Source: Roseomonas alba
Lineage (GTDB): Bacteria > Pseudomonadota > Alphaproteobacteria > Acetobacterales > Acetobacteraceae
Reading direction: 5' to 3'
DNA: 64,000 bases
Assembly: GCF_019430885.1 (NCBI RefSeq)
Contig: NZ_JAHYBZ010000012.1
Coordinates: 62,001-126,000, forward strand
Shown: positions 1-64,000 of the stretch, in pieces
Numbering within the stretch: the stretch's first letter is position 1
Layout of the letters: the number at the start of each line of letters is the position of its first letter
Notes under the pieces: model-generated
Database searches by the model: none
Told to the model about the DNA's origin: nothing
The model's input: the letters and a program-made list of their open reading frames with translations, nothing else
Program-made: the position numbers and the translations under genes

Positions 1-422
1 ACCTGCGCATCTGCGACCAGGGTGCGCGCTTCGGCCTGCCGATCGCGAAGACGCTCGGCAATATTCTCAACATGCACAACTTCGCACGCTTCTATGCGCT
101 GGTCGGTCCGGCGGCGATCGCCGAGATGATCATGACCTCGCGGCTCTTCTCCGCCGCCGAGGCCAAGCATATCGGCCTCGTCTCCGAAGTGCTGGAAAGC
201 CCGGATGCCGTTGCGGCGCGCGCGATGGAGCTGGCGACGACGATGTCGACGCTGGCGCCGCTGACGCTGAAGGCCACGAAGGAAGCGCTGCGCCGCCTGC
301 GCAAGGCGACCAGCGAGGTCGAGGGCGACGATCTGGTGACCATGTGCTTCACCTCGGCCGACTTCCAGGAAGGCGTGGACGCCTTCCTCAACAAGCGCGC
401 GCCGAACTTCCAGGGGAAGTGA
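1..422 (+). CDS. Enoyl-CoA hydratase/isomerase family protein, C-terminal part (gene enters from the left)
   Basis: The open frame runs in from the window edge (first full codon at base 3). It has the crotonase-fold stretch [13 protein letters not shown], which in this family lies around the acyl-CoA pocket and oxyanion hole, followed by the helical C-terminal region that closes the active site. Crotonases hydrate or isomerise 2-enoyl-CoA esters in fatty acid, amino acid or aromatic degradation. The exact substrate cannot be read from this fragment. The nominal ATG at 72 lies inside the conserved domain and is not the start. A GC-rich hairpin follows the stop codon. Family assignment is firm, specificity unknown. 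Confidence 0.85.
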
Positions 423-430
423 CCTTGCGT

Positions 431-460
431 TGCGGACGACCCCGTCCGGGGCCGTCCGCA
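431..460. terminator. Hairpin downstream of the enoyl-CoA hydratase gene
   Basis: Two 13-base arms (431-443 and 448-460) pair at 12 of 13 positions around a 4-base loop. There is no T-run after it, so it could act as an RNA 3'-end stabiliser or Rho-assisted stop rather than a classical intrinsic terminator. The rest of 461-669 shows no gene; it would hold the promoter and the untranslated leader of the cold-shock gene. Confidence 0.5.
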
Positions 461-669
461 CGCCCGATGGCGCCGATGGGATTTGCATTCGGGCGTCGGA
501 ACGCCCATATCCCCGTGCGTCACCTCGTCCGGTCCGTTCCGCGGACCTGCTCTCCGTGCCTTCCCTATGGTTGAGCCGCAGCGATGGCTGGCCCGTCGCG
601 CATACAGCGCGCCGGCATAACCGTTGCGCAATCTCGTGCGACGGCAACGCTCAACCCGGAGACTTCGGC

Positions 670-876
670 ATGAGCATCGGTACCGTGAAGTGGTTCAACG
701 CGACCAAGGGCTATGGCTTCATCCAGCCTGAGGACGGCAGCAAGGACGTGTTCGTCCACATCAGCGACGTGCAGCGCTCGGGCCTCAACGGCCTGAACGA
801 AGGCGACAAGGTCGAGTTCGAGCTGCAGCGTGGCCAGCAGGGCAAGATCTCGGCGGGCAACCTCCGCCTCGCCTGA
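670..876 (+). CDS. cspA: Cold-shock domain protein (CspA family)
   Basis: A 68-residue single cold-shock domain, the usual length of the family. It shows the RNP1-type motif KGYGFI (residues 13-18) and RNP2-type DVFVHI (26-31), which bind single-stranded RNA and DNA. Such proteins act as RNA chaperones that melt mRNA structure, often after cold shock or in stationary phase. The ATG at 670 is chosen because the domain begins directly there; a longer upstream frame adds only low-complexity sequence. The roughly 240-bp gap upstream is compatible with the long structured leader typical of csp genes. A strong intrinsic terminator follows, so it is probably monocistronic. Confidence 0.93.
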
Positions 877-883
877 CACGGAC

Positions 884-912
884 AGGGCGGCCCACGGGCC
901 GCCCTTTCTTCT
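884..912 (+). terminator. Intrinsic terminator of the cold-shock gene
   Basis: A perfect 9-bp GC stem (885-893 with 896-904, extended by an A-T pair) is followed directly by a T-rich tail (TTTCTTCTTCTT). This is the clearest Rho-independent terminator in the window. Confidence 0.88.
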
Positions 913-939
913 TCTTCATGACGGATGCGGAGCACGCCC

Positions 940-1122
940 ATGGCGCGGAAGCCGAACTATGGCCAGCAGCGGGCCGATGTGAACCGCTCGAAGCAGGCGA
1001 AGAAGGAAGCGAAGCTGCGCGAACGCGAGGAAGCGGTCGCGAAGCGCAAGGCCGGCGGGCAGGACGCCGAGCCTGAATACGAGCCGGACACGGCCGAGGA
1101 CCAGGAGCCCGCGCGCGACTGA
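940..1122 (+). CDS. Small highly charged conserved protein
   Basis: A 60-residue protein, first half rich in Lys and Arg (a likely helix around residues 14-40), second half acidic (Glu/Asp/Pro). No cysteine, signal peptide or membrane segment is visible. The ATG at 940 follows a CGGAG ribosome-binding-like sequence; an in-frame ATG at 925 is possible but adds only five residues. I recognise the general type (small MARKPNY-type proteins of unknown function in alphaproteobacteria) but no function is known to me. It lies 20 bp ahead of another small conserved gene and may be co-transcribed with it. Confidence 0.7.
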   Translation: MARKPNYGQQRADVNRSKQAKKEAKLREREEAVAKRKAGGQDAEPEYEPDTAEDQEPARD

Positions 1123-1142
1123 GGCGCGGAGGAGAGACAGAG

Positions 1143-1370
1143 ATGGCCAAACCTGCCAGCAAATCGAACTTCGTGCTGTTCGACGTGATCTATGAGGACG
1201 GCAGCCGCCGGTCCAACCGCAAGGTGCCGGCCGAGATCCTCGGTGGGCTCGACGGCGACGAGCCGGCCCGCAAGGTGATCCAGGAACAGGACAACGAGAT
1301 CGCCAAGGCGTCCGGCAAGCCGGCGCTGCCGATCTCCCAGATCCTGCGCGTCGGCGGCAAGAAGCGCTGA
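1143..1370 (+). CDS. Conserved hypothetical protein, 75 aa
   Basis: A small soluble protein containing the stretch NFVLFDVIYEDGSRRSNRKVP, then LGGLDGD and a C-terminal basic tail. Similar short proteins (NFVLF...YEDG...SNRKVP...GGLDGD) occur in Rhizobiales and Rhodospirillales and have no assigned role. It starts 20 bp after the previous small gene with a GGAGAGA sequence at the right distance. No catalytic motif is visible. Confidence 0.75.
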   Translation: MAKPASKSNFVLFDVIYEDGSRRSNRKVPAEILGGLDGDEPARKVIQEQDNEIAKASGKPALPISQILRVGGKKR

Positions 1371-1379
1371 CGCGGGACC

Positions 1380-1404
1380 GGCGCCGCCCCAGCGGGACGG
1401 CGCC
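1380..1404. terminator. Bidirectional hairpin between convergent genes
   Basis: A perfect 7-bp stem (GGCGCCG at 1380-1386, CGGCGCC at 1398-1404) fills the 40-bp gap between the rightward small gene (ends 1370) and the leftward MmgE/PrpD gene (ends 1411). No strong T-run is present on either strand. Confidence 0.5.
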
Positions 1405-1410
1405 CCCCTC

Positions 1411-2781
1411 TCATTCCGCCGCCTGCGCCTGCTTGGCGATGAGCGGCACGATCCCCGGCAGGGCCGACCCTTCCCAGAGCTGCGCGAGCAGTGCCTTGGC
1501 CGGCGCCGATCCCACCGCATCGGCGGTCAGTTCCAGGAACTTGTCCGACAGGTCCTGATCGGATAGCGGCGCATCCGGATCGCCCTTGCGGGTATGCTGG
1601 TGGCGGTTCAGCACGCGGCCATCCTTCAGCGTGATCGTCACCTTGGCCGAACGCTTGGAGGGGAAAGCCGCCGCGCATTCCGGATCGAGCGTCACCGTCA
1701 CCTTCGCCATCAGCGCGCGCGTCGCGGGATCGGCCAGGCGCTCCGGCGTGAAGGCGACCAGGCGCACACCCCCATGACGCAGCATGGTCGCCGCGGTGAA
1801 CTGGGCGGAGAAGCGGCAATCCTGCTCGGTCACGGCGTTAGGGCGGTCGCAGACTTCCTTGGTGGCCTTGTAGCCACCGATCACCACGCTCTCGACATCG
1901 CCGGGCGAGAAGCCATTCTCGAGATGAAGGTCGCGCACCGCATCCAGCGCCGCGAAGATGTGCCCGCAGCAGCCGTGATTCTTGAAGGTCATGTCGGTAA
2001 TGGCAAAGGGCTTGCCGATGCCGGCCAGCGCCATCTCCCACTTGCCGGTGTCCTCGCTGGTCGCCGCCGCGAAGCCCGCCGGGCCGTGCAGCACGTCGAG
2101 TGCCCCGGTCATCCCCTTGGATGCCGCCATGGCGGCGAGCGCGCCGGCCTCGGCGGCATGGCCCGGATGCAGCGGCTTCGACATGCCTTCCCCGCGGAAG
2201 GCCTGCTGCAGGCCGGAGGCCATGGTCGCGGCGGTGGCGATGGCATGCGCCGTGCGCGTCTCGTCGCAATCGAGCAGCACCGCGACCGAGGCCGCGGCGC
2301 CGAAGGTCCCGACCGTGCCGGTGGTGTGCCAGAAATCGTAATGCGAGGGCTGCACCGCGCGGCCGATGCGGCAGGAGACCTCATACCCAGCGGTCATGGC
2401 GCGCAGCAGCCCGTCCATCGTCGCGCCGCGCGACTGCGCGGCGGCCAGCGCCGCCGCGATGGTCGGGCAGCCCGGGTGATAGACCGCGTAGCGGTAGATG
2501 TCGTCGAACTCGACCGTGTGGGACGCCGTGCCGTTCAGCAGCGCCGCATGGCGCAGCGGCACGCGTCGGCCCGAGACGTAGCAGACCGCCCCGCCGCCGC
2601 CCCGCGTCTCATCTTCCAGCGCCGCCGACATCAGCGTCGCCGGCTCCCGCCAGGCGCCGGCCAGCAGGGCGGCGAACCAGTCCACGAGGGCGCGGCGGGC
2701 ATGGTGCGCGACATCCGCCGGCAGGTCGCGCGACCGCCAGGACGCCGCATGCTCGGCGAGGATCGGAAGCGGGTTGGTCAT
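1411..2781 (-). CDS. MmgE/PrpD family protein
   Basis: A 456-residue protein of usual length for the MmgE/PrpD family (2-methylcitrate dehydratase, cis-aconitate decarboxylase and relatives). These act without an iron-sulfur cluster on tricarboxylic or substituted dicarboxylic acids. The N-terminal helical domain shows the family stretch with GTASHTVEFDD (around residue 85) and HPGCPTIAAALAAA, and later HPGHAAEAGALAA. It is the last gene of a five-gene leftward operon with a hydroxyacid dehydrogenase 10 bp upstream, a TctC-type binding protein and a two-subunit thiamine-diphosphate enzyme. The context suggests catabolism of a carboxylic acid taken up from outside. The exact substrate is unknown. 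Confidence 0.88.
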   Translation of the reverse strand: MTNPLPILAEHAASWRSRDLPADVAHHARRALVDWFAALLAGAWREPATLMSAALEDETRGGGGAVCYVSGRRVPLRHAALLNGTASHTVEFDDIYRYAVYHPGCPTIAAALAAAQSRGATMDGLLRAMTAGYEVSCRIGRAVQPSHYDFWHTTGTVGTFGAAASVAVLLDCDETRTAHAIATAATMASGLQQAFRGEGMSKPLHPGHAAEAGALAAMAASKGMTGALDVLHGPAGFAAATSEDTGKWEMALAGIGKPFAITDMTFKNHGCCGHIFAALDAVRDLHLENGFSPGDVESVVIGGYKATKEVCDRPNAVTEQDCRFSAQFTAATMLRHGGVRLVAFTPERLADPATRALMAKVTVTLDPECAAAFPSKRSAKVTITLKDGRVLNRHQHTRKGDPDAPLSDQDLSDKFLELTADAVGSAPAKALLAQLWEGSALPGIVPLIAKQAQAAE

Positions 2782-2791
2782 GGCGCGCTGC

Positions 2792-3766
2792 TCACGCGTT
2801 GCCGCGGAGCACCTCCTTATTGATCACGACATCGGGGTCGAGCTGGCCCTTGAACAGGCTGATGATACTCTCGGCGCAGGACAATCCCATACGCCGCGTG
2901 GACTGTTCCGTCGCCGCCGCCGAATGCGGCGTGACCACGACATTCGGGAAGTCGAGGAAGGGCAGCTTCGTCGTCACCGGTTCCTCCCAGAACACATCGA
3001 GGCCCACCGCGCCGAGATGGCCCGATTTCAGCGCATTGGTCAGCGCCGCCTCATCCACCAGCGTGCCTCGCGCCGTGTTGATATAGGCGGCGCCCGGCTT
3101 CATGGCCGCGAAGAAGGCGGCGTTCACCATGGCGCGCGTCTCGGTGTTGGACGGGCAGTGGGTGGTCACGATGTCGGCGGCGGCCAGGCCTTCCTGGAGC
3201 ACCTTCACCGGCTTGAACCCTGCGCCCTTGATGGTGTTCTGCGGGATGTAGGGGTCGTGGACCAGCACATCCATGCCGAAGGCCGCACACAGCCGCGCGA
3301 CGCGTCCGCCGATTCGGCCGAAGCCCACCACCAGCACGGTCAGTCCCGCGAGGTCCAGCGTCCGCAGCGACGCCTTCGCGCCCCAATCAAGGGCCTTGGT
3401 GTTGCGGTCGTAGTCCAGCGTCCGTCGCGCCGTGGTCAGCATCAGCATCAGCGCATGCTCGGCGACCGAGACGGCATTCGCGTCCGGCGTCACGGTCAGC
3501 GGAATGCCGCGCTCGGTCAGCGCCCCGACATCCACCGCGTCGTAGCCGACGCCGTGCCGGGCGCAGATGCGCAGCATCGGCGCGTTGTCGAGGAATGCGC
3601 GGTCGATCTTCGTCGCGCGGACGATGATCGCCTCGGCGGTCTTCATCGGCTCGGCCAGCGTCTCCGGCGTCACCGGGTCGAGCATGGTCACGGTGACGCC
3701 CGGTTCGGCGCGCAGCCGTTCCATGGCATCCGGATGCAGGGGGCGCAGGCAGACGACGTGCGGCAT
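2792..3766 (-). CDS. D-isomer-specific 2-hydroxyacid dehydrogenase (SerA/GyaR-like)
   Basis: A 324-residue NAD-dependent dehydrogenase interconverting a 2-hydroxyacid and a 2-oxoacid. The nucleotide-binding loop GFGRIG is at residues 148-153. The catalytic triad is visible as Arg233 (TARG), Glu262 (FWEEP) and His281 (TPHSA). The ATG at 3766 is chosen because the protein aligns with the family from its first residues; the longer frame runs back through the upstream gene. It lies 8 bp after the TctC-type gene and 10 bp before mmgE/prpD. In this setting it may produce or consume the 2-oxoacid handled by the thiamine-diphosphate decarboxylase; that link is inference. Confidence 0.9.
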   Translation of the reverse strand: MPHVVCLRPLHPDAMERLRAEPGVTVTMLDPVTPETLAEPMKTAEAIIVRATKIDRAFLDNAPMLRICARHGVGYDAVDVGALTERGIPLTVTPDANAVSVAEHALMLMLTTARRTLDYDRNTKALDWGAKASLRTLDLAGLTVLVVGFGRIGGRVARLCAAFGMDVLVHDPYIPQNTIKGAGFKPVKVLQEGLAAADIVTTHCPSNTETRAMVNAAFFAAMKPGAAYINTARGTLVDEAALTNALKSGHLGAVGLDVFWEEPVTTKLPFLDFPNVVVTPHSAAATEQSTRRMGLSCAESIISLFKGQLDPDVVINKEVLRGNA

Positions 3767-3774
3767 GGAGCGTC

Positions 3775-4737
3775 CTATTCGACCGTAGCGCCGGAGATGC
3801 GGACCAATTCCGCCCATTTCGGGATCTCGGCGGCGATGAAGGTGGCGAAGGCTTCGGGGTTCGACCCGACCGGCTCGCTGCCCTGCTGGGCCAGCTTGGC
3901 GCGCAGTTCCTCGGTGCGCAGCACGGTCGCGATCTCGTTCGACAGGCGGAGCACCGCGGGGGGCGGTGTGCCGGCGGGGGCGAAGATGCCGTTCCACAGG
4001 GCGACCTCGAAGCCGGGGATGGTCTCGGCGACGGTCGGCACCTCGGGCAGCAAGGCGGAACGCCGGGCGGTGGTGATGGCCAGCGCCCGCAGCCGCCCCG
4101 CCTGGACATGGGCGATGACCTCGACCAGCGGCGAGGCCATGGCCTGGATCTTCCCGCCGATCAGGTCGGTGACCGCCGGGGCGCCGCCGCGATAGGCGAC
4201 ATGGGTCACCTCGATCCCCGCCTGGGCGGCGATCATCGCGGCCGAGAGGTGCTGGGAGGTGCCCGACCCGGCATTGCCGAAATTCAGGCTGCCCGGTTGC
4301 GCCTTGCCCAGCGCGATCAGCCCGGCGAGGTCCCGTGCCGGCACCTCCGGATTCACCACCAGCAGGTTGGGGATGAAGGCGATCTGGCCGACGGGGGCGA
4401 AATCGCGCTGCGGGTTGAACGGCAGGTTGCGATAGAGCGCGGCGTTGGTCGCGTGGGTCGAACTCGTCCCCATCAGAAGCGTGTAGCCATCGGGCGCGGC
4501 GCGGGCGACGGCCTCGGAGCCGATATTGCCGCCCGCGCCGGGCCGGTTCTCGACCACCACGGGCTGGCCGAGGCGGGCGGCGATCGCCTCGGCGACGAGC
4601 CGCGCCGTGACGTCGGTGCTGCCGCCCGGGGCGAAGGGAACCACCAGGCGGATCGGGCGGTCGGGTGTCCAGGTGCCTTGCGCCCGCGCCAGGGCGGGCG
4701 TGGCCAGCAGGGCGGCGATGAGGCTGCGGCGATGCAT
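3775..4737 (-). CDS. Tripartite tricarboxylate transporter (Bug/TctC) family binding protein
   Basis: A 320-residue exported binding protein. A signal peptide of about 20 residues (MHRRSLIAALLATPALARA) precedes the family signatures RPIRLVVPFAPGGSTD and VVVENRPGAGGNIG, and VAYRGGAPAVTDLIGG further on. Bug proteins bind carboxylates and related small molecules in the periplasm. The ATG at 4737 has GAGGAGG just upstream. No TctA/TctB membrane genes are present in the window, so the partner transporter is elsewhere or the protein has another role, as is common for this expanded family. It sits in the middle of a catabolic operon, so its ligand is probably the operon's substrate. Confidence 0.92.
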   Translation of the reverse strand: MHRRSLIAALLATPALARAQGTWTPDRPIRLVVPFAPGGSTDVTARLVAEAIAARLGQPVVVENRPGAGGNIGSEAVARAAPDGYTLLMGTSSTHATNAALYRNLPFNPQRDFAPVGQIAFIPNLLVVNPEVPARDLAGLIALGKAQPGSLNFGNAGSGTSQHLSAAMIAAQAGIEVTHVAYRGGAPAVTDLIGGKIQAMASPLVEVIAHVQAGRLRALAITTARRSALLPEVPTVAETIPGFEVALWNGIFAPAGTPPPAVLRLSNEIATVLRTEELRAKLAQQGSEPVGSNPEAFATFIAAEIPKWAELVRISGATVE

Positions 4738-4813
4738 GGGTTTCCTCCTCACGCCGGTCTTTGCCGGCTTGGTTGGGGCGATGGTCGCGATGTCCGCGAC
4801 CATCGCTTAAGCA

Positions 4814-5416
4814 TCAGAGCTGGTGGAAGGCGGCCTCCCCCAGGATCGCCTCGCGCATCCGGTTCTGGATGATCGACCCGTCGCGCGGCGGCAGGACCAG
4901 CTTCTTGCTGGAGGCATCGATCTTCGCCACGGCGAAGAAAGGCCCGTCCCCGGCATGGATGGCCGCGCGCAGGGCGGGCACTTCCTCGGGCTTGGTGACG
5001 AACATCGTGTGCTTGAAGCCCGCGCCCTTTGCCATGGCGACCAGGTCGACGCCGTATTTGGTCGCCGTCTCCTGCATGCCGGTCTCGCCGTAATGCTCGT
5101 TGTCCTGCACGACGATCGAGAGGTTCTTCGGCTTCTTCACCGCGATGGTGGCGAGCGAGCCGATGCCCATCAGCATCTCCCCATCGCCGGTCAGAACCAG
5201 CACGGGGCGGTTCGGCTGCGCCTGGGCAAGACCCAGGCCGATCATCGCCGCCGCCCCCATGCCGCCCCACAGCGGCAGGTTCAGCTTGTGGTCGCCCACG
5301 GCCGTGATGTCCCAGCAGGGCGCGCCGAGGCCGGCGATGACCGCCAGTTCCCCGCGGTCGGCCAGCAGGGCGCGCGTCAATTCGCGCCGGTCGAGCTTTC
5401 CGGATTCCGCCAGCAT
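4814..5416 (-). CDS. Thiamine-diphosphate decarboxylase, beta subunit (ComE/sulfopyruvate or phosphonopyruvate decarboxylase-like)
   Basis: A 200-residue protein equal to the C-terminal, cofactor-binding domain of thiamine-diphosphate enzymes. The GDG (residues 77-79) ... N106 motif that binds the diphosphate and Mg2+ is present. It sits 4 bp behind the gene for the matching pyrimidine-binding subunit. Split enzymes of this size include sulfopyruvate decarboxylase (ComDE) and relatives of phosphonopyruvate decarboxylase, which remove CO2 from a 3-substituted pyruvate to give an aldehyde. Which 2-oxoacid is used cannot be read from sequence alone. The next gene downstream encodes a TctC-type binding protein. 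Confidence 0.85.
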   Translation of the reverse strand: MLAESGKLDRRELTRALLADRGELAVIAGLGAPCWDITAVGDHKLNLPLWGGMGAAAMIGLGLAQAQPNRPVLVLTGDGEMLMGIGSLATIAVKKPKNLSIVVQDNEHYGETGMQETATKYGVDLVAMAKGAGFKHTMFVTKPEEVPALRAAIHAGDGPFFAVAKIDASSKKLVLPPRDGSIIQNRMREAILGEAAFHQL

Positions 5417-5420
5417 CGTC

Positions 5421-5972
5421 TCAGTCCTTGCCGAAGGTCTTGGCGCCGATGACGCGCTGCCCGATCAGGGTCGCGGTCGGGCGGAATGTGTTGAAGGCCA
5501 TGCGGATGGTGGCATCCACGGTGGGTGCGATGTCCTCCGGTGTGTCGGCGCGCTTCACCAGCGTGCCCATGGCTTCCAGCACCGCCTGGGTGGCGTTGCC
5601 CATCGGAATCTGGGCCGGGTTGAACTCGCCGAAATCGCCCCGCATCGTCACCAGCATCGGCATCGGGCAGCGATGGATGTGGGACAGCGACAGCATGTTG
5701 ATGCAGTTGCCCACGCCCGAGGACTGCATCAGCAGCACCGCCTTGTGCCCGCCCAACCAGGCGCCCTGCATCAGGGCGATGCCCTCTTCCTCGGTGGTCA
5801 GGGTGGTGACGATGATCTCGTTGTCGGCCAGGCAGCGCTTGATCAGGCGGGAATGCCCAGCATCGGGGACCAGGCAGACCTGGCGGATCTCATGCTTCTT
5901 CAGCAGGTCATAGATCTGGTCAGGCCAGATCGAGGCCACATCAGGGGCCTTGTCGATGGCGTCGTCGTCCAT
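5421..5972 (-). CDS. Thiamine-diphosphate decarboxylase, alpha subunit (ComD-like)
   Basis: A 183-residue pyrimidine-binding domain. It carries the glutamate region TTEEEGIALM (residues 59-68) that activates the thiamine ring, and the MQSSGVGN stretch (82-89), which matches the MQ-SG-GN motif of ComD and phosphonopyruvate decarboxylase subunits. The ATG at 5972 has GAGGAAG upstream and is the first gene of the leftward operon. The much longer frame through it overlaps eutB on the other strand and is not real. Together with the next gene it should form a heteromeric 2-oxoacid decarboxylase. Confidence 0.86.
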   Translation of the reverse strand: MDDDAIDKAPDVASIWPDQIYDLLKKHEIRQVCLVPDAGHSRLIKRCLADNEIIVTTLTTEEEGIALMQGAWLGGHKAVLLMQSSGVGNCINMLSLSHIHRCPMPMLVTMRGDFGEFNPAQIPMGNATQAVLEAMGTLVKRADTPEDIAPTVDATIRMAFNTFRPTATLIGQRVIGAKTFGKD

Positions 5973-6050
5973 AGTCTTCCTCGGCAGTTTCCTGCGGGGC
6001 ATCCTAGGGCGAGGCGAGAGGCTGGCAAGACGGCCCCGGGACGCGGCATC

Positions 6051-7424
6051 ATGGCCGCCATGCCCTTCGCGCAGACCATCGGTGGCACGCGCTACCGCTT
6101 CGACGACCTGAAGACCCTGCTGGCGCGCGCTACGCCGCTGCGGTCCGGCGACGCGCTGGCCGGTGTGGCGGCGGAGAGTGCGGCCGAACGCATCGCTGCG
6201 CAGCGGGCGCTCGCCGACCTGCCGCTGGCGCATTTCCTGAACGAGGTCGTGATCCCCTATGAGGCCGATGAGGTGACGCGGCTGATCGTGGATCGCCACG
6301 ATCCGGTGGCCTTCGCGCCGGTCCGCCACCTGACGGTGGGCGGGTTCCGCGACTGGCTTCTGGCGGCGGAAGCCGCGGCGGTCACGGCGCTCGCGCCCGG
6401 CCTGACGCCCGAGATGGTCGCCGCCGTGTCCAAGATCATGCGCATCGCGGACCTGATCCAGGTCGCGGCGAAATGCCGCGTCGTCACGCGCTTCCGCAAC
6501 ACCATCGGCCTGCCGGGGACGCTGTCCATCCGATTGCAGCCGAACCACCCGACCGATGATCCGCGCGGCATCGCGGCGTCCGTGCTGGATGGGCTGCTGC
6601 TGGGCGCGGGCGATGCGGTGATCGGGGTCAACCCGGCGACCGATAATGTCGAGGCGGTGATGCGCGTGCTCGACATGCTCGACACGGTGCGGGACCGCTT
6701 CGACATCCCGACGCAATCCTGCGTTCTGTCGCATGTCACGACGACGATGCTGGCGATGGAACGCGGCGCGCCGGTCGATCTGGTGTTCCAATCCATCGGC
6801 GGGACAGAGGGCGTGAACACCTCCTTCGGCGTGTCGCTGTCCGTGCTGCGCGAGGCGCGGGAGCAGGCGCTGACGCTGGGCCGCGGCACGCTCGGCGACA
6901 ACGTGATGTATTTCGAGACCGGGCAGGGCAGCGCGCTGTCCGCCGATGCGCATCACGGCGTGGACCAGCAGACCATCGAGGCGCGGGCCTATGCCGTGGC
7001 GCGGGAGTTCTCGCCCCTGCTGGTGAACACCGTCGTCGGCTTCATCGGCCCGGAATACCTGTTCGACGGCAAGCAGATCCTGCGTGCGGGGCTGGAGGAC
7101 CATTTCTGCGGCAAGCTGCTCGGCCTGCCGATGGGCGTCGACGTCTGCTACACCAACCACGCCGAGGCCGATCAGGACGACATGGACACGCTGCTCACCT
7201 GCCTCGGGGTCGCGGGCGTGACCTATGTGATGGGCGTGCCCGGCGCGGATGACGTGATGCTCGCCTATCAATCGACCTCCTTCCATGACGGGCTTTCCGC
7301 GCGGGCGATGCTGGGCAAGCGCGCCGCGCCGGAATTCGAGGCGTGGCTCGCCCGCATGGGCATCGGCGCGGATGCGGAGCGCATCCCGGCGCGGCTGTCC
7401 CCGGCGCTGATCGGGCTGGCATGA
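6051..7424 (+). CDS. eutB: Ethanolamine ammonia-lyase, large subunit
   Basis: A 457-residue protein matching EutB in full. Conserved stretches include IRLQPNHPTDDPRG, AVIGVNPATDNVE, ETGQGSALSADAHHGVDQQ, FIGPEYLFDGKQI and GVDVCYTNHAEADQDDMD. EutB and EutC form the adenosylcobalamin-dependent enzyme that converts ethanolamine to acetaldehyde and ammonia. ATGs at 6051 and 6060 are both possible starts; neither has a strong ribosome-binding site. It is divergent from the thiamine-diphosphate operon and overlaps eutC by ATGA. No microcompartment shell, EutA reactivase, aldehyde dehydrogenase or cobalamin riboswitch is visible nearby. Confidence 0.96.
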   Translation: MAAMPFAQTIGGTRYRFDDLKTLLARATPLRSGDALAGVAAESAAERIAAQRALADLPLAHFLNEVVIPYEADEVTRLIVDRHDPVAFAPVRHLTVGGFRDWLLAAEAAAVTALAPGLTPEMVAAVSKIMRIADLIQVAAKCRVVTRFRNTIGLPGTLSIRLQPNHPTDDPRGIAASVLDGLLLGAGDAVIGVNPATDNVEAVMRVLDMLDTVRDRFDIPTQSCVLSHVTTTMLAMERGAPVDLVFQSIGGTEGVNTSFGVSLSVLREAREQALTLGRGTLGDNVMYFETGQGSALSADAHHGVDQQTIEARAYAVAREFSPLLVNTVVGFIGPEYLFDGKQILRAGLEDHFCGKLLGLPMGVDVCYTNHAEADQDDMDTLLTCLGVAGVTYVMGVPGADDVMLAYQSTSFHDGLSARAMLGKRAAPEFEAWLARMGIGADAERIPARLSPALIGLA

Positions 7425-8149
7425 CGGCGCCCTCCCTCTGGCGCGACCTGCGGCGCTTCACCGGGGCGCGCGTCGGGCTGGGCCGCGCCGGCACGGCGCA
7501 GCCGACGGCGGCGCATCTCGACTTCCAGGAATCCCATGCGCGGGCGCGGGATGCGGTGTGGTCGGCGCTCGACGTGCCGGCGATGGAAGCCGCGCTCGCG
7601 CCGCTCGGCCTGCCGGTGCTGCGCGTGGCGAGCGCGGTGGCGGACCGGCGCGCCTATCTGCTGCGGCCCGATCTCGGCCGGCGCCTGGCCGAGGGCACGG
7701 ACCTGCCCCGCGATCCCGGCAGCGTCGCCTTCGTCGTGGCGGATGGCCTCTGCGCGACCGGCGTGCAGCGCCACGCGCCCGGCGTGCTGGAGCGGCTGAT
7801 CCCGGCGCTGAGCCTGCCCCCTGGCCCCATCGTCATCGCCGAGCAGGCGCGCGTCGCGCTGGGTGACGCCATCGGCGAGGCGATCGGCGCCGCCGCCGTG
7901 GTCGTGCTGATCGGCGAGCGCCCGGGTCTGTCAGCGACGGACAGCCTCGGCCTCTACATCACCTGGGCGCCGCGCCGTGGCCGCACCGACGCCGATCGCA
8001 ACTGCATCAGCAATGTCCGCCCCGGCGGCCTGACCTATGATGAGGCCGCCGCCAAGGCCGCCTGGCTGCTGCGCGCCGCCCAGGGCCTGGGCGCGACCGG
8101 CGTCGCCCTGAAGGACGAGATGCCGGCCGGCGCTCTGCCCGCCCCATGA
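7421..8149 (+). CDS. eutC: Ethanolamine ammonia-lyase, small subunit
   Basis: A 242-residue EutC. Family features include the LDFQ-SHARARDAVW region, YLLRPDLGRRL, VADGLCATGVQRHA and the C-terminal RNCISNVRPGGL-Y stretch. EutC helps bind adenosylcobalamin on the EutB core. It is shorter at the N terminus than the enterobacterial protein, a common form in proteobacteria that lack the microcompartment targeting extension. Its ATG overlaps the eutB stop (ATGA) and its own stop overlaps the next start in the same way, so translation of the three genes is probably coupled. Confidence 0.95.
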   Translation: MTAPSLWRDLRRFTGARVGLGRAGTAQPTAAHLDFQESHARARDAVWSALDVPAMEAALAPLGLPVLRVASAVADRRAYLLRPDLGRRLAEGTDLPRDPGSVAFVVADGLCATGVQRHAPGVLERLIPALSLPPGPIVIAEQARVALGDAIGEAIGAAAVVVLIGERPGLSATDSLGLYITWAPRRGRTDADRNCISNVRPGGLTYDEAAAKAAWLLRAAQGLGATGVALKDEMPAGALPAP

Positions 8150-8571
8150 TCCGCGTGACCGGCCGCATCTCGCTCGACGAATCGGAGATCAGCGAGGACT
8201 TCCTGCGCGCCTCGGGCCCGGGCGGGCAGAACGTCAACAAGCTCGAGACCGCGGTGCAGCTCCGCTTCGCTGCCATGGCCTCGCCCAATCTGTCGGATGC
8301 GGTGAAGGCGCGGCTGGCGACGCTGGCCGGCCGGCGCATGACCAAGGATGGCGTGCTGGTGATCACCGCCCAGCGTCATCGCACCCGCGAACGCAACCGG
8401 GAGGATGCGCTGGATCGCCTGCTGGTGCTGATCCGTGAGGCCGCCACGCCCCCGCCGCCGCCCCGCAAGGCGACCAAGCCGACGCTGGGGTCGCAGAAGC
8501 GGCGGCTGGAATCGAAGACGCGGCGCGGGACGACCAAGAAGCTGCGGTCGGGAAGGCCGGGGGAGGAGTGA
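8146..8571 (+). CDS. arfB: Alternative ribosome-rescue factor B (peptidyl-tRNA hydrolase ArfB/YaeJ)
   Basis: A 141-residue protein with the GGQ motif (residues 26-28, in SGPGGQNVNK) that hydrolyses peptidyl-tRNA in the ribosomal P site, and a Lys/Arg-rich C-terminal tail (from about residue 105) that enters the empty mRNA channel of stalled ribosomes. Length and domain order match ArfB rather than the longer release factors. It overlaps the eutC stop by ATGA, an unusual operon partner for an ethanolamine enzyme. It is followed by a palindromic hairpin. Confidence 0.93.
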   Translation: MIRVTGRISLDESEISEDFLRASGPGGQNVNKLETAVQLRFAAMASPNLSDAVKARLATLAGRRMTKDGVLVITAQRHRTRERNREDALDRLLVLIREAATPPPPPRKATKPTLGSQKRRLESKTRRGTTKKLRSGRPGEE

Positions 8572-8618
8572 TCGCCCGCCGTTCGGTGGGGTGCGATCCC
8601 TGTGGCGCGGCCGGCATT

Positions 8619-8641
8619 GGAGAGGGGCTCAGCCCCTCTCC
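8619..8641. repeat. GGGGC/GCCCC hairpin between convergent genes (repeat family 'a')
   Basis: A near-perfect palindrome GGAGAGGGGCT-C-AGCCCCTCTCC lies between arfB (rightward) and the ornithine cyclodeaminase-like gene (leftward). It belongs to the same GGAGGGGC-AAR-GCCCCTCC hairpin type found repeatedly at 32-42 kb, and could act as a two-way terminator. Confidence 0.7.
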
Positions 8642-8676
8642 GGCTCCATCGTTGCCAGCGCGGCGTGCAAGCCCCT

Positions 8677-9615
8677 TCAGCCCCCGCTCGCCCGCTGAAA
8701 CGCCAGCACTGCCGCGGCCAGGTCCTCGCCCGCCCAGCCGACCGACTTGAACAGGGTGATCTCCTCGGCGCTGCGTCGGCCGGGATGCACGCCCCGGCAC
8801 AGCTCGGTGAGTTCCGCGGCGACGCTGCCCTCGGTGATCGCGCCTTCGGCGATGGCCTGGACCACGTCGCCGGCTTCGGCCAGGGCGCCGGCGCGGGTAT
8901 CCACGATCAGTGTCGCGCGGGCGAGCGCCGCGCCGTCCGATTCGCGCATGTCGCGACGGAAGGCGCCGACCAGGTCGACATGGGTGCCGGGGAGCAGCGC
9001 CGCCCCGCGCAGCAGCGGCGCCGTGGACAGTGTCGCCGCCGCAACGATGTCGAATCCCGCCGGGTCCGGTGACGCCACCGGGCGTGCGGACAGGCCCTCC
9101 GCGGCCAGGCCCGCCGCCAGCCGTGCCGCGTTCGCCGCGGTGGGCGACCAGATCGCGATGTCGGTGATCGGGAAGCGGGACGCATAGCCCTCGGCCAGGG
9201 CGCGCGCGACCTTGCCGCTGCCCAGCAGCAGCAGCCGCGTGCTGTTCGGCCGCGCGAGATACCGCGCGGCGAGCAGGCTGGCCGCCGCGGTCCGCCGGTC
9301 GGTCAGCTCGCCGCCATCCATGAGGGCGAGCGGCGCCCCTGTCGCGGCATCCGACAGCAGATAGGCGGCGTGGACGGCCGGTTCGCCCCGAGCCGCATTG
9401 GCCGGCGCGACATGGACGATCTTCACCCCAGTGTGCTCGCCGGCCCGCCAGGCAGGCATCAGCAACAGGGTGTTCTCCCGGCCATCGGGACCGGGCATGA
9501 AATGCCGGTGCCGCAATGGGGAGTCGCAGCCCTGGCGGAACATCGTTTCCAGCGCGGCGATCAGGTCGTTCCAGGGTAGGGCCCGGCGCAGGGCCGCCCG
9601 ATCCAACTGCAACAT
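8677..9615 (-). CDS. Ornithine cyclodeaminase / mu-crystallin family protein
   Basis: A 312-residue Rossmann-fold protein. The dinucleotide loop LLLLGSGKVARALAEGY lies in the middle, and the family stretches VHAAYLLSDAATGAPLALMDGGELTDRRTAAAS and LVGAFRRDMRE are present. Members include ornithine cyclodeaminase, alanine dehydrogenase and ketimine or 2,5-diaminovalerate reductases, so the substrate is uncertain. The ATG at 9615 starts at the usual family N terminus; the longer frame is not supported. It is divergent from aapJ, with 223 bp between. Confidence 0.88.
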   Translation of the reverse strand: MLQLDRAALRRALPWNDLIAALETMFRQGCDSPLRHRHFMPGPDGRENTLLLMPAWRAGEHTGVKIVHVAPANAARGEPAVHAAYLLSDAATGAPLALMDGGELTDRRTAAASLLAARYLARPNSTRLLLLGSGKVARALAEGYASRFPITDIAIWSPTAANAARLAAGLAAEGLSARPVASPDPAGFDIVAAATLSTAPLLRGAALLPGTHVDLVGAFRRDMRESDGAALARATLIVDTRAGALAEAGDVVQAIAEGAITEGSVAAELTELCRGVHPGRRSAEEITLFKSVGWAGEDLAAAVLAFQRASGG

Positions 9616-9838
9616 GAGAGGCCTCTTCTGCCGGCCGTGGCGGATCGATGGCGGGCCCGCAAAGGTGTGCCTGCCCGGCCCGTCATTTGCTAGGTCTCGC
9701 GGAACGGAGGAGTGCCGTTGGGCCATGGATGTATTGCGCGTTGATCCGTGCCGTCTCGTGGCGCAGCATGCCTGCGTGTTAGGCAACAACGCCGTGCGGC
9801 CCGCCCATGGGCGGTCACGGGACTAGGGGAGAACTGGC

Positions 9839-10876
9839 GTGACACAAGTATCACGGCCTTCATTCCTGCGCCTGCTGGGCGCGGCGCTGGTGGCTTCGGT
9901 GGCGGCTTTGCCGGCCATGGCGCAGCAGGCCCCGACCCTTGATGCCATCCGGGCCCGCGGCACGCTCGTCTGCGGCGTGAACACCGGCCTGGCCGGCTTC
10001 GCGCAGCCCGACAGCCAGGGCGTCTGGCGCGGCTTCGACGTGGATTACTGCCGCGCCGTCGCCGTCGCGCTGTTCAACGACGCCTCGAAGGTCCGCTACG
10101 TGCCGACCACGGCGCAGAACCGCTTCACCGCGCTGCAGTCGGGCGAGGTGGACATGCTGAGCCGCAACACGACCTGGACGCTGTCGCGCGACACCTCGCT
10201 GGGCTTCGACTTCCCGGCGATCAGCTTCTTCGACGGGCAGGGCTTCATGGTGAAGGCCTCGCTCGGCGTGCGCACGGCGCGGGAACTGGATGGCGCGACC
10301 ATCTGCGTGCAGCCCGGCACTACCACGGAACAGAACCTGACCGACTGGGCGCGCGCCAACCGCGTGAACTTCACCCCGGTTGTGATCGAGCGGCTTGAGG
10401 AATTGGTCGGCGCCTTCGTCGGCGGGCGCTGCGACGCCTTCACCACCGACGTGTCCGGCCTCGCCGCGACCCGCGCGGCGCAGGCGCGGCCGGCCGACTA
10501 CACCATCCTGCCCGACGTGATCAGCAAGGAGCCGCTGGGCCCGCTGGTGCGCCATGGCGACCAGCGCATGACCGACCTGGTGCGCTGGGTGCATTTCGGC
10601 CTGATCGCGTCCGAGGAGCTGGGCATTACCGCCGCCAATGTCCGCCAGATGGCGGCCAATGACACGCGGCCGGAAGTGCAGCGCATGCTCGGCCGCAACG
10701 GCGATCTCGGGCAGATGCTGGGCGTCGACAATGCCTGGCTGGTCAACGTAATCGCCGCCATCGGCAATTACGGCGAGATCTTCGAGCGCAACCTGACGCC
10801 GATCGGCATCCAGCGTGGCCCGAACGCGCTGTGGACGACGCCGGGCGGTCTGCAATACGCACCGCCCTTCCGGTGA
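9839..10876 (+). CDS. aapJ: General L-amino acid ABC transporter, periplasmic binding protein
   Basis: A 345-residue exported protein with a signal peptide ending near AMAQQA (about residue 28). The mature part matches the AapJ/BztA group: LVCGVNTGLAGFA, GFDVDYCRAVA, MLSRNTTWTLSRD and the FEGQGFMV-like FFDGQGFMV. It captures a broad range of L-amino acids for the AapQM/P complex. The start is GTG at 9839 after AGGGGAG. A strong hairpin follows the gene, a usual arrangement for higher expression of a binding protein than of its permeases. Confidence 0.94.
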   Translation: MTQVSRPSFLRLLGAALVASVAALPAMAQQAPTLDAIRARGTLVCGVNTGLAGFAQPDSQGVWRGFDVDYCRAVAVALFNDASKVRYVPTTAQNRFTALQSGEVDMLSRNTTWTLSRDTSLGFDFPAISFFDGQGFMVKASLGVRTARELDGATICVQPGTTTEQNLTDWARANRVNFTPVVIERLEELVGAFVGGRCDAFTTDVSGLAATRAAQARPADYTILPDVISKEPLGPLVRHGDQRMTDLVRWVHFGLIASEELGITAANVRQMAANDTRPEVQRMLGRNGDLGQMLGVDNAWLVNVIAAIGNYGEIFERNLTPIGIQRGPNALWTTPGGLQYAPPFR

Positions 10877-10885
10877 TCGACATGG

Positions 10886-10920
10886 CCGCGGGGCGGGGGG
10901 GTGCACCCTTCGCCCCGTGG
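10886..10920 (+). promoter_or_regulatory. Intercistronic hairpin between aapJ and aapQ
   Basis: Arms 10886-10895 and 10911-10920 pair at 9 of 10 positions and enclose a second small palindrome (GGGTGCACCC). With no T-run, it is better read as an mRNA 3'-protecting or partial-termination structure that sets aapJ above aapQMP. This role is inferred from other binding-protein operons. Confidence 0.5.
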
Positions 10921-10972
10921 TGCTTTCCCGCCCCGTCCGGCGGGCAACAGGGACAGGTGAGGCTGAAAAACA

Positions 10973-12175
10973 ATGTCCGACGCAACCGTCGATCCCCGAT
11001 TCCGGCGCAAGCCACCAAAACGGCCACTGCGCCTGTCCTGGGCGGATGAACGCGTCCGCGGCATCGTCTGGCAGGTGGTCGTTGTCGCCATCATCGGCGG
11101 CATCATCTACTGGCTCTGGTCCAACACGGTGCACAACCTGGAAGTCCGCCGCATCGCGACCGGCTTCGGCTTCCTGTGGCGCGAGGCCGGCTTGCCGATC
11201 GCCGAGCACGTGATCCCCTACGAACCGACCGACACCTATTTCCGCGCTTTGACCGTCGGCGTGCTGAACACGTTGAAGGTGGCCGTCGTGGGCATTGTGC
11301 TTGCGACCATCCTCGGCACGGTGGTCGGTATCGCGCGGCTGTCGAAGAACTTTCTCGTGTCCAAGATCGCCGGCTTTTATGTCGAAGTGATCCGTGACCT
11401 GCCGCTGCTGCTGCAGCTGTTGTTCTGGTACACGGTCATGCAGGGGCTACCTGGCCCCCGGCAGGCTTTCCATCCGGCGGAAGGCCTCTATTTCTCCAAT
11501 CGTGGCTTCCGCTTTCCGGCGCTGGAATGGGAAGGCGCGCATACCGCGGCCCTGGCCGCGTGCGTCGTCGGCACCGTGCTGACTTGGCTGTATGCTCGCG
11601 TCGCCCGCGCGAAGCAGATGGCCGATGGCCAGCCCCGCAAGATCTGGCCGGCGGCCATCGCGCTGATCCTCGGCCTGCCGATCTTCGTCTGGTTGGCCCT
11701 GGGCGCGCCCTGGACCATCGACTGGCCGGCGCTGCGCGGCTTCAATTTCCGTGGCGGCATGGCGGTCAGCCCCGAATATGCGGCGCTGCTGATCGGCCTC
11801 GTCACCTACACCGCCGGCTTCATCGCCGAGGTGGTGCGCGCCGGCATCCTGTCGGTGAACCAGGGGCAATGGGAAGCGGCACAGGCGCTCGGCCTGCGCC
11901 ATGGCTCCGTGCTGCGGCTGATCGTGCTGCCGCAGGCGCTGCGCGTCATCATCCCGCCGATGACGTCGAACTACCTGAACCTGACCAAGAACTCCTCCCT
12001 GGCGGTGGCGATCGGCTACCAGGACATCGTGTCCATCGCCAATACGACGCTGAACCAGACCGGCCAGGCGATCGAGGGCATCGCCATCATCATGCTGGTC
12101 TATCTGACGATCAGCCTGTCCATCAGCCTCTTCATGAACTGGTACAACGCGAAGATCGCGTTGGTGGAACGGTGA
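10973..12175 (+). CDS. aapQ: General L-amino acid ABC transporter, permease AapQ
   Basis: A 400-residue inner-membrane permease with an N-terminal cytoplasmic stretch rich in Arg/Lys and about eight hydrophobic segments. The first half has the YFRALTVGVLNTLKVA and VEVIRDLPLLLQLLFWY region of His/Glu/Gln-type permeases. The EAA loop that contacts the ATPase lies near the C terminus (QWEAAQALGLRHGSVLRLIVLPQ). The length agrees with AapQ, which has a large inserted loop between segments. It forms a heterodimer with AapM. Confidence 0.94.
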   Translation: MSDATVDPRFRRKPPKRPLRLSWADERVRGIVWQVVVVAIIGGIIYWLWSNTVHNLEVRRIATGFGFLWREAGLPIAEHVIPYEPTDTYFRALTVGVLNTLKVAVVGIVLATILGTVVGIARLSKNFLVSKIAGFYVEVIRDLPLLLQLLFWYTVMQGLPGPRQAFHPAEGLYFSNRGFRFPALEWEGAHTAALAACVVGTVLTWLYARVARAKQMADGQPRKIWPAAIALILGLPIFVWLALGAPWTIDWPALRGFNFRGGMAVSPEYAALLIGLVTYTAGFIAEVVRAGILSVNQGQWEAAQALGLRHGSVLRLIVLPQALRVIIPPMTSNYLNLTKNSSLAVAIGYQDIVSIANTTLNQTGQAIEGIAIIMLVYLTISLSISLFMNWYNAKIALVER

Positions 12176-12185
12176 GGGCCCGGCC

Positions 12186-13328
12186 ATGAGCGACATCACC
12201 GCCAACACCCCGATCCACGGCAGCAGCGCGCCGCGCGATGCGCCGATGGCGACCACCGGCCCGATCGCCTGGCTGCGGGCCAACCTGTTCTCCGGCTGGC
12301 TGTCCACCGCGGTCACGCTGCTGCTCGGCTATCTGATCGTCCGGGCCGTTGTCGGCATCGTGGACTGGGCCTTCATCAACGCCATCTGGTCGGTGCCCCT
12401 ATCGCCGACTGGCGTGGCACAGACCCAGGTCTGCCGCGACCTGCAAGGGGCAGGCGCCTGCTGGGCCGTGGTGACGGAAAAGCACCGCTTCATGCTGTTC
12501 GGCACCTATCCGTACGAGCAGCATTGGCGGCCCGCCATCGTCTGTCTGTTGTTCATAGGGCTTTACATCGTCTCGGCGATGCGGCGCTTCTGGAACTGGA
12601 CGCTGGTGCCGATCTGGATCGTCACGCTGACTGCGATCGGCATCCTGATGTGGGGCGGCGTGCTTGGCCTGCCCTATGTGCCTCAGGAACGCTGGGGCGG
12701 CCTGCCGATCACCCTGATCCTGGCCACCTTCGGCCTCGCCTTCGCCTTCCCGCTGTCGATCCTGGTCGCGCTCGGGCGACGGTCGAGCCTGCCGGCGATC
12801 AAGGTGCTCTGCGTCGTCTATGTCGAGCTGATCCGCGGCGTGCCGCTGATCTCGCTGCTCTTCATGGCGTCGGTGATGTTCCCGCTCTTCCTTCCGGAGG
12901 GAATGAACATCGACAAGCTGCTGCGCGCGCAGATCGCCATCATCCTCTTCGCCGGGGCTTATCTGGCCGAGGTGGTGCGCGGTGGCCTGCAGGCGCTGCC
13001 GAAGGGCCAGTACGAAGCTGCCGACGCGATGGGCCTGTCCTATTGGCAGAAGACCGGGCTGATCATCCTGCCGCAGGCGCTGCGGCTGGTGATCCCACCT
13101 TTGGTGAATACTTTCATCGGCTTCTTCAAGGACACCTCCCTGGTGCTGATCATCGGCATCTTCGACCTGCTGACGGCAGGCAAGACAGCGATCGTCGAGC
13201 CTGCCTGGCAGGGCTTCGGCGTCGAGGTCTACGTCTTCGTCGGCCTGATCTACCTGTGCTTCTGCTTCGCCATGTCGAAGTACAGCCAGGGGCTGGAGGC
13301 GGAGTTGAACCGCCACCGCCGGCGCTGA
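12186..13328 (+). CDS. aapM: General L-amino acid ABC transporter, permease AapM
   Basis: A 380-residue partner permease. It begins with a long N-terminal segment and a membrane helix around residues 38-60, has the [21 protein letters not shown] region, and the ATPase-contact loop [23 protein letters not shown]. Length and order match AapM. It starts 10 bp after aapQ and is followed 11 bp later by a 14-codon reading frame that overlaps the aapP start. Confidence 0.94.
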
Positions 13329-13339
13329 GGCACCCGACG

Positions 13340-13384
13340 ATGAACGACAACAACACCTTCACCCTGGGACACGTAACCGCATGA
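13340..13384 (+). CDS. Possible 14-codon leader/coupling ORF ahead of aapP
   Basis: A short frame encoding [14 protein letters not shown] lies in the 52-bp gap between aapM and aapP, and its TGA overlaps the aapP ATG (ATGA at 13381-13384). Ribosomes leaving it would be placed directly on the aapP start. Its own ribosome-binding site is weak (TGAGG about 9 bases upstream). It may be chance; no peptide function is claimed. Confidence 0.3.
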
Positions 13385-14178
13385 GCGCAGCCATCGAGAC
13401 GCCGGGGGTGCATGTCGCCTCCTCGGTCCGCACCGACGCCCCGCCGGCGATCGTGCTGGACAAGGTCAACAAGTGGTATGGCGCCATGCACGTGCTGCGC
13501 GACGTCGACCTGCAGGTCGCGCTCGGTGAGCGCGTGGTGGTCTGCGGCCCTTCGGGGTCCGGCAAATCCACCATGATCCGCTGCATCAACCGGCTGGAAA
13601 CCCACCAGGAGGGCCACATCCTGGTCGATGGCATCGAACTGTCCGACGATCTCCGGGCATTGGACGCCATCCGCCGCGACGTCGGTATGGTGTTCCAGTC
13701 CTTCAACCTGTTCCCGCACCTGACCATCCTCGAGAACTGCACGCTTGCCCCCATCTGGGTGCGCAAGATGCCGAAGAAGCACGCCGAGGAGCTGGCGATG
13801 GAATACCTGACCCGGGTACGCATCCCGGAGCAGGCGAAGAAGTATCCCGGTCAGCTCTCGGGCGGGCAGCAGCAGCGCGTGGCAATCGCCCGCGCGCTGT
13901 GCATGAAGCCCAAGATCATGCTGTTCGACGAGCCGACCTCGGCTCTCGACCCCGAAATGATCAAGGAGGTGCTCGACACCATGGTCATGCTGGCGGCCGA
14001 GGGCATGACGATGATCTGCGTGACCCACGAAATGGGCTTCGCGCGCCAGGTCGCCGACCGCGTGGTGTTCATGGACCGCGGGGAGATCGTCGAATCCGGC
14101 ACGCCGGATGCGGTGTTCAACGATCCGAAGACCGAACGGCTGAAGCTGTTCCTCAGCCAGATCCTGCGGGGGCACTGA
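13381..14178 (+). CDS. aapP: General L-amino acid ABC transporter, ATP-binding protein
   Basis: A 265-residue ABC ATPase with Walker [10 protein letters not shown] (residues 56-64), Q-loop [13 protein letters not shown], signature LSGGQQQR and Walker [16 protein letters not shown], then the switch histidine in VTHEMGFA. It powers the AapJQM amino acid importer. The N terminus is extended by about 20 residues before the domain, and a start inside this part cannot be excluded. A hairpin follows the gene. Confidence 0.95.
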
Positions 14179-14188
14179 GAGCGGGTTT

Positions 14189-14220
14189 GGCGGCGCCGGC
14201 ACATGGCATCCGGTGCCGCC
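14189..14220 (+). terminator. Hairpin at the end of the aap operon
   Basis: Arms 14189-14199 and 14210-14220 pair at 10 of 11 positions with a 10-base loop, shortly after the aapP stop. No T-run is visible. It probably marks the end of the operon before kup, which has its own ribosome-binding region. Confidence 0.5.
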
Positions 14221-14321
14221 TATGCCGTTCCGACATCGGAAAGGAGACTTTGCGGCGCGATTGCGGCAGGCGGGCGGGTCGGCATATCACTGCCGCCTCT
14301 GTCCCTTAGCAGCGAGGCCCC

Positions 14322-16211
14322 GTGACCGCGCACGATCCCAACCCGGACAAACCGCAGCCTCTGACGCCCGCCCTGATCCTCGGCGTGCTCGGGGTGGTCT
14401 ACGGGGATATCGGCACCTCGCCACTCTATGCGTTGCGTGCCGCATTGCTGCACTTCTCGGATGACGGGCTCGAGCGCTGGGAGATCCTCGGCATCCTAAG
14501 CCTCATCATCTGGTCGCTGATCCTGACGGTGACGGTGAAGTACGTCGTCTTCATCCTGCAGGCCGACAACCGGGGGGAGGGTGGCATCCTCGCCCTGATG
14601 GCGCTGGCGCAGCGCAGCGTCGAATCGCCGCGGGCGCGCTGGAGCCTGGCGCTGCTTGGCATCATCGGCGCCTGCCTGTTCTTCGGTGACGGCATCATCA
14701 CACCGGCCATCTCGGTGCTGTCGGCGGTCGAGGGTTTGAAGGTGGTTGACGACACCTTCGATCGCGCGGTGATCCCGATTGCGGTCGTCATCCTGCTCGG
14801 GCTGTTCCTGGTGCAGTTCCGCGGGACGGGCAGCATGGGCCGCGTGTTCGGGCCGATCTGCGCGCTGTGGTTTCTCGTGCTCGGCCTGTTGGGGCTGATC
14901 GAGATCGTCCGGGAACCTGGCGTCCTCGTCGCGCTGTCACCGCACTACGCGGTGCAATTCTGCGTCGCCTACCGCCTGTTAGCCTTCATCGCCTTCGGCT
15001 CGGTCGTGCTGGCGGTAACGGGTGCCGAGGCGCTCTACGCCGATATGGGGCATTTCGGACGCCGGCCGATCCGTTGGGCCTGGTTGTGGCTTGTCCTGCC
15101 GGCATTGACGCTCAACTATCTCGGGCAAGGCGCGTTGATCCTGAATGCGCCCTCGGCCCTCGAGAACCCGTTCTACCTGCTGGCACCGGAGTGGTTCCGG
15201 CTGCCGTTGGTCCTACTGGCGACGGCTGCGACCATCATCGCGAGCCAAGCCATGATCTCCGGTGCGTACACCATCGCACGGCAATGCGTGCAACTCGGCT
15301 TCATCCCGCGGCTCGAGGTGCGCCACACGAGTGAGACCGAGGAGGGGCAGATCTATATGCCCCAGGTGAATACGCTGCTGCTGATCGGCGTGCTGATCCT
15401 GGTGATGGCCTTCCACACCTCGGACAATCTGGCGGCGGCCTATGGAATCGCGGTGACGGGGACCTTCGTCTGCACGTCCTGCCTCGCCATCATCGTGTTC
15501 CGCCGGCGCTTCGGCTGGGCATGGCCGCTGGTCATCGGCGTGTTCGGGCCCCTGCTGGTCCTCGACGTGCTGTTCTTCCTGTCCAACGTGCTGAAGATTC
15601 CCGATGGGGGCTATGTGCCGCTGGTGCTCGGCGCGGGTCTCTTCGCCATGATGACGACCTGGCATCGCGGGCGGGAACTGCTGTTCGCGCGCTTCCGGCA
15701 GGATGGGCTGCCGCTCAAGTCCTTCATCGCGCGGCTGCCGCAGTCGCGCACCATCCGCGTGCCGGGTACCGCAGTGTTCATGACCAGCCAGGCCGATTTC
15801 CTGCCCGGCGCGCTGCTGCACAACCTGAAACACAACAAGGTACTGCATGAGCGCGTGCTGTTCGTGACCGTGCAGAACGAGGGGATCCCCGCCGTGCCGG
15901 TCGAACGGCGCCGCGAGGTTGAATCGCTCGCCCCCGACATCCATAGGGTCTTCCTGCGCTACGGCTTCCAGGAAAGCCCGAACATCCCGAAGGAACTCGA
16001 GGCACTGAAAGAGGTCGGCATTCCCTTCGAACCGATGCAGACCTCCTACTTCCTCGGGCGTGAAACCGTGGTCGCCGCCGCCGTGCCGAAGATGTCGCGC
16101 TGGCGACAATGGCTGTTCACCATCATGTCGCGCAACGCCGTGCCGGCGACGGAGTTCTTCCGCATCCCGTCCGACCGCGTGGTGGAGCTCGGCGTGCGCG
16201 TGGCGATCTGA
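14322..16211 (+). CDS. kup: Low-affinity potassium transporter Kup (Trk-independent)
   Basis: A 629-residue membrane protein of typical Kup length. It opens with the diagnostic [17 protein letters not shown] and contains [34 protein letters not shown] and [14 protein letters not shown]. About twelve membrane segments fill the first 430 residues, followed by a cytoplasmic C-terminal domain. Kup imports K+ together with protons. The start is GTG at 14322, 11 codons before the first conserved residue. The small gene after it begins only 2 bp from the stop. Confidence 0.95.
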
Positions 16212-16213
16212 TC

Positions 16214-16579
16214 ATGGCGCGGGTGCTGCTCGCACTGGCCGCCGGCCCGGGCTTCCCGGAAGGGAGCCCGGAGCATCGCTACGAGATCGAGCTGATGCTC
16301 GATGCCGCCGGACGGCCGGATGGCCGGGCCTGGGCAGCGGACCCCACGCCCTGGCGGGCGCAGCGGATCGTACCCGATGCACCGCCGACCCAGGGAGACG
16401 TGCAACACGATCCTGACCATGGCTGGACGATCCGTTTCTACGGCGCGACCCCGGAAAGCCCGGATGCCCCGGAAAGCAGTCTGGAATTCGGGGCGGAACC
16501 GGTGCGGCCGGGAGAATATGTGACGGTGACCGAACCGGACGGGCAGGCATACGCCTATCGCGTCGTGGGCATCACCTGA
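16214..16579 (+). CDS. Hypothetical protein, 121 aa, downstream of kup
   Basis: Not recognised. A soluble acidic protein (many Asp, Glu, Pro) with no signal peptide, membrane segment or cysteine. The C-terminal half (EYVTVTEPDGQAYAYRVVGI) looks like beta strands. It starts 2 bp after the kup stop, so it is likely co-transcribed; whether it is functionally connected with potassium uptake is unknown. The following 16580-16816 holds nothing I recognise and separates it from a convergent gene. Confidence 0.72.
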   Translation: MARVLLALAAGPGFPEGSPEHRYEIELMLDAAGRPDGRAWAADPTPWRAQRIVPDAPPTQGDVQHDPDHGWTIRFYGATPESPDAPESSLEFGAEPVRPGEYVTVTEPDGQAYAYRVVGIT

Positions 16580-16816
16580 CGCACGAAGGGCGCCAACCTC
16601 ACGGCGTGGTGCCGGCTGCCATACTGCCTTCGAGCCGGCGCGCAGGGGGGATGATCCGCGTGCTGCACCTGGGCCGCGGGGACGATGATGGCACGCGCCT
16701 CTCCATCGGCAGTGCCGGCTCACCGCCGCATGCGAGAAGAGGCGGCGATGCTGTGACCCCTGTGACCAGGTGCTCGGGCGTCGATATGCGCCGGTCTATG
16801 ATCCTCGGCTTGAGGC

Positions 16817-17785
16817 TCAGGAGGCGAAAACCGCCTCGTAGACGCGCAGCCAATTGCCATGGGTGATCTTGGCGACTTCCTCGGGCGTGAAACCCACCGC
16901 CGCCAGGCCGCCTTCGATCTTCCCGATATCCTCGACGCGAGGGAACCAATCGGGTGGGGCTGCCTTGCCGGGCTTCGCCGCCGAAGCCGCGCCGTAGTCC
17001 ACCCCGCGCGTCCAGCGCCCCATGCGCATCCAGTCATAGTCCGGCTTAGTGAAGTTGTGACTGCGGTCGGTGCCGACGCCCACATGGTCGATGCCCGCGA
17101 TCTCGACCGTGCGCATCACCATGGTGCACCAGTTCTCGATGGTGGCGCAGTAATGGTCGCCGGTGATGTTGCGATAGGTCGCACAGCCGATGATGCCGCC
17201 ATTGTCACGCAGCGCATGCAGCACGTCGTCCGTCTTGTTCCGCTTGTGCGGGAAAAGGCTGTCGGCGTTGGCATGCGTGACCGCCACGGGCTTCTTCGAG
17301 AACCTTACCGCGTCCAGCGTGGAGCCATTGCCGACATGGCTGAGGTCTACCAGGATACCGGCCCGGTTCATCTCGGTGATGAGTTCCCGCCCGAAGCGGG
17401 ACAGGCCGCTATCCTCAGCCTCGTAGCAACTGCCCGCGTAGCAGTTCTGGTTGTTGTAGGTGAGCTGGACGGAGCGCACGCCAAGCTCGGCGAAGAGTTC
17501 CACCAGACGGATGCGGTTGCCGAACAACTCGGTGTTCTGGAAGCCGATGATGATGGCGAGCTTTCCTTCGCCGGCGATGCGGCGGATGTCGGCCGCCGTG
17601 CGGGCGATCTCCGCGATGTCGGCATTGGCCGTGCAGAGGTCACGCCAGCGGCCGATGGAATCGAGCGATTCCGTCACATCCTCCCAGAAGCCCGCGGTGA
17701 TGGTCACCGCGCCGACATTGCCGCGGCGCAGCGCCTCGAAGGCGTCGCGGTCGAAATGCCCGCATTGCAAGCCGTCGATGAGCAT
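16817..17785 (-). CDS. Membrane dipeptidase (peptidase M19) family protein, atypical metal site
   Basis: A 322-residue TIM-barrel hydrolase of the renal-dipeptidase family. The family stretches QLTYNNQNCYAGSCYE, GILVDLSHVGNGSTLDA and PVAVTHANADSLFPHKRNKTDD carry later zinc-ligand histidines. The usual N-terminal H-x-D metal motif is replaced by L-Q-C (in LIDGLQCGHFDRDAF), as in an atypical branch of the family, so activity on ordinary dipeptides is doubtful. The ATG at 17785 is 15 bp from the upstream binding-protein gene. Those two and the LacI gene appear to form one leftward unit. Confidence 0.85.
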   Translation of the reverse strand: MLIDGLQCGHFDRDAFEALRRGNVGAVTITAGFWEDVTESLDSIGRWRDLCTANADIAEIARTAADIRRIAGEGKLAIIIGFQNTELFGNRIRLVELFAELGVRSVQLTYNNQNCYAGSCYEAEDSGLSRFGRELITEMNRAGILVDLSHVGNGSTLDAVRFSKKPVAVTHANADSLFPHKRNKTDDVLHALRDNGGIIGCATYRNITGDHYCATIENWCTMVMRTVEIAGIDHVGVGTDRSHNFTKPDYDWMRMGRWTRGVDYGAASAAKPGKAAPPDWFPRVEDIGKIEGGLAAVGFTPEEVAKITHGNWLRVYEAVFAS

Positions 17786-17799
17786 CGTCTGGTTCCTTC

Positions 17800-19383
17800 C
17801 TATCGAGCGGCCGGGACGGCGCGCATGGCGAGCGTCCCCTCGTCGAAGCCGGGGGTGAAGGTGATGCCGCGGCGGGCCGCCCAGATCCATGCCGCGGTGT
17901 AGAGAGGGATCACCGCGCCGTCGCGCATCGCGGCCGCCATCGCCTGCTGTTGCAGGGCCTCGCGCCGGCCATTGTCGAAAGTCGCTGCGGCCGTCTCGAT
18001 CAGGCGATCGACTTCGGGGTTCGCATAGCGGCCGCGGTTGAAGCCGCCATAGCCGCGCGCGGGATCGACCGAATGCACCGCCTGGCGTAGCACGATCAGG
18101 TTGTCGCCATAGCTGCCCCATCCGTTCAGCAGCAGCGAGGCGTTGAAGGCCGTCATGCGCGTCATGAAGACGGTCTGCGGCTCGGCCTCGGCCGAGGCCT
18201 CGATGCCGATGCGCGTGAGCATCTGCGCAACCGCGAGACAGGTTTGCCGGTCATTGACGTAGCGGCCGGAGGAACAGTGCAGGACCAGCCGGAAGCCGTT
18301 CGGATAGCCGGCCTCGGCAAGCAGGCGCCGCGCCGCGATGGGATCGTAGGTCGTGGCGGGCAGGTCGGGCGTCCAGCCGAACATGCCTTCCGGCGCGGCC
18401 TGATTGGCTGGGCTTGCCTGGCCTTCCATCGCGCGTTCGGTCAGTGCCTGCCGGTTGATGGCGAGAGAAAGCGCCTCGCGTACGCGCACGTCACGCAGCG
18501 GATTGGGATCGAGCGGCTGGCTCTGTCGGTCGGTGACGAAGGGCGAGACGTCGCGCGCGGTATCGGGCACCAGGAACATGGTGCGGTTGCCGTCATGCTG
18601 GAAGATCGCGATGCGGGCATCGCCGCGCAGCCGCGCGACGTCGTTCATCGGCACCTTGTCGATCAGATCAACCGTGCCACTGAGCAGTGCCGCGAGCCGC
18701 GCCGCATCGTTCGCGATCGGCCGGAAGCTGACATTGGCCCAGGCCGGGGCCTGACCCCAATAGGTGGGGTTGCGCGTGAATTCGAGCCGCTCGCCTGGCG
18801 TCCAGCGCAGCAGGCGATAGGGCCCGGTGCCGATCGCCGCGCGTCCCTGATTGAAGTCGGCGGTCGTCGCATCACGCGCCGCGGTCGCCGAGACCATCCG
18901 CAGTCGCGACACATCGAGCAGGAGCTGCGGGTAGGGTGTCGATGTCTCGAGCCGCACGCGATGCGGGCCCAGCACGGTCACCGCCTTGATCGGCCGGGCA
19001 TAGGGCGCATAGGTGCCCGCGCCATGGCGCACCGACTGCACGCGGGCGAGGGAAAAGGCCACATCGTCCGCCGTGAAGGGCGTGCCGTCGGAAAAGGTGA
19101 CGCCCTCGCGGATGTCGAATTCCCACACGGTCTCGCTGACCGCGCGCCAGGCGGTGGCAAGGTCGGGATGGATGGCGAGCTTCTCATCGACCGCGACGAG
19201 CGTATCGAAGACATGCTGGTGCAGCGCCGAGCTGGTGAAGGTCGGCGCGACATGCGGGTCCATCGAGGTCGCGTCGGTCTGCAACGCGATGCCGATGTCC
19301 TGCGCACGCGCCGCGCCGGCCACGAGCACGGCGGCCATCGCCGCCAGCCTGATCATCCTGCCTGTCATGGTGTTCTGCCTCAT
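17800..19383 (-). CDS. Extracellular solute-binding protein family 5 (peptide/nickel-type)
   Basis: A 527-residue periplasmic binding protein. A signal peptide (MIRLAAMAAVLVAGAARA region, cleaved near residue 28) is followed by the family patterns DPHVAPTFTSSALHQHVFDTLV and FSDGTPFTADDVAFSLAR, and later VREALSLAINRQALTERAM. Such proteins bind peptides, opines or other small molecules for Dpp/Opp-type importers. The matching permease and ATPase genes are not in the window. Its ATG overlaps the lacI stop (ATGA at 19380-19383); a second start at 19368 would give a more normal signal-peptide length. Confidence 0.9.
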   Translation of the reverse strand: MRQNTMTGRMIRLAAMAAVLVAGAARAQDIGIALQTDATSMDPHVAPTFTSSALHQHVFDTLVAVDEKLAIHPDLATAWRAVSETVWEFDIREGVTFSDGTPFTADDVAFSLARVQSVRHGAGTYAPYARPIKAVTVLGPHRVRLETSTPYPQLLLDVSRLRMVSATAARDATTADFNQGRAAIGTGPYRLLRWTPGERLEFTRNPTYWGQAPAWANVSFRPIANDAARLAALLSGTVDLIDKVPMNDVARLRGDARIAIFQHDGNRTMFLVPDTARDVSPFVTDRQSQPLDPNPLRDVRVREALSLAINRQALTERAMEGQASPANQAAPEGMFGWTPDLPATTYDPIAARRLLAEAGYPNGFRLVLHCSSGRYVNDRQTCLAVAQMLTRIGIEASAEAEPQTVFMTRMTAFNASLLLNGWGSYGDNLIVLRQAVHSVDPARGYGGFNRGRYANPEVDRLIETAAATFDNGRREALQQQAMAAAMRDGAVIPLYTAAWIWAARRGITFTPGFDEGTLAMRAVPAAR

Positions 19384-20378
19384 GCCGAGCGCCGCCGGAT
19401 CAGCGAACGGGCGATGGTGACGAGGGGCGGGACGTCGCGCCCCGCCTCGGCGGCCGCGAAGGCCGAACGCGCGGCCATCGCCGCCGCTTCGTGATGCACG
19501 CTCAACGTGGTCAGCGCCGGACGCGTGAAGGCGGTCCAGTTGGCATTGCCGAAGCCGATCACCGCGACATCCTCCGGCACGCGCCGGCCACGATCGGCCA
19601 GGGCCGCAACGGCGCCCAGCGCGATGACATCGCTGCCCGCCTGCACCGACCCGAAGCACAGGCCGGCATCGAGTGCGCGCGTCACGGCCTCGTACCCCGC
19701 CTCGTAGCTGAAGCGCACATCCTGCACGAGCTCGCGGCGCAGAGGTTCCCCCGCCTCGGCCAGGGCGGCGCGATAGCCGCGGTAGCGCTCGGCGCCGAGA
19801 TCCGACGTGCTGATGCGCCCGACATACATCACCGGCGCACGGCCGGTGCCGAGGAGGTAGGATACCGCCTCCCGCGTCGCGGCGAATTCCTCATGCACGA
19901 TTGAGGGCACGCCGCGCAGGTCGAGCCGCTGGATCATCGACAGCAGGGTCAGACCGCGCGCCTGAAGGTCGGCCAGCTGCGGGTCGAATTCCGGGCCGAT
20001 GCGATCCGATGTCGCCAGCACGACGCCGCGTAGCCCCAGCGCCGGAGCGAGGGCGAGGAAACTCTTCAGCCGTTCCGGGCTGTGGTCGAGGTTGTAGAGC
20101 AGCACGTCGAGCCCGATCTCGGCGACGCTCGCCTGCAGATGCTTGGTGAGGCTGGAATAGAGGTTCTGCTCGATGTCGCCGACGAGCAGTGCGAGCGTAT
20201 TGCTGCGTCCCCGCCGCAGGCTCTGGGCCATGCGATTCGGCCGGTAGCCGGTTTCCAGCGCGGCGGCGAGCACGCGGTCGCGGGCGTCGGCCTTCACGCC
20301 GGCATTGCCGTTCAGGACGCGCGACACGGTGGCCGAGGACACGCCGGCCAGCCGGGCGATGTCGAGGACTGTGGTCAT
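19380..20378 (-). CDS. LacI-family transcriptional regulator
   Basis: A 332-residue repressor. The N-terminal helix-turn-helix and hinge are clear (TTVLDIARLAGVSSATVSRV, then YRPNRMAQSLR), followed by a periplasmic-binding-protein-like effector domain (LALLVGDIEQNLYS...). The ATG at 20378 directly precedes the helix-turn-helix; a longer frame adds unrelated residues. The gene is divergent from an ABC transporter operon and its stop overlaps the next binding-protein gene, so it probably controls both sides. Candidate operators lie in the intergenic region. Confidence 0.93.
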   Translation of the reverse strand: MTTVLDIARLAGVSSATVSRVLNGNAGVKADARDRVLAAALETGYRPNRMAQSLRRGRSNTLALLVGDIEQNLYSSLTKHLQASVAEIGLDVLLYNLDHSPERLKSFLALAPALGLRGVVLATSDRIGPEFDPQLADLQARGLTLLSMIQRLDLRGVPSIVHEEFAATREAVSYLLGTGRAPVMYVGRISTSDLGAERYRGYRAALAEAGEPLRRELVQDVRFSYEAGYEAVTRALDAGLCFGSVQAGSDVIALGAVAALADRGRRVPEDVAVIGFGNANWTAFTRPALTTLSVHHEAAAMAARSAFAAAEAGRDVPPLVTIARSLIRRRSA

Positions 20379-20414
20379 GCCGCGCGAGGACCCATGGAAT
20401 AAGCCTAACCCTCC

Positions 20415-20430
20415 GTGAAATCCTTTTCCA
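20415..20430. promoter_or_regulatory. Possible auxiliary LacI-family operator
   Basis: GTGAAATCCTTTTCCA has a partial inverted symmetry (GAAA/TTTTC core) and lies 37 bp upstream of the lacI start. Its centre is 86 bp from that of the better site at 20503-20516. It is weak on its own and is listed only because of the pairing. Confidence 0.3.
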
Positions 20431-20502
20431 GATCCCGTCGCAGGGAGGATGCTGAAATTGGCCGCTTGACTCGCTCCCAAAGGCGGCATGAGACTTTCAT
20501 TT

Positions 20503-20516
20503 GTAATCGTTTTCAC
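20503..20516. promoter_or_regulatory. Probable LacI-family operator
   Basis: GTAATCGTTTTCAC is an imperfect palindrome around a central CG (half-sites GTAATC and GTGAAAAC), the layout usual for LacI-family operators. It lies 19 bp upstream of the GTG start of the divergent ABC ATPase gene, where a bound repressor would block transcription. It is assigned by resemblance only. Confidence 0.5.
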
Positions 20517-20535
20517 TATCCAGGAGAGCAGGCGC

Positions 20536-21312
20536 GTGGCGGCTGGCGACATCCGGATCGAGGCGGTGTCACGGATCTATGGGTCGCGGACCGGCGACGT
20601 GCATGCGCTCGGGCCGGTCTCGACGGTTCTGGAGGCCGGGCAGACCACGGCCATCGTCGGACCCAGCGGTTGCGGCAAGAGCACCCTGCTGCGCATCATC
20701 GGGGGCCTCGACCGCCCTTCGGCCGGCCGCGTCGTTCTTGGCGGGCAGGTGGTGCAGGAGGGGCTCACCGGCATTGGTGTCGTCTTCCAGCGCGACCTAC
20801 TGCTCGACTGGCGCAACGTGCTCGACAATGTGCTGCTGCCCGCGCAGTTGCAGAAGCGCGATGCCGCCTGGGCCAGGACGCGCGCCATGGCACTGCTCGA
20901 TGAGCTTGGCATCGGCGAGTTCGCCCTGCGTCACCCCTGGGAGCTGTCGGGCGGCATGCGCCAGCGTGTCGCGATCGCACGCGCCCTGCTCTGCGAGCCC
21001 GCCTACCTCCTGCTCGATGAGCCGTTCAGCGCCCTCGACGCGCTCACCCGCGACCAGATGGGGGTGTTGCTCCAGCGCGTGCAGGGCGCGGGGCGCACCA
21101 CCTCCGTGCTGATCACACACAGCATTCCGGAAGCGGTCTTCCTCGCGGACCGCGTGCTCGTGATGTCCGGCCGGCCTGGCGCGCTGCTGGACGACATACC
21201 GGTTCCGCTGCCCCGCCCGCGCAGGCTGTCCATGCGCGAGGAGGCGGATTTCGCGGCGCTGGTGCGCCGCATCAGGACGCATTTCGAGCGCACGGGAGTC
21301 CTGACGGGATGA
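20536..21312 (+). CDS. ABC transporter ATP-binding protein (SsuB/TauB/NrtD type)
   Basis: A 258-residue ABC ATPase. Walker A GPSGCGKST is at residues 42-50, the signature is LSGGMRQR, Walker B LLLDEPFSALDALTRDQM, and the switch histidine lies in ITHSIPEAVFLADR. This subgroup serves nitrate, sulfonate, taurine or pyrimidine-precursor importers. GTG at 20536 is chosen because AGGAG sits 9 bases upstream; the longer frame from 20488 runs through the operator. It overlaps the permease gene by ATGA. Confidence 0.93.
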   Translation: MAAGDIRIEAVSRIYGSRTGDVHALGPVSTVLEAGQTTAIVGPSGCGKSTLLRIIGGLDRPSAGRVVLGGQVVQEGLTGIGVVFQRDLLLDWRNVLDNVLLPAQLQKRDAAWARTRAMALLDELGIGEFALRHPWELSGGMRQRVAIARALLCEPAYLLLDEPFSALDALTRDQMGVLLQRVQGAGRTTSVLITHSIPEAVFLADRVLVMSGRPGALLDDIPVPLPRPRRLSMREEADFAALVRRIRTHFERTGVLTG

Positions 21313-22118
21313 GCGACACGCCGAGCCTCACGACGACGGAACCCCTGCGCGTGCCAAGCGGCGGCATCATGCTGCCGACGCTCAGCATACTCGGTGGGCT
21401 GCTGCTCTGGGAACTGGCGGTGCGGGCTTTCGAGTTGCCCTCCTATCTCCTTCCCGCGCCAAGCGAGGTGCTGGAGGTCATGGCGGAGCGATGGCCGCTG
21501 CTGCTCGACCAGCTCGGCTACACCGCCTTCGCGGCATGCGTCGGCTTTGTCATCGCGCTCGTGGTCGCCATCGCGCTCGGCGCGCTCATCGCCGCGTCCC
21601 CGGCATTCGAGCGGGTCATCTATGTCTGGCTCGTGATTATCCATGCCATTCCGAAGGTGGTGGTGGCGCCGCTGCTGCTGGTGTGGATCGGCTTCGGGTT
21701 GAAGAGCAGCATCATCTTCGTCGTCGTCTTCACCTTCTTCCCCATGCTGGTGAACACCGTGAGCGGCCTGCGCTCAGCCGACCCGGACCTGCTGCTGCTG
21801 ACGCGCTCCATGGGGGCCAATGCCTGGCAGACACTGCGCTGCGTCCGCCTGCCGAGCGCCCTGCCGAGCATCATGGCGGGCATCAAGATCTCGATCACGC
21901 TGGCGCCATTGGGTGCTGTCATCGGCGAGTTCGTGGCCTCCAACAAGGGGCTCGGACACATGCTGATCCAGTCGGTCGGCAGCCTCGAGGTACCGACGGC
22001 CTTTGCCGCGGTGGTGGTGGTGTCGATCCTCGGCATTGCAACCTGGTATCTTGCTGAATTCGTTGAACGAATCGCGATCCCCTGGCACGCCAGCCAGCGC
22101 GCGACGCCCCGGGACTGA
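21309..22118 (+). CDS. ABC transporter permease (SsuC/TauC type)
   Basis: A 269-residue inner-membrane protein with about six hydrophobic segments. The ATPase-contact region is seen near residues 155-190 (DLLLLTRSMGANAWQTLR-C-RLPSALP). The segment IPKVVVAPLLLVWIGFGLKS is typical of the SsuC/TauC/ThiX group. The start overlaps the ATPase stop and the binding-protein gene follows 14 bp later, so the importer is complete. Confidence 0.92.
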   Translation: MSDTPSLTTTEPLRVPSGGIMLPTLSILGGLLLWELAVRAFELPSYLLPAPSEVLEVMAERWPLLLDQLGYTAFAACVGFVIALVVAIALGALIAASPAFERVIYVWLVIIHAIPKVVVAPLLLVWIGFGLKSSIIFVVVFTFFPMLVNTVSGLRSADPDLLLLTRSMGANAWQTLRCVRLPSALPSIMAGIKISITLAPLGAVIGEFVASNKGLGHMLIQSVGSLEVPTAFAAVVVVSILGIATWYLAEFVERIAIPWHASQRATPRD

Positions 22119-22132
22119 CAAGGAGAAGCCGC

Positions 22133-23131
22133 ATGCCGAGGATGCCGACCCCCCTCCATCGCCGCGCCCTGCTCGTGGGCGCCGCCGGAACCCTTGCGGC
22201 GCCTGCCGCGATCCGCGCGCAGAATGTCGAGCGTCTCAAGCTGCTGCTCGACTGGGGCTGGCTGCCCTACCACTCCACCTTCTTCCTGGCGCAGGAGAAG
22301 GGCTACTTCCGCGACGCCGGCGTCGAAGTGGAAGTCGAACAGGGGCGCGGTTCCAACACCACGGCCATCGTGGTCGGGCAGCGCGGCTTCGATATGGGCC
22401 ATATCAACACGACGAACGTCGCGGCCGCGATCGCCCGCGGCGTGCCGCTGAAATCGGTGGCGCTCTACCAGCATCGCACCTCCGCCTCCTTCGTGGGCAT
22501 CAAGGGCCGTGTCCGCCTGAGCAGCCCGGAATCGCTGCGCAACATCAAGATCGGCAGCACGCCGGGCGGGTCGGACGGGCTCAGTCTGTCCGTCTTCCGC
22601 CGCGCCAACCGCATCCCGGAGAATGCGCTGAACATCATCTCTCTCGATGCCTCGGCGAAGACCGCGGCGCTGCTGACCGGGCAGGTGGATTGCGTCAGCG
22701 GCGACAGCCATGCCTATCGCGCTATCGTCCAGGGCGCGGGCTTCGAGCCCGAAGTGATGGAACTGGCAAGCTTCGGCGTGCCGCTGCTCGGCTTCGGCTT
22801 CGCGGCGAATGAGCAAGCGATCCGCGAGAAGCCCGAGGCGATCCGCCGCACCCTCGTCGCGGTCAAGCGCGCCATGGCCGACCAGGCCGCCGACACCGAC
22901 GCCGCCTGCGCGCTGATCAAGAGCAAGGTGCAGGTTGCCGGCAACCAGGCGCAATGCGTGAATTACGCGCGCGGCCTGCAGGCGCTCAGCCAGCCGCCGG
23001 CCGACGCGGATTGGGGCCGCGCCAGCGAGGCCGAATGGAGGGCTCTGGTCGACACCCTGACCGCGGTCGGCGAGATCCGCCAGCAAAGACCGCTCGACGC
23101 TTACTACACCAACGACTTCGTGCCGGCCTGA
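22133..23131 (+). CDS. NMT1/THI5-like (SsuA-type) ABC transporter binding protein
   Basis: A 332-residue exported protein with an N-terminal signal (two Arg then a hydrophobic stretch, cleaved near residue 29 at IRAQ). The mature part has the family pattern LLLDWGWLPYHSTFFLAQEKGYF, GVEVEVEQGRGSNTT and KIGSTPGGSDGLS. The LDW...H-x-x-F-x-A pattern is close to pyrimidine (thiamine-precursor) and riboflavin-type binding proteins, but sulfonate or other ligands remain possible. AAGGAG precedes the ATG. It completes a LacI-controlled importer next to an oxidoreductase and an amidohydrolase. Confidence 0.9.
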   Translation: MPRMPTPLHRRALLVGAAGTLAAPAAIRAQNVERLKLLLDWGWLPYHSTFFLAQEKGYFRDAGVEVEVEQGRGSNTTAIVVGQRGFDMGHINTTNVAAAIARGVPLKSVALYQHRTSASFVGIKGRVRLSSPESLRNIKIGSTPGGSDGLSLSVFRRANRIPENALNIISLDASAKTAALLTGQVDCVSGDSHAYRAIVQGAGFEPEVMELASFGVPLLGFGFAANEQAIREKPEAIRRTLVAVKRAMADQAADTDAACALIKSKVQVAGNQAQCVNYARGLQALSQPPADADWGRASEAEWRALVDTLTAVGEIRQQRPLDAYYTNDFVPA

Positions 23132-23137
23132 TCCTCC

Positions 23138-24751
23138 GTGCACAGTGACCGCTTCGATGCGATCGTCCTCGGTGGCGGCCATAGCGGCCTTGTCTCCGCG
23201 GGCTACCTGTCCGGTGCCGGGTTGTCCGTCCTGCTGCTCGAAGCCGGGCCGCGCCTTGGCGGGCCGGTAGCGACGGTCGAATTCATGCCGGGCTATCGCA
23301 CCGCGATCGCGAATTCGCCGGGGTCGCTGGAGCCCCTGATCGTGCGCGATCTCGAACTCGAGGCCCATGGGCTGCGCATGCAGCCGATCGACCCGACGCT
23401 CGTGCATCCGCTCGCCGATGGGAGCCTCTTTGTCGGCTGGCGCGACAAGGCGCGCAGCGCGGCGCAGATGGAAGCCTTCGCGCCAGGGGAGGCCGCCCGC
23501 TACGACGCATTCTTCGCCTATCTCCAGGCCTTCGCCGACAAACTCGGCGTGTCGATGTTTGCGCCGCCCCCGGACCTGCAGACGCTGGTGCGGAATCTGA
23601 CGGCAATCGAGGACCAGGAGGCGTTCGGCCGTATTTTCTTCGGCAGCGTGCGTGACCTCATGGCCCAGTTCGATCTCGCCTGGCAGACCCAGGCGCTGAT
23701 CGGGCCGATGGCGATCGTGGGCGGCAGCGTCACGCCGTCCAGTCCGGGCACGCCGGCCAATCTGCTCGCGCGGCCGCTATCCCTGGCGTCGCTGCGCGCG
23801 GGCGATACCAATGATCCGCGGCGGATGCCACTGCGCGGATCGACCGGCATGCCGATCGGCGGCATGGGTGCGATCATCGACAGCATGGCGGCTTCGGCGC
23901 GCGCGCGCGGTGTGGTGATGAAGCTGGATGCGCCGGCGCATCGAATCCTCACCCGCGATGGCATCGTTGATGGCGTCGTAACCCGGCAGGGGGATGTGTA
24001 TCGCGCATCTCTCGTCATGGCTGCGATCAATCCGCGCGTCACGGTATGCGACCTGCTGCAGGACGACGCCGGGTGGCAGCCTTGGCGCGACCGGATGCGC
24101 AAGCGGCCGATGGCCGGCAAGGCCTTCAAGGTCGTCGTCGCGCTGGATGGCGTGCCGCGCTGGCGCAACGCGCCGGCGGATGCCGATCCGCGTGCTCTCA
24201 TGGCCGCGCAGTTCCGTATCGCGCCGTCGCTCGATTACCTTGAGGATGCGCATGCCGATCTGCTGCTCGGCCGCATTGCAGAAAAGCCCGTCGTCTGGGG
24301 TCTGTGCCCGTCTCTGAGCTCGCCCGGCCTCGCGCCGGAGGGCAAGCATGTCCTCAGCCTCAATGTCGGCACCGCGCCCTATCACCTACGTAAGGGCGAC
24401 TGGGCTGCCGAGCGGGACAGCCTTGCCCGGCGCACCCTCGCCGCCTGCGCCGAGTGGATGCCGAACCTGCCCGACCTCATCACTGATTGGCGGTGCATGG
24501 ATCCCGAAGACTTCGAGCGTGAATTCGGTCTCGTGGAAGCGAACATGACGCATGGCGACCTCGCGCCCTGGAACAATTTCTGGATGCGCCCCTTGCCTGG
24601 CCTGCACGGCTACCGCACGCCGACGCGTGGTCTCTATCTGAGCGGCAACGGTACCTGGCCCGGCAACTTCATTTCCGGTCTGTCGGGCTACAATGCCACG
24701 CAGCTCGCCTTGGCCGATCTACGGGCAGGCCAGCTTGCCAAGGCAGTATAG
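23138..24751 (+). CDS. FAD-dependent oxidoreductase, PYROXD2/phytoene-desaturase-like
   Basis: A 537-residue flavoprotein. The N-terminal dinucleotide-binding fold reads AIVLGGGHSGLVSAGYL...VLLLEAGPRLGG (residues 8-42). Near the end, PTRGLYLSGNGTWPGNFISGLSGYNA is the second FAD contact typical of the phytoene-desaturase superfamily. It is longer than simple amine oxidases and matches PYROXD2-like proteins of unknown substrate. The start is GTG at 23138, 6 bp after the binding-protein stop. It probably oxidises the imported compound or a derivative of it; this is inferred from the operon. Confidence 0.87.
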   Translation: MHSDRFDAIVLGGGHSGLVSAGYLSGAGLSVLLLEAGPRLGGPVATVEFMPGYRTAIANSPGSLEPLIVRDLELEAHGLRMQPIDPTLVHPLADGSLFVGWRDKARSAAQMEAFAPGEAARYDAFFAYLQAFADKLGVSMFAPPPDLQTLVRNLTAIEDQEAFGRIFFGSVRDLMAQFDLAWQTQALIGPMAIVGGSVTPSSPGTPANLLARPLSLASLRAGDTNDPRRMPLRGSTGMPIGGMGAIIDSMAASARARGVVMKLDAPAHRILTRDGIVDGVVTRQGDVYRASLVMAAINPRVTVCDLLQDDAGWQPWRDRMRKRPMAGKAFKVVVALDGVPRWRNAPADADPRALMAAQFRIAPSLDYLEDAHADLLLGRIAEKPVVWGLCPSLSSPGLAPEGKHVLSLNVGTAPYHLRKGDWAAERDSLARRTLAACAEWMPNLPDLITDWRCMDPEDFEREFGLVEANMTHGDLAPWNNFWMRPLPGLHGYRTPTRGLYLSGNGTWPGNFISGLSGYNATQLALADLRAGQLAKAV

Positions 24752-24753
24752 TC

Positions 24754-25755
24754 ATGTCGCACAGAAGCATCGCCCTGGACTGCCACACGCATCTGGCGCC
24801 GGTCGTGCCGGAATTGCTGCGGGGCCTGCCTGGCATCGCCTGGCACCCTGACGACAGCCGACTGGTGCTCGACGGCACGGTGACGCTGGCCTCGCCCTCG
24901 GTCTTCCGGCCGGAGGCGCTGCTGGCCTGGATGGATGCGCAAGGTGTGCGATGCGCGTGGTATTCGGTGCCGCCGCCGATGTATCGCGATGGCCTTGACG
25001 CCGAAGCGGCTGCTACCTGGTGCGCCTATGTGAACCGGGCGTTGCAGATCATCGGGGAACCGCATGGCGGGCGGATCTCACCGACCTTCCTGCTCCCGGT
25101 GCGCCATCCGTCTCTCGCTGCCCGCATCGTCGCGGAATGCGGGCCGCAGGGGGCGCGCTTTGCCATGGCGGCCGGCCATGCGGCGTCGGGGGTGATGCTG
25201 TCCGATGCGGCCTATGACCCGCTCTGGGCGGCGCTCAATGCGTCAGGCGCCTGCGTGCTGCTCCATCCGACAGCCGGAAGTGACACGCGGCTCAATGCCT
25301 TCTTCCTGCACAACCTGCTCGGTGGGCCGGGCGAGACTGCCCTGGCGGCTGCGCATCTCGCACTCGGGCGGGTGATCGAGCGCTTTCCGCGCATCCGGTT
25401 CATCCTCTCCCATGGCGGCGGCAGCACGGCGCTGGTAGCGGGTCGGATCGCGCGGGGCCAGGCGGTGCGGCGCCCGGGCGCGGATACCGGCGCACCGCCG
25501 ATGACGACAGCCCTGCGGCACTTCTTCGTGGACTGCATCACCCATTCCGGCCCGGCCCTGGCGCTGGTCGAGAGGGCTTTCGGACCGGATCGGATCCTCT
25601 TCGGGTCGGACTGGCCGTTCTCGATGGGGCTGACCGACCCTTGGGCGCAGCTTGCCGATGTGGCGCCTGACACGCTTGAGCGCCTTCGCATCGCAACGGT
25701 GGAGGCCGGCGGTACGAACCCGTCCGATGCGACAGGGACGATATCGGGACGATAG
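24754..25755 (+). CDS. Amidohydrolase family protein (ACMSD-like)
   Basis: A 333-residue TIM-barrel hydrolase or decarboxylase of the ACMSD / 2,3-dihydroxybenzoate decarboxylase group. The metal-binding HTH motif is at residues 11-13 (DCHTHLAP), with later ligands in VLLHPTAGSD and ILSHGGGS, and the catalytic aspartate region ILFGSDWPF. It begins 2 bp after the flavoprotein gene and is the last gene of the LacI-linked operon. Substrate unknown; a decarboxylation or ring hydrolysis step would fit. Confidence 0.88.
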   Translation: MSHRSIALDCHTHLAPVVPELLRGLPGIAWHPDDSRLVLDGTVTLASPSVFRPEALLAWMDAQGVRCAWYSVPPPMYRDGLDAEAAATWCAYVNRALQIIGEPHGGRISPTFLLPVRHPSLAARIVAECGPQGARFAMAAGHAASGVMLSDAAYDPLWAALNASGACVLLHPTAGSDTRLNAFFLHNLLGGPGETALAAAHLALGRVIERFPRIRFILSHGGGSTALVAGRIARGQAVRRPGADTGAPPMTTALRHFFVDCITHSGPALALVERAFGPDRILFGSDWPFSMGLTDPWAQLADVAPDTLERLRIATVEAGGTNPSDATGTISGR

Positions 25756-26010
25756 GCGTCAACGGGAGGCAGGCCTGGCCGCATTGCCTGGGTCGTGGCC
25801 CGGCGGTGGCCGTTTGTTCGCTGCCTCGCCATCAGGGGACTGCGGTATCGGTGTCGTTGCTTTGCATCAGGCTGCGGCAGTCCCGCTGGCCATCGCACCT
25901 CCACCAGTCGGCATGCAGGAGTTGTCCCTCAGTCGGCGGGCTTTTCGTTCTAGCCCAGGCTTTGTGGAGCGCACCATCGAGCCATTGGTGCCCAATGGAG
26001 CGCAACGTCC
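25756..26010. other. Non-coding remnant ahead of the integrase fragment
   Basis: No frame here gives a recognisable protein on either strand and base composition is less GC-biased at third positions than in the flanking genes. It joins the end of the amidohydrolase operon to a broken integrase and is best read as decayed mobile or deleted DNA. Confidence 0.4.
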
Positions 26011-26268
26011 GGACCTGCGGCTGCGCCAGCTCGCGTGCTCCTGGGCCGGATCGCGCAAGGCGACAATCCGGCGGAGCAGCGGGAGCTCGACCACCGCGCA
26101 ATCACGGTCAAAGAGCTTTGTGAGCGCTATCTCGGGGACGCCAAGGCGAGTCTGATCCTAGGCAAGACGCAACGGCCGAAGAAGGCCTCGACGATCTACA
26201 CCGACGAGGGGCGCATCAAGCGCCATATCGTCCCGCTGCTCGGCACGTGGCGCGTGAAGGACCTCACC
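26011..26268 (+). pseudogene. Tyrosine recombinase (phage-type integrase), central fragment only
   Basis: The frame reads RVLLGRIAQGDNPAEQRE, ITVKELCERYLGDAK, RPKKASTIYTDEGRI and HIVPLLGTWRVKDLT. This is the end of the N-terminal arm and the core-binding domain of site-specific integrases of the DUF4102 or related type. The catalytic domain (Arg...His-x-x-Arg...Tyr) is absent: homology stops abruptly at about 26268, where an opposite-strand LysR fragment begins. The N-terminal DNA-binding part is missing too. The short open frame beyond 26268 is unrelated to integrases. A tRNA gene lies 0.9 kb away, a usual target for such enzymes. Confidence 0.8.
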
Positions 26269-26272
26269 ATCC

Positions 26273-26816
26273 CGGCCTCCTGCCAGAGCGAAAGGCGGTC
26301 CAAGCCCGGTTCGGCATGCGGCCCGAGGAGCATCGCCACGTCCGCCCGGCCGCGACGCAGGTCGCTGAGGAGATGCGCGCGATCGCCCTCGATCACGGAG
26401 AGATCGACACGACTATGTCGCCCGACAAACCGAAGCAGGGCATCGCGAAACCGACCGAGCGAAGCCGAGAAATAGGTCCCAACGACAAGCTGACCGACGA
26501 GGCCTGAGCCAGCGGCTCGCGCCGCACCTTTGGCACCTTCGAGCTCAGCGAACATGCGGAGCGCAGCCCGCAGGAAACGTTCACCAGCAGCGGTCGTCCT
26601 GATCCCCGACGGTCGCCGCTCGAACAGCGATACGCCGAGCTCGTCCTCAAGCCCCCTGATCCTTCGACTGACGACCGAGGGCGAGAGCCTCGCCGTTCGT
26701 GCCGCCAGGCGGATGCTGCCGTGACGCTCGACATCGCTCGCGAGCTGGAGAGCCCGGAGATTGATCGATCCGTCGAGGTGCCCACGCGTCGGGGCGGAAC
26801 CGCGCTTCCTTTCCAT
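26273..26816 (-). pseudogene. LysR-family regulator, truncated after about 180 residues
   Basis: The protein starts with an intact helix-turn-helix (INLRALQLASDVERHGSIRL, then SPSVVSRRIRGLEDELGVSLFERR) and continues into the effector-binding domain (GQLVVGTYFSAS..., VDLSVIEGDRAHLL, ADVAMLLGPHAEPGLDRLSLWQEA). It then loses similarity at about 26273, where the reverse strand of the integrase fragment begins. A full LysR protein has about 300 residues, so roughly 120 are missing. The DNA-binding domain could still be made, but normal effector response is unlikely. Its former target genes are not recognisable nearby. Confidence 0.82.
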
Positions 26817-27180
26817 CGCAGCCAGCCGGACCCTCCGGCCGACCCCGATCCCGGTGGTGCATGGGCCTTGGAGCGCGCCGATGGCGCGCAGGACCGGCCC
26901 TCACTGAACATCACGCGCCCGAGCCTGCGAACCGGCTGCAATCACATTTCAGCGGGAGGTGCTTCAGGAAGCGTCAGTGGCGGAACCGTTGCGGGAGAGC
27001 CCTCGCTGCGGCGATTCGAATCTGCGGACAAACGAGAACATCGCCCGCCAAGCCAGCTTCGGCTGGCCCGCCCTGCGGAGCCTTTTTCCGCCGACTGCTT
27101 CCGTGGTGCTTCCATGAGCACCTGCAGCACGCGGCGGCTGAAAAACGCTTCTGCTAGCGCGTTGATTAGTGTGGAGAATT
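26817..27180. other. Stretch with no recognisable gene, between the LysR fragment and tRNA-Arg
   Basis: I find no reading frame with family resemblance on either strand. It contains an imperfect GATTCGAATC palindrome (about 27015) and a less GC-rich end before the tRNA 3' side. No clear copy of the tRNA 3' end, as expected for an attachment-site duplicate, is seen here. Confidence 0.4.
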
Positions 27181-27257
<77 letters not shown>

Positions 27258-27362
27258 ATCGCAGAACCGCATAGCCCAGCCGCGCGCGCGAAGGAAGCCC
27301 CACGGCCAAATGGTCTGGTCCTCCGTCTTTCCGCCTGGCCCTGCCTCGCTACCCTGGCGCGT

Positions 27363-27893
27363 ATGACCAAGCCCGCCATCCGCGACAGCCGCCACGAGGA
27401 CATCCCCGCCATCGCCGCCATCTATGGTCATTGGGTCACCCACGGCCTGGCGAGCTTCGAGCTCGACGCCCCGCCGCCGCCCGAGATGGCCCGCCGGCGC
27501 GATGCAATCCTTGGCGCCGGCTATCCCTATCTCGTCGCCGAGCGCGACGGCCGGGTCCTCGGCTACGCCTATGCCTCCGCCTACCGCCCTCGCCCGGCCT
27601 ACCGCTTCACGGTCGAGAACTCGGTCTATGTCGCCCCCGACGCCGGCCGCGGCGGGGTCGGCCGGACCCTGCTCGCCGCGCTGATCGACCGCTGCGCCGC
27701 GCGCGGCTTCCGCCTGATGGTCGCCGTGATCGGCGATTCGGCCAACACACCCTCGATCGCCCTGCACCAGGCCGCCGGCTTCACCCGGGCCGGGCTGCTG
27801 CCGGCGGTGGGATGGAAGCACGACCGCTGGGTGGACAGCGTGCTGATGACGCGCCCGCTCGGCCCCGGTGCGGCCATCGCGCCGCTGGGCTGA
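27363..27893 (+). CDS. GNAT N-acetyltransferase, phosphinothricin acetyltransferase-like
   Basis: A 176-residue acetyltransferase. It has the PAT-type patterns IAAIYGHWVTHGLASFELD, GYAYASAYRPRPAYRFTVENSVYV, the acetyl-CoA pyrophosphate loop GRGGVGRTLL and HQAAGFTRAGLLPAVGWKHDRW. Members acetylate phosphinothricin, methionine sulfoximine and similar amino acid analogues, or unknown metabolites. The ATG at 27363 begins at the normal family N terminus. It is followed 32 bp later by a cation antiporter gene. Confidence 0.9.
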   Translation: MTKPAIRDSRHEDIPAIAAIYGHWVTHGLASFELDAPPPPEMARRRDAILGAGYPYLVAERDGRVLGYAYASAYRPRPAYRFTVENSVYVAPDAGRGGVGRTLLAALIDRCAARGFRLMVAVIGDSANTPSIALHQAAGFTRAGLLPAVGWKHDRWVDSVLMTRPLGPGAAIAPLG

Positions 27894-27925
27894 CGCCGCG
27901 GCGCAACGCGGTATCCTGTCCGGCA

Positions 27926-29638
27926 ATGACCCATGCCGGACCGCTGGTCGCGACCCTCGTCGTCGGCCTTGCCCTTGCGTTTGCCCTTGGCTTCGCGGCC
28001 CGGTTGCTGCGTCTGCCGCCCCTGTTGGGCTACATCGCCGCTGGCGTCGCGGTCGGGCCGCATACGCCGGGCTTCGTCGCCGATCCGACACTGACCGCCG
28101 CGCTGGCCGAGATCGGCGTGGCCCTGCTGCTCTTCGCCGTGGGCCTGCATTTCCGGGCGCGGGACCTGATGGCGGTCTGGCGCATCGCGGTGCCGGGCGC
28201 GCTCGCGCAGATCGCCCTCGCCACGCTGCTCGGGGCCGGAACGGGGATGCTCGCCTTCGGCCTCGGCGGGCCGCCGGCGCTGGTATTCGGGCTGGCGCTG
28301 GCCATTTCCTCCACCGCCGTCGCGACCCGCGCGCTGGATGAACGCGGGCGACTCGGCGGCGAGGCCGGGCGGATCGCCCTCGGCTGGCTGGTCATGCAGG
28401 ATCTGGTGGTGGTGCTCGCCCTGGTACTGCTGCCTGCGCTCGCCGATGCGCACCAGGCAGACAATTTGGCTGCCACGCTCGGCGCAACGCTTCTGCAACT
28501 GGTCGGCTTCATCGCCGCCATGGCGATCGGTGGGCGGGTGCTGCTGCCCTGGCTGCTCGCCCGCGTCGCGGCGACGGGCTCGCGGGAGCTCTTCACCCTC
28601 GCCGTCATCGTCGCCGCGCTCGGCACGGCCTTCGGCGCGTCGGCACTGTTCGGCGTGTCGCCCGCGCTCGGCGCCTTCTTCGCCGGGGTGCTGCTGGGGG
28701 AAAGCCCGCTCGGCCACCAGGCCGCGGCCGATACCGTGCCGCTGCAACGTGTCTTCGTCGCCCTGTTCTTCGTGTCGATCGGCGCGGTGGTGGAACCGGA
28801 GGCGATGCTCGCCCTACCCGGTGCGTCCTTCGCGACCCTGCTCAGCGTGCTGCTCGGCACAGGCGGCGCGATTCTCGGCCTGCTGCTGCTGATGCGCGTG
28901 CCGCTGCCGGCCGCCGCAACGGTCGCCGGCGCCATGGCGCAGATCGGCGAATTCTCCTTCCTGCTCGCGCAGCTCGCCATCGGCGCCGGCCTATTGCCGG
29001 TGGAAACGCGCGGCCCGCTGCTCGTCGCGGCGACCCTGACCATCGTCGCGACGCCCCTGACGCAGTTCCTCACCGATCGCCTGGCGCTGTGGATCGAGGG
29101 CACGCGCCGCGTCCAGGTCTGGCTCGCGCGCCGGGGCAGGGCACGGCTGTCCAGCCCGCCGCCGCAGGGGCTGGAAGACCATGCCATCCTGGTCGGGCAT
29201 GGCCGCGTCGGGCGCGTCGTCGCCCAGGCGCTGCAACGCCACGGCCGGCCCTATGTGGTGATCGAGGCCGACCACGCCGCGGCCTCGGCCCTGCGCGCCG
29301 CCGGCACTCCGGTCGTCTGGGGCGACGCCGCGCGGCCCGAGGTGCTGCACGCCGCGCGGCCCGAAACGGCCCGCATGATCGTGCTCGCCATGCCCGAGGC
29401 CGCCGGCTGCCGCCGCGTGCTTGACATCGCCCGCGCCGCCAACCCCGCCATCATCGCCGCCGCCCGCGCGCATGATGAGGAGGAAGCCGCCTTCCTCGAA
29501 CGCGAACAGGGCATGGGCCTGGTGGTGATGGGGGAGCGGGAGATCGCCCTTGGCATGGCCGACTACGCCATGACGCGGCTCGGCGTCACGGTCGAGGCAT
29601 CCCAGCGCACGGTGGAGGATCTGCGCGCCGGACGCTGA
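27926..29638 (+). CDS. Kef/YbaL-type monovalent cation:proton antiporter (CPA2) with TrkA-N domain
   Basis: A 570-residue membrane protein. About twelve hydrophobic segments (residues 1-390) show CPA2 patterns such as LLRLPPLLGYIAAGVAVGP, LLLFAVGLHF and SALFGVSPALGAFFAGVLLGESP. The C-terminal RCK/TrkA-N domain starts near residue 410 with HAILVGHGRVGRVVAQAL, a nucleotide-binding loop. It likely exports K+ (or Na+) in exchange for protons. The ATG at 27926 begins the first membrane segment; upstream extension overlaps the acetyltransferase gene. Its stop codon is also the left boundary of a palindromic element. Confidence 0.93.
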   Translation: MTHAGPLVATLVVGLALAFALGFAARLLRLPPLLGYIAAGVAVGPHTPGFVADPTLTAALAEIGVALLLFAVGLHFRARDLMAVWRIAVPGALAQIALATLLGAGTGMLAFGLGGPPALVFGLALAISSTAVATRALDERGRLGGEAGRIALGWLVMQDLVVVLALVLLPALADAHQADNLAATLGATLLQLVGFIAAMAIGGRVLLPWLLARVAATGSRELFTLAVIVAALGTAFGASALFGVSPALGAFFAGVLLGESPLGHQAAADTVPLQRVFVALFFVSIGAVVEPEAMLALPGASFATLLSVLLGTGGAILGLLLLMRVPLPAAATVAGAMAQIGEFSFLLAQLAIGAGLLPVETRGPLLVAATLTIVATPLTQFLTDRLALWIEGTRRVQVWLARRGRARLSSPPPQGLEDHAILVGHGRVGRVVAQALQRHGRPYVVIEADHAAASALRAAGTPVVWGDAARPEVLHAARPETARMIVLAMPEAAGCRRVLDIARAANPAIIAAARAHDEEEAAFLEREQGMGLVVMGEREIALGMADYAMTRLGVTVEASQRTVEDLRAGR

Positions 29639-29781
29639 GAGACCGTTTGAAAAGTCCGGCACCGGCCCGCACCCCCACCCGGCCTCCCAACGACAGTATG
29701 CTGAATTGGGTGACCGGGTGGGGGTGCGGGCCGGTGCCGGACATGGAAATGCGCCGAACGGCGCGTTTCCAGACGGTCTCT
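29638..29781. repeat. Three-hairpin palindromic element, copy A (MITE- or REP-like)
   Basis: The element is bounded by inverted ends AGAGACCGTTTGAAAA (29638-29653) and its near complement (29766-29781), 14 of 16 matching. Inside is a perfect 28-bp stem (29655-29682 with 29714-29741), within whose loop CCCAA/TTGGG can pair again, and then a small GCGCCG/CGGCGC hairpin (29751-29764). A second copy is at 33246-33378. The first base is the A of the antiporter TGA stop. The element fills the gap to the convergent YbaK gene, where it could also stop transcription from both sides. Confidence 0.9.
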
Positions 29782-29785
29782 GACC

Positions 29786-30262
29786 CTATCCGTCCTCTCG
29801 CACATCGGCCGCCGCGGCGCCGGAGATGCGCAGCAGCTCCTTGGGCGTCGAACGGAATACATGCCGCGGCGATCCCGCCGCCGCCCAGACGTCGCCCAGC
29901 GCCAGCAGATCCTGATCCAGCAGCACGATCGGCGGTGCCAGGTGCCCGACCGGCGAGACCCCACCGATCGCGAAGCCCGTGGTGTCGCGCACCCAGGTCC
30001 CGTCCGCGCGCTTCACCGGCTGGCCGATGGCGGCCGCGACCTTGCCCATATCGACCCTGTTGGCGCCGGACGCGATGACCAGCACCGCCCGCGCGCCGGC
30101 GCGGAAGACAATGGATTTGGCGATCTGCGCGACGTCGCAGCCGACCGCCGCGGCGGCATCGGCGGCGCTGCGCGTGCCTTCGGGGAAGGCGGCAATGGTG
30201 TCCGGATGCCCCGCCTCCGCCAGCGCGGCGCGGACCCGGTCGATGGAAGAGGAACCGCTCAT
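29786..30262 (-). CDS. YbaK/EbsC family aminoacyl-tRNA deacylase-like protein
   Basis: A 158-residue YbaK-fold protein, close to the editing-domain group that hydrolyses mischarged tRNAs (for example Cys-tRNA-Pro or Ala-tRNA-Pro). The family patterns CDVAQIAKSIVFRAG, LVIASGANRVDMGKV and TTGFAIGGVSPVGH are present, including the conserved Lys in the first. It runs leftwards towards the antiporter, with the palindromic element between. The MAPEG gene is 10 bp upstream, so the two may be one transcript. Confidence 0.92.
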   Translation of the reverse strand: MSGSSSIDRVRAALAEAGHPDTIAAFPEGTRSAADAAAAVGCDVAQIAKSIVFRAGARAVLVIASGANRVDMGKVAAAIGQPVKRADGTWVRDTTGFAIGGVSPVGHLAPPIVLLDQDLLALGDVWAAAGSPRHVFRSTPKELLRISGAAAADVREDG

Positions 30263-30272
30263 GCCCCCGCCG

Positions 30273-30665
30273 CTACCACAGCCCGAGCCCGCCGCCGAGG
30301 GCCAGCACCCCGGCGATGACCAGCGCCAGCAGCGTCAGGGCGATGCCGGCCGCGCGCAGCGGAACGATGTCGGGTTCCTGCGACAGGCCGATCGCATGCA
30401 GCACGCGCCCGACCAGCATCGCCATCCCCGCCGCATGCAGCGCCCAGCCCGGCGCGCCGCATAGCTCCGCCGCCGCAATCGCCACCAGAAACAGCGGCAC
30501 GTATTCGGCGAAGTTGGCATGGACGCGGACCGCCCGTTCCAGCAGCCGGTTCCCGCCGGTGCCGAGCATGATCCCGCTCGGCTGCCGCACGGCGAAGACG
30601 CGCAGGGTCAACAGGATGAACAGGGCGATCAGCAGCCCGGCATAACTTGCGGTGATCTGGGGCAT
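30273..30665 (-). CDS. MAPEG family membrane protein
   Basis: A 130-residue protein with four hydrophobic segments, the usual size of membrane-associated eicosanoid/glutathione-metabolism proteins. Typical pieces are the N-terminal helix YAGLLIALFILLTLRV, then RAVRVHANFAEYVPLFLVAIAA with the conserved Arg/His/Asn/Glu group. Bacterial members may have glutathione transferase activity, but the substrate here is unknown. It is divergent from hemW (40 bp) and upstream of the YbaK gene. Confidence 0.9.
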   Translation of the reverse strand: MPQITASYAGLLIALFILLTLRVFAVRQPSGIMLGTGGNRLLERAVRVHANFAEYVPLFLVAIAAAELCGAPGWALHAAGMAMLVGRVLHAIGLSQEPDIVPLRAAGIALTLLALVIAGVLALGGGLGLW

Positions 30666-30705
30666 GCGCTCTCCACGGTTCGACAGGGGCGGCCCGACGC
30701 GCCAT

Positions 30706-31869
30706 ATGCCCGCCGTGACCGAACCTCTCGCCCTCTACATCCACTGGCCCTTCTGTGCCGCCAAGTGCCCGTATTGCGACTTCAACTCGCATGTCCGGGA
30801 CCGTGTGGACGAGACCCGCTTCCGCGCCGCCCTGCGCCGCGAGCTGGCACATGAGGCCGCGCGGGTCGGTCGCCGCCCGCTGGCCAGCATTTTCTTCGGC
30901 GGCGGCACGCCCTCCCTGATGTCCCCCGACACCGTCGCGGCGCTGATCGAGGACGCCCGCACGCATTTCGACATGGCAGAGGACATCGAGATCACCCTCG
31001 AAGCCAATCCGACCAGCGTCGAATCCGCCAAGCTGCGCGCCTTCCGCGAGGCCGGCGTGAACCGCGCCAGCCTCGGCGTTCAGTCGCTCGAGGAGGAGGC
31101 GCTGCGCTTCCTCGGCCGCCGCCACGACACCGCGCAGGCGATCGCGGCGCTGGAGGCCGCGCGTGCCATCTTCCCCCGCCTATCCTTCGACCTGATCTAT
31201 GCCCGCCCCGGCCAGGCCGAATCCGCCTGGCGCGCCGAACTCCGCCGCGCCCTGGCGCTCGCCGCGGATCACCTCTCGCTCTACCAGCTCACCATCGAGC
31301 CGGGCACGCAGTTCGCCACGCTGCACGCCCGCGGCGCCTTCGCCCTGCCCGAAGGCGACGACGCCGCCCGCCTGTATCTCGCCACCGCCGAGGAAGCCGC
31401 GCGCTTCGGCCTCGCCGCCTATGAGGTCAGCAACTACGCCAAGCCCGGCGCGGAGAGCCGCCACAACCTCGCCTATTGGCGCTATGGCGACTATCTCGGC
31501 ATCGGCGCCGGCGCGCATCAGCGCCTGCTGCGCGACGGCACCATGATCGCCACGCGCCGCCACCGCGCGCCCGAGGAATGGGCCGCCCGCGTCGAACGCG
31601 ACGGCCATGCGGCGGTGGAGGAAGAACACCTCGCCCCCGCCGAGCGCGCCCGCGAGGCCCTGCTGATGGGCCTGCGCCTCACCGAAGGCATCGACCCCGC
31701 ACGCATCGAAGCGCGATCCGGCCTGCCCTTCGCCACGACCGTCGACCCGGCCATGCTCGCCGCCCTGATCGACGAGGACTACCTGGTCTGGACGCAAGCT
31801 GGCCGTCTGCGTGCGACGGAGGAGGGAATCCTCCGCCTCGACGCTCTGCTCCCCGTACTCCTGCGGTAG
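30706..31869 (+). CDS. hemW: Radical SAM heme chaperone HemW
   Basis: A 387-residue radical SAM protein, the normal HemW length. The iron-sulfur motif C-x3-C-x2-C is at Cys17, Cys21 and Cys24 (FCAAKCPYCDFN), with the HemN-like FFGGGTPSLM and ANPTSVE stretches. HemW binds heme and passes it to client proteins; the gene is often mislabelled as coproporphyrinogen oxidase, but the extra cysteine next to the cluster that marks HemN (CxxxCxxCxC) is absent. The ATG at 30706 starts just before the domain; further in-frame starts upstream add no similarity. Confidence 0.94.
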   Translation: MPAVTEPLALYIHWPFCAAKCPYCDFNSHVRDRVDETRFRAALRRELAHEAARVGRRPLASIFFGGGTPSLMSPDTVAALIEDARTHFDMAEDIEITLEANPTSVESAKLRAFREAGVNRASLGVQSLEEEALRFLGRRHDTAQAIAALEAARAIFPRLSFDLIYARPGQAESAWRAELRRALALAADHLSLYQLTIEPGTQFATLHARGAFALPEGDDAARLYLATAEEAARFGLAAYEVSNYAKPGAESRHNLAYWRYGDYLGIGAGAHQRLLRDGTMIATRRHRAPEEWAARVERDGHAAVEEEHLAPAERAREALLMGLRLTEGIDPARIEARSGLPFATTVDPAMLAALIDEDYLVWTQAGRLRATEEGILRLDALLPVLLR

Positions 31870-31956
31870 CACGCGGTTTCGGCAACCATTCCGCGATCCT
31901 CCGCGTTTCCCCGTCAGATGGCCGCATGGCGCGGCCCGGAACAGGAGGTCGGGACC

Positions 31957-32034
31957 ATGCGTTCGATCATTCTCTACCTGCTGGGTGTGCCCATCGTGGT
32001 CATCATCCTGCTCAACGTTTTCCACCTGATCTGA
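31957..32034 (+). CDS. 25-residue single-helix membrane protein
   Basis: A very short frame starting at ATG 31957, with an excellent ribosome-binding site (AGGAGGT, 8 bases upstream). The peptide is almost wholly one hydrophobic helix: MRSIILYLLGVPIVVIIL, then a short LNVFHLI tail. Similar tiny MRxIxLxLxGxPI-type proteins are common in alphaproteobacteria and have no known function. It lies between hemW and a small glycine-zipper lipoprotein, 47 bp ahead of the latter, and may be co-transcribed with it. Confidence 0.75.
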   Translation: MRSIILYLLGVPIVVIILLNVFHLI

Positions 32035-32081
32035 TCGGGCGGCCCGCGCCTTTCCACACATTGAGAGAGGAGAAGCCAACC

Positions 32082-32324
32082 ATGATCCGCAGCTTTCCCG
32101 CCATCATCGCCCTCGCCGCCGGCCTCGGCCTCGCCGCCTGCGGCACCTCGCCCGGCGAGCGCGCCGTGTCCGGCGGCCTGCTCGGCGCCGGCGCGGGCGC
32201 CGCGGTGGGGTCCTTCTCCGGCAACGCCGGCACCGGCGCCCTGATCGGCGGCGCGCTGGGCGCGGTGGGCGGCGCGGCGACGTCGCCGAATACCGTGAAC
32301 CTGGGCGACCCCGCCTGGCGGTAA
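32082..32324 (+). CDS. Small glycine-zipper lipoprotein
   Basis: An 80-residue protein. It has a lipoprotein signal peptide with lipobox LAAC (Cys20), then two Gly/Ala-rich GxxxG-type helices (GGLLGAGAGAAVGSF and GALIGGALGAVGGAA). Such glycine-zipper proteins sit in the cell envelope and resemble the OsmB / 17-kDa antigen N-terminal motif, but no function is proven. GAGAGGAG precedes the ATG. It is followed by two hairpin repeats. Confidence 0.85.
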   Translation: MIRSFPAIIALAAGLGLAACGTSPGERAVSGGLLGAGAGAAVGSFSGNAGTGALIGGALGAVGGAATSPNTVNLGDPAWR

Positions 32325-32351
32325 GCGGCGGCCAAGCGTTTAGGCGCGCAT

Positions 32352-32401
32352 CGGAGGGGCCCTGCCCCTCCGAACCACCCCGCGAGGTGCTTGGAGCACC
32401 T
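32352..32401. repeat. Composite hairpin repeat (module a plus a second hairpin)
   Basis: Hairpin a: CGGAGGGGC / GCCCCTCCG (32352-32372, perfect 9-bp stem). Thirteen bases later comes AGGTGCT-TGG-AGCACCT (32385-32401, perfect 7-bp stem). It lies just after the glycine-zipper gene. The intervening DNA up to the next repeat at 32523 has no recognisable gene. Confidence 0.75.
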
Positions 32402-32522
32402 GGACCGCAATCGATTGGCGCCAAGCACGACAGACACGCCGCACCCGCCAAAACGCGCTCCGGGCGTAAGGGTGGGTTTCGGCTCTCATGCTGTCAGGGG
32501 CGCCCAGCGCCAAGTTGAGGTT

Positions 32523-32576
32523 GCAAAGGTCTTTCGGCCTTTGCCGGGATGGCTTGGAGGAGCAAAGCCCCTCCAA
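32523..32576. repeat. Composite hairpin repeat (modules c and a)
   Basis: Module c: GCAAAGG...CCTTTGC (32523-32544). Module a: TTGGAGGAGC-AAA-GCCCCTCCAA (32554-32576), one mismatch in ten pairs. The order and spacing match the copy at 39449-39502. It lies 100 bp upstream of the nfu-like gene. Confidence 0.75.
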
Positions 32577-32676
32577 TTCCACGGTCGAGGCCCGAACGGG
32601 CCGCCCTGTCCGGTTGCATGCGCCGGGTTTCCGGACCACATAGGTCGGGAATTCAGACCTTCCGCGGAAGTTCGCC

Positions 32677-33246
32677 ATGTTCATCGAGACCGAAGCCACC
32701 CCCAATCCCGCCACGCTGAAGTTCCTGCCCGGGCGCGACGTCCTGGGCGATCGCGGCACGGCGGATTTCACCGCGGCCGAGGACACGGCCGGACGATCCC
32801 CGCTCGCCGAGCGTGTCTTCCAGGTCGGCGAGGTGGCGCGCGTCTTCCTCGGTGGCGATTTCGTCACCGTTACGAAGACGACGGACGCCGACTGGACACT
32901 GCTGCGCCCGCGCGTGCTCGGCGCGATCATGGAGCACTATCTGTCGGGCCTGCCCGTGCTCGAGGCCGGTGAGGCCGAGGGTGAACACGGCGAGGACTAC
33001 GACCCGGTGGATGAGGAAGTCGTCTCGCAGATCAAGGAACTGCTCGACACCCGCGTCCGCCCGGCGGTCGCCGGCGATGGCGGCGACATCGTCTTCCGCG
33101 GCTTCCGCGAGGGTATCGTGCGACTGCACATGCAGGGGGCCTGCTCGGGCTGCCCGTCCTCCCGCGCCACCCTGAAGCACGGCGTCGAGAACATGCTGCG
33201 CCATTACGTGCCGGAAGTGGTCGCGGTGGAGCAGGTCGAAGCCTGA
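32677..33246 (+). CDS. NifU/Nfu family iron-sulfur cluster scaffold protein
   Basis: A 189-residue protein with two domains. The N-terminal Nfu_N domain opens with MFIETEATPNPATLKFLPGR, and the C-terminal NifU-like domain has the cluster-binding C-x2-C at Cys156 and Cys159 (GACSGCPSS). Nfu proteins carry Fe-S clusters from the assembly machinery to target enzymes. No isc/suf genes are close. The ATG at 32677 directly begins the conserved N terminus. The stop codon overlaps copy B of the three-hairpin element. Confidence 0.94.
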   Translation: MFIETEATPNPATLKFLPGRDVLGDRGTADFTAAEDTAGRSPLAERVFQVGEVARVFLGGDFVTVTKTTDADWTLLRPRVLGAIMEHYLSGLPVLEAGEAEGEHGEDYDPVDEEVVSQIKELLDTRVRPAVAGDGGDIVFRGFREGIVRLHMQGACSGCPSSRATLKHGVENMLRHYVPEVVAVEQVEA

Positions 33247-33378
33247 GAGACCGTTTGAATCGTCCGGCACCCCCACCCGGCCACCCATCCAGGATACTGC
33301 CGTTGGGTGACCGGGTGGGGGTGCCGGCCGGTGCCGGACATGGATATGCGCCGATCGGCGCATTTCCAAACGGTCTCT
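33246..33378. repeat. Three-hairpin palindromic element, copy B
   Basis: Same family as 29638-29781. The terminal inverted ends are AGAGACCGTTTGAA and its complement ending at 33378. The right arm of the long hairpin is full length, but the left arm lacks about 10 bases, consistent with slippage between repeated GGCACC units. The small hairpin is a perfect 18-bp palindrome (33346-33363, ATGCGCCGATCGGCGCAT). The first base is the A of the nfu-like TGA stop, exactly as in copy A. Confidence 0.9.
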
Positions 33379-33488
33379 GACCCGTCATTCACGGAACTGA
33401 TCGCCGCCATCAGCCCCACGCCCTGGTGGGGTTGCGGCGCGCGGGCTTATGCGGTGGCATCGCAGCATTTCCCATCCAGGACATCGAC

Positions 33489-34085
33489 ATGGCCCACGAG
33501 ACGATCGACGCCGCCGCACTCGACCAGCTGTTCCGCGAGGCCCGCACGCAGAACAAATGGCAGGACCGGCCGGTGCCGGATGCCAAGCTCCACGAACTCT
33601 ACGACCTGGTGAAGCTCGGCCCGACCAGCGCCAATGCCTCGCCGGCCCGCTTCGTCTTCGTGCGCACGCCGGAAGGCAAGGCCAAGCTGAAGGAGGCGCT
33701 GTCCTCGGGCAACATGGAGAAGACGATGACCGCCCCGGTCACCGTTATCGTCGCCCATGACCTCGACTTCCACGAGAAGCTGCCGACGCTCTTCCCGCAT
33801 GCGCCGGATGCGAAGAACTGGTTCACCTCGAGCCCGTCCTTCGCCGAGCAGACCGCCTTCCGCAACGGCTCGCTGCAGGGCGCCTACCTGATCCTGGCGG
33901 CCCGCGCGGTCGGCCTCGATGCCGGTCCGATGAGCGGCTTCAACAACGCCAAGGTGGATGAGCTGTTCTTCGCCGGCACGCGCTGGAAGTCGAACTTCCT
34001 GATCAACCTCGGCTATGGCGACCCCGCGGGCCTGTTCGAGCGCAACCCGCGCCTGAGCTTCGAGGAAGCCGCCCGTTTCGAGTAA
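33489..34085 (+). CDS. Nitroreductase family protein, RutE/HadB-like (malonic semialdehyde reductase)
   Basis: A 198-residue flavin reductase. It matches the RutE group in length and in [62 protein letters not shown] and [10 protein letters not shown]. RutE reduces malonic semialdehyde in the pyrimidine-degrading Rut pathway; related enzymes reduce other aldehydes, enones or nitro groups. No other rut genes are in the window, so the physiological substrate is open. The ATG at 33489 begins the conserved region. Confidence 0.88.
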
Positions 34086-34282
34086 TCCGGGTCACAGCGC
34101 ATCGGGCCGGCCGCGATGGTTCGCCTGTTCGCCTCCTTCGCTGGAAATCTGGCGAAGTGGGCGAGCAGGACATCGGGGGGCGACCTGAAACGCTTCACGG
34201 CACGATTCGTATCCAGCTTGAAACTGTCGGCGCGGCGGTCGATCCTTGTGGCCACATCGCTATTTCGGCAGGAACGCGCAGC

Positions 34283-35176
34283 ATGCCTCGACGCCTTCTG
34301 ACCGCCGCCGCCGCGCTGATCGGGCTAATGGCCGCGCCGGAATTTGCCTTCGCCCAGAAGGGCCAGAACCCGGCCGAGAGTCGGCCCGCCGTGATGCCAT
34401 TCGGCAGCGTGGGCGCTGACGGTGCTGCCGCGATCGGGGCCGGGCTGCGCCTGTTCCCGGCCGCGGCCGGTTCGCCCATGGCCCCAGCCAACCCGGCACC
34501 GGCACCCGCCTCGGTGCCCGTGGCGCCGTCGGGTGCTGCCGGTCCGGCGGTGAAGCCCGTCGCTGCTGCCGCACGGCCGGCTCAGCCCAACTTGCCTACG
34601 ACCAAGCCAGCCGCAGCGGGCGCGCCCGCCGGGGCGCCCGCCGTGCTGCGCAGCCCGACGGCCTTCGCGCCGGATCCGTCCATCACGGCACGTGTGCGCC
34701 AGCAGGTCTTGGCTACTGCCCTGCCGACCAGCCCCGATCCGGACGCTCTCCGTGCCACCGTGAACAGCGGCCGGCCCTGGCAGGAATTCGACCAGCTGTT
34801 GACCCAGCATGGCTATGACCCGCGCGACTTGGCCGATGTCGTCGCGGCCTTCTACCTGATCGCCTGGGAGGTCGCGACCGGCGGCGATGCGCTTGCCCAG
34901 CCTGCCGGCATTGCCGCGGTGCGCGGCCAGGCGCGGCAGATGCTCGCGACCAACCAGGCGATGGCGCGCTTATCCGAGGCGGAACGCCAGGCGACGGCGG
35001 AGACCCTCGCCTTTCACGCCATGGCCATCGCCGCGCGCAACCAGGACCTGCACAATGCCGGCGGAGGGCCTCAGGTGGCCGCATACCGCACCGAAGTGGC
35101 GAATGCGGTCGCGCAATGGCAGGGGATCGACCTGCGGCGCTTCGCCCTGATGCCGAGCGGGTTCCAGGAGCGCTGA
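34283..35176 (+). CDS. Exported DUF6683-like protein with Ala/Pro-rich linker
   Basis: A 297-residue protein with a signal peptide ending at EFAFAQ (about residue 25). A long Ala/Pro/Gly linker follows (roughly residues 55-120), then a helical C-terminal domain (from about 135) with LLTQHGYDPRDLADVVAAFYLIAWEV and a PQVAAYRTEVANAVAQWQGIDLR end. This C-terminal pattern resembles the uncharacterised DUF6683 family. The ATG at 34283 begins the signal peptide. Function unknown; periplasmic or surface location is inferred. Confidence 0.75.
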   Translation: MPRRLLTAAAALIGLMAAPEFAFAQKGQNPAESRPAVMPFGSVGADGAAAIGAGLRLFPAAAGSPMAPANPAPAPASVPVAPSGAAGPAVKPVAAAARPAQPNLPTTKPAAAGAPAGAPAVLRSPTAFAPDPSITARVRQQVLATALPTSPDPDALRATVNSGRPWQEFDQLLTQHGYDPRDLADVVAAFYLIAWEVATGGDALAQPAGIAAVRGQARQMLATNQAMARLSEAERQATAETLAFHAMAIAARNQDLHNAGGGPQVAAYRTEVANAVAQWQGIDLRRFALMPSGFQER

Positions 35177-35318
35177 GGGAGCGTTGGAGGATTGTCCCTC
35201 CGAATCGTCCATGATCCGGGGGGGGGAGGTGCCGAGGCTCGGCGCGGATCTGACAGACCCGTGAAATATGCGTGGGGAAGGATCAGGCGCCGATCGTCGA
35301 CGGGCACCTACAGCAGAT

Positions 35319-35415
35319 CCTGTCCGGATGAACTCATCTGGACAGGTGAAGATGCTCGCAAAAACAAGCATCTAGAGCATTGCAGGTGAACGGAAGTTTG
35401 CCGGAAACGCTCTAG
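35319..35415. repeat. Tandem three-hairpin intergenic repeat (CTAGAGC type)
   Basis: Three hairpins in a row: CCTGTCCGGATGA/TCATCTGGACAGG (35319-35346, 12 of 13), AGATGCT/AGCATCT (35350-35373, perfect 7), and CTAGAGC/GCTCTAG (35372-35415, perfect 7 with a long partly paired loop). It occupies the 397-bp gene-free gap between the DUF6683-like gene and panC. The remaining gap (35177-35318 and 35416-35573) shows no gene; a run of eight G lies at about 35219. Confidence 0.7.
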
Positions 35416-35573
35416 CGTCGCTCCGACGTTTCCGGGCGCTCTGACGCCAGCGGCCTTGCCGATCCGATACTCCGCATTGCCGCATTCGTGCCTGCGGTGG
35501 CGACAACGTCGTCAAGGTTGATGTCGCGCTGCCTGGTTGAGACGGGGCTCCGACAGGCTGCTAGAAGGCCTGG

Positions 35574-36413
35574 ATGCTGATCTGCCGTGACCTCGCCTCC
35601 CTCCGCGCCGCTACCGCCTCGCTGCGGGCTGCCGGTAAACGCCTCGCCCTGGTGCCCACCATGGGGGCACTGCATGACGGGCACCTCGCCCTGGTTGCCG
35701 CCGGGCGCCAGGCCGCTGATGCCGTGGCCACGTCCATCTTCGTCAATCCGCTGCAATTCAATGCGAATGAGGATCTGTCGCGCTATCCGCGCGACGAGGA
35801 GGGCGACCTCGGGAAGCTGCAGGCCGCCGGCTGTGACCTGGTTTGGATGCCGCCCGTCGAGGCCATGTATCCGCCCGGCAGTGCCACGGTGATCGAGGTC
35901 GCGGGCCCGACCGCCGGGTGGGAAGGCGATGCCCGCCCCGGCCATTTCCGTGGTGTCGCGACGGTCTGCTGCAAGCTGTTCCTGCAATCCCAGGCCGAGG
36001 TTGCCGCCTTCGGCGAGAAGGACTGGCAGCAGTTGCAGGTCGTCACCCGCATGGCCACCGATCTCGACATTCCCATCCGCATCCTTCCGGTGCCGACCGT
36101 GCGGGAGCCGGATGGGCTCGCCATGTCCTCGCGCAACCGGTTCCTCTCTGTCGAGGACCGCGCGACCGCACCCGTGCTGTACCGGACAATGACCCGCGCG
36201 GCATCGGAGATCGCCGCCGGCCGCGCGGTCGGCCCCGCGCTGGCTGATAGCATCGAGGCGCTGCGTGACACCGGCTTCGCGCCGGACTACCTCGCGCTGG
36301 TAGAAGCCGAGACGCTGAAGCCGCTGACCGCGCGGCGCCCGGGCGGCCCGATGCGGATCATCGCGGCAGCACGGCTCGGGACGGTGCGGCTGTTGGACAA
36401 CATTCCCGTCTGA
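35574..36413 (+). CDS. panC: Pantothenate synthetase
   Basis: A 279-residue enzyme that joins pantoate and beta-alanine with ATP to make pantothenate (vitamin B5, coenzyme A precursor). The nucleotide-binding PTMGALHDGH motif is at residues 28-37 (His34, His37), FVNPLQFNANEDLSRYPR binds pantoate, and AMSSRNRFLS is the second signature. Length is normal. AGAAGG precedes the ATG at 35574. panB is not adjacent. Confidence 0.96.
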   Translation: MLICRDLASLRAATASLRAAGKRLALVPTMGALHDGHLALVAAGRQAADAVATSIFVNPLQFNANEDLSRYPRDEEGDLGKLQAAGCDLVWMPPVEAMYPPGSATVIEVAGPTAGWEGDARPGHFRGVATVCCKLFLQSQAEVAAFGEKDWQQLQVVTRMATDLDIPIRILPVPTVREPDGLAMSSRNRFLSVEDRATAPVLYRTMTRAASEIAAGRAVGPALADSIEALRDTGFAPDYLALVEAETLKPLTARRPGGPMRIIAAARLGTVRLLDNIPV

Positions 36414-36523
36414 CAGCCGACGGACCTGGGGGGATCTGCCTCTGCACTTGCCCGAAGGATTTCGCTGCGATCCCGGATCGGCCATGCCATGATCCGGCTA
36501 TCGAGCCCTTCGGGATCTGCGCC

Positions 36524-37156
36524 ATGCGCCACCTCGCCGTCGCCCTGCTTCTTGCCGTCGCCATCGCCGCGCCCGCTGGCGCCCAGGTGATGTACAATGG
36601 CTGGAATATTGGCCCCGACTATGGGGCCATGGTCGACCAGGTGAACCGCGACCGCGCCGCCCAGATGCAGCAGATGCAACAGGGTGAGCAATGGGTCATC
36701 CAGCAGGCCATGCAGGACCCCATCTGCCAGCAATACTATGCCCAGCACCGCGCCCAGGGCGGCCAGACCCCTTGGCCCGCCTTCGCCTACCAATGCGCCG
36801 CCACCGGCCGCTTCTCACGCGAAGGCATGCAGGCTTTTCGCGACAATGAAAGCCGCAATCAGCGCGCCGAGCAGGATCGCTACCGCGCCTTGCAGGACGC
36901 CGAGCGTCAGCGCGGCATGGCCCAGGGCCAATGGGCGGACGGTTACGGCCGCAACCAAGCCGAGATGGGTCGCGTGATGCAGGGCCAGCAGACCTGGACG
37001 GACCCGCGGACTGGCCAGCAACAGGTGTTGCCCTACACGGGCGGCGCCATCACGCGCGACCCCGCCACCGGCCGCGTCTACGGCCGCGACGCCAGCGGAC
37101 AGCAATATGTCCAGGGCTCCGATGGCCTGTGGTACGCCCTGCGGCCTGGCTGGTGA
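36524..37156 (+). CDS. Exported Gln-rich hypothetical protein
   Basis: A 210-residue protein with a signal peptide ending at PAGAQ (about residue 21). The mature part is rich in Gln, Met, Arg and Tyr, with QQMQQGEQWVIQQAMQDPICQQYY and a long polar helix (ESRNQRAEQDRYRALQDAERQRG). The C-terminal third has short repeats with D-P-R/A-T-G (WTDPRTGQQQ, TRDPATGRVYGRD), which look like beta-turn units. Two cysteines (in PICQQ and YQCAA) may form a disulfide. Not recognised; no function assigned. Confidence 0.75.
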   Translation: MRHLAVALLLAVAIAAPAGAQVMYNGWNIGPDYGAMVDQVNRDRAAQMQQMQQGEQWVIQQAMQDPICQQYYAQHRAQGGQTPWPAFAYQCAATGRFSREGMQAFRDNESRNQRAEQDRYRALQDAERQRGMAQGQWADGYGRNQAEMGRVMQGQQTWTDPRTGQQQVLPYTGGAITRDPATGRVYGRDASGQQYVQGSDGLWYALRPGW

Positions 37157-37280
37157 GCCGAGCTCCGCCTGCTCCCCCGTGCATGGCGGATCACTGGAAT
37201 TTCCGCGAACGCACCGGGTCAACAGGCATCTGAAGGCGGCGTCTTTCCAAGTGCCCGCTTCGATCCGCGACTGCGGCTAT

Positions 37281-37371
37281 CGGAGGGGCAACGCCCCTCC
37301 GGTTCTACAGCCGAAGCAGCCCAGTAGGGTCTGCAGCGAGGAGAAGTCCGGAGGGGAACGATACCCCTCCG
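37281..37371. repeat. Pair of module-a hairpins downstream of the Gln-rich protein gene
   Basis: Two hairpins of the same type: CGGAGGGGC-AAC-GCCCCTCCG (37281-37301, perfect 9) and CGGAGGGG...CCCCTCCG (37349-37371, perfect 8, 7-base loop). They lie between convergent genes and could act as terminators for both. Confidence 0.7.
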
Positions 37372-37381
37372 CTCTCATCCC

Positions 37382-38494
37382 TCACAGCGCGTGCATGGGC
37401 GCCGCGATCGCCTGGTCCATGTCCCACTTCGCGAGCGTATTCCAGCCGCGCTCATACTGCGGCGGGATGCCAAGCGCCCCAGCGCGGCCCAGTTCCGCCG
37501 CCGCGCGCATCGGCCAGTAGGGTTCGCGAAGCAGCACGCGGGCCAGCAGGATCAGGTCGGCCTTGCCCTCGGCCAGGATCTGCTGGGCCTGCTTCGGCTC
37601 GGTGATCAGGCCGACGGCCGCGACGGGGATGCCCGCGCCGTGCTTCACCGCCTCGGCGCCCGGCACCTGGTAGCCCGGCCCAAGCACGATCTTCTGCCCG
37701 GCATCGAGACCGCCGGAGGACACGTCCATCAGGTCCACGCCGAGCGCCTTCACGCGGCGGGCGAGTTCGACGCTCTCCTCGGTCGTCCAGCCGCCATCCA
37801 CCCAGTCGGTGTGGGAGATACGCAGTGCCAGCGGCATGTCGGCCGGGATCGCGGCGCGGACAGCCGTCGCCATTTCCCGCACGAAGCGGGTGCGGCCTTC
37901 GAAGTCACCGCCCCAGGAATCATTGCGGCGGTTGCTGATCGGGCTGAGGAACTGGTGGCCGAGATAGCCATGCGCGCCATGGATCTCGATGAAGCGGTAA
38001 CCGGCCTTCACGGCGCGCTTCGCGGCTTCGGCGAAGGCGGTGATGGTGGCGCCGATCTCGGCCTCGGTCATGGCGTGCGGCACGGCGAAGCCTTCGAAGG
38101 CCTCAGCCGAAGGCGCCATGGTGGTCCAGGAGTTCTTCGCCGGGCCGTGCACCCAGGGCGCGGCGCGCGATGCCTTGCGCCCGGCATGGGCGATCTGGAT
38201 GCCGGCGACCGACCCGGCCGCGTGAATGGCCGCGACCATGCGCGCATGGGCGGCCATCTGCGTGTCGTTCCAGATGCCGACATCGGCGGGGGTGATGCGG
38301 CCTTCCGGCAGCACGGCCGAGGCTTCGGTGATCACCAGGCCCGCGCCGCCCACGGCGCGCGAGACGAGGTGCTGCATGTGCCAGTCGGTCGGCACTCCAT
38401 CCTCACGGCACGAATACATGCACATGGGCGAGACGCCGATGCGGTTCTTCAGCGTGAGGCCACGCAGGGTGAAGGGCGAGAAGAGATCGCTCAC
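37382..38494 (-). CDS. Old yellow enzyme family NADH:flavin oxidoreductase (YqjM/NamA-like)
   Basis: A 370-residue TIM-barrel flavoprotein. Its N terminus LFSPFTLRGLTLKNRIGVSPMCMYS is typical of the YqjM class. The substrate-binding HxxH-type site lies in IEIHGAHGYLGHQFLSPISNRRNDSWGG, and ADLILLARVLLREPYWP is the FMN-phosphate region. Such enzymes reduce alpha,beta-unsaturated carbonyls or nitro compounds with NAD(P)H. Its ATG overlaps the stop of the DUF2272 lipoprotein gene (ATGA at 38491-38494), making it the last gene of a three-gene coupled operon. Confidence 0.93.
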   Translation of the reverse strand: MSDLFSPFTLRGLTLKNRIGVSPMCMYSCREDGVPTDWHMQHLVSRAVGGAGLVITEASAVLPEGRITPADVGIWNDTQMAAHARMVAAIHAAGSVAGIQIAHAGRKASRAAPWVHGPAKNSWTTMAPSAEAFEGFAVPHAMTEAEIGATITAFAEAAKRAVKAGYRFIEIHGAHGYLGHQFLSPISNRRNDSWGGDFEGRTRFVREMATAVRAAIPADMPLALRISHTDWVDGGWTTEESVELARRVKALGVDLMDVSSGGLDAGQKIVLGPGYQVPGAEAVKHGAGIPVAAVGLITEPKQAQQILAEGKADLILLARVLLREPYWPMRAAAELGRAGALGIPPQYERGWNTLAKWDMDQAIAAPMHAL

Positions 38495-39414
38495 GAGGCA
38501 GGACCCTCAGTGTTGGGTGGCGAGGACCATGGGGGCAGCCGCCCCAGCCGGTTCTCCAGGATGGCGAACCATGTGGGCTGTCCGGCCGGTCTGGGAAGAA
38601 GGAAACCCGCGGCGTCGGTCGGGAAGCGCGAGAGCGTCACGGCATCGCGGACATTGCCGCCCACCGCCTCGACGACGCCCGACGCGACGCGCACCACGAT
38701 ATCGCAATGCATGGGGCGGAAGTGGCCGGTCTCGGCCACGCGGTCGCGCCAGGACGTCAGTGGCGCGCGCGACCGGTCCGCGCAGACCAGGTCGCCGACC
38801 CGCGGGGCACGCTCGGTGACCTCACGGGGCACGAAGGGCGCGGTCGCCGGGAAGCGCTGCGCATCGGCGATCAGCGCATCCAGGTAGAAGGCGTGCGCGG
38901 CCGAAGGCGGGAACTCCCGCGCATCGATCCCGGCGCTGCGCATGACGAAGGAGATGAAGGCGGCCGACCAGGCAGGCTCCCGCCAGAGCTGCGGACTGTT
39001 CTCGCGATACAGGACGCGGTTTCGCGCGATCGGCGCTGCGCCTTCCGGCACTGCGCGCCAATAGGCCAGGACGCGAGGGAAATTCGCCGGAGCGGATTCA
39101 AGGTCAGGCGATATGGCCGCGGCATCCTGGCGCCCCCAGTCGATCCATTCGGCCTCGGCGATGCGCAGCACGCGCTCGCGGGCGGCGGGCGGGTAGGAGA
39201 GCGGCGGTTCCGGGGGCGGCTGGGCGGCGCAGGCGGCGAGGGACAGCGCGGCAGCGAGGAGGGGGGCTTTGCCCCCCTCCGAACCCGCGAAGCAGTGCTT
39301 CGCGCCCACCAAAGGCCACAGTGCCTTTGGAAACCATGACCTGGCGCCCTGCGCCACGGCTGCGCCGGATGGCGGAAGCACCCGCTGGGCTCGGCGGCGG
39401 GTTGCGATGGTCAT
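38491..39414 (-). CDS. DUF2272 lipoprotein whose leader contains a hairpin repeat
   Basis: A 307-residue protein. The conserved domain has IAEAEWIDWG, EPAWSAAFISFVMRSAGIDAREFPPS and HAFYLDALIADA, the pattern of DUF2272 (possibly a papain-like fold; unproven). A lipobox SLAAC puts the lipidated cysteine at residue 62. This is far from the ATG because residues 29-52 are encoded by the repeat at 39258-39330. The ATG at 39414 overlaps the upstream stop (ATGA). A GTG inside the repeat (residue 36) would give a shorter leader. The gene is translationally coupled on both sides. Confidence 0.82.
   Translation of the reverse strand: MTIATRRRAQRVLPPSGAAVAQGARSWFPKALWPLVGAKHCFAGSEGGKAPLLAAALSLAACAAQPPPEPPLSYPPAARERVLRIAEAEWIDWGRQDAAAISPDLESAPANFPRVLAYWRAVPEGAAPIARNRVLYRENSPQLWREPAWSAAFISFVMRSAGIDAREFPPSAAHAFYLDALIADAQRFPATAPFVPREVTERAPRVGDLVCADRSRAPLTSWRDRVAETGHFRPMHCDIVVRVASGVVEAVGGNVRDAVTLSRFPTDAAGFLLPRPAGQPTWFAILENRLGRLPPWSSPPNTEGPAS
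39258..39330. repeat. Three-hairpin repeat (modules a-b-c) inside the DUF2272 gene
   Basis: Module a: GGAGGGGGGC/GCCCCCCTCC (39258-39280, perfect 10). Module b: GCGAAGCA/TGCTTCGC (39287-39303, perfect 8). Module c: CCAAAGGC/GCCTTTGG (39309-39330, perfect 8). This is the most complete copy of the family and lies wholly within coding sequence, adding about 24 residues without a stop codon. Confidence 0.85.
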
Positions 39415-41201
39415 TTCGACAGTTCGGCCACGCGCCAGGTATCGGTTTCCAAAGGCCCTGTGGCCTTTGGTGGGGTGGTTTGGAGGGGCAAGGCCCCTCC
39501 AACGGCGCCCTCCGCCGGCACCAGTGCCGCCAGCACCGCCGCCTGGACCGCCACCCCGCCCTCGACGACGAGCGCGTCGCCGTCCGGCCGAATGCGCGCC
39601 TGCACGAAGCGCAGCGCGAGATCGGCCAGGAAGGCGAGCCGCCGCACCTCTTCCTCGGGCATCGCCAGACGCCCCTGTGAGCGGGCGAGCTGCGCCGCGC
39701 GAAGGGCGCGCAGCAGCAACGCCAGTTCTTCCGTATCCGCCGCCGGCGCGCCCGGCAGGGTCATGGTGTCCACCGGACCCGGCTGAGTGATCAACGCCAG
39801 CGCCGCGATGCCACGCCGCAGGGCTTCGGCGGTCTCCGCGCCGCCGCAGCGCGCGAGCGCCAACAGCGCCGCGGCGTGTTCAGCGACCGAGGCCGTACCG
39901 CCCGGCTCGACGAACACGCCGTCGCCCGATTGGAGCGCCAGCAGCCGCGCTGCCAGGGCCGCCGCATGCTCCGGCGCTTCGCCATCGACGCGGTGCAGGG
40001 TCTCGGCCGCCATGATTGCGGCAGCGAGCTCGGACGGCGCGGTTTCCGTTTCGGGTAGGGCCGACAGCAGGCGCCGTGCCGCCGCGCCGGCCTTCTTCGC
40101 GCGACCGAACAGCGCCTGGGCGGCGAGCGCGGCGCCAATACGCTGCGTAGGCCCGGCACAGGCAGCATCGACACCGCGCGCGGCGACGATGGGCGCCTCG
40201 GTCCCGCGTAACAGCAGGCGGTCCTCGCGCGCCGACAGCGTCTCGCCGGGCCCGAGGCGTTCGGCGGCGTAGCGTGTCAGCAGCCAGTGCAGCCGCCCCT
40301 CGGCCGGGCCGCTCGCCTTGACGCTCAACAGGCGGGCGGGGCCCGCTGGGGTGACGGTCAGCGACAGCGCATGGGACGGCGTACGGTCCTGCTGCGCGCC
40401 GAAGGTAGCGATCGGGCCCTGATGGACGGTCACGTTCTCGCCGGCGGGGCTCGGGCGCATCGCATCGCCGAGCATCAGGCGCGCATAGGTTACGCCATCG
40501 CCGGGGCTCATCGCGTCGCAGGCAGTGGTGATGCGGGGTCGCTCGAAGGACACGCCCGGCAGGGGTGTCAGCGTGACCTCCAGTGTCACCATCGGCGTGT
40601 CGGGCCGCAGCAGATAGGCGTAGCGTAGCCGCGCGACCTCCTGGGGGCCGCTGCGCGAGAAGCGGCCGCCGCGGCCCGAGAGCATGCTTTCGTGGAACAG
40701 CCGCACGCCGCCTTCGGCATCCTCGATGCCGGCTGTGACGATGGCGTCCTCGACATCCAGGCAGTGCCAGCGACGGCGAAAGGCGAATTCAACCAAGTTG
40801 CCGCCATGGATCGCAGCGGGCGGGCCGTCCTGGCCGTGGAAATGCTGGTGGATCTCGCCGCGGAACAGATCGCCGGTGAACAGGTGGTGTGGCGTGGCGA
40901 TGCGGAAGTTCCGCGGTGTCTCGTCCTCCACCACGATTCGGGCCGGGCCGATGGAGCGCGGTGCCGGGCCGGGTCCGGCCGCAAGGGCGAGCAGCAGGGC
41001 CACCGCGCCTTCGGCCCCGCCCAGCATCGGGTGGGCCAGCGCCTCGGCCGCCGCGGCATTGTCGGCCAGGACGAAGACCGTGCCCTCTGGCTTCTGCGCG
41101 AAGGCGGGGGCGTAGCCATCGGGCAGGCGCACCGGGGCCAGGAAGCGTGCCAGCCCCCGCGCCAGACCATCCCGCACCACATCCATGCCATTGCTACTCA
41201 T
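39411..41201 (-). CDS. Uncharacterised 596-residue protein, first gene of the DUF2272/OYE operon
   Basis: Not recognised. No signal peptide or membrane segment is evident. The first half (to about residue 290) has alternating hydrophobic strands (RYAYLLRPDTPMVTLEVTLT, ALSLTVTPAGPARLLSVKAS), suggesting beta-sandwich domains. The second half is Ala/Leu-rich and helical, with a repeat-like unit SGDGVFVEPGGTASVAEHAAALLALARCGG that recalls alpha/alpha toroids (terpenoid cyclase or polysaccharide-lyase folds). That is only a resemblance. Residues 567-585 are encoded by a hairpin repeat. It is divergent (46 bp) from the paired exported-protein genes and overlaps the DUF2272 gene. Confidence 0.75.
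   Translation of the reverse strand: MSSNGMDVVRDGLARGLARFLAPVRLPDGYAPAFAQKPEGTVFVLADNAAAAEALAHPMLGGAEGAVALLLALAAGPGPAPRSIGPARIVVEDETPRNFRIATPHHLFTGDLFRGEIHQHFHGQDGPPAAIHGGNLVEFAFRRRWHCLDVEDAIVTAGIEDAEGGVRLFHESMLSGRGGRFSRSGPQEVARLRYAYLLRPDTPMVTLEVTLTPLPGVSFERPRITTACDAMSPGDGVTYARLMLGDAMRPSPAGENVTVHQGPIATFGAQQDRTPSHALSLTVTPAGPARLLSVKASGPAEGRLHWLLTRYAAERLGPGETLSAREDRLLLRGTEAPIVAARGVDAACAGPTQRIGAALAAQALFGRAKKAGAAARRLLSALPETETAPSELAAAIMAAETLHRVDGEAPEHAAALAARLLALQSGDGVFVEPGGTASVAEHAAALLALARCGGAETAEALRRGIAALALITQPGPVDTMTLPGAPAADTEELALLLRALRAAQLARSQGRLAMPEEEVRRLAFLADLALRFVQARIRPDGDALVVEGGVAVQAAVLAALVPAEGAVGGALPLQTTPPKATGPLETDTWRVAELSK
39449..39502. repeat. Hairpin repeat (modules c-a) inside the 3' end of the 596-residue gene
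   Basis: Module c: CCAAAGGCC/GGCCTTTGG (39449-39470, perfect 9). Module a: TTGGAGGGGC-AAG-GCCCCTCCAA (39480-39502, perfect 10). It encodes part of the C-terminal tail and leaves the frame open for a further 11 codons. Confidence 0.85.
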
Positions 41202-41247
41202 CGAGCCTGTTCTAGCCGCGCTATGCTGCGGCGCGATAGGGTGCGTC

Positions 41248-42072
41248 ATGACCATGATTCTCAGGGCCTGGACCGCCGCCGCTGTACTGGCCGGCCTCGC
41301 CACCGTGGCGCGGGCCGAAGATGCCGCCGCGCTGCTCGCCCGCGCGCCGGCGCTTTCGCTGGATGGACCGGTCACGTCGCTCACCGCGCCGGTCGAGGTC
41401 GCGCAGGCCGGCTGGGGCCCTTTTCGCCGGCTTTGCGTCGCGCAGGTGTTACTGCGCCCGTCCGACGGGGCGGAGGTCGCGGCCGCTCCGCCTACCTGCT
41501 TCACCGTCGAGGACGCACGGAACGATAACGGCACTTGGCGGCTTTCCCTGCGCGCCGAACTGGGCGGCGCGGGACCCGACATCCCCATCGCGGTGACACG
41601 CGACGCCACCGGGCATTTCGGCCAGGTCCGGATCACCGTGCCGGAGGGCGTCCCGCCCATCCCGCCGCCGCAGCTTGAACGACTGCACGCGGTGATGCAG
41701 GCGGCGGTGCAGGCGCATGGCCTGGAACGCGCAACCATCGCTCCGAACATGCCCTTCGTGATCCCGCTGCCGATAAGCGCTGTGAATCCGGGCATGCATG
41801 TCGATGGCGGCGGCTTCACCTGCTCCCCCGAAGGCCAGGGTCAGGTGCGCGGCCGGTCGGTCATCGTCGCGTCGTGCCAGGCGAGCCTGTCGGCAGAGGT
41901 CTCGCCAGGGCGATCCATGCGGATCACCGCCGCCGGGCACTTCGCGATTGATGTCGAGACCGGGTTGGTCCTGCGCCATGGCTACGGGTCTTTCCTCGTG
42001 CTCGACGCAGACCCGAACGGCAGCATGGGCCGGACGGAAATGCGCGGGGTGTCGCGGCAGAGCCTGCAATGA
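41248..42072 (+). CDS. Exported protein of unknown function, paralogue 1
   Basis: A 274-residue protein with a signal peptide ending at VARAED (about residue 23). Not recognised, but clearly related to the next gene: both have LTAPhehh..AGWG followed by a Cys, a second Cys before VEDAR/VEARxxxxGT, and two further Cys near GGFTCSPEG and IVASCQA. The four shared cysteines suggest two disulfides in the periplasm. ATG at 41248 is chosen for the signal peptide; an earlier frame start at 41185 overlaps the divergent gene. Confidence 0.75.
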   Translation: MTMILRAWTAAAVLAGLATVARAEDAAALLARAPALSLDGPVTSLTAPVEVAQAGWGPFRRLCVAQVLLRPSDGAEVAAAPPTCFTVEDARNDNGTWRLSLRAELGGAGPDIPIAVTRDATGHFGQVRITVPEGVPPIPPPQLERLHAVMQAAVQAHGLERATIAPNMPFVIPLPISAVNPGMHVDGGGFTCSPEGQGQVRGRSVIVASCQASLSAEVSPGRSMRITAAGHFAIDVETGLVLRHGYGSFLVLDADPNGSMGRTEMRGVSRQSLQ

Positions 42073-42977
42073 TGGGCCGTGGCGATCGGAGAGGGACTTT
42101 GCCTCCCTCCGGACCTCTCCTCACCAAAGGCCTTTCGGCCTTTGGCGGGCGCGAAGCTCTGCTTCGTGGTGCACGAGGGGAGCAGAGCCCCTTTACATTC
42201 GCCTTTGCCAGCCCCGGGACCACGCGCAGGGCCATTTCGTGGCTTGTCCTGGCCTCGCTTGCCGCCGCCGCTCCTGCCGTCGCCCAACCTGCCGATTGGC
42301 GTCGCGTCGCGCCTGTCCTGCCCATCCAGGGCGTCATCCGCCCGCTGACAGCGCCGATTGCGATCGGCGGTGCCGGCTGGGGGACTTGGAGTGCCCTGTG
42401 CCGGGAGCAGGCCATTCAGCCGGGCCGACCGGCGCAGCGGGACTGCCTGAACGTTGTCGAGGCGCGGACGGAGGCAGATGGCACACGGCTGGCGCTGGTG
42501 CAGGACAGGCTTGGGTTGCGGATGACGGTGCTGCGGGGAACCGATGGACGGATCCGGGAATTCGCGGCGCAGCGACCGGATGGAACGCCGGCGGCACCGG
42601 ATGAGGCTCGGGACGCGCTGCTCGCCACCTGGCGGGGACAGTTCCAGACTCTCAGCCTGACCACACGGCGGATCGCGCCGCGCGAAGATTTCCCGCTGGC
42701 GATCGAAGGGTCTGCCCGCGGTGGGGTATGCCGGCCGGAAGGGACCGCGATGATTGCGCAGCGCAACGTCGTCGTCGCGCGCTGCGCGGTGGAACTGGCG
42801 GGGCGGCTGCGCGGCGGGGAGGCCAATGCCCGCATCGCCATCTTTGCCCGCGTCGCGGTGGATGTTGCGACGGGGATGGTCTCGGCGCAGCACTACGCCA
42901 CGCGCATCGAGACCTTCGCGGCGAATGGGCGCTCGAACGGCGTGGTGGTCACGCCGTCCAAGGTCGTCCTGGAGTAG
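42069..42977 (+). CDS. Exported protein of unknown function, paralogue 2, with repeat-encoded N terminus
   Basis: A 302-residue frame that overlaps the upstream stop (ATGA at 42069). Residues from about 54 on look like a normal exported protein: a hydrophobic signal core (ISWLVLASLAAAAPAVAQ) and then a domain related to paralogue 1 (PLTAPIAIGGAGWG, CLNVVEARTEADGT, GGVCRPEG, VVVARCAVEL). Residues 7-41 are encoded by a multi-hairpin repeat, so the natural start codon appears to have been displaced. No ATG or GTG lies between the repeat and the signal core in this frame. Export efficiency is therefore uncertain. Function unknown. Confidence 0.7.
   Translation: MMGRGDRRGTLPPSGPLLTKGLSAFGGREALLRGARGEQSPFTFAFASPGTTRRAISWLVLASLAAAAPAVAQPADWRRVAPVLPIQGVIRPLTAPIAIGGAGWGTWSALCREQAIQPGRPAQRDCLNVVEARTEADGTRLALVQDRLGLRMTVLRGTDGRIREFAAQRPDGTPAAPDEARDALLATWRGQFQTLSLTTRRIAPREDFPLAIEGSARGGVCRPEGTAMIAQRNVVVARCAVELAGRLRGGEANARIAIFARVAVDVATGMVSAQHYATRIETFAANGRSNGVVVTPSKVVLE
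42088..42192. repeat. Multi-hairpin repeat (modules a-c-b-a) inside the start of paralogue 2
   Basis: Module a (imperfect, GAGGGA/TCCCTC core, 42088-42110), module c CCAAAGGCC/GGCCTTTGG (42124-42145, perfect 9), module b CGAAGC/GCTTCG (42152-42166, perfect 6), and a second a-like hairpin AGGGG/CCCCT (42176-42192). The c-b-a order is that of 39258-39330 read on the opposite strand. Confidence 0.8.
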
Positions 42978-42981
42978 TTCA

Positions 42982-43163
42982 TTATGCCAACGGCCCCTGT
43001 GCGGGACGGTTGGTATTCGCTTTTGCATGCCCTCAAACGCCGGGCGCAGACCTCCGGCTTGCTCGGCGTCGTGCCGAGGGCAGGCCCTCCGCGCGACGCC
43101 GGAGTGCCGGCGCGCCGCATTCGCGGCGTCGGCACGAGCCAAAGACTCGTGCCGTTGGCATTA
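42982..43163. repeat. Inverted-repeat-bounded intergenic element
   Basis: TTATGCCAACGGC near 42982-42994 and GCCGTTGGCATTA at 43151-43163 pair at 12 of 13 positions and enclose about 155 bases. Just inside the right end is GGCACGAG-CCAAAGA-CTCGTGCC. The right end overlaps the stop codon of the rraA-like gene. No coding potential is seen inside. Confidence 0.6.
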
Positions 43164-43862
43164 CTTCTTCGTCGCCTCGTAGCGCGCCTTGGTCTCGGCA
43201 TTGGGCGGATAGAGGCCGGGTAGCGGCACGCCCCGATCGACCTCGGTCATGATCCAGGCTTCGAGGCGTTCCTGTTCCACCGCGGCCTCGACCACCGCGT
43301 CCAGCATCGCTTGGGGGATGACCACGGCCCCGTCGGCGTCCGCCACGATGATATCGCCGGGGATGACGGTGACGCCACCACAGCCGATGGTTTCTTCCCA
43401 GCCCACGAAGTTCAGGGCCGCGACGGAGGCGGGGGCGACATAGCCCTGGCAGAAGACCGGCAGGCCGGTGCCGATGACGCCGGCGCCATCACGCAGCACG
43501 CCGTCCGTCACCAGGCCGGCAACGCCCTTCTTCGCCATGCGGGCGCAGAGGATGTCTCCGAAGATCCCGGCGGCGGTGGAACCCATAGCATCGGCGACGG
43601 CAACACAGCCTTCGGGCATCGCCTCGATCGCCGCGCGGGTCGAGCGCGGGGAGGACCAGGAATCGACAGTGGCGAGGTCTTCGCGGGTGGGCGTGAAGCG
43701 CAAGGTGAAAGCAGGCCCGACGATGCGCTTCGTGTTGCCTGGGACGATGGGGCGGGAGCCGGCAATATAGCAGAAGCGTACGCCCTTCTTGAGCAGCACG
43801 GTCGTCAGGGTGGCGGTGGTGACGCCCTCGAGGGCGGTCTTCTGGTCGGGGGTCAGGGGCAT
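43161..43862 (-). CDS. RraA family protein (4-hydroxy-4-methyl-2-oxoglutarate aldolase-like)
   Basis: A 233-residue protein. It shows the RraA-fold patterns IVGPAFTLRFTPTRED, GSTAAGIFGDILCARMAKKGVAGLVTDGVLRD (with the G-x-x-x-D/R-D metal and substrate site) and GDIIVADADGAVVIPQ. Proteins of this type are either divalent-metal aldolases/decarboxylases in aromatic catabolism or RNase E regulators. The longer C-terminal part and metal-site residues favour the aldolase group. It stands alone, ending in an inverted-repeat element. Confidence 0.9.
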   Translation of the reverse strand: MPLTPDQKTALEGVTTATLTTVLLKKGVRFCYIAGSRPIVPGNTKRIVGPAFTLRFTPTREDLATVDSWSSPRSTRAAIEAMPEGCVAVADAMGSTAAGIFGDILCARMAKKGVAGLVTDGVLRDGAGVIGTGLPVFCQGYVAPASVAALNFVGWEETIGCGGVTVIPGDIIVADADGAVVIPQAMLDAVVEAAVEQERLEAWIMTEVDRGVPLPGLYPPNAETKARYEATKK

Positions 43863-44053
43863 GGAGCGTCTCCTTCAGGGCGCCAGAGTGCATCGCAGGG
43901 GGCGCGGACGGGGGCAAGGGGGGTAGGGCGATCGGCACTGCGGCGGCGCGAAGGCGACGTTCCGGCACAGGCCCTCTGCCTGGCCGTTGCGCTTGCGCGC
44001 CGGCCAGCGGCACCGGATGCTGTCGGCTCGCCCGCCACAGGAGCCTTCCTCGC

Positions 44054-44548
44054 GTGACCCGCCACCTCCCCCGTCGGCTTCTGCTTGCCGTCCTGCCGCT
44101 GGCCGGCTGCGTGCCGCCGAGCACGCCCACGGCGACCGCCCCCGCTGCGCCGTCGCCGCCGACGCTGAACAGCCTTGCCGCGCTGGCCACGGTGCGGTTT
44201 CTCGACCCGTCCCGCAACCAGGCGACGCTGGAACTCGGCGGAGGGTCGATCATCGACATGACGGCGGCGCCGGAAGTGCGGAACTTCAACACGCTGCGGC
44301 CCGGGGCGCGGGTGGTGGTGGAGTATGAAGCTTCAGGCACGGTGCGCATCGCGCGGGCGGCGCAACTCGACCGCGTCGGGCGGCAGCGGGCGACGGTCAA
44401 GGAAATCGCGGTGGGCGGCGCCTTCCTGGTGCTGACGCTGCCGGATGGGTCCTCTCAGGAGGTCGCACTGAACAATCCGGCGATGATGGCCTTCGCGACC
44501 CGGCTGCATGCGGGGGATGCGGTAGCGGTGACGATCGCGCCCGGCTGA
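44054..44548 (+). CDS. Lipoprotein of unknown function, 164 aa
   Basis: A GTG-started frame with a lipoprotein signal peptide (RRLLLAVLPLAGC, lipid-attached Cys19). A short Pro/Ala/Thr linker follows, then a compact beta-rich domain (ATVRFLDPSRNQATLELGGGSIIDM, GARVVVEYEASGTVRIARAAQLD, GDAVAVTIAPG) that resembles small OB-like barrels. Not recognised beyond that. It probably sits in the outer membrane facing the periplasm. The upstream 190 bp contain no gene. Confidence 0.75.
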   Translation: MTRHLPRRLLLAVLPLAGCVPPSTPTATAPAAPSPPTLNSLAALATVRFLDPSRNQATLELGGGSIIDMTAAPEVRNFNTLRPGARVVVEYEASGTVRIARAAQLDRVGRQRATVKEIAVGGAFLVLTLPDGSSQEVALNNPAMMAFATRLHAGDAVAVTIAPG

Positions 44549-44738
44549 CGGTTGGATTCCGACGCCTTTCGGTCTCGGTTCTCAAGGCTACATGCCCTCC
44601 TGAAGCGGAGAGGAACCGGGAAGGGGCGAAGTTCCGCCCGCTTGCCGCGGTCCTTGCGGCGCCGAGTCTGTTGCAAAAGCATTACTAACTTTCGACGATC
44701 CGGCGCCCGCATAGTCTCGCCTCTGTTTCAGGAGAGGG

Positions 44739-45620
44739 ATGATGGCCGAGATCGACGATGTCCGTTCCCTTCTGAGCGGCCGCCCACGCCCCGTCGGCTG
44801 GACCGAACGCCGCGCTCGTATCGAGGAGGTCGCAGCCGTCGATCCACCGCCCGAGGGCGTGACCTTCACCCCCGCCACCATCGCCGGCGTGCCCGCGGAA
44901 TGGTCCGTTGCGTCCGACGCCGATCCCCGGCGCGTGCTACTGTTCCTGCATGGCGGCGGGTATTGCTCAGGGTCGATCGTCAGCCACCGCAACCTGGCGT
45001 CGCGGTCCGGCCAGGCGGCGGGGATGCGCTGCCTCGCGCTGCAATACCGACTGGCGCCGGAGCATCCCTTCCCCGCGGCGCTGGAGGATGCGCGTGGGGT
45101 CTACGAGGCCCTGCTGGACCAGGGCTTCGCACCGGGGGATATCGTGGTCGGCGGGGACAGCGCCGGGGGTGGGCTGACGCTCGCGCTGATGGTGGCGCTG
45201 CGGGATGCCGGGCGGCCGCTGCCGGGCTGCGCCTGGCTGATCTCGCCCTGGATCGACCTTGCCATGACCGGTGCGACGATCGACTGCAAGGACGCCGTCG
45301 ATCCCCTGATCCACCGTGCCTATCTCGAGGACCTGTCCGAAGCCTATCGCGGCGGCCGGCCGGCGGAGGACCCGCTCATTTCCCCGCTGCATGCGGACCT
45401 TGTGGGGCTGCCGCCGGTGCTGGTGCAGGTCGGCTCGGCCGAGGCGCTGCTGGACGACGCCGTGCGCATCGCCGGGCGGCTGGGCGCTGCGGATGTGCCG
45501 GTGCGGCTGGAGGTCTGGCCGGCGATGATCCATGCCTGGATGCTGTGGGCGGCCCGGCTTGCGGACGGGCGCCGCGCGCTGGCCGCGGCCGGCGACTTCC
45601 TGCGGCGGCGCGGGATCTGA
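44739..45620 (+). CDS. Alpha/beta hydrolase, hormone-sensitive lipase family esterase
   Basis: A 293-residue esterase. The oxyanion-hole motif HGGGYCSG starts at residue 71, YRLAPEHPFPAALED follows, and the nucleophile elbow GDSAGG is at 139-144 (Ser141). The Asp (in DPLISP or PVLVQVGSAEALLDDA) and the His (MIHAWMLWA) complete the triad. HSL-type enzymes split short-chain esters. Starts at 44739 and 44742 are both possible; AGGAGAGG lies just upstream. A downstream small basic protein gene begins 53 bp later. Confidence 0.92.
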   Translation: MMAEIDDVRSLLSGRPRPVGWTERRARIEEVAAVDPPPEGVTFTPATIAGVPAEWSVASDADPRRVLLFLHGGGYCSGSIVSHRNLASRSGQAAGMRCLALQYRLAPEHPFPAALEDARGVYEALLDQGFAPGDIVVGGDSAGGGLTLALMVALRDAGRPLPGCAWLISPWIDLAMTGATIDCKDAVDPLIHRAYLEDLSEAYRGGRPAEDPLISPLHADLVGLPPVLVQVGSAEALLDDAVRIAGRLGAADVPVRLEVWPAMIHAWMLWAARLADGRRALAAAGDFLRRRGI

Positions 45621-45673
45621 AACCGTGGGGCGGAGATTGCGTTCCCTGATGTGGGAATCCCGAGGAGGTCGCC

Positions 45674-45991
45674 GTGCCCCGTGGAGACAAAACCGCCTAC
45701 ACCGACAAGCAGAAGCGCAAGGCCGCCCACATCGAGGAAGGCTACCGCAAGCGCGGCGTCAGCGAGGAGGAAGCCGAGGCCCGTGCCTGGGCCACCGTCA
45801 ACAAGGAGGACGGCGGCGGGAACAAGTCTGGCAGCGGCCGCGGCGTGCGCGACACCAATGTGTCGAGCCGTAAGGGCGGGCGTATCGGCGGTGCCGCGTC
45901 GGCGGCGCGGCCGGCGGCGGATCGCAGCGCCGCGGCGCGCAAGGCGGCCGCCACGCGTAAGCGTAATGCCGCGGCGCGTTCCGGGACCTAG
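45674..45991 (+). CDS. Small basic protein of the kind often annotated as plasmid stabilization protein
   Basis: A 105-residue protein with the conserved start MPRGDKTAYTDKQKRKAAHIEEGY and WATVNKEDGGG, then a Ser/Gly/Lys/Arg/Ala-rich tail (AARKAAATRKRNAAA). Similar proteins are widespread in alphaproteobacterial chromosomes and carry that label without experimental support. The sequence suggests a nucleic-acid-binding tail. The start is GTG at 45674 with GAGGAGG eight bases upstream. Confidence 0.8.
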   Translation: MPRGDKTAYTDKQKRKAAHIEEGYRKRGVSEEEAEARAWATVNKEDGGGNKSGSGRGVRDTNVSSRKGGRIGGAASAARPAADRSAAARKAAATRKRNAAARSGT

Positions 45992-46000
45992 GCGCGGCGC

Positions 46001-46645
46001 TCAGTCTTCCGCCGGCTCGAAGGCCGCGACTTCCATCAGGTATTCGATGTTGCGGATGATGTCCTCGACGGACAGTCCGAAGATGTCGGCCATGCGGGAG
46101 GCATGCGCGTAGATATCCGATGGAAGCGGCATGCCCTTGCGCGGCGTGCGCAGTCCGCAGAGCTTCAGCAGGTTCACCTCATCCACCCCGCGCGGCCGCC
46201 CCGCCGTGCCGATCAGGCCGTTGGTGCGCGACTTCTCATAGCCGGCGCCATGGGAGGTGTTCACCCCGCGCGGCAACAGCACCATGCGGACCCAGTGCAG
46301 CCCCAGCGCGCGGGCGCGCTCGCGGTTGAACAAGTGGTCCACATGCAGGGTCTGCGGCAGTTCCGTCAGCCCGGCGCCATATTCGGCATTGGCGAAGGCC
46401 AGGTAGTCCGAGCGATAGTCGTCATTGTCCGCGTGGCACCACAGGAACCGGTAGCCGAGGCTGGGGCAGGACTGCACCCGCGCGAGGCCCGGCGGCACGT
46501 CGGGGCAGGCGGCGAACCAGCAGGGGTGCGGGATGCGCAGCATGCTCGGCGTGCGCATCACCTCGTCCAGCGCATCAACCGCGGCATAGGGCGGCACCCC
46601 GCCCAGCGCGTATTCGCCGAGCAGCGAGTCCCGTTCGGTCGCCAT
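46001..46645 (-). CDS. Hypothetical protein, 214 aa, convergent with the small basic protein
   Basis: Not recognised. A soluble protein with many aromatic residues and four or more Cys in the first 120 residues (HPCWFAACPD, QSCPSLGYRFLWCHADNDDYRSDY). LHVDHLFNRERARALGL and GVNTSHGAGYEKSRTN in the middle recall the conserved His/Asn positions of HNH-type nuclease or toxin domains, but this is weak. The ATG at 46645 follows GCGGAAAT. It is divergent from hemJ (115 bp). Confidence 0.7.
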   Translation of the reverse strand: MATERDSLLGEYALGGVPPYAAVDALDEVMRTPSMLRIPHPCWFAACPDVPPGLARVQSCPSLGYRFLWCHADNDDYRSDYLAFANAEYGAGLTELPQTLHVDHLFNRERARALGLHWVRMVLLPRGVNTSHGAGYEKSRTNGLIGTAGRPRGVDEVNLLKLCGLRTPRKGMPLPSDIYAHASRMADIFGLSVEDIIRNIEYLMEVAAFEPAED

Positions 46646-46760
46646 GATTTCCGCGAGGTCCAAGGTCCGGCTCCTTTTCCGTCCGGCCACAGTGTGGCAT
46701 GGGCGGCCGCCGCGCTGCGTGACGCTTCGCACCACACCACCCCGCGGGGGAGTTCCGCCC

Positions 46761-47213
46761 ATGACCATCGACGCCCTCGCGCCCTGGTATGTCTGGATCA
46801 AGTCGGCGCATCTGATCGGCGCCTTCGCCTGGATGGCAGGGCTGTTCTATCTGCCGCGGCTGTTCGTCTATCACTGTCAGGTGCCGGCAGGGTCGGCACA
46901 GTCGGAACTGTTCAAGGTGATGGAACGCCGCCTGCTGCGCGCCATCATGAACCCCGCGATGATCTGGACGTGGACCTTCGGCGTGCTGCTGGTGCTGACG
47001 CCGGGGATCGTCGACTGGAAGGCCGGCTGGTGGCACGGGAAGATGCTCGGCCTGGTCATCATGACCGTGGTGCATCACGATCTGGCGCTGGCCCGGAAGA
47101 GGTTCGACCGCGACGCCAACACCCGCGGCGAGCGCACCTGGCGCATCCTGAACGAGATACCGACCCTCGCCCTGATCCTCATCGTGGTTATGGTGATCGC
47201 GAAGCCCTTCTGA
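46761..47213 (+). CDS. hemJ: Protoporphyrinogen IX oxidase HemJ
   Basis: A 150-residue membrane protein with four hydrophobic segments, matching HemJ (UPF0093) in length and patterns: IKSAHLIGAFAWMAGLFYLPRLFVYH, NPAMIWTWTFGVLLVL, WWHGKMLGLVIMTVVHHDLALARKRF and RILNEIPTLALILIVVMVIAKPF. HemJ oxidises protoporphyrinogen to protoporphyrin in heme synthesis and is the usual form in alphaproteobacteria. hemJ is commonly near hemE/hemH and rho in this group; here only rho follows, after an unusual gap. Confidence 0.95.
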   Translation: MTIDALAPWYVWIKSAHLIGAFAWMAGLFYLPRLFVYHCQVPAGSAQSELFKVMERRLLRAIMNPAMIWTWTFGVLLVLTPGIVDWKAGWWHGKMLGLVIMTVVHHDLALARKRFDRDANTRGERTWRILNEIPTLALILIVVMVIAKPF

Positions 47214-47897
47214 CCGGCGCAGCCTTCCGCGATAGGGCTGCGACCGTCATGCGGCCTTCGGAACTGCTGGCGGATGGCGAGGGCAGAAGATCCTGGCCGT
47301 GGCAGGGGCGGTACGGCGGTGACGGCCGCCCCCCTTGTCAACGCGGTCGCGACTGCCCGGAATTCGCCTGCGATGCGGGAGTGCGGGGCTCGCTGGGCCT
47401 TCCCACCATGAATCGACGGGGTGGATGCGGGCGTGCAACGCGCCGCCGGTATGCCGCTGTTCTTCGCCGGGACGCGCATGCCGGGTCTGGCGATCGGACT
47501 GGTCAGCGGCCTCGGCGTCTTCGTCACGCTGGCCCGGGATCGCGAATTTGGCCATGTCGGGCCGGGGGTAGTTCTGCCCGCCGCGAACCCGGCTTGCATC
47601 ACCGGGGTCGTCGCCCAGGCCGAAAGCCCGCTTTCCTTGAAAACCTGATCCCCCGCCCGCATATCCCCGTTGACGGCAGCCGCGAGCCTCCATAGGGTTC
47701 GCCCGCTTCCCACCAGCGGTGCGGGGCGTTTCGCGCCAGGCGCCGCCAGAATCCTTCCTTCCTCTCGGGACTTCGCCCATCGCGCCATCCACGGCGCCGG
47801 TCTGGGCGAGCAGGCCGCTGCCACGCGGGTCCTCCGCGTTCATGCTGCCCTTGGGAACGTCCCGGTCACTCCCTCTACCGGACAGCGTCCAACACCC
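47214..47897. other. 684-bp hemJ-rho gap without a recognisable gene
   Basis: No frame on either strand resembles a known family. The best plus-strand frame (47421-47648, 75 codons, ends GVVAQAESPLSLKT) and the minus-strand frames have no ribosome-binding site or homology that I recognise. The last 200 bases would hold the rho promoter and the untranslated leader usual for autoregulated rho genes. Confidence 0.4.
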
Positions 47898-49172
47898 ATG
47901 CACCTTTCCGAACTCAAGGCCAAAAGCCCCGCCGACCTTCTTGCCTTCGCCGAGGAGGTGGGCGTCGAGAACGCGTCCTCGCTCCGCAAGCAGGACATGA
48001 TGTTCGGCATCCTCAAGACGCTCGCCGAGAACGAGCAGGCGATCTACGGGGAAGGCACGCTCGAGATCCTGCCCGATGGCTTCGGCTATCTCCGTTCCCC
48101 GCAGGCGAACTTCCTCCCCGGGCCGGACGACATCTACATCTCGCCGGCCCAGGTGCGCCGCTTCGGCCTGCGCACCGGCGATACGGTCGAAGGCCAGATC
48201 CGCGCCCCCAAGGACGGCGAGCGCTACTTCGCGATGCTGAAGGTCAACAGCATCAACTTCGAGCCGCCCGAATCCCTCAAGCACCGCATCAACTTCGACA
48301 ACCTCACGCCGCTCTATCCGCAGCGCCGGCTGAAGATGGAGAACGCGGAGGTCGAGAGCGTCGGCAAGGGTCCGACCAAGGACAACACCCACCGCGTCAT
48401 TGACCTGATCGCGCCGATCGGCATGGGGCAGCGCGCGCTGATCGTCGCCCCGCCGCGCACCGGCAAGACGGTGATGCTGCAGAACATCGCGAAGTCGATC
48501 TCGGCCAACAACCCCGAGGTCTTCCTGATGGTGCTGCTGATCGACGAGCGCCCCGAGGAAGTCACCGACATGGCCCGGACCGTGAAGGGCGAGGTCGTGG
48601 CGTCCACCTTCGACGAACCGGCCACCCGCCACGTGCAGGTGACGGAGATGGTGCTGGAAAAGGCCAAGCGCCTGGTCGAGCACAAGCGCGACGTCGTCAT
48701 CCTGCTTGACTCCATCACCCGCCTCGGCCGCGCCTACAACTCGGTCGTGCCGTCGTCGGGCAAGGTGCTGACCGGCGGTGTCGACGCCAACGCCCTGCAG
48801 CGCCCCAAGCGCTTCTTCGGCGCGGCGCGCAACATCGAAGAAGGCGGCTCGCTGACCATCATCGCGACCGCCCTGATCGACACCGGCAGCCGCATGGACG
48901 AAGTCATCTTCGAAGAGTTCAAGGGTACCGGTAACTCGGAAATCGTCCTCGACCGCAAGCTGTCCGACAAGCGCACCTTCCCGGCGATCGACATCACCAA
49001 GTCCGGTACCCGCAAGGAGGAGCTGCTGGTCGACCGCGGCACGCTGTCGAAGATGTGGGTGCTGCGCCGCATCCTGAACCCGATGGGCACCCAGGACGCG
49101 ATGGAATTCCTGATCGACAAGCTGAAGTACAGCAAGACGAACCAGGACTTCTTCGACGCGATGAACACCTGA
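47898..49172 (+). CDS. rho: Transcription termination factor Rho
   Basis: A 424-residue RNA helicase of normal Rho length. The N-terminal cold-shock-like RNA-binding domain includes [36 protein letters not shown] (start near residue 56). The ATPase core has Walker A APPRTGKT (184-191), [29 protein letters not shown] and the R-loop region [19 protein letters not shown] at 47898 is chosen because [10 protein letters not shown] is the conserved N terminus; the long upstream frame is leader. A hairpin follows. Confidence 0.97.
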
Positions 49173-49179
49173 CGGCGCT

Positions 49180-49203
49180 CGCCGCATCGTTCGACATGCG
49201 GCG
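49180..49203 (+). terminator. Hairpin downstream of rho
   Basis: A perfect 8-bp stem, CGCCGCAT (49180-49187) with ATGCGGCG (49196-49203), directly after the rho stop. It lacks a T-run. Confidence 0.5.
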
Positions 49204-49285
49204 ATGACCATCTGAACCCGGCCGTCGCGCTTTCCCGGCGCGGCGGCTGTCGCGTATCCTGGGCTTTTTCCGGGAGACGCCGGCC

Positions 49286-51172
49286 ATGACGCGCCGCAGC
49301 AAGATCATCCTCGGCACCTTGCTGGCCCTGCCGGTCCTGGCGATCGTCGCCCTCCTCGCGATCGTCCTCATTCTCCCGCGCGTCGATCTTGCCGACCGCG
49401 TGGCGGCGCGCCTCAGCGCCTCCCTCGGCCGCGCGGTGACGATCGAAAGCCTGCGGGTGACGCCGGGCTTCCCGACCATGGTCGCCGTCAGCGGCCTTGG
49501 CCTCGCCAATATCGACGGCGGTAGCGCGCCGCAGATGGCGAGCCTCGCCACCGCCACCGCCACACTCGACCTGCTGCCTCTGCTGCAAGGCTTGGTCGTG
49601 CTGCGCCAGGTCGAGGCCGACGGCTTCTCCTTGCTGCTCGAACGCACCGCCGACAAGCGTCGCAACTGGCGCTTCGGGGGCGACCCCGCCGGTCCCGCCG
49701 CACCCTTCGCGCCGCAACCGCCGGACCGCTCCGGCCTGCCGCTGCTGCTCGACCTGCGCCTGACCCGCGCCGACATCGTCTTCCGCACCAGCAGCGGCAC
49801 GCCGCTACGCACCGAGCTCACCACCGTGACGCTTGCCGCGCCGTCGGCGGATGAATCCCTCACCCTGAATGCCGAGGGCGCCTACCAATCCGTCCCGGTC
49901 ACGCTCGCGGGAACGCTCGGCACGCCGAATCAGCTCCGCGACGGCCGCACGCCCTTTCCCTATCCGCTGCGCGCCACGGCGCCGGAGACGGTGTTGACCT
50001 TCGTCGGCACCGCCGCCGACCCGCTGAATGCCGACCGGCTGGAAGGTACCCTGACCCTTCAGGCGCAATCGCCCGGCGCCATCCTGACCATGGCCGGCGC
50101 CGGCCCCGGCCCCGCCATCCCGGTCAGCCTGGCCGGCACGTTCTCGCGCCAGGGCGATGTCTGGCGCTTGACCGGGGCCAGCGGCGCCCTGGCCGGCGAG
50201 GATTTCGCCGCCCCGCGCATCGAAATGACCGAAGGCGGTTCCGGCCAGCCGGATACCGTCGTGGCGCAGATCGATTTCACCAAGCTGGACCTCAACGCCA
50301 TGCTGGGCACGCCGCCCGCCGACGCTGGCGGCCGCCATGGCGAAGCCGACATGCCCTTGACCTTCGCCGGCGCTCCCGACCCCTTGTTGCAGGTGCAGGC
50401 GACGGCGCGCGAGTTCCACTACGCCGATCTCGACGGTGCCGATGTCCGCTTCACCGCCAGCGCCCAGCCGGGCCGCGTCGCCGTCGAGACGCTGGCGATG
50501 ACAGCCTATGGCAGCCGGATTGAGGCCTCGGGCGAGGTCGTGCCGATCCCGAATGGCGGCCGCATCACCGCCGAGGCCGTGATGCGGGATGGCGATGTCG
50601 ACACGCTCCGCCGCGCTTTCGGCCTGCGCAGCCTTCCCGTGCGCGGGCGGATGGAGGGGCGCGTCGCCGTTCGCGCCGAGGGCGCGGCGTTGAATGCCGC
50701 GACCCGCCGGGCCGAGGTCTCCGCTGTCGTTGCCATGCGCAGCGGGTCCATCGCCAAGGAAGTGATTGAGATGGCTTCCACCGATGTCCGCGCACTATTC
50801 CGCACTGCGCGGGGCTATACGCCGCTAACCTGCCTGCTCGCCATGGTCGATGTCCGGGCCGGCCGCGGCGAAGCCGCCCCGCTGCGCATACGCGCCGGGA
50901 CCGGGACCATCAGCGGCCTTGCGAGCTTCGACCTCAACCGCAAGCGGCTCGACCTCGTCATCGGCAGCCAGAGCGAGACGACGAGCTCCTTCGCTCTCGA
51001 TATCCCGGTGCGCGTCAGCGGGTCCTTTGCGAACCCGGACATCCTGCCGGCGCGCTGGTCGAGCGAAGGTCGCGCACGGCTGGCGGCCGGCGATCGGATC
51101 GCGCCGCTGCCGGCGCCGCTGCGGGATTTCGCACGGCAGAATCCCTGCTACAGGGCCGGTGGGCGGCGGTGA
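49286..51172 (+). CDS. AsmA family protein
   Basis: A 628-residue envelope protein. One N-terminal membrane anchor (LLALPVLAIVALLAIVLILP, about residues 12-32) is followed by a large beta-rich region typical of AsmA/TamB-like proteins: VAARLSASLGRAVTIESLRVTPGFPTMVAVSGLGLAN at the start and SVVAMRSGSIAKEVIEMASTD near the C-terminal AsmA_2 domain. These proteins bridge the periplasm and are linked to phospholipid transport and outer-membrane integrity. No neighbour suggests a special role. It stands alone after rho; 51173-51466 after it shows no gene. Confidence 0.9.
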   Translation: MTRRSKIILGTLLALPVLAIVALLAIVLILPRVDLADRVAARLSASLGRAVTIESLRVTPGFPTMVAVSGLGLANIDGGSAPQMASLATATATLDLLPLLQGLVVLRQVEADGFSLLLERTADKRRNWRFGGDPAGPAAPFAPQPPDRSGLPLLLDLRLTRADIVFRTSSGTPLRTELTTVTLAAPSADESLTLNAEGAYQSVPVTLAGTLGTPNQLRDGRTPFPYPLRATAPETVLTFVGTAADPLNADRLEGTLTLQAQSPGAILTMAGAGPGPAIPVSLAGTFSRQGDVWRLTGASGALAGEDFAAPRIEMTEGGSGQPDTVVAQIDFTKLDLNAMLGTPPADAGGRHGEADMPLTFAGAPDPLLQVQATAREFHYADLDGADVRFTASAQPGRVAVETLAMTAYGSRIEASGEVVPIPNGGRITAEAVMRDGDVDTLRRAFGLRSLPVRGRMEGRVAVRAEGAALNAATRRAEVSAVVAMRSGSIAKEVIEMASTDVRALFRTARGYTPLTCLLAMVDVRAGRGEAAPLRIRAGTGTISGLASFDLNRKRLDLVIGSQSETTSSFALDIPVRVSGSFANPDILPARWSSEGRARLAAGDRIAPLPAPLRDFARQNPCYRAGGRR

Positions 51173-51466
51173 CGCCTGGGCGGAGCGGCGACAGCCGCCA
51201 GCTTTCCGCGTCGGCGGTCGGTGAGAGCGGTCGGGAAGGGACGTGACCGCCTTCATGGCCCAAGGGTGCTGAGCCTGATCTTGTGACGCCCGGTGCACAG
51301 CGGGCTGGACCACATCCCGGCCGTGCCAATGATCAAGGATCGACTTGGCGGCATGGGCGGCAGGGTCGGTCCCGGGGGGAACGACCTTTTCGTGCAGCGC
51401 TTGCGCGCCGAGGCCGGCAAGCGGGGTGCGCTGATGCAGCGCCTCGGTACCTGGGCTGGCGGAATC

Positions 51467-52690
51467 TCAGCCCGCGGCGAAGCGTGGTCCCAGAGCGCCG
51501 GCCTCGCGCAGCGCCTCGCGCTCGGCATCAGCGAGGCCAAGCATCGTGCCCAGCACCACATCCTCGTGCTGGTTGAGGAATGGGCTTGGGACGATGTCGG
51601 GCGGCGGCGCCCCGGCAATGCGCAGCGGCGTGGACGGCAACACGACGCGCCCGACTTCCGGGTGATCGATCCAGTGCAACATGCCGCGTTCATGCATACC
51701 GGGATCGTGCAGCACTTCCTCCAGCGTCCGGACCGGGGCGGCGGGCACGCCGTGCTGGCGTGTCGCTGCCTCGAGCTCCGCACGCGACAGGGCGGAGCTC
51801 CAGGCGGTGACCAGGGCATCGACCTCCGCCATGTGCTTCACGCGATCCGGGTTGCTGCCGAAGCGCGCATCGCCGATCAGCGCCTCCTGCCCCATGGCAC
51901 GCAGCAGGCGGTTCCAATGGTCCTCGGTGACGACGATGATGGCGATCCAGCCATCGCGCGCCGGATAGACGTTGTAGGGCGCCATGGCGAGGCCCGCATG
52001 GCTGTTGCCGGTCCGCGGCGGCACGTCCTTGGCATCCCCGCCGAAATGCATCCCGATCGCCGAGGCGAGCGTCGAATAGGCGGCGTCCTGCATCGCGACC
52101 TCAACATGCGTGCCGAGGCCGGTCCGCTCGCGCGCGAACAGCGCTGTCATCAGCGCGCCGTAGAGATGCGTGCCACCGAGGAAGTCGCACACGGTCGGCC
52201 CGGCCTTGGTCGGCGGGCCATCCGGGAAGCCGGTCGTGTGCATGATGCCGACGGCGGCCTGGACGGTGAGATCCATGGCGAGGCGATTGCGGTCCGGCCC
52301 GGTCTGGCCGTAGCCCGATCCGCAGGCGTAGATCAACCGCGGATTGCGCTGGCGCAGGACCTCATAGCCCAAGCCCAGGCGGTCCATCGCGCCGGGCGAG
52401 AAGTTCTCGATCAGCACATCGGCGCGATCGACCAGGCGCAGGAAGACCTCCTGCCCCTGGGGGTGCTTGAGGTCGAGCGACAGGCCGAGCTTGTTCGAAT
52501 TCAGCATCGCCTGCGGCACCGACCCGCCCGCGACGGCGGCGCGGCGACGCAGCGGCTCGCCATTCGGGGGCTCGATCTTGATGACCGTCGCGCCGGCCAT
52601 GGCCATCAGGAACCCGCAATAGGGCGCCTGGTAGATATGGCCGAGATCAAGGACCAGGATGCCGTCGAGCGGCCGCCGCGCTGTCTCCAT
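51467..52690 (-). CDS. CaiB/BaiF family CoA-transferase
   Basis: A 407-residue class III CoA-transferase. It shows RPLDGILVLDLGHIYQAPYCG at the N terminus, LSLDLKHPQGQEVFLRLVDRADVLIENFSPG, YACGSGYGQTGP and FLGGTHLYGALMTALFARERTGLGTHVEVAM, all typical of the family; the catalytic Asp lies in the MDLTVQA region. It moves CoA between carboxylic acids. It is the last gene of a leftward operon, 2 bp after an acyl-CoA dehydrogenase, which suggests activation of an imported acid as its CoA ester. Confidence 0.93.
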   Translation of the reverse strand: METARRPLDGILVLDLGHIYQAPYCGFLMAMAGATVIKIEPPNGEPLRRRAAVAGGSVPQAMLNSNKLGLSLDLKHPQGQEVFLRLVDRADVLIENFSPGAMDRLGLGYEVLRQRNPRLIYACGSGYGQTGPDRNRLAMDLTVQAAVGIMHTTGFPDGPPTKAGPTVCDFLGGTHLYGALMTALFARERTGLGTHVEVAMQDAAYSTLASAIGMHFGGDAKDVPPRTGNSHAGLAMAPYNVYPARDGWIAIIVVTEDHWNRLLRAMGQEALIGDARFGSNPDRVKHMAEVDALVTAWSSALSRAELEAATRQHGVPAAPVRTLEEVLHDPGMHERGMLHWIDHPEVGRVVLPSTPLRIAGAPPPDIVPSPFLNQHEDVVLGTMLGLADAEREALREAGALGPRFAAG

Positions 52691-52692
52691 GG

Positions 52693-53865
52693 TCAGACCT
52701 TCGACCCCAGGGCGCGGCGGCCGAGGGCGCTGCGATGCACTTCCGACGGCCCTTCATAAACGCGCATGACGCGCACCTGCTGGGCCATGAGCTGCAACGG
52801 CAACTCCTTCGTCATGCCCATGGCGCCGAAGGTCTGCATGGCGTTGTCGAGGACCGACTGCGCCATCTCCGTCGCCCGCACCTTCAGGATCGAGGCCTCC
52901 ATCCGCACATCGGCACCAGCATCGAGCTTGGTGGCGAGGTCCTGCACCATCAGGCGACAGGCGTGCATCTCCATCACCGCCTCGGCGGCGAACCACTGGA
53001 TGGCCTGGCGGTCGGCCAGGCGCACGCCCCAGGTGACGCGATTCTGCGCCTGCTCGGTCATCATCTCCAGCGCGCGGCGGGCCATGCCGATGCAGCGCGC
53101 GCCCATCTGCATGCGGCGCACGTTCAGGCGGAGCTGCATTGGGGCATAGCCGCGGCCGAGCTCCCCGAGGATGTTCTCCTCCGGCACGCGGCAGTCCTCG
53201 AAGACCAGTTCGTAGGTGGTGCGGCCGCCGATCATCGGGATGGCGCGCTCGATGACGAAGCCGGGCGTGTCCTTCTCGACAATGAAGGCGGTGATGCCGT
53301 CCTGCCGTTTGCCATCGCCGGTGCGCGCCATGAGGATGATGAAATCCGCGCGCGGGACGTTGGACACCCAGATCTTGCGGCCATTGATGACCCAGTGGCC
53401 GCCTTCCTTCACCGCGCGGGTCGTCATGCCGGCGGGATCGCCGCCCGCGCCGGGCTCGCTGATGGCCATGGCCGAGCGCTGCTCGCCGCTCGCATAGGGC
53501 AACAGGTATTTCTGACGCTGCCAGGGACTCGCCACCTGCAGCATCATGTGCAGGTTCGGGCTGTCCGGCGGGATGACGAAGGGGACGCAGGCGCGGGCCA
53601 GTTCCTCCTCGGCCGCGGCCAGCGACAGCAGTGGCAGGTTGGCGCCGCCGAATTCCTCCGGCACGTCCAGGCCCCAGAGGCCGAGATCCCGGCAGCGCGC
53701 GAGGAGTTGCGTCTCCTCCTCCTCCGAGAGCCTGTAGCCGCCGCCCGTCGCCTCGCGCTTCAGGATGGCGGGTTCCAGCGGCATCAGGTCGCGCTCGACG
53801 AATTTCGCGACCAGGTCGCGCAGCATGCGCGTCTCTTCGCTCGAGGCGGCGGGGTTGTGATCCAT
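52693..53865 (-). CDS. Acyl-CoA dehydrogenase
   Basis: A 390-residue FAD enzyme of usual length that introduces a double bond into acyl-CoA. Visible patterns are AISEPGAGGDPAGMTTRAV, HWVINGRKIWVSN, the C-terminal QTFGAMGMTKELPLQ and RVYEGPSEVHR. The catalytic Glu is not at the end as in IVD-type enzymes, so the exact subgroup is uncertain. The ATG at 53865 has GGGAGGA upstream. It lies 22 bp behind a metallo-hydrolase gene and 2 bp ahead of the CoA-transferase gene. Confidence 0.93.
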   Translation of the reverse strand: MDHNPAASSEETRMLRDLVAKFVERDLMPLEPAILKREATGGGYRLSEEEETQLLARCRDLGLWGLDVPEEFGGANLPLLSLAAAEEELARACVPFVIPPDSPNLHMMLQVASPWQRQKYLLPYASGEQRSAMAISEPGAGGDPAGMTTRAVKEGGHWVINGRKIWVSNVPRADFIILMARTGDGKRQDGITAFIVEKDTPGFVIERAIPMIGGRTTYELVFEDCRVPEENILGELGRGYAPMQLRLNVRRMQMGARCIGMARRALEMMTEQAQNRVTWGVRLADRQAIQWFAAEAVMEMHACRLMVQDLATKLDAGADVRMEASILKVRATEMAQSVLDNAMQTFGAMGMTKELPLQLMAQQVRVMRVYEGPSEVHRSALGRRALGSKV

Positions 53866-53887
53866 GGTTTCCTCCCTGTGCGCGCCC

Positions 53888-54772
53888 TTAGCGCAGATAG
53901 CGCCAGCGGAACCGGTCGCCCTGGGTCTCGATGCGGCCGACCGTAGGGTCGGGAAAATGGATGGGCAGGATCTGCGTATCGCGATCGGCGACTTCACCGA
54001 GGAAGCGCCGGCGGCTGGTCTCGGCTTCCGCCGGGTCCCAGCAGAAGACCGTGGACCAATCCGGCTGATGGATCTGCAGCGCGTGGTGCATCAGATCCCC
54101 GGTCACCACGGCATGCTGCCCGCCGCTGCGGATGTGTACGCAACAATGGCAGGGCGAATGCCCTGGGGTCGGCTGGATCGTGATGCGGTCGTCGAGCTCG
54201 TAGTCGTCATCGACCAGCAGCGCCTGGCCGGCCGCGACGATGGGCTCGCAATTCAAGCGGAAGACGTTGCCACCACCGCCCGGGCGTTCCTCGGCCGTCT
54301 TGGTCGAGGCCTCCCAGGCCGCGTATTCGCGCTTGTGGAAGACATATTTCGCATTGGGGAAGGTCGGCACCCAGCGCCCGTCGCGCAGCACCGTGTTCCA
54401 GCCCGAATGATCGATGTGCAGATGGGTGCAGAAGACGTAGTCGATATCGTCGAAGGACAAGCCTTCCGCCTTGAAGCCGTCCAGCCAGGGCTGCTTGGGG
54501 AAATCCATCGGCGCGGGCCAGCCCTTGTCCTCTCCGGTGCAGGTGTCGACCAGGATGGTGTGGTGCGGCGTACGCACGACGTAGGTCTGATAGGTGATCA
54601 CCATCTTGCCGGAGGCCGCGTCGTAGGTCTCCGGCTCGACTTCCCTCAGCCGTTCGGCCAGCAGCTCCGGTGCCGCGGCGGCCTTGGGGAACATGGCCTC
54701 CGGCGCGCGCCAGGGGCCGTCGCGCTCGCTGAAGCTGGTGATGGTGACGTCGCCGATGGTGAGCTTGCGCAT
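53888..54772 (-). CDS. MBL-fold metallo-hydrolase
   Basis: A 294-residue metallo-beta-lactamase-fold protein. The two-metal motif H-x-H-x-D-H is at residues 117-122 (CTHLHIDHSGW), with further ligands in TPGHSPCHC, VVTGDLMHH and the terminal LPIHFPDP. Members of this group include lactonases, arylesterases and other esterases. It sits between a TctC-type binding-protein gene and the acyl-CoA dehydrogenase gene, so it may open a lactone or ester in the same pathway. Confidence 0.9.
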   Translation of the reverse strand: MRKLTIGDVTITSFSERDGPWRAPEAMFPKAAAAPELLAERLREVEPETYDAASGKMVITYQTYVVRTPHHTILVDTCTGEDKGWPAPMDFPKQPWLDGFKAEGLSFDDIDYVFCTHLHIDHSGWNTVLRDGRWVPTFPNAKYVFHKREYAAWEASTKTAEERPGGGGNVFRLNCEPIVAAGQALLVDDDYELDDRITIQPTPGHSPCHCCVHIRSGGQHAVVTGDLMHHALQIHQPDWSTVFCWDPAEAETSRRRFLGEVADRDTQILPIHFPDPTVGRIETQGDRFRWRYLR

Positions 54773-54796
54773 GCGGGGTCCCGAAGGGTCAGAGGG

Positions 54797-55816
54797 TCAT
54801 TCGGCGCGGATGCCGGCCTGGGCCGCGACGCGCTGCCATATCGGCACATCCTCCGCGAGGCGCCCGGCGAGGATGTCGGGCGCGCTCATCAGGGGTTCGG
54901 CGCCGAGAGTCGCGAAGCGGGCGCGGAAATCGGCATCGCTGCGCAGGCTGCCGAGTTCCGTCGAAAGCCGTGCGAGAATCGGTTCGGGCAGGCCCTTCGG
55001 TGCAGCCATGGCGAACCAGTTCGGGGCGATGTAGCCGGGGATGATCTCGACCGCGGCAGGGACGTCCGGCAGGGCCGGAATGCGCCGCGCCGTGGTGACG
55101 GCGAGGATGCGCGCCCGGCCCTCCCGCGCCTGGCCGAGGGTTTCCACCGTGCTGGCGAAAACCACGTCGATGTCACCGGCATAGAGCGCATTGGTGGCCT
55201 GCGCCGCACCGCGATAGGGAACATGAGTCAATTCTATCCCGGCGACCGAAGCCAGCATGGCGCCCGAGAGGTGGTTGGACGACCCGATGCCCGAGGTGCC
55301 GTAGGTGATCGTGCCGGGCTTGGCCCGTGCCTCTGTGAGCAGGTCCTGGAGCGTCGCGAAGCGATGGTCGGCCCGCACGACGATGGTGGTCGCGATCTCC
55401 GCCACCAGGCTGACGGGCGCGAGGTCCACCCGCGGATCGAAGCCGAGATTGGCGTAGATGGCCGGCAGGATGGCGAGGGAGGAGGAGGTCAGCACCAGCG
55501 TGTAGCCGTCGGGCGGCGACTGCACGGTCGCTCGCAGTCCGATCGATCCGCCGGCGCCGGCGCGGTTGTCGATGATGAAGGGCTGACCGAGCCGTTCCCG
55601 CAGGCGCTCCCCGATCAGCCGGCCGACCGTGTCGATCGGGCCGCCGGGCGCGAAGGGAATGACGAGGCGGATCGGCTTCGACGGCCAGGCCTCCTGCGCG
55701 ACGGCCGGTGCGGCGAACAGGCCGAGGCCGAGACCTGCCAGCCAACGGCGGGCGATGCGACCCTTGCCGCAGACGGCGGGGGGCATGGTCGGGCCCGGCG
55801 GGGTTGAACCGTTCAT
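54797..55816 (-). CDS. Tripartite tricarboxylate transporter (Bug/TctC) family binding protein
   Basis: A 339-residue exported protein. The signal peptide is longer than usual (hydrophobic core WLAGLGLGLFAAPAVAQ, cleaved near residue 41). Family signatures are KPIRLVIPFAPGGPIDTVGRL, FIIDNRAGAGGSIGLRA and VPYRGAAQATNAL. The ATG at 55816 has AGGAGGA upstream. As with the copy at 3.8 kb, no TctA/TctB genes are near. It belongs to a leftward catabolic operon and probably binds its substrate. Confidence 0.9.
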   Translation of the reverse strand: MNGSTPPGPTMPPAVCGKGRIARRWLAGLGLGLFAAPAVAQEAWPSKPIRLVIPFAPGGPIDTVGRLIGERLRERLGQPFIIDNRAGAGGSIGLRATVQSPPDGYTLVLTSSSLAILPAIYANLGFDPRVDLAPVSLVAEIATTIVVRADHRFATLQDLLTEARAKPGTITYGTSGIGSSNHLSGAMLASVAGIELTHVPYRGAAQATNALYAGDIDVVFASTVETLGQAREGRARILAVTTARRIPALPDVPAAVEIIPGYIAPNWFAMAAPKGLPEPILARLSTELGSLRSDADFRARFATLGAEPLMSAPDILAGRLAEDVPIWQRVAAQAGIRAE

Positions 55817-55893
55817 GGCGTTCCTCCTGTCGCCGCTTTGTTGGCGCCTTGCCCGAACGATCCGACGGACGGGCGGCGCGCGCAACCCCCGGT

Positions 55894-56774
55894 TCAGCGC
55901 TTCGTCGCCTCCCGCCGGGCGATCCAGGTCGTCGCGGTGAAGATCACGGCGGCGCCGGCGAAGGTCGTGGCCGCCGGGACCTCGGTGAAGACCAGCCAGC
56001 CCAGGGTGGCCGATCAGATCATGTCAATGAACTTCACCGGCTGGATGGCCGAGAGTTCGGCGATGCGGAAGGCTTCGGTCAGGCACCAGTGGCCCGCGCT
56101 GCCGAGCAGCCCGGTCATCAGGAAGCAACCCCATGGCTCGACGCAGGGCCAGGTCCAGCCGAACACGGCGAAGGGCAGGTTGAAAGTGGAGACGGTGATG
56201 GCCTGCCAGGCGACGATGACCTCCGGCCGATCGCGCCGCGTGAGCGCCTTGGTGATGAGGAAGGACGCTGCGAAAAGCGGTGACGAGGAGAACATGACCA
56301 GCGACCAGAATCCATCCGCCGTCCCGGTGAATGGCGGCGTCACCATCACCCGCACGCCGAGGAAGCCGATGATGGCGGCGACCCAACGCGCCCGCAGGAT
56401 GGGTTCGCCCAGGAAGCGCACCGCCCTGGTCATGACGGCGATCAGGCTGGTGAAGCCGATCGCGGTCACGTCGGCGAGGGGTACGTGGGGGCAGGGCGGT
56501 GAACCAGACCAGCCCTGTGCACAAGGCCGCGTCAGTCCTGGCCACCGAGGTCATGCGGTCACGAAGTGGCCAGGCCCGTGCGCGCCATGAAGGGCAGGAG
56601 CACGACCAAGCCGGCGACATGGCGCAGGAACTGCGTCGGGAGGGGGTAGACTTCCTGCGACAGCCGCTCTGCGATCGCGTTCAGCAGGCAGAAGAGCAGC
56701 CCCGACAGCGCCATCCAGGCTATGCCCCGCAAGGTCGCCGCGCGCGTGGGCTGCGCGCGGGCGGGTTTGGTCAC
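55894..56774 (-). pseudogene. EamA/DMT-type exporter, broken by two frameshifts and a stop
   Basis: The protein can be followed from MTKPARAQPTRAATLRGIAW (start 56774, overlapping the upstream stop) to a natural stop at 55894, but only by changing frame. The first piece ends at GLATS (TGA 56559-56561), and similarity then continues one frame over (RDRMTSVARTDAALCTGLVW). A run of C near 56490 shifts the frame again to HVPLADVTAIGFTSLIA. A TGA at 56014-56016 then stands where a Trp is expected (IDMI-stop-SATLGW). The intact protein would have about ten membrane helices. Several independent lesions make sequencing error an unlikely sole cause. Confidence 0.88.
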
Positions 56775-57649
56775 GCGTCGGCTGCCACGCGTGCCAGGAT
56801 GCGCCCCAGGGCGGCATTGAACTCATCGGGCGCTTCGTAGGCTACCCAATGGCCGGCGCCGGGAATGCTCTCCGCCGTCGCACCCGGTCGCAGGCTGCGC
56901 ACCAGGTCGAGGCGGAGGTCGACATGCGGGCGGGCAATGGCATCGAGGTCGCCATAGATGGCCGAGAGCGGTCCGCGGCCGCGCAGCAGCGCCTGCTTCA
57001 GCAGATCTGTTGTTGCCCAGCCGCGGCTCTTGAAGCGGGCACGGCGGGTATGGAGATCCTGCATGGCGAGGGCAACTTCGTCGATCCGCGTTGCATCCGC
57101 GAACATCAGGGCGGCGAGGTTGTGGCGGTTCGCGTCCTCGCGCGCCGCGCCTTCCAGATGACGGACCTTCGCCATTTCCGTTGTGGAGCGTGGGAAGCCC
57201 AGCGCGCCCGCGCCGACAATGGTCAGGGACCGGCAGTGATCGCGGTCGACAGCGGCCAGGTGACCCGCGCAGAGCGCCCCGAAGGAAAAGCCTGCCAGAT
57301 CATAGCCCTCGCCCGCCGGAAGAACGTATCGCAAGCCCTCCGCCAGTATCGGGGCGATTGTCTCCGGCGTGGCCGGCATGGGCGGCATGGCGCTGTCGCC
57401 GAGCCCTGGCAGGTCGGCGCAGATCACCAGCCGATCCCGTGCAAAGACCGGGATGTTGCGTAACCAGTGCCGCCAGGATCCGGACCCACCATGCAGCAGC
57501 ACCAGCGGTCGTCCCGCACCCCAGCGGCGCCAGACCATCGTACCGTCGCCGCAAGGCGTCTCCGTCCGCTGCGCCGTCGCGGCCACACCTCTGAGGGCAG
57601 CATGCGGCTCGTCCCGCGCCGGATTGGCAACCCACTCCCCATAATCCAT
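56771..57649 (-). CDS. Alpha/beta hydrolase
   Basis: A 292-residue hydrolase. It has the oxyanion region PLVLLHGGSGSWRHWLRN, the nucleophile elbow AGFSFGALCAGH with the catalytic Ser, and the catalytic His in PGAGHWVAYEAPDEF. This is the general fold of esterases, C-C bond hydrolases and dehalogenases, and the substrate cannot be told. It overlaps the broken exporter gene by ATGA (56771-56774) and appears to head the leftward operon that includes the TctC-type protein, MBL hydrolase, acyl-CoA dehydrogenase and CoA-transferase. Confidence 0.9.
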   Translation of the reverse strand: MDYGEWVANPARDEPHAALRGVAATAQRTETPCGDGTMVWRRWGAGRPLVLLHGGSGSWRHWLRNIPVFARDRLVICADLPGLGDSAMPPMPATPETIAPILAEGLRYVLPAGEGYDLAGFSFGALCAGHLAAVDRDHCRSLTIVGAGALGFPRSTTEMAKVRHLEGAAREDANRHNLAALMFADATRIDEVALAMQDLHTRRARFKSRGWATTDLLKQALLRGRGPLSAIYGDLDAIARPHVDLRLDLVRSLRPGATAESIPGAGHWVAYEAPDEFNAALGRILARVAADA

Positions 57650-57721
57650 GCGAACACCGTCAACCCTTGGACCGCCCCATCCTAGGCCAGGCGGCGGATC
57701 GGTCCAGCGGGGGGGGGGGCG

Positions 57722-60622
57722 TCAGGCGGCCGGCAGGCTTTGGACCGGCAGGACGCCTTCGACGCCCAAGCGCCGTTCGAGTTCCGGTAGCGTCGCCTTG
57801 GCCACAGCGATCACGGCGGCCTGCAGGTCTGGCGACGGATCGCCGCCGCGGGCGGCGCGTTGCAGGGCGTCGGCCTCGCTGCCGAGGCGCGTCGCACCGA
57901 GGGTGCGGGCGGCCCCCACGAGTCGGTGCGCGGCATGCTGGACATGCCCGGCATCGGATTTCTCGGCGGCCGAGGCATTGGTCAGCAGCGACAGGGCGCG
58001 CCGTACCTCTCCGACGAATTCAGCAAGGATTCCATGGGCGGCGTGGCCCAGTTCGCGCTCGAGCAGGTCGAGCGTCGTAGCATCGATGTAGGGTTCCATG
58101 GCCGGGGCCTCGACCGTTTCGACAGGCGCCTCCACCTCACGTGCGGGGAGGGTCCTGAGGAGTTGCAGCAGCGCCGATCGATCGATCGGCTTCGCCAAAT
58201 GTGCATCCATACCGGCCCGTCGCGTCGCGTCGATCTGATCCGGCAATGCCGAGGCTGTCAGAGCGATCACCGGCACGGTGCCGGCGGGGGGAGGCAACGC
58301 CCGGATGCGGCGCGTGGCCTCGAAACCGTCCATCCCCGGCATCTGAAGATCCATGAGCACCGCGTCGAAAGCAACCCCGTTCGCCAGCGCACGCAAGGCG
58401 GAGGGGCCATCCTCGGCAACCTCGACCTCGTGGCCGGCGCTGCGCAGCATGGCCTGGGCGATCTGGCGGTTGGCCAACACATCATCCACGACCAGAAGCC
58501 GCAGCAGTGCGTCGTCCTGTCGCGAGGCAACGGCCTGCTTCGGGGCTTCGTCCTCTACATCGGGCAGAACGACACGCCGCAGCGGGATCTCGAACCAGAA
58601 GACGGCGCCGCCGCCCGGGGGTTCCACGCAGCCGATCTCACCATCCATCAGGGCGATGAGGCGCGCTGAAATCGCGAGGCCGAGGCCTGTGCCCTGGCCT
58701 TCGGCAAGGCCATGCGGATCGAGCTGGACGAAATCCTCGAACAGCAGGTGACGCTTCTCGGCGGGCACGCCTGGTCCGGTGTCCTGCACCTCGACCCGGA
58801 GACGGGCCTCGCCGACGCATTGTACGCGCAGGTCCACGCGGCCGCTCGCGGGCGTGAACTTCACGGCGTTGGACAGCAGGTTCAGCAGCAACTGCCGCAG
58901 CCGCGTCGGGTCTAGCTCGGCAGCCTCCGGCAAGGCAGGGTCGAGGTCGAGATGGAAGGACAGTGCCTTCCGGGCGATCTCGGGCGCGAGCAACGTCGCG
59001 CAGCCTTCCAGCAGCGGGCGTAGCGCCACGCGGCGCGGTGCGAGGTCGAGGCGCCCCGCTTCGATCTTCGACAGGTCGAGCAGGCTGTTCACCAGGTCCA
59101 GAAGATGGCGTCCGGCCTCATGCAGTGTCTTGACCTGTTCGCGCTGTTCCGGCTCGAGGCGCGGATCCTGCAGCAGCACCTGAGCGAAGCCGAGCACGCC
59201 ATTCAGCGGCGTCCGCAACTCGTGGGAGACGCGGGCGAGGAAGCGGCTCTTGGCCTCGCCCGCCGCTGCGGCGGCGTCGCGTGCGGTCGCGAGCTCCTGC
59301 ATGGCGCGCTTGAGCACCGTGATATCGGTGCGGATGCCGACAGTGCCCCCATCCGGTGTGCGCCGCTCCGTGATCAGCACCCAGCGGCCATCGGGGAGAA
59401 GCCGTTCCATCGGCGGCTGATTGCTCAGATGGAAGGCCTTGCTCTCAGTGACGAAGGCTTCGATGTCGGCGCCGGCCTGGGGATACTGCCCGCGTTTTGC
59501 GCCTTCGCGCATGATCTCGTCGAAGCTCGTGCCCGGTTGGATGAAGGGTGCGCTGATCTTGTAGAAATCCTTGTAGCGGCTGTTGCAGGCGATCAGCCGG
59601 TCCTCGGCGTCGAACATGACGAAACCGTCGGACATGGATTCCAACGCATTTTCGAGCGTCCGCCGCGCGCGGGCGCGTTCCGACTCCGCCTTGTCACGCT
59701 GCCGCAGCATGATCATCAGGACCAACGCGATGACGATAATCACCATGCCCAGGACGCTCGACACGGCGAAGGCCCTGACGCGGTCGCGATACCAGCCGCC
59801 CAGCGCGGCATCGACGTCGATCGTCGTCGTGATCAGCAGCGTCGGGTAGAGAGTCGGCCGGACCGAGGCGAAGACCGGTCGCCCGCTGAAACGGCTGACG
59901 GTCATCGTGGCGTCCGCGCCGATGCCCATGGTGCGCGCCGTCGGTTCGAGGCGCTGCCCTATCCGCGTTTCGTCATGCGGCACCGTGGCGAGCAGGGCGC
60001 CGTCATCCCGTTCCAGCGTCGTGCGCAGGCCAGGGCTCTCGCCGGCGGCGCTCAGCAGCGCGCGGACGGATGGGACAGGGACCTCGGCGACCGCGAGGAC
60101 GGCCCCAATGCCGACGATCGTGACGTTACGCGCGAAGAAGAGCGTCCATTCGCCCGTCGAGGGATTCTGGATCGGGCCGCCGATCGACACGCCACCACCG
60201 CGTTCGGCGAGTTCCGAGAAGCCCGTTTCCACCGGCAGAGGCAGCCGCCGGCGGCGAGAGACCGGTAAGGCGGTCGCGACCGGCAGGCCGTTGGGGCCGA
60301 GCAGAAGGATGTCGCGATAGGTGAAGTTCTGATTGTTGAGCTGACGCAGCACGCGGTTGACCACGGCCATGTCGAGCTGCCCGTTCTGGGCGAAGTGCAC
60401 GAGGATGGCGGGCAGGCCCGCCAGCATCGCGTCCACCTGCACGAAGGCCCGGTTGATCGAGGTCTCGGTCGCGAGGCTGATGCGCTCGACAGTATCTTCC
60501 GCAGCGCGGACCTGTGCCTCCCGCGCGCGGCCAATGATCATCAGCGTCGCAACCATCTGCGCGAGCAGCAGAAGGATCGCGCCGAAGAAAATGGCCCGGC
60601 GAAGGAACAGCGTATTCTGCAT
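57722..60622 (-). CDS. Hybrid sensor histidine kinase with periplasmic sensor, PAS, receiver and Hpt domains
   Basis: A 966-residue protein. A first membrane helix (residues 10-32) and a second (285-306) enclose a Cache-like periplasmic sensor. A PAS domain follows (about 322-440), then the HisKA domain with His467 (FLARVSHELRTPLNG), HATPase with N585 (NLLSNAVKF) and G boxes DTGPG and GQGTGLGL, a receiver with Asp758 (LMDLQMPGMDG), and an Hpt domain with His899 (AHRLVGAARTLGA). This makes a full internal phosphorelay. The start is 3 bp after a TRAP-type binding-protein gene, which suggests that protein as ligand-binding partner. No output regulator is adjacent. Confidence 0.95.
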   Translation of the reverse strand: MQNTLFLRRAIFFGAILLLLAQMVATLMIIGRAREAQVRAAEDTVERISLATETSINRAFVQVDAMLAGLPAILVHFAQNGQLDMAVVNRVLRQLNNQNFTYRDILLLGPNGLPVATALPVSRRRRLPLPVETGFSELAERGGGVSIGGPIQNPSTGEWTLFFARNVTIVGIGAVLAVAEVPVPSVRALLSAAGESPGLRTTLERDDGALLATVPHDETRIGQRLEPTARTMGIGADATMTVSRFSGRPVFASVRPTLYPTLLITTTIDVDAALGGWYRDRVRAFAVSSVLGMVIIVIALVLMIMLRQRDKAESERARARRTLENALESMSDGFVMFDAEDRLIACNSRYKDFYKISAPFIQPGTSFDEIMREGAKRGQYPQAGADIEAFVTESKAFHLSNQPPMERLLPDGRWVLITERRTPDGGTVGIRTDITVLKRAMQELATARDAAAAAGEAKSRFLARVSHELRTPLNGVLGFAQVLLQDPRLEPEQREQVKTLHEAGRHLLDLVNSLLDLSKIEAGRLDLAPRRVALRPLLEGCATLLAPEIARKALSFHLDLDPALPEAAELDPTRLRQLLLNLLSNAVKFTPASGRVDLRVQCVGEARLRVEVQDTGPGVPAEKRHLLFEDFVQLDPHGLAEGQGTGLGLAISARLIALMDGEIGCVEPPGGGAVFWFEIPLRRVVLPDVEDEAPKQAVASRQDDALLRLLVVDDVLANRQIAQAMLRSAGHEVEVAEDGPSALRALANGVAFDAVLMDLQMPGMDGFEATRRIRALPPPAGTVPVIALTASALPDQIDATRRAGMDAHLAKPIDRSALLQLLRTLPAREVEAPVETVEAPAMEPYIDATTLDLLERELGHAAHGILAEFVGEVRRALSLLTNASAAEKSDAGHVQHAAHRLVGAARTLGATRLGSEADALQRAARGGDPSPDLQAAVIAVAKATLPELERRLGVEGVLPVQSLPAA

Positions 60623-60625
60623 CGG

Positions 60626-61702
60626 TCAGTCGAGGCGCGCCGAGACCCCGACTTCCGGGGCCAGCCGGCTGTTCCAGGCGTCGACGCAGGGTTCGCCACA
60701 ACGACGGACCCAGCCGGGCAGGACGGTCTCGGTCAGCAGACGGATGCGCCGGTCCTGGTCCGCGGCCGAGACGGGGATGATGGTCGCCTGCCCGCGGCGG
60801 CCGGTCGTGCAGCTTGGCAGCCCGGCGTTGCAGGCGAAGCCATCGACCGTTTCAGTCTCTACCGCGTCCCAGATCTGGCGCTCAAGCGTGCCCACTTCGC
60901 GCCGGATGAGCGTGCGTGCCCATTCGGGCAGGCCATTCCAGGCGGCGCGGTTCGCGCCGAAGACCGATAATCCCCACGTGATGGCCATGCTGTGCATGTA
61001 AGGGGTCAGCTCATGCAGGCCGATTGCGTTGGCCGAGAGCGTTCCGGTCACGGCGCAGTCGACGACGCCCGAACGCACCGCCGCGAGCGTCTCTCCAAAC
61101 GGGATCACCACCGGCGTGGCACCGAGGGCGGCAAACATCTCCGACTGTCCGACCGAGGATGTGCGGATGCGCCGTCCGGCCAGGTCCGACAGCCCGGTGA
61201 ACCGGTCGCGGCAGAAGACGACCTGCGCCGGATAGGTGTAGATGGCGAGGAGTTCGACATCGTAACGCTCGGCGAGCAGCTCCTCGAGGTGCGGGCGATA
61301 GGCCGCCACCGTACGGCGCAGCGTCGCCATGTCCGGATTGACCGCGGGCAGGTCGACGGCGTTGAACTCTGGTTCCTCGTTACTGACGACGGCGAGCAAC
61401 ACCGTGCCGAAGGGCACGACGCCGAGGCGCATCAGCGCCAGCATTTCCTGCGCGCGGATGCCGCTGCGGTCGAAGGGCGCGATCTCAGCCTGGATGCGGC
61501 CGCCCGACGCCTCCGCCAGGTGCTGGCGCCAGAAGGGTTCCTCATAACGGACATACTGGCTGACATCCGCGAGGCCGCCGACGATCTTCAGGCGCAGGGG
61601 TTCCTGCGCCGTCGCCTGCTGCGCGGCCGCATGGGCTGCCGTGAGGACCATAATGACAGGCAGGAGCAGCAGTGGGAGGATGGGCCGAAGCACTGATCGC
61701 AA
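60626..61702 (-). CDS. TRAP transporter DctP-type binding protein, probable sensing partner of the kinase
   Basis: A 358-residue exported protein. A hydrophobic signal (PILPLLLLPVIMVLTAAHAAA) precedes a DctP-type domain with the family pattern LAGRRIRTSSVGQSEMFAALGATPVVIPFGETLAAVRSGVVDCA. Four cysteines near the end (DGFACNAGLPSCTTG and RRCGEPCVDAW) may form disulfides. No ATG gives a plausible start. Two TTG codons at 61705 and 61702 follow AGGAGG by 5 and 8 bases, and 61702 is preferred; GTG at 61693 is an alternative. No TRAP membrane genes are present, and the kinase gene begins 3 bp downstream. Confidence 0.87.
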   Translation of the reverse strand: MRSVLRPILPLLLLPVIMVLTAAHAAAQQATAQEPLRLKIVGGLADVSQYVRYEEPFWRQHLAEASGGRIQAEIAPFDRSGIRAQEMLALMRLGVVPFGTVLLAVVSNEEPEFNAVDLPAVNPDMATLRRTVAAYRPHLEELLAERYDVELLAIYTYPAQVVFCRDRFTGLSDLAGRRIRTSSVGQSEMFAALGATPVVIPFGETLAAVRSGVVDCAVTGTLSANAIGLHELTPYMHSMAITWGLSVFGANRAAWNGLPEWARTLIRREVGTLERQIWDAVETETVDGFACNAGLPSCTTGRRGQATIIPVSAADQDRRIRLLTETVLPGWVRRCGEPCVDAWNSRLAPEVGVSARLD

Positions 61703-61811
61703 CAATTCTGCCTCCTGAGCGTGCAGGCTCTCCGGAATTTGCCACTCTTCGGCGAAGAGTGTCACAGTCTCTCCCAAAGAACCACACCCCTTCCGGGAAT
61801 CTGGACGGGTC

Positions 61812-61823
61812 ACGTTTAAACGT
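61812..61823. promoter_or_regulatory. Perfect 12-bp palindrome in a divergent promoter region
   Basis: ACGTTTAAACGT lies in the 135-bp gap between the TRAP-type/kinase operon and the phosphodiesterase gene, 14 bp before the latter's ATG. Perfect symmetry in a high-GC genome suggests a regulator site, but no regulator can be named. Confidence 0.4.
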
Positions 61824-61837
61824 ATGGACAGCATTCC

Positions 61838-62578
61838 ATGACTCGGCATGTTTGTGCGATCGCCAGCCATCGTGGTGGTTCTTTCCTTTGGCCCGAGAAC
61901 GGGCTGGCAGCCTTTCGGGCGACGGCTGGCCTGGCGTTGGAGCAGTCGGAGTGCGATGTCCACGCTTCGGCCGACGGCGAAGCCATCGTGATGCATGACG
62001 CGACGCTCGACCGGACGACGGATGGCTCCGGCCGTGTCGTCGCTTTCACGGCCGCCGAGCTGTCCCGCGTGCGGCTGAAGGGCGGTGGCGGGGAGACGGT
62101 GCCGCGGCTGGCCGAGATGCTGGCGCTGTACCGGGAGTCACCCGTCGCGCCGCGGATCGAGATCAAGGAGGATGTCGAGGGCCGGCCCTATCCGGGGCTC
62201 GTGGCCCGGGTGCTGGGGGAACTCGACCGCTCGGGGCTGCGGCGCCGGAGTTGGATCATCGGGTTTGACGCGCCGACCATGGCCGAGGTCGCTGCGATGG
62301 GCGGCGTCGCCGGCGTCGCCTGGCTGCTCGAGCGCAAGACGTGGCAGTCCCTGGGGCTGACGGGCACGATCGCGGTCGCCACGGCCTACGCCTTTCCCGA
62401 AGTGGGGGTCCACGAATCGCTGCTGGATGCGGAGGCCTGCGCAGCGCTGCGTGCCGCGGGGGTCGGCATCTCGGTGTGGGGGGCGAATCACGAGGCTTCG
62501 ATCCGGCGCATGCTGGGGCTGGGCGTCGACCTGCTGGCGACCGACGATCCGCCGCTCGCCATCGCGCTGCGGGGATAG
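61838..62578 (+). CDS. Glycerophosphodiester phosphodiesterase family protein (UgpQ-like)
   Basis: A 246-residue cytoplasmic TIM-barrel enzyme. The catalytic and metal-binding residues are visible in ASHRGGSFLWPENGLAAF (His11, Arg12, Glu20, Asn21), ECDVHAS and MHDATLDRTTDGSG. C-terminal VWGANHEASIRRMLGLGVDLLATDDP is typical. It hydrolyses glycerophosphodiesters to glycerol-3-phosphate and an alcohol. No signal peptide, so it is likely cytoplasmic. It precedes a LivG-type gene by 82 bp; a functional link is not evident. Confidence 0.93.
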   Translation: MTRHVCAIASHRGGSFLWPENGLAAFRATAGLALEQSECDVHASADGEAIVMHDATLDRTTDGSGRVVAFTAAELSRVRLKGGGGETVPRLAEMLALYRESPVAPRIEIKEDVEGRPYPGLVARVLGELDRSGLRRRSWIIGFDAPTMAEVAAMGGVAGVAWLLERKTWQSLGLTGTIAVATAYAFPEVGVHESLLDAEACAALRAAGVGISVWGANHEASIRRMLGLGVDLLATDDPPLAIALRG

Positions 62579-62660
62579 TCCCCGCCGCGCGTCGTTGTTG
62601 CCAGGCTGCTGCCCGCACACCTAACCTGCGTCCAGAACGAACAAGGGAGGGCGCGCCAAG

Positions 62661-63470
62661 GTGGCTGGGGATCCGGCTGTCCTCGAGGCCGACAGGATCA
62701 GCCTGCGCTTCGGCGGGGTCAGGGCGCTGACCGATGTCTCCTTCTCCGTGGGGCGGGGGGAGATCTTCTCCATCATCGGGCCGAACGGTGCGGGCAAGAC
62801 CTCGATGGTCAACTGTATCTCGGGCCGCTATCGGCCGACCGAGGGACGCATTCTGCTCGAGGGGCGCGACGTGACGGGTTTGCGGCCCAATCGCCGCGCA
62901 GCGCTGGGCATCGGGCGCACCTTCCAGAACCTGGCGCTGTTCGGGCATATGAGCGTGCTCGACAACATCATGGTCGGCCGCCATCACTTGCTTCGCACGG
63001 GCTTCCTGCGCGGGATGGTCTATTGGGTGGGCGGCGCCCAGACCGAGGAACTCGCCCATCGGCGCGAGGTCGAGGAGATCATCGACTTCCTCGAGATCCA
63101 GCATGTGCGCAAGGCGACTGCCGGGACGCTGTCCTATGGACTGCGCAAGCGGGTCGAACTGGCGCGTGCCGTCGCGCTGAAGCCGCGGCTGATCCTGCTC
63201 GACGAGCCCATGGCGGGCATGAACCTCGAGGAGAAGGAGGACATGGCCCGCTTCATCGTCGACCTCAACGAGGAATGGGGCATGACGGTGCTCATGATCG
63301 AGCACGACATGGGCGTCGTGATGGACATCAGCCACCGCGTCATGGTGCTGGATTTCGGCCGAAAGATCGCCGAGGGGACGCCGGAGGCCGTGCTCGCCGA
63401 TCCGCATGTGAGACGCGCCTATCTCGGGGAGGCGGATGACCTGGTCGAGGGCGAGCCGGTTCCGGCATGA
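62661..63470 (+). CDS. livG: Branched-chain amino acid-type ABC transporter ATP-binding protein LivG
   Basis: A 269-residue ABC ATPase of the LivG group. Walker A GPNGAGKTS starts at residue 40, the Q loop is in GRTFQNLALFGHMSVLDN, the signature is the LivG-type LSYGLRKR, Walker B LILLDEPMAGMNLEEK and the switch His in VLMIEHDMGVVMD. The start is GTG at 62661. An acyl-CoA synthetase gene overlaps its stop (ATGA). This order (livG, acyl-CoA synthetase, then usually livH/livM/livK/livF) is typical of importers for aromatic or aliphatic acids in proteobacteria; the rest lies beyond the window. Confidence 0.93.
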   Translation: MAGDPAVLEADRISLRFGGVRALTDVSFSVGRGEIFSIIGPNGAGKTSMVNCISGRYRPTEGRILLEGRDVTGLRPNRRAALGIGRTFQNLALFGHMSVLDNIMVGRHHLLRTGFLRGMVYWVGGAQTEELAHRREVEEIIDFLEIQHVRKATAGTLSYGLRKRVELARAVALKPRLILLDEPMAGMNLEEKEDMARFIVDLNEEWGMTVLMIEHDMGVVMDISHRVMVLDFGRKIAEGTPEAVLADPHVRRAYLGEADDLVEGEPVPA

Positions 63471-64000
63471 ATATCGCCGAGGACACGCTCCCGCGCCTTT
63501 TGCGCCGCAATGCCCGCGATCATGGCGGCGATATCGCGATGCGGGAGAAGGAGTTCGGCATCTGGCGGTCGCTACGCTGGGCGGACGTGGCGACACGCAC
63601 GCGCGACCTGGCGCTCGGGCTGCGGTCGATCGGGGTCGGCACGGGCGATGTCGTAGGGTTGATCGGGGACAACCGCCCGGACTGGGTCATGGGGGAGATC
63701 GCAGCCCATGCGCTGCGGGCGCGCTCGCTTGGGATCTATCGCGATGCGCTGGATGAGGAGGTCGCCTATCTCCTGTCATTCAGTGGAGCGAGCGCCGTCA
63801 TCGCCGAGGATGAGGAACAGGTCGATAAGCTGCTGAACGTGTCGGAGCAGGTGCCATCGCTGCGGCACATCGTCTTCTGCGATCCGCGCGGCATGCGCAA
63901 ATACGCCGACCCGCGGCTGCTGCCCCTGGAGGCCGTGCTGCGGAGCGGGGCCGAGACAGCGGCCGCCAATCCGGCGGCCTGGGACCGGCTGGTCGATGCG
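63467..64000 (+). CDS. AMP-binding acyl-CoA synthetase, N-terminal part (runs off the right edge)
   Basis: The first 178 residues of a long-chain acyl-CoA synthetase-like enzyme: TLPRLLRRNARDHGGDIAMREKEFGIWRSLRWAD, GVGTGDVVGLIGDNRPDWVMGEIAAHALRARSLGIYRDAL, then FSGASAVIAEDEEQVDKLL. The AMP-binding P-loop lies beyond the edge. The ATG at 63467 overlaps the livG stop (ATGA). It would activate the imported acid as CoA ester, in line with the livG neighbour. Partial; specificity unknown. Confidence 0.9.
   Translation, partial: MNIAEDTLPRLLRRNARDHGGDIAMREKEFGIWRSLRWADVATRTRDLALGLRSIGVGTGDVVGLIGDNRPDWVMGEIAAHALRARSLGIYRDALDEEVAYLLSFSGASAVIAEDEEQVDKLLNVSEQVPSLRHIVFCDPRGMRKYADPRLLPLEAVLRSGAETAAANPAAWDRLVDA

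Follow-up and report, generated by a model that had tools for sequence, protein, structure and literature searches.

Two copies of a repeat, here called A and B, stand downstream of genes in the window, i.e. the whole stretch of 64,000 nucleotides analysed. The first-pass annotation left it undecided whether the repeat is a small non-autonomous mobile element or a conserved RNA structure. We therefore asked how the copies are built and inserted, where else they occur, and at which level their hairpins are kept.

Layout and insertion sites of the two copies

Both copies are real, and sequence and coordinates agree with those annotated, except that the start bases (29638 and 33246) are the final base of the upstream TGA stop and lie outside the element proper. 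TGA is found on each side of both copies as a 3-bp target duplication, and the left one is the same TGA as the stop codon of the upstream gene (Table 1). The termini are GAGACCGTTTG-type and CGGTCTC.

Table 1. Positions in the window of copies A and B and of their parts
Feature	Position	Strand	Basis
Left target duplication TGA, copy A; stop of Na_H_Exchanger + TrkA_N gene, ORF 27431-29638	29636..29638	+	ORF end, duplication pair, Pfam
Copy A, complete element, 142 bp	29639..29780	+	
Copy A long hairpin, 37-nt arms, 15-nt spacer, loop in reverse orientation	29654..29742	+	
Copy A small sub-terminal hairpin, 12 pairs, loop of 4	29744..29771	+	predicted fold
Right target duplication TGA, copy A	29781..29783	+	
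Left target duplication TGA, copy B; stop of Nfu/NifU-type gene 32677-33246	33244..33246	+	ORF, duplication pair, Pfam, empty sites in relatives
Copy B, complete element, 131 bp, left stem arm about 10 nt shorter	33247..33377	+	
Copy B long hairpin, loop in forward orientation	33261..33330	+	
Copy B small sub-terminal hairpin	33341..33368	+	
Right target duplication TGA, copy B	33378..33380	+	

The terminal arms of copy A cover 16 nt (29638-29653 / 29766-29781, 88% complementary) and enclose stem arms at 29654-29690 / 29706-29742 that are 95% complementary. The corresponding arms of copy B are 12 nt (33246-33257 / 33367-33378, 100%) and 27 nt (33261-33287 / 33304-33330, 93%). Compared with copy A, copy B lacks about 10 bases in its left stem arm, as annotated, and its annotated palindrome, ATGCGCCGATCGGCGCAT, is likewise present. 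The sequence CCCAA/TTGGG described as a loop hairpin is present, though as the tip of the long stem rather than as a hairpin of its own. According to the alignment scores, the loop is inverted between the two copies. One or two small sub-terminal hairpins are found in many copies of the element.

The neighbours of copy A match Na_H_Exchanger/TrkA_N and tRNA_edit in Pfam, those of copy B Nfu_N/NifU and nitroreductase. As the flanking genes differ, a single segmental duplication is ruled out.

Empty sites were found in relatives. Among the loci listed, the nfuA stop is without element in 26 of 27 relatives, and the right flank of the empty site could still be aligned at L245 and L247. At a second site the insert is absent in all 12 relatives listed, where the gene ends in TGA (10 relatives) or TAG (2 relatives). 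The neighbouring gene order at the copy A locus is different in relatives and the insertion site is not readable there. A search for a CTAG-type empty site in genus g83 gave none, the relatives matching one flank only or the element itself.

Dispersal, target choice and insertion sequences

Searching the host genome and its relatives, as the first-pass annotation had proposed, yielded further copies in both. In the host genome 79 BLAST matches with E<=0.001, both strands counted, correspond to at least 40 places, which is a lower bound as 40 of 131 candidates were scored. Matches were found in 7 of the 20 genomes searched, the host genome included. This recurrence is far beyond chance. The highest identity between host-genome copies was 92.8% (37 compared), and therefore no very recent movement is visible in this genome.

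With the flanks unconstrained, both ends were located in 42 of 59 hairpins of the host genus, and 27 of these 42 elements carry identical flanking triplets, all TGA/TGA or TCA/TCA; the flanks of the other 15 are non-identical, some from a misplaced end call. A laxer end search requiring T-N-A, in which the T and A themselves are no evidence and which was repeated without the flank condition for that reason, gave identical triplets in 35 of 39 elements.

In 30 of the same 39 elements the triplet coincides with a neighbouring gene's stop codon; to count, the gene had to be an ORF of 80 codons or more that passed a codon-composition test. The same test was positive for 29 of 1322 TGA/TCA control sites in the flanks (2.2%) and for 45 of 442 sites that were non-coding or a stop (10%). 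Also in genus g83 the target itself forms part of the stop codon. Because the duplicated target keeps an in-frame stop, insertion at a stop codon leaves the host gene intact, a simple and testable route to harmlessness in a gene-dense genome.

Fifteen transposase loci were examined for comparable ends. At 4 of them GAG ends were flanked by T-N-A on either side, while the remaining loci include 7 without any such end pair and 3 with other flanks only. A good resemblance to the MITE end was seen at L308 alone, an insertion sequence with ends GAGTCCGTCCGGGAA / GAGCCCGTCCGAAAA and flanks TGA/TGA, whose protein matches PF13340 and PF01609 and, like that of L313, NF033580 (IS5 family). Flanks elsewhere read TAA/TAA (L312), TTA/TCA (L310), TCA/TTA (L313) and TTA/TAG (L101/L301). 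The left end of a PF13340 insertion sequence in the host genome, GAGCCCGCTTGAGAATGC, has 16 of 18 bases in common with the end of the host-genome element L031. The closest insertion sequence in the host genome is flanked by TTA/TAG, with no clean 3-bp repeat and with a stop within its frame. As to the transposase with matching ends that the annotation suggested looking for, similar-ended IS5-family insertion sequences occur in the genus; the ends are not identical, and no autonomous insertion sequence with exact MITE ends was found.

The copies combine small size (142 and 131 bp), terminal arms of 12-16 nt, at least 40 dispersed places, target duplications and empty sites, as MITEs do. Since IS5-family insertion sequences of the genus have GAG-type ends and T-N-A flanks, mobilisation of the IS5 type in trans is the best explanation, and the copies are probably MITEs moved by IS5-family DDE transposases. 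Judging from family resemblance, such a transposase would recognise the GAGACCGTTTG-type ends. Paired duplications and empty sites show that the elements insert at T-N-A, in almost all cases TGA or TCA, its complement, and that these three bases are duplicated. One point against the MITE reading is that an ordinary MITE would not be expected to have its interior better conserved than its ends.

Pairing of the long hairpin

The compensatory stem changes suggested as a check were found: 15 of 35 pairs are altered on both sides, with a covariation score of 0.156 versus 0.069 for shuffled data. Departures from pairing on the transcribed strand, counted in 90 one-sided copies, were G-U in 70 cases versus A-C in 85 (p=0.26), and 43 versus 56 in a gapped version of the test. 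Within the ends, the arms of the palindrome are kept complementary, and the loop is found in both orientations among the copies. Given this and the lack of G-U preference, the pairing seems to be kept at the DNA level. Copying from arm to arm, or strand switching, would fit both arms and loops. In one copy (L009), considered with regard to a G-quadruplex, the pairing is kept and the G-runs of the arm are changed.

A rival explanation is that the hairpin is kept because it works as RNA at the 3' ends of transcripts, where it would terminate transcription or stop 3' exonucleases, on both strands of convergent genes; mobility would then be secondary. The positions agree with this: at least 131 of 196 classified hairpins are no more than 80 nt away from a neighbouring gene's stop codon, 90 of them on one side only and 41 between convergent stops. 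Such stops number 184, and 163 of them are found 50 nt or less from the stem (median 31). The compensatory changes do keep pairing, and the copies with short flanks are predicted to fold very stably (-123 and -95 kcal/mol, raw values with no shuffle control). However, G-U is not in excess over A-C in either version of the test, 42 of the 196 hairpins have no called stop within 200 nt, and the window copies do not match a terminator with a T-run. In the host genus and g83, moreover, the position near stops is explained without any benefit, because the target overlaps the stop codon. We consider this role for the hairpin unlikely.

Rfam 15 gave only a tRNA in the window, and no family reaches its gathering score at the elements. 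For four loci there were 18 Rfam matches at E<=1, all below the gathering score, those lying over the hairpin being mostly to miRNA hairpins. Two terminator-like sites with a T-run were found between 28500 and 34500, neither of them at copy A or B. An intrinsic terminator was rejected on the absence of such a match at both window copies, and a conserved RNA element on the negative wobble test and the lack of an Rfam family.

Of the two readings at the outset, the mobile element is therefore the one supported, by its terminal inverted repeats (TIRs), 3-bp duplications, empty sites, dispersed copies and the insertion sequences of the genus; the RNA structure finds no support in the wobble, Rfam and terminator results.

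The conserved core and known systems

MITEs are normally defined by transposase-recognised ends, and what lies between these is arbitrary. In the present element it is this interior that is conserved, across different orders and different ends. The core stem of 34-37 bp, near-constant in sequence, is also found in Sphingomonas, Hephaestia, Pelagibius, Roseospira and others, as well as in viral contigs and on plasmids; one hairpin query had no match among GenBank phage records and another matched 3 plasmid records. The core hairpin occurs within at least three different end types, its arm sequence being found inside GAGACCGTTTG ends (with TNA flanks), CTAGAGTCGTTTTCAG (L384) and CTAGATCGTTCCA (L388). 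As the same core occurs in differently ended MITEs elsewhere in Alphaproteobacteria, the core outlives its ends.

These shared arms, together with two host-genome copies (L040, L044) having ends like TAGAGCATTTTTCGC and many sphingomonad copies without a clear end pair, would also be expected if the long hairpin were a mobile unit of its own, REP-like and with its own enzyme, inserted into several MITE families. Against this, the stem has a fixed place in the host-genus type, with 28 and 51 nt between it and the outer edges (target duplication included) in 21 of 39 elements, near-identical g83 copies repeat end to end, and gain of a core inside constant ends was never observed. The GAGACCGTTTG and CTAGAGTCGTTTTCAG types moreover have GAG and GTTT in common, and may therefore be diverged rather than unrelated. 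An independently mobile hairpin is improbable on this evidence. In another family, a 131-bp unit is repeated exactly end to end, 98-99% identical, at two places in G288.

A more speculative reading, less likely than not, is that the core is a long-lived module, selfish or useful to the host, that has repeatedly changed its transposon ends and ridden different IS5-type transposases with targets coinciding with stops (CT[G/C]A[G/C], CTAG). In that case it could have spread among Alphaproteobacteria and into viral contigs and plasmids while costing its hosts next to nothing, and the core sequence itself would be under selection, through a protein that binds it or through some feature of the palindrome. 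Richer hosts have dozens of copies per genome at gene 3' ends. In many environmental Alphaproteobacteria such copies may affect where mRNAs end, how genomes assemble and how strains are typed.

A literature search listed no paper on the present repeat, and four exact arm strings gave no match in the papers searched. ERIC/IRU, RUP and Correia elements are likewise intergenic MITEs of 100-150 bp with hairpin potential, but differ in ends, target (TA) and hosts, and they are not known to have a core common to different end types. Insertion sequences of the IS5 family, and the MITEs that derive from these, resemble the present element in GAG-starting TIRs, a T-N-A (or CTAG) target and related transposases in the same genus; in place of a deleted version of a transposase gene, however, its interior holds a palindrome more widely conserved than the ends. 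TNA is the duplication made by the IS1031 group. In Paracoccus, most elements of the IS5/IS427 group are listed with 2-bp duplications (PMC3281130).

GTAG and CGTC REPs and BIMEs, as described in PMC3733652, are also palindromic, intergenic, present in high copy number near gene 3' ends, and found in Alphaproteobacteria. It is nevertheless highly improbable that the present repeats are palindromes of this kind, belonging to a RAYT (tyrosine transposase) system. Their stem of 34-37 bp compares with 8-9 bp in CGTC REPs, which the same source reports as missing in Acetobacteraceae, and in place of a GTAG- or CGTC-tagged end they have GAGACC ends, TIRs and 3-bp target duplications. ISPsp10, an IS5-family element of the IS427 group, also has a stop codon supplied by its target site; unlike the present element it is autonomous, and the stop serves its own transposase and not a host gene (PMC4133298).

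Mobile elements at stop codons

The two element copies claimed for the window by the first-pass annotation are borne out, with their borders trimmed at the target duplication. Each runs from an end GAGACCGTTTGA.. through a long hairpin (arms of 37 nt in copy A) and a small hairpin ATGCGCC-NNNN-GGCGC.. to an end ..CGGTCTC, and the left TGA is the upstream gene's stop codon in both.

Copies A and B, their loops and the adjacent reading frames (window positions)
Feature	Position	Length	Remark
Copy A, trimmed at target duplication	29639-29780	142 bp	TGA on either side
Copy B, trimmed at target duplication	33247-33377	131 bp	TGA on either side
ORF upstream of copy A	27431-29638		Na_H_Exchanger and TrkA_N domains; stop is the left TGA
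ORF upstream of copy B	32677-33246		Nfu_N and NifU domains; stop is the left TGA
Loop of copy A	29691-29705		Reversed
Loop of copy B	33288-33303		Forward

Both copies belong to a real, well-delimited family of miniature inverted-repeat transposable elements (MITEs) with a stop-codon target; the earlier reading as a small non-autonomous mobile element is supported by target duplications, empty sites and dispersed copies. Further copies, suggested as a check in host and relatives, were found: BLAST with copy B gave 79 matches in the source genome with both strands counted, collapsing to at least 40 places (a lower bound, 40 of 131 candidates having been scored), and 7 of 20 genomes searched match, the source genome included, all from its genus. 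Short elements lying close to the match at 1501 in four loci of the source genome (L084, L088, L096, L100) retain the ends and the small hairpin, the long palindrome being mostly or wholly missing.

An end search without flank condition covered 59 own-genus hairpins and located both ends in 42 of them. The target-site duplications looked for are present as identical triplets at 27 of the 42 (17 TCA/TCA, 10 TGA/TGA), and T-N-A is found on both flanks in 30, several of the others being misplaced ends. A second search was laxer and demanded T-N-A beside each end; it gave 39 own-genus elements and left 20 hairpins with no such end pair. Under this demand 35 of the 39 carry identical triplets, the remaining flanks being TAA/TGA, TGA/TCA, TCA/TTA and TGA/TCA, one end of the last of these being uncertain.

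The triplet is the stop of an adjacent ORF (at least 80 codons, passing a codon-composition test) in 30 of these 39 elements; at L053, L054 and L062, which are among the nine misses, it ends ORFs of 125-487 codons that failed the composition test alone. As control, the stop test was applied to 1322 TGA/TCA sites flanking the same loci, of which 29 pass; restricted to sites that are non-coding or stops, 45 of 442 pass. Since only 45 of these 442 are stops, the bias needs more than selection against intragenic insertions, within the limits of a simple gene caller.

Empty sites were compared at two genes. nfuA is present in all 29 own-genus genomes searched (the match in G035 is weak), and the sequence following its stop was compared at 28 loci. 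The source genome reads GCC-TGA-element-TGA-CCCGTCATT, and 26 loci of relatives carry no element at the stop; at L245 and L247, also without it, the right flank can still be aligned. In another species of the genus (L249, genome G009, 1850-2010) this stop codon also holds an element, decayed and oppositely oriented, its small hairpin lying on the other side; either a second insertion event or inversion of the element in place would account for it. At the second site (L016) none of 12 relatives compared has an insert, and the gene stop is TGA in 10 and TAG in 2. Additionally, one and the same gene has an insertion at its end in both L033 and L047, the two lying about 20 nt from each other.

Candidate mobiliser and end types

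Fifteen own-genus transposase loci were screened for 14-bp ends starting with GAG, allowing at most 3 mismatches. T-N-A stands on both sides at four (L308 TGA/TGA, L312 TAA/TAA, L310 TTA/TCA, L313 TCA/TTA); the source-genome locus L301 is flanked by TTA/TAG, seven loci have no GAG-end pair, and three have pairs with other flanks only. The L308 and L313 proteins match NF033580 (IS5 family), and the former also PF13340 and PF01609. The PF13340 element of the source genome has a left end, GAGCCCGCTTGAGAATGC, sharing 16 of 18 bases with the end of element L031 of that genome. For the transposase with matching ends suggested as a check, the ends are similar rather than identical: GAG ends with T-N-A occur at 4 of 15 loci, and the reading frame of the source genome's own PF13340 element is interrupted. 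Judged from these likenesses, IS5-type mobilisation is well supported at family level, any given enzyme being a candidate.

The end type GAGACCGTTTG with T-N-A occurs in the own genus and also in another family (G075: L386, L387), and Altererythrobacter has CTAGAGTCGTTTTCAGC.. (L384); the two may be diverged forms of one type, because GAG and GTTT are common to both. A further type, CTAGATCGTTCCA..TGGAACGATCTAG, is found in G244, G288, G129 and G291, and this unit of 131 bp lies at two places of G288 with 98 and 99% identity. In another genus (g83) both ends were located at 12 distinct loci, 10 further rows lacking one end; the TAG of a terminal CTAG is the neighbouring gene's stop at 7 of the 12, and of the other five, two have a stop 5 nt outside and three have none. 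In raw counts, TAG makes up 35 of 90 hairpin-adjacent stops outside the own genus versus 118 of 500 other stops at the same loci, and 7 of 41 versus 9 of 66 within it. It is an unusual and unexplained feature that one core is conserved inside differing ends.

Distribution and pairing of the core hairpin

The exact pattern of one arm of the long palindrome, the core hairpin, occurs in at least 116 stretches of genome contigs and in 17 of viral contigs. The matches listed (80 titles) include Sphingomonas, Hephaestia, Sphingopyxis, Sphingobium, Altererythrobacter, Qipengyuania, Roseospira, Tistlia, Pelagibius, Belnapia and Neoroseomonas, as well as L172, Mesoflavibacter by record title alone. One hairpin query matches three plasmid records. 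A covariance model (R1) matches 15 of 15 genomes, 13 of them picked for having pattern matches. With up to 150 candidates scored per genome and both strands counted, it finds at least 128 matches in the source genome, 124 in Sphingomonas R647, 125 in Hephaestia, 104 in Pelagibius and 150 in Altererythrobacter, and few in Belnapia (12) and the genome of L172 (4). For an even draw of the class, filters were strict and no more than 17 candidates per genome were scored; here at least 15 of 240 genomes, counting the source genome, and at least 13 of 203 genera match at E<=1e-6. The core hairpin is therefore widespread but patchy.

Two side observations were made. In Sphingomonas koreensis (L117:3950-4080) one core arm is interrupted by an additional hairpin (CCCCGCAAAGTATTACTTTGCGGGG) that is unrelated to the core and may be a further mobile palindrome. 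In some Acetobacteraceae MAG contigs (L127, L141, L148, L202, L205, L217) half-arms (GTCCGGCACCGGCCCGCACCCCCA) separated by short spacers are repeated beside a full hairpin.

Pairing was evaluated on 42 of the 63 stems that have a 14-nt loop, none from the own genus; exact-pattern matches supplied 33 of them, and choosing stems in this way partly fixes one arm. Paired cells amount to 92.8%, versus at most 49.4% in slid versions, and none of 500 shuffles, which ignore relatedness, attained any observed pairing measure. The compensatory changes sought are present, 15 of 35 stem pairs being altered on both sides. At one orthologous site (L159, L233, L237, L238), treated as one in four viral contigs and in which L159 is a genome contig with the element family of viral contig L224, L233 has two stem pairs altered on both arms and its loop inverted relative to L159 and L237; changes in L238 are unpaired. 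At another (L233 versus L240) the stem is identical and the flanks are 80-87% identical. Of 39 own-genus elements, 22 have the loop in the forward orientation and 15 in the reverse, with 2 unclear. Loop inversion between copies and at the orthologous viral-contig site is a sign of strand switching between arms.

Selection on RNA was expected to give more G-U than A-C departures on the transcribed strand. One-sided copies (n=90) have a stop at most 80 nt away on one flank, while the other flank is free of gene ends for 200 nt. They gave 70 G-U versus 85 A-C (p=0.26), convergent copies (n=41) 20 versus 15, copies without a called stop (n=42) 35 versus 36, and mixed copies (n=23) 9 versus 12. These counts are from ungapped arms, so that misaligned arms contribute to the 343 transversion-type cells; with gaps allowed the count was 43 versus 56. 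These counts and the loop inversions favour the view that the pairing originates at the DNA level. An effect on transcripts is possible, since a gene end lies within 80 nt of at least 131 of 196 hairpins. Of the suggested conserved RNA structure, the kept pairing stands, but G-U is not above A-C in the one-sided copies and Rfam has no match within the elements at gathering level, four loci giving sub-threshold matches alone.

Relation to known repeats

No description of this stop-codon MITE or core hairpin repeat was found in the literature searched. Perfect inverted repeats are enriched 3' of stop codons across bacteria generally and are ascribed to terminators in the available part of PMC13155455. 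The GTAG/CGTC REPs, as far as the accessible portion of PMC3733652 describes them, resemble the MITE family in position and palindromy but differ from it in size, tag and duplication.
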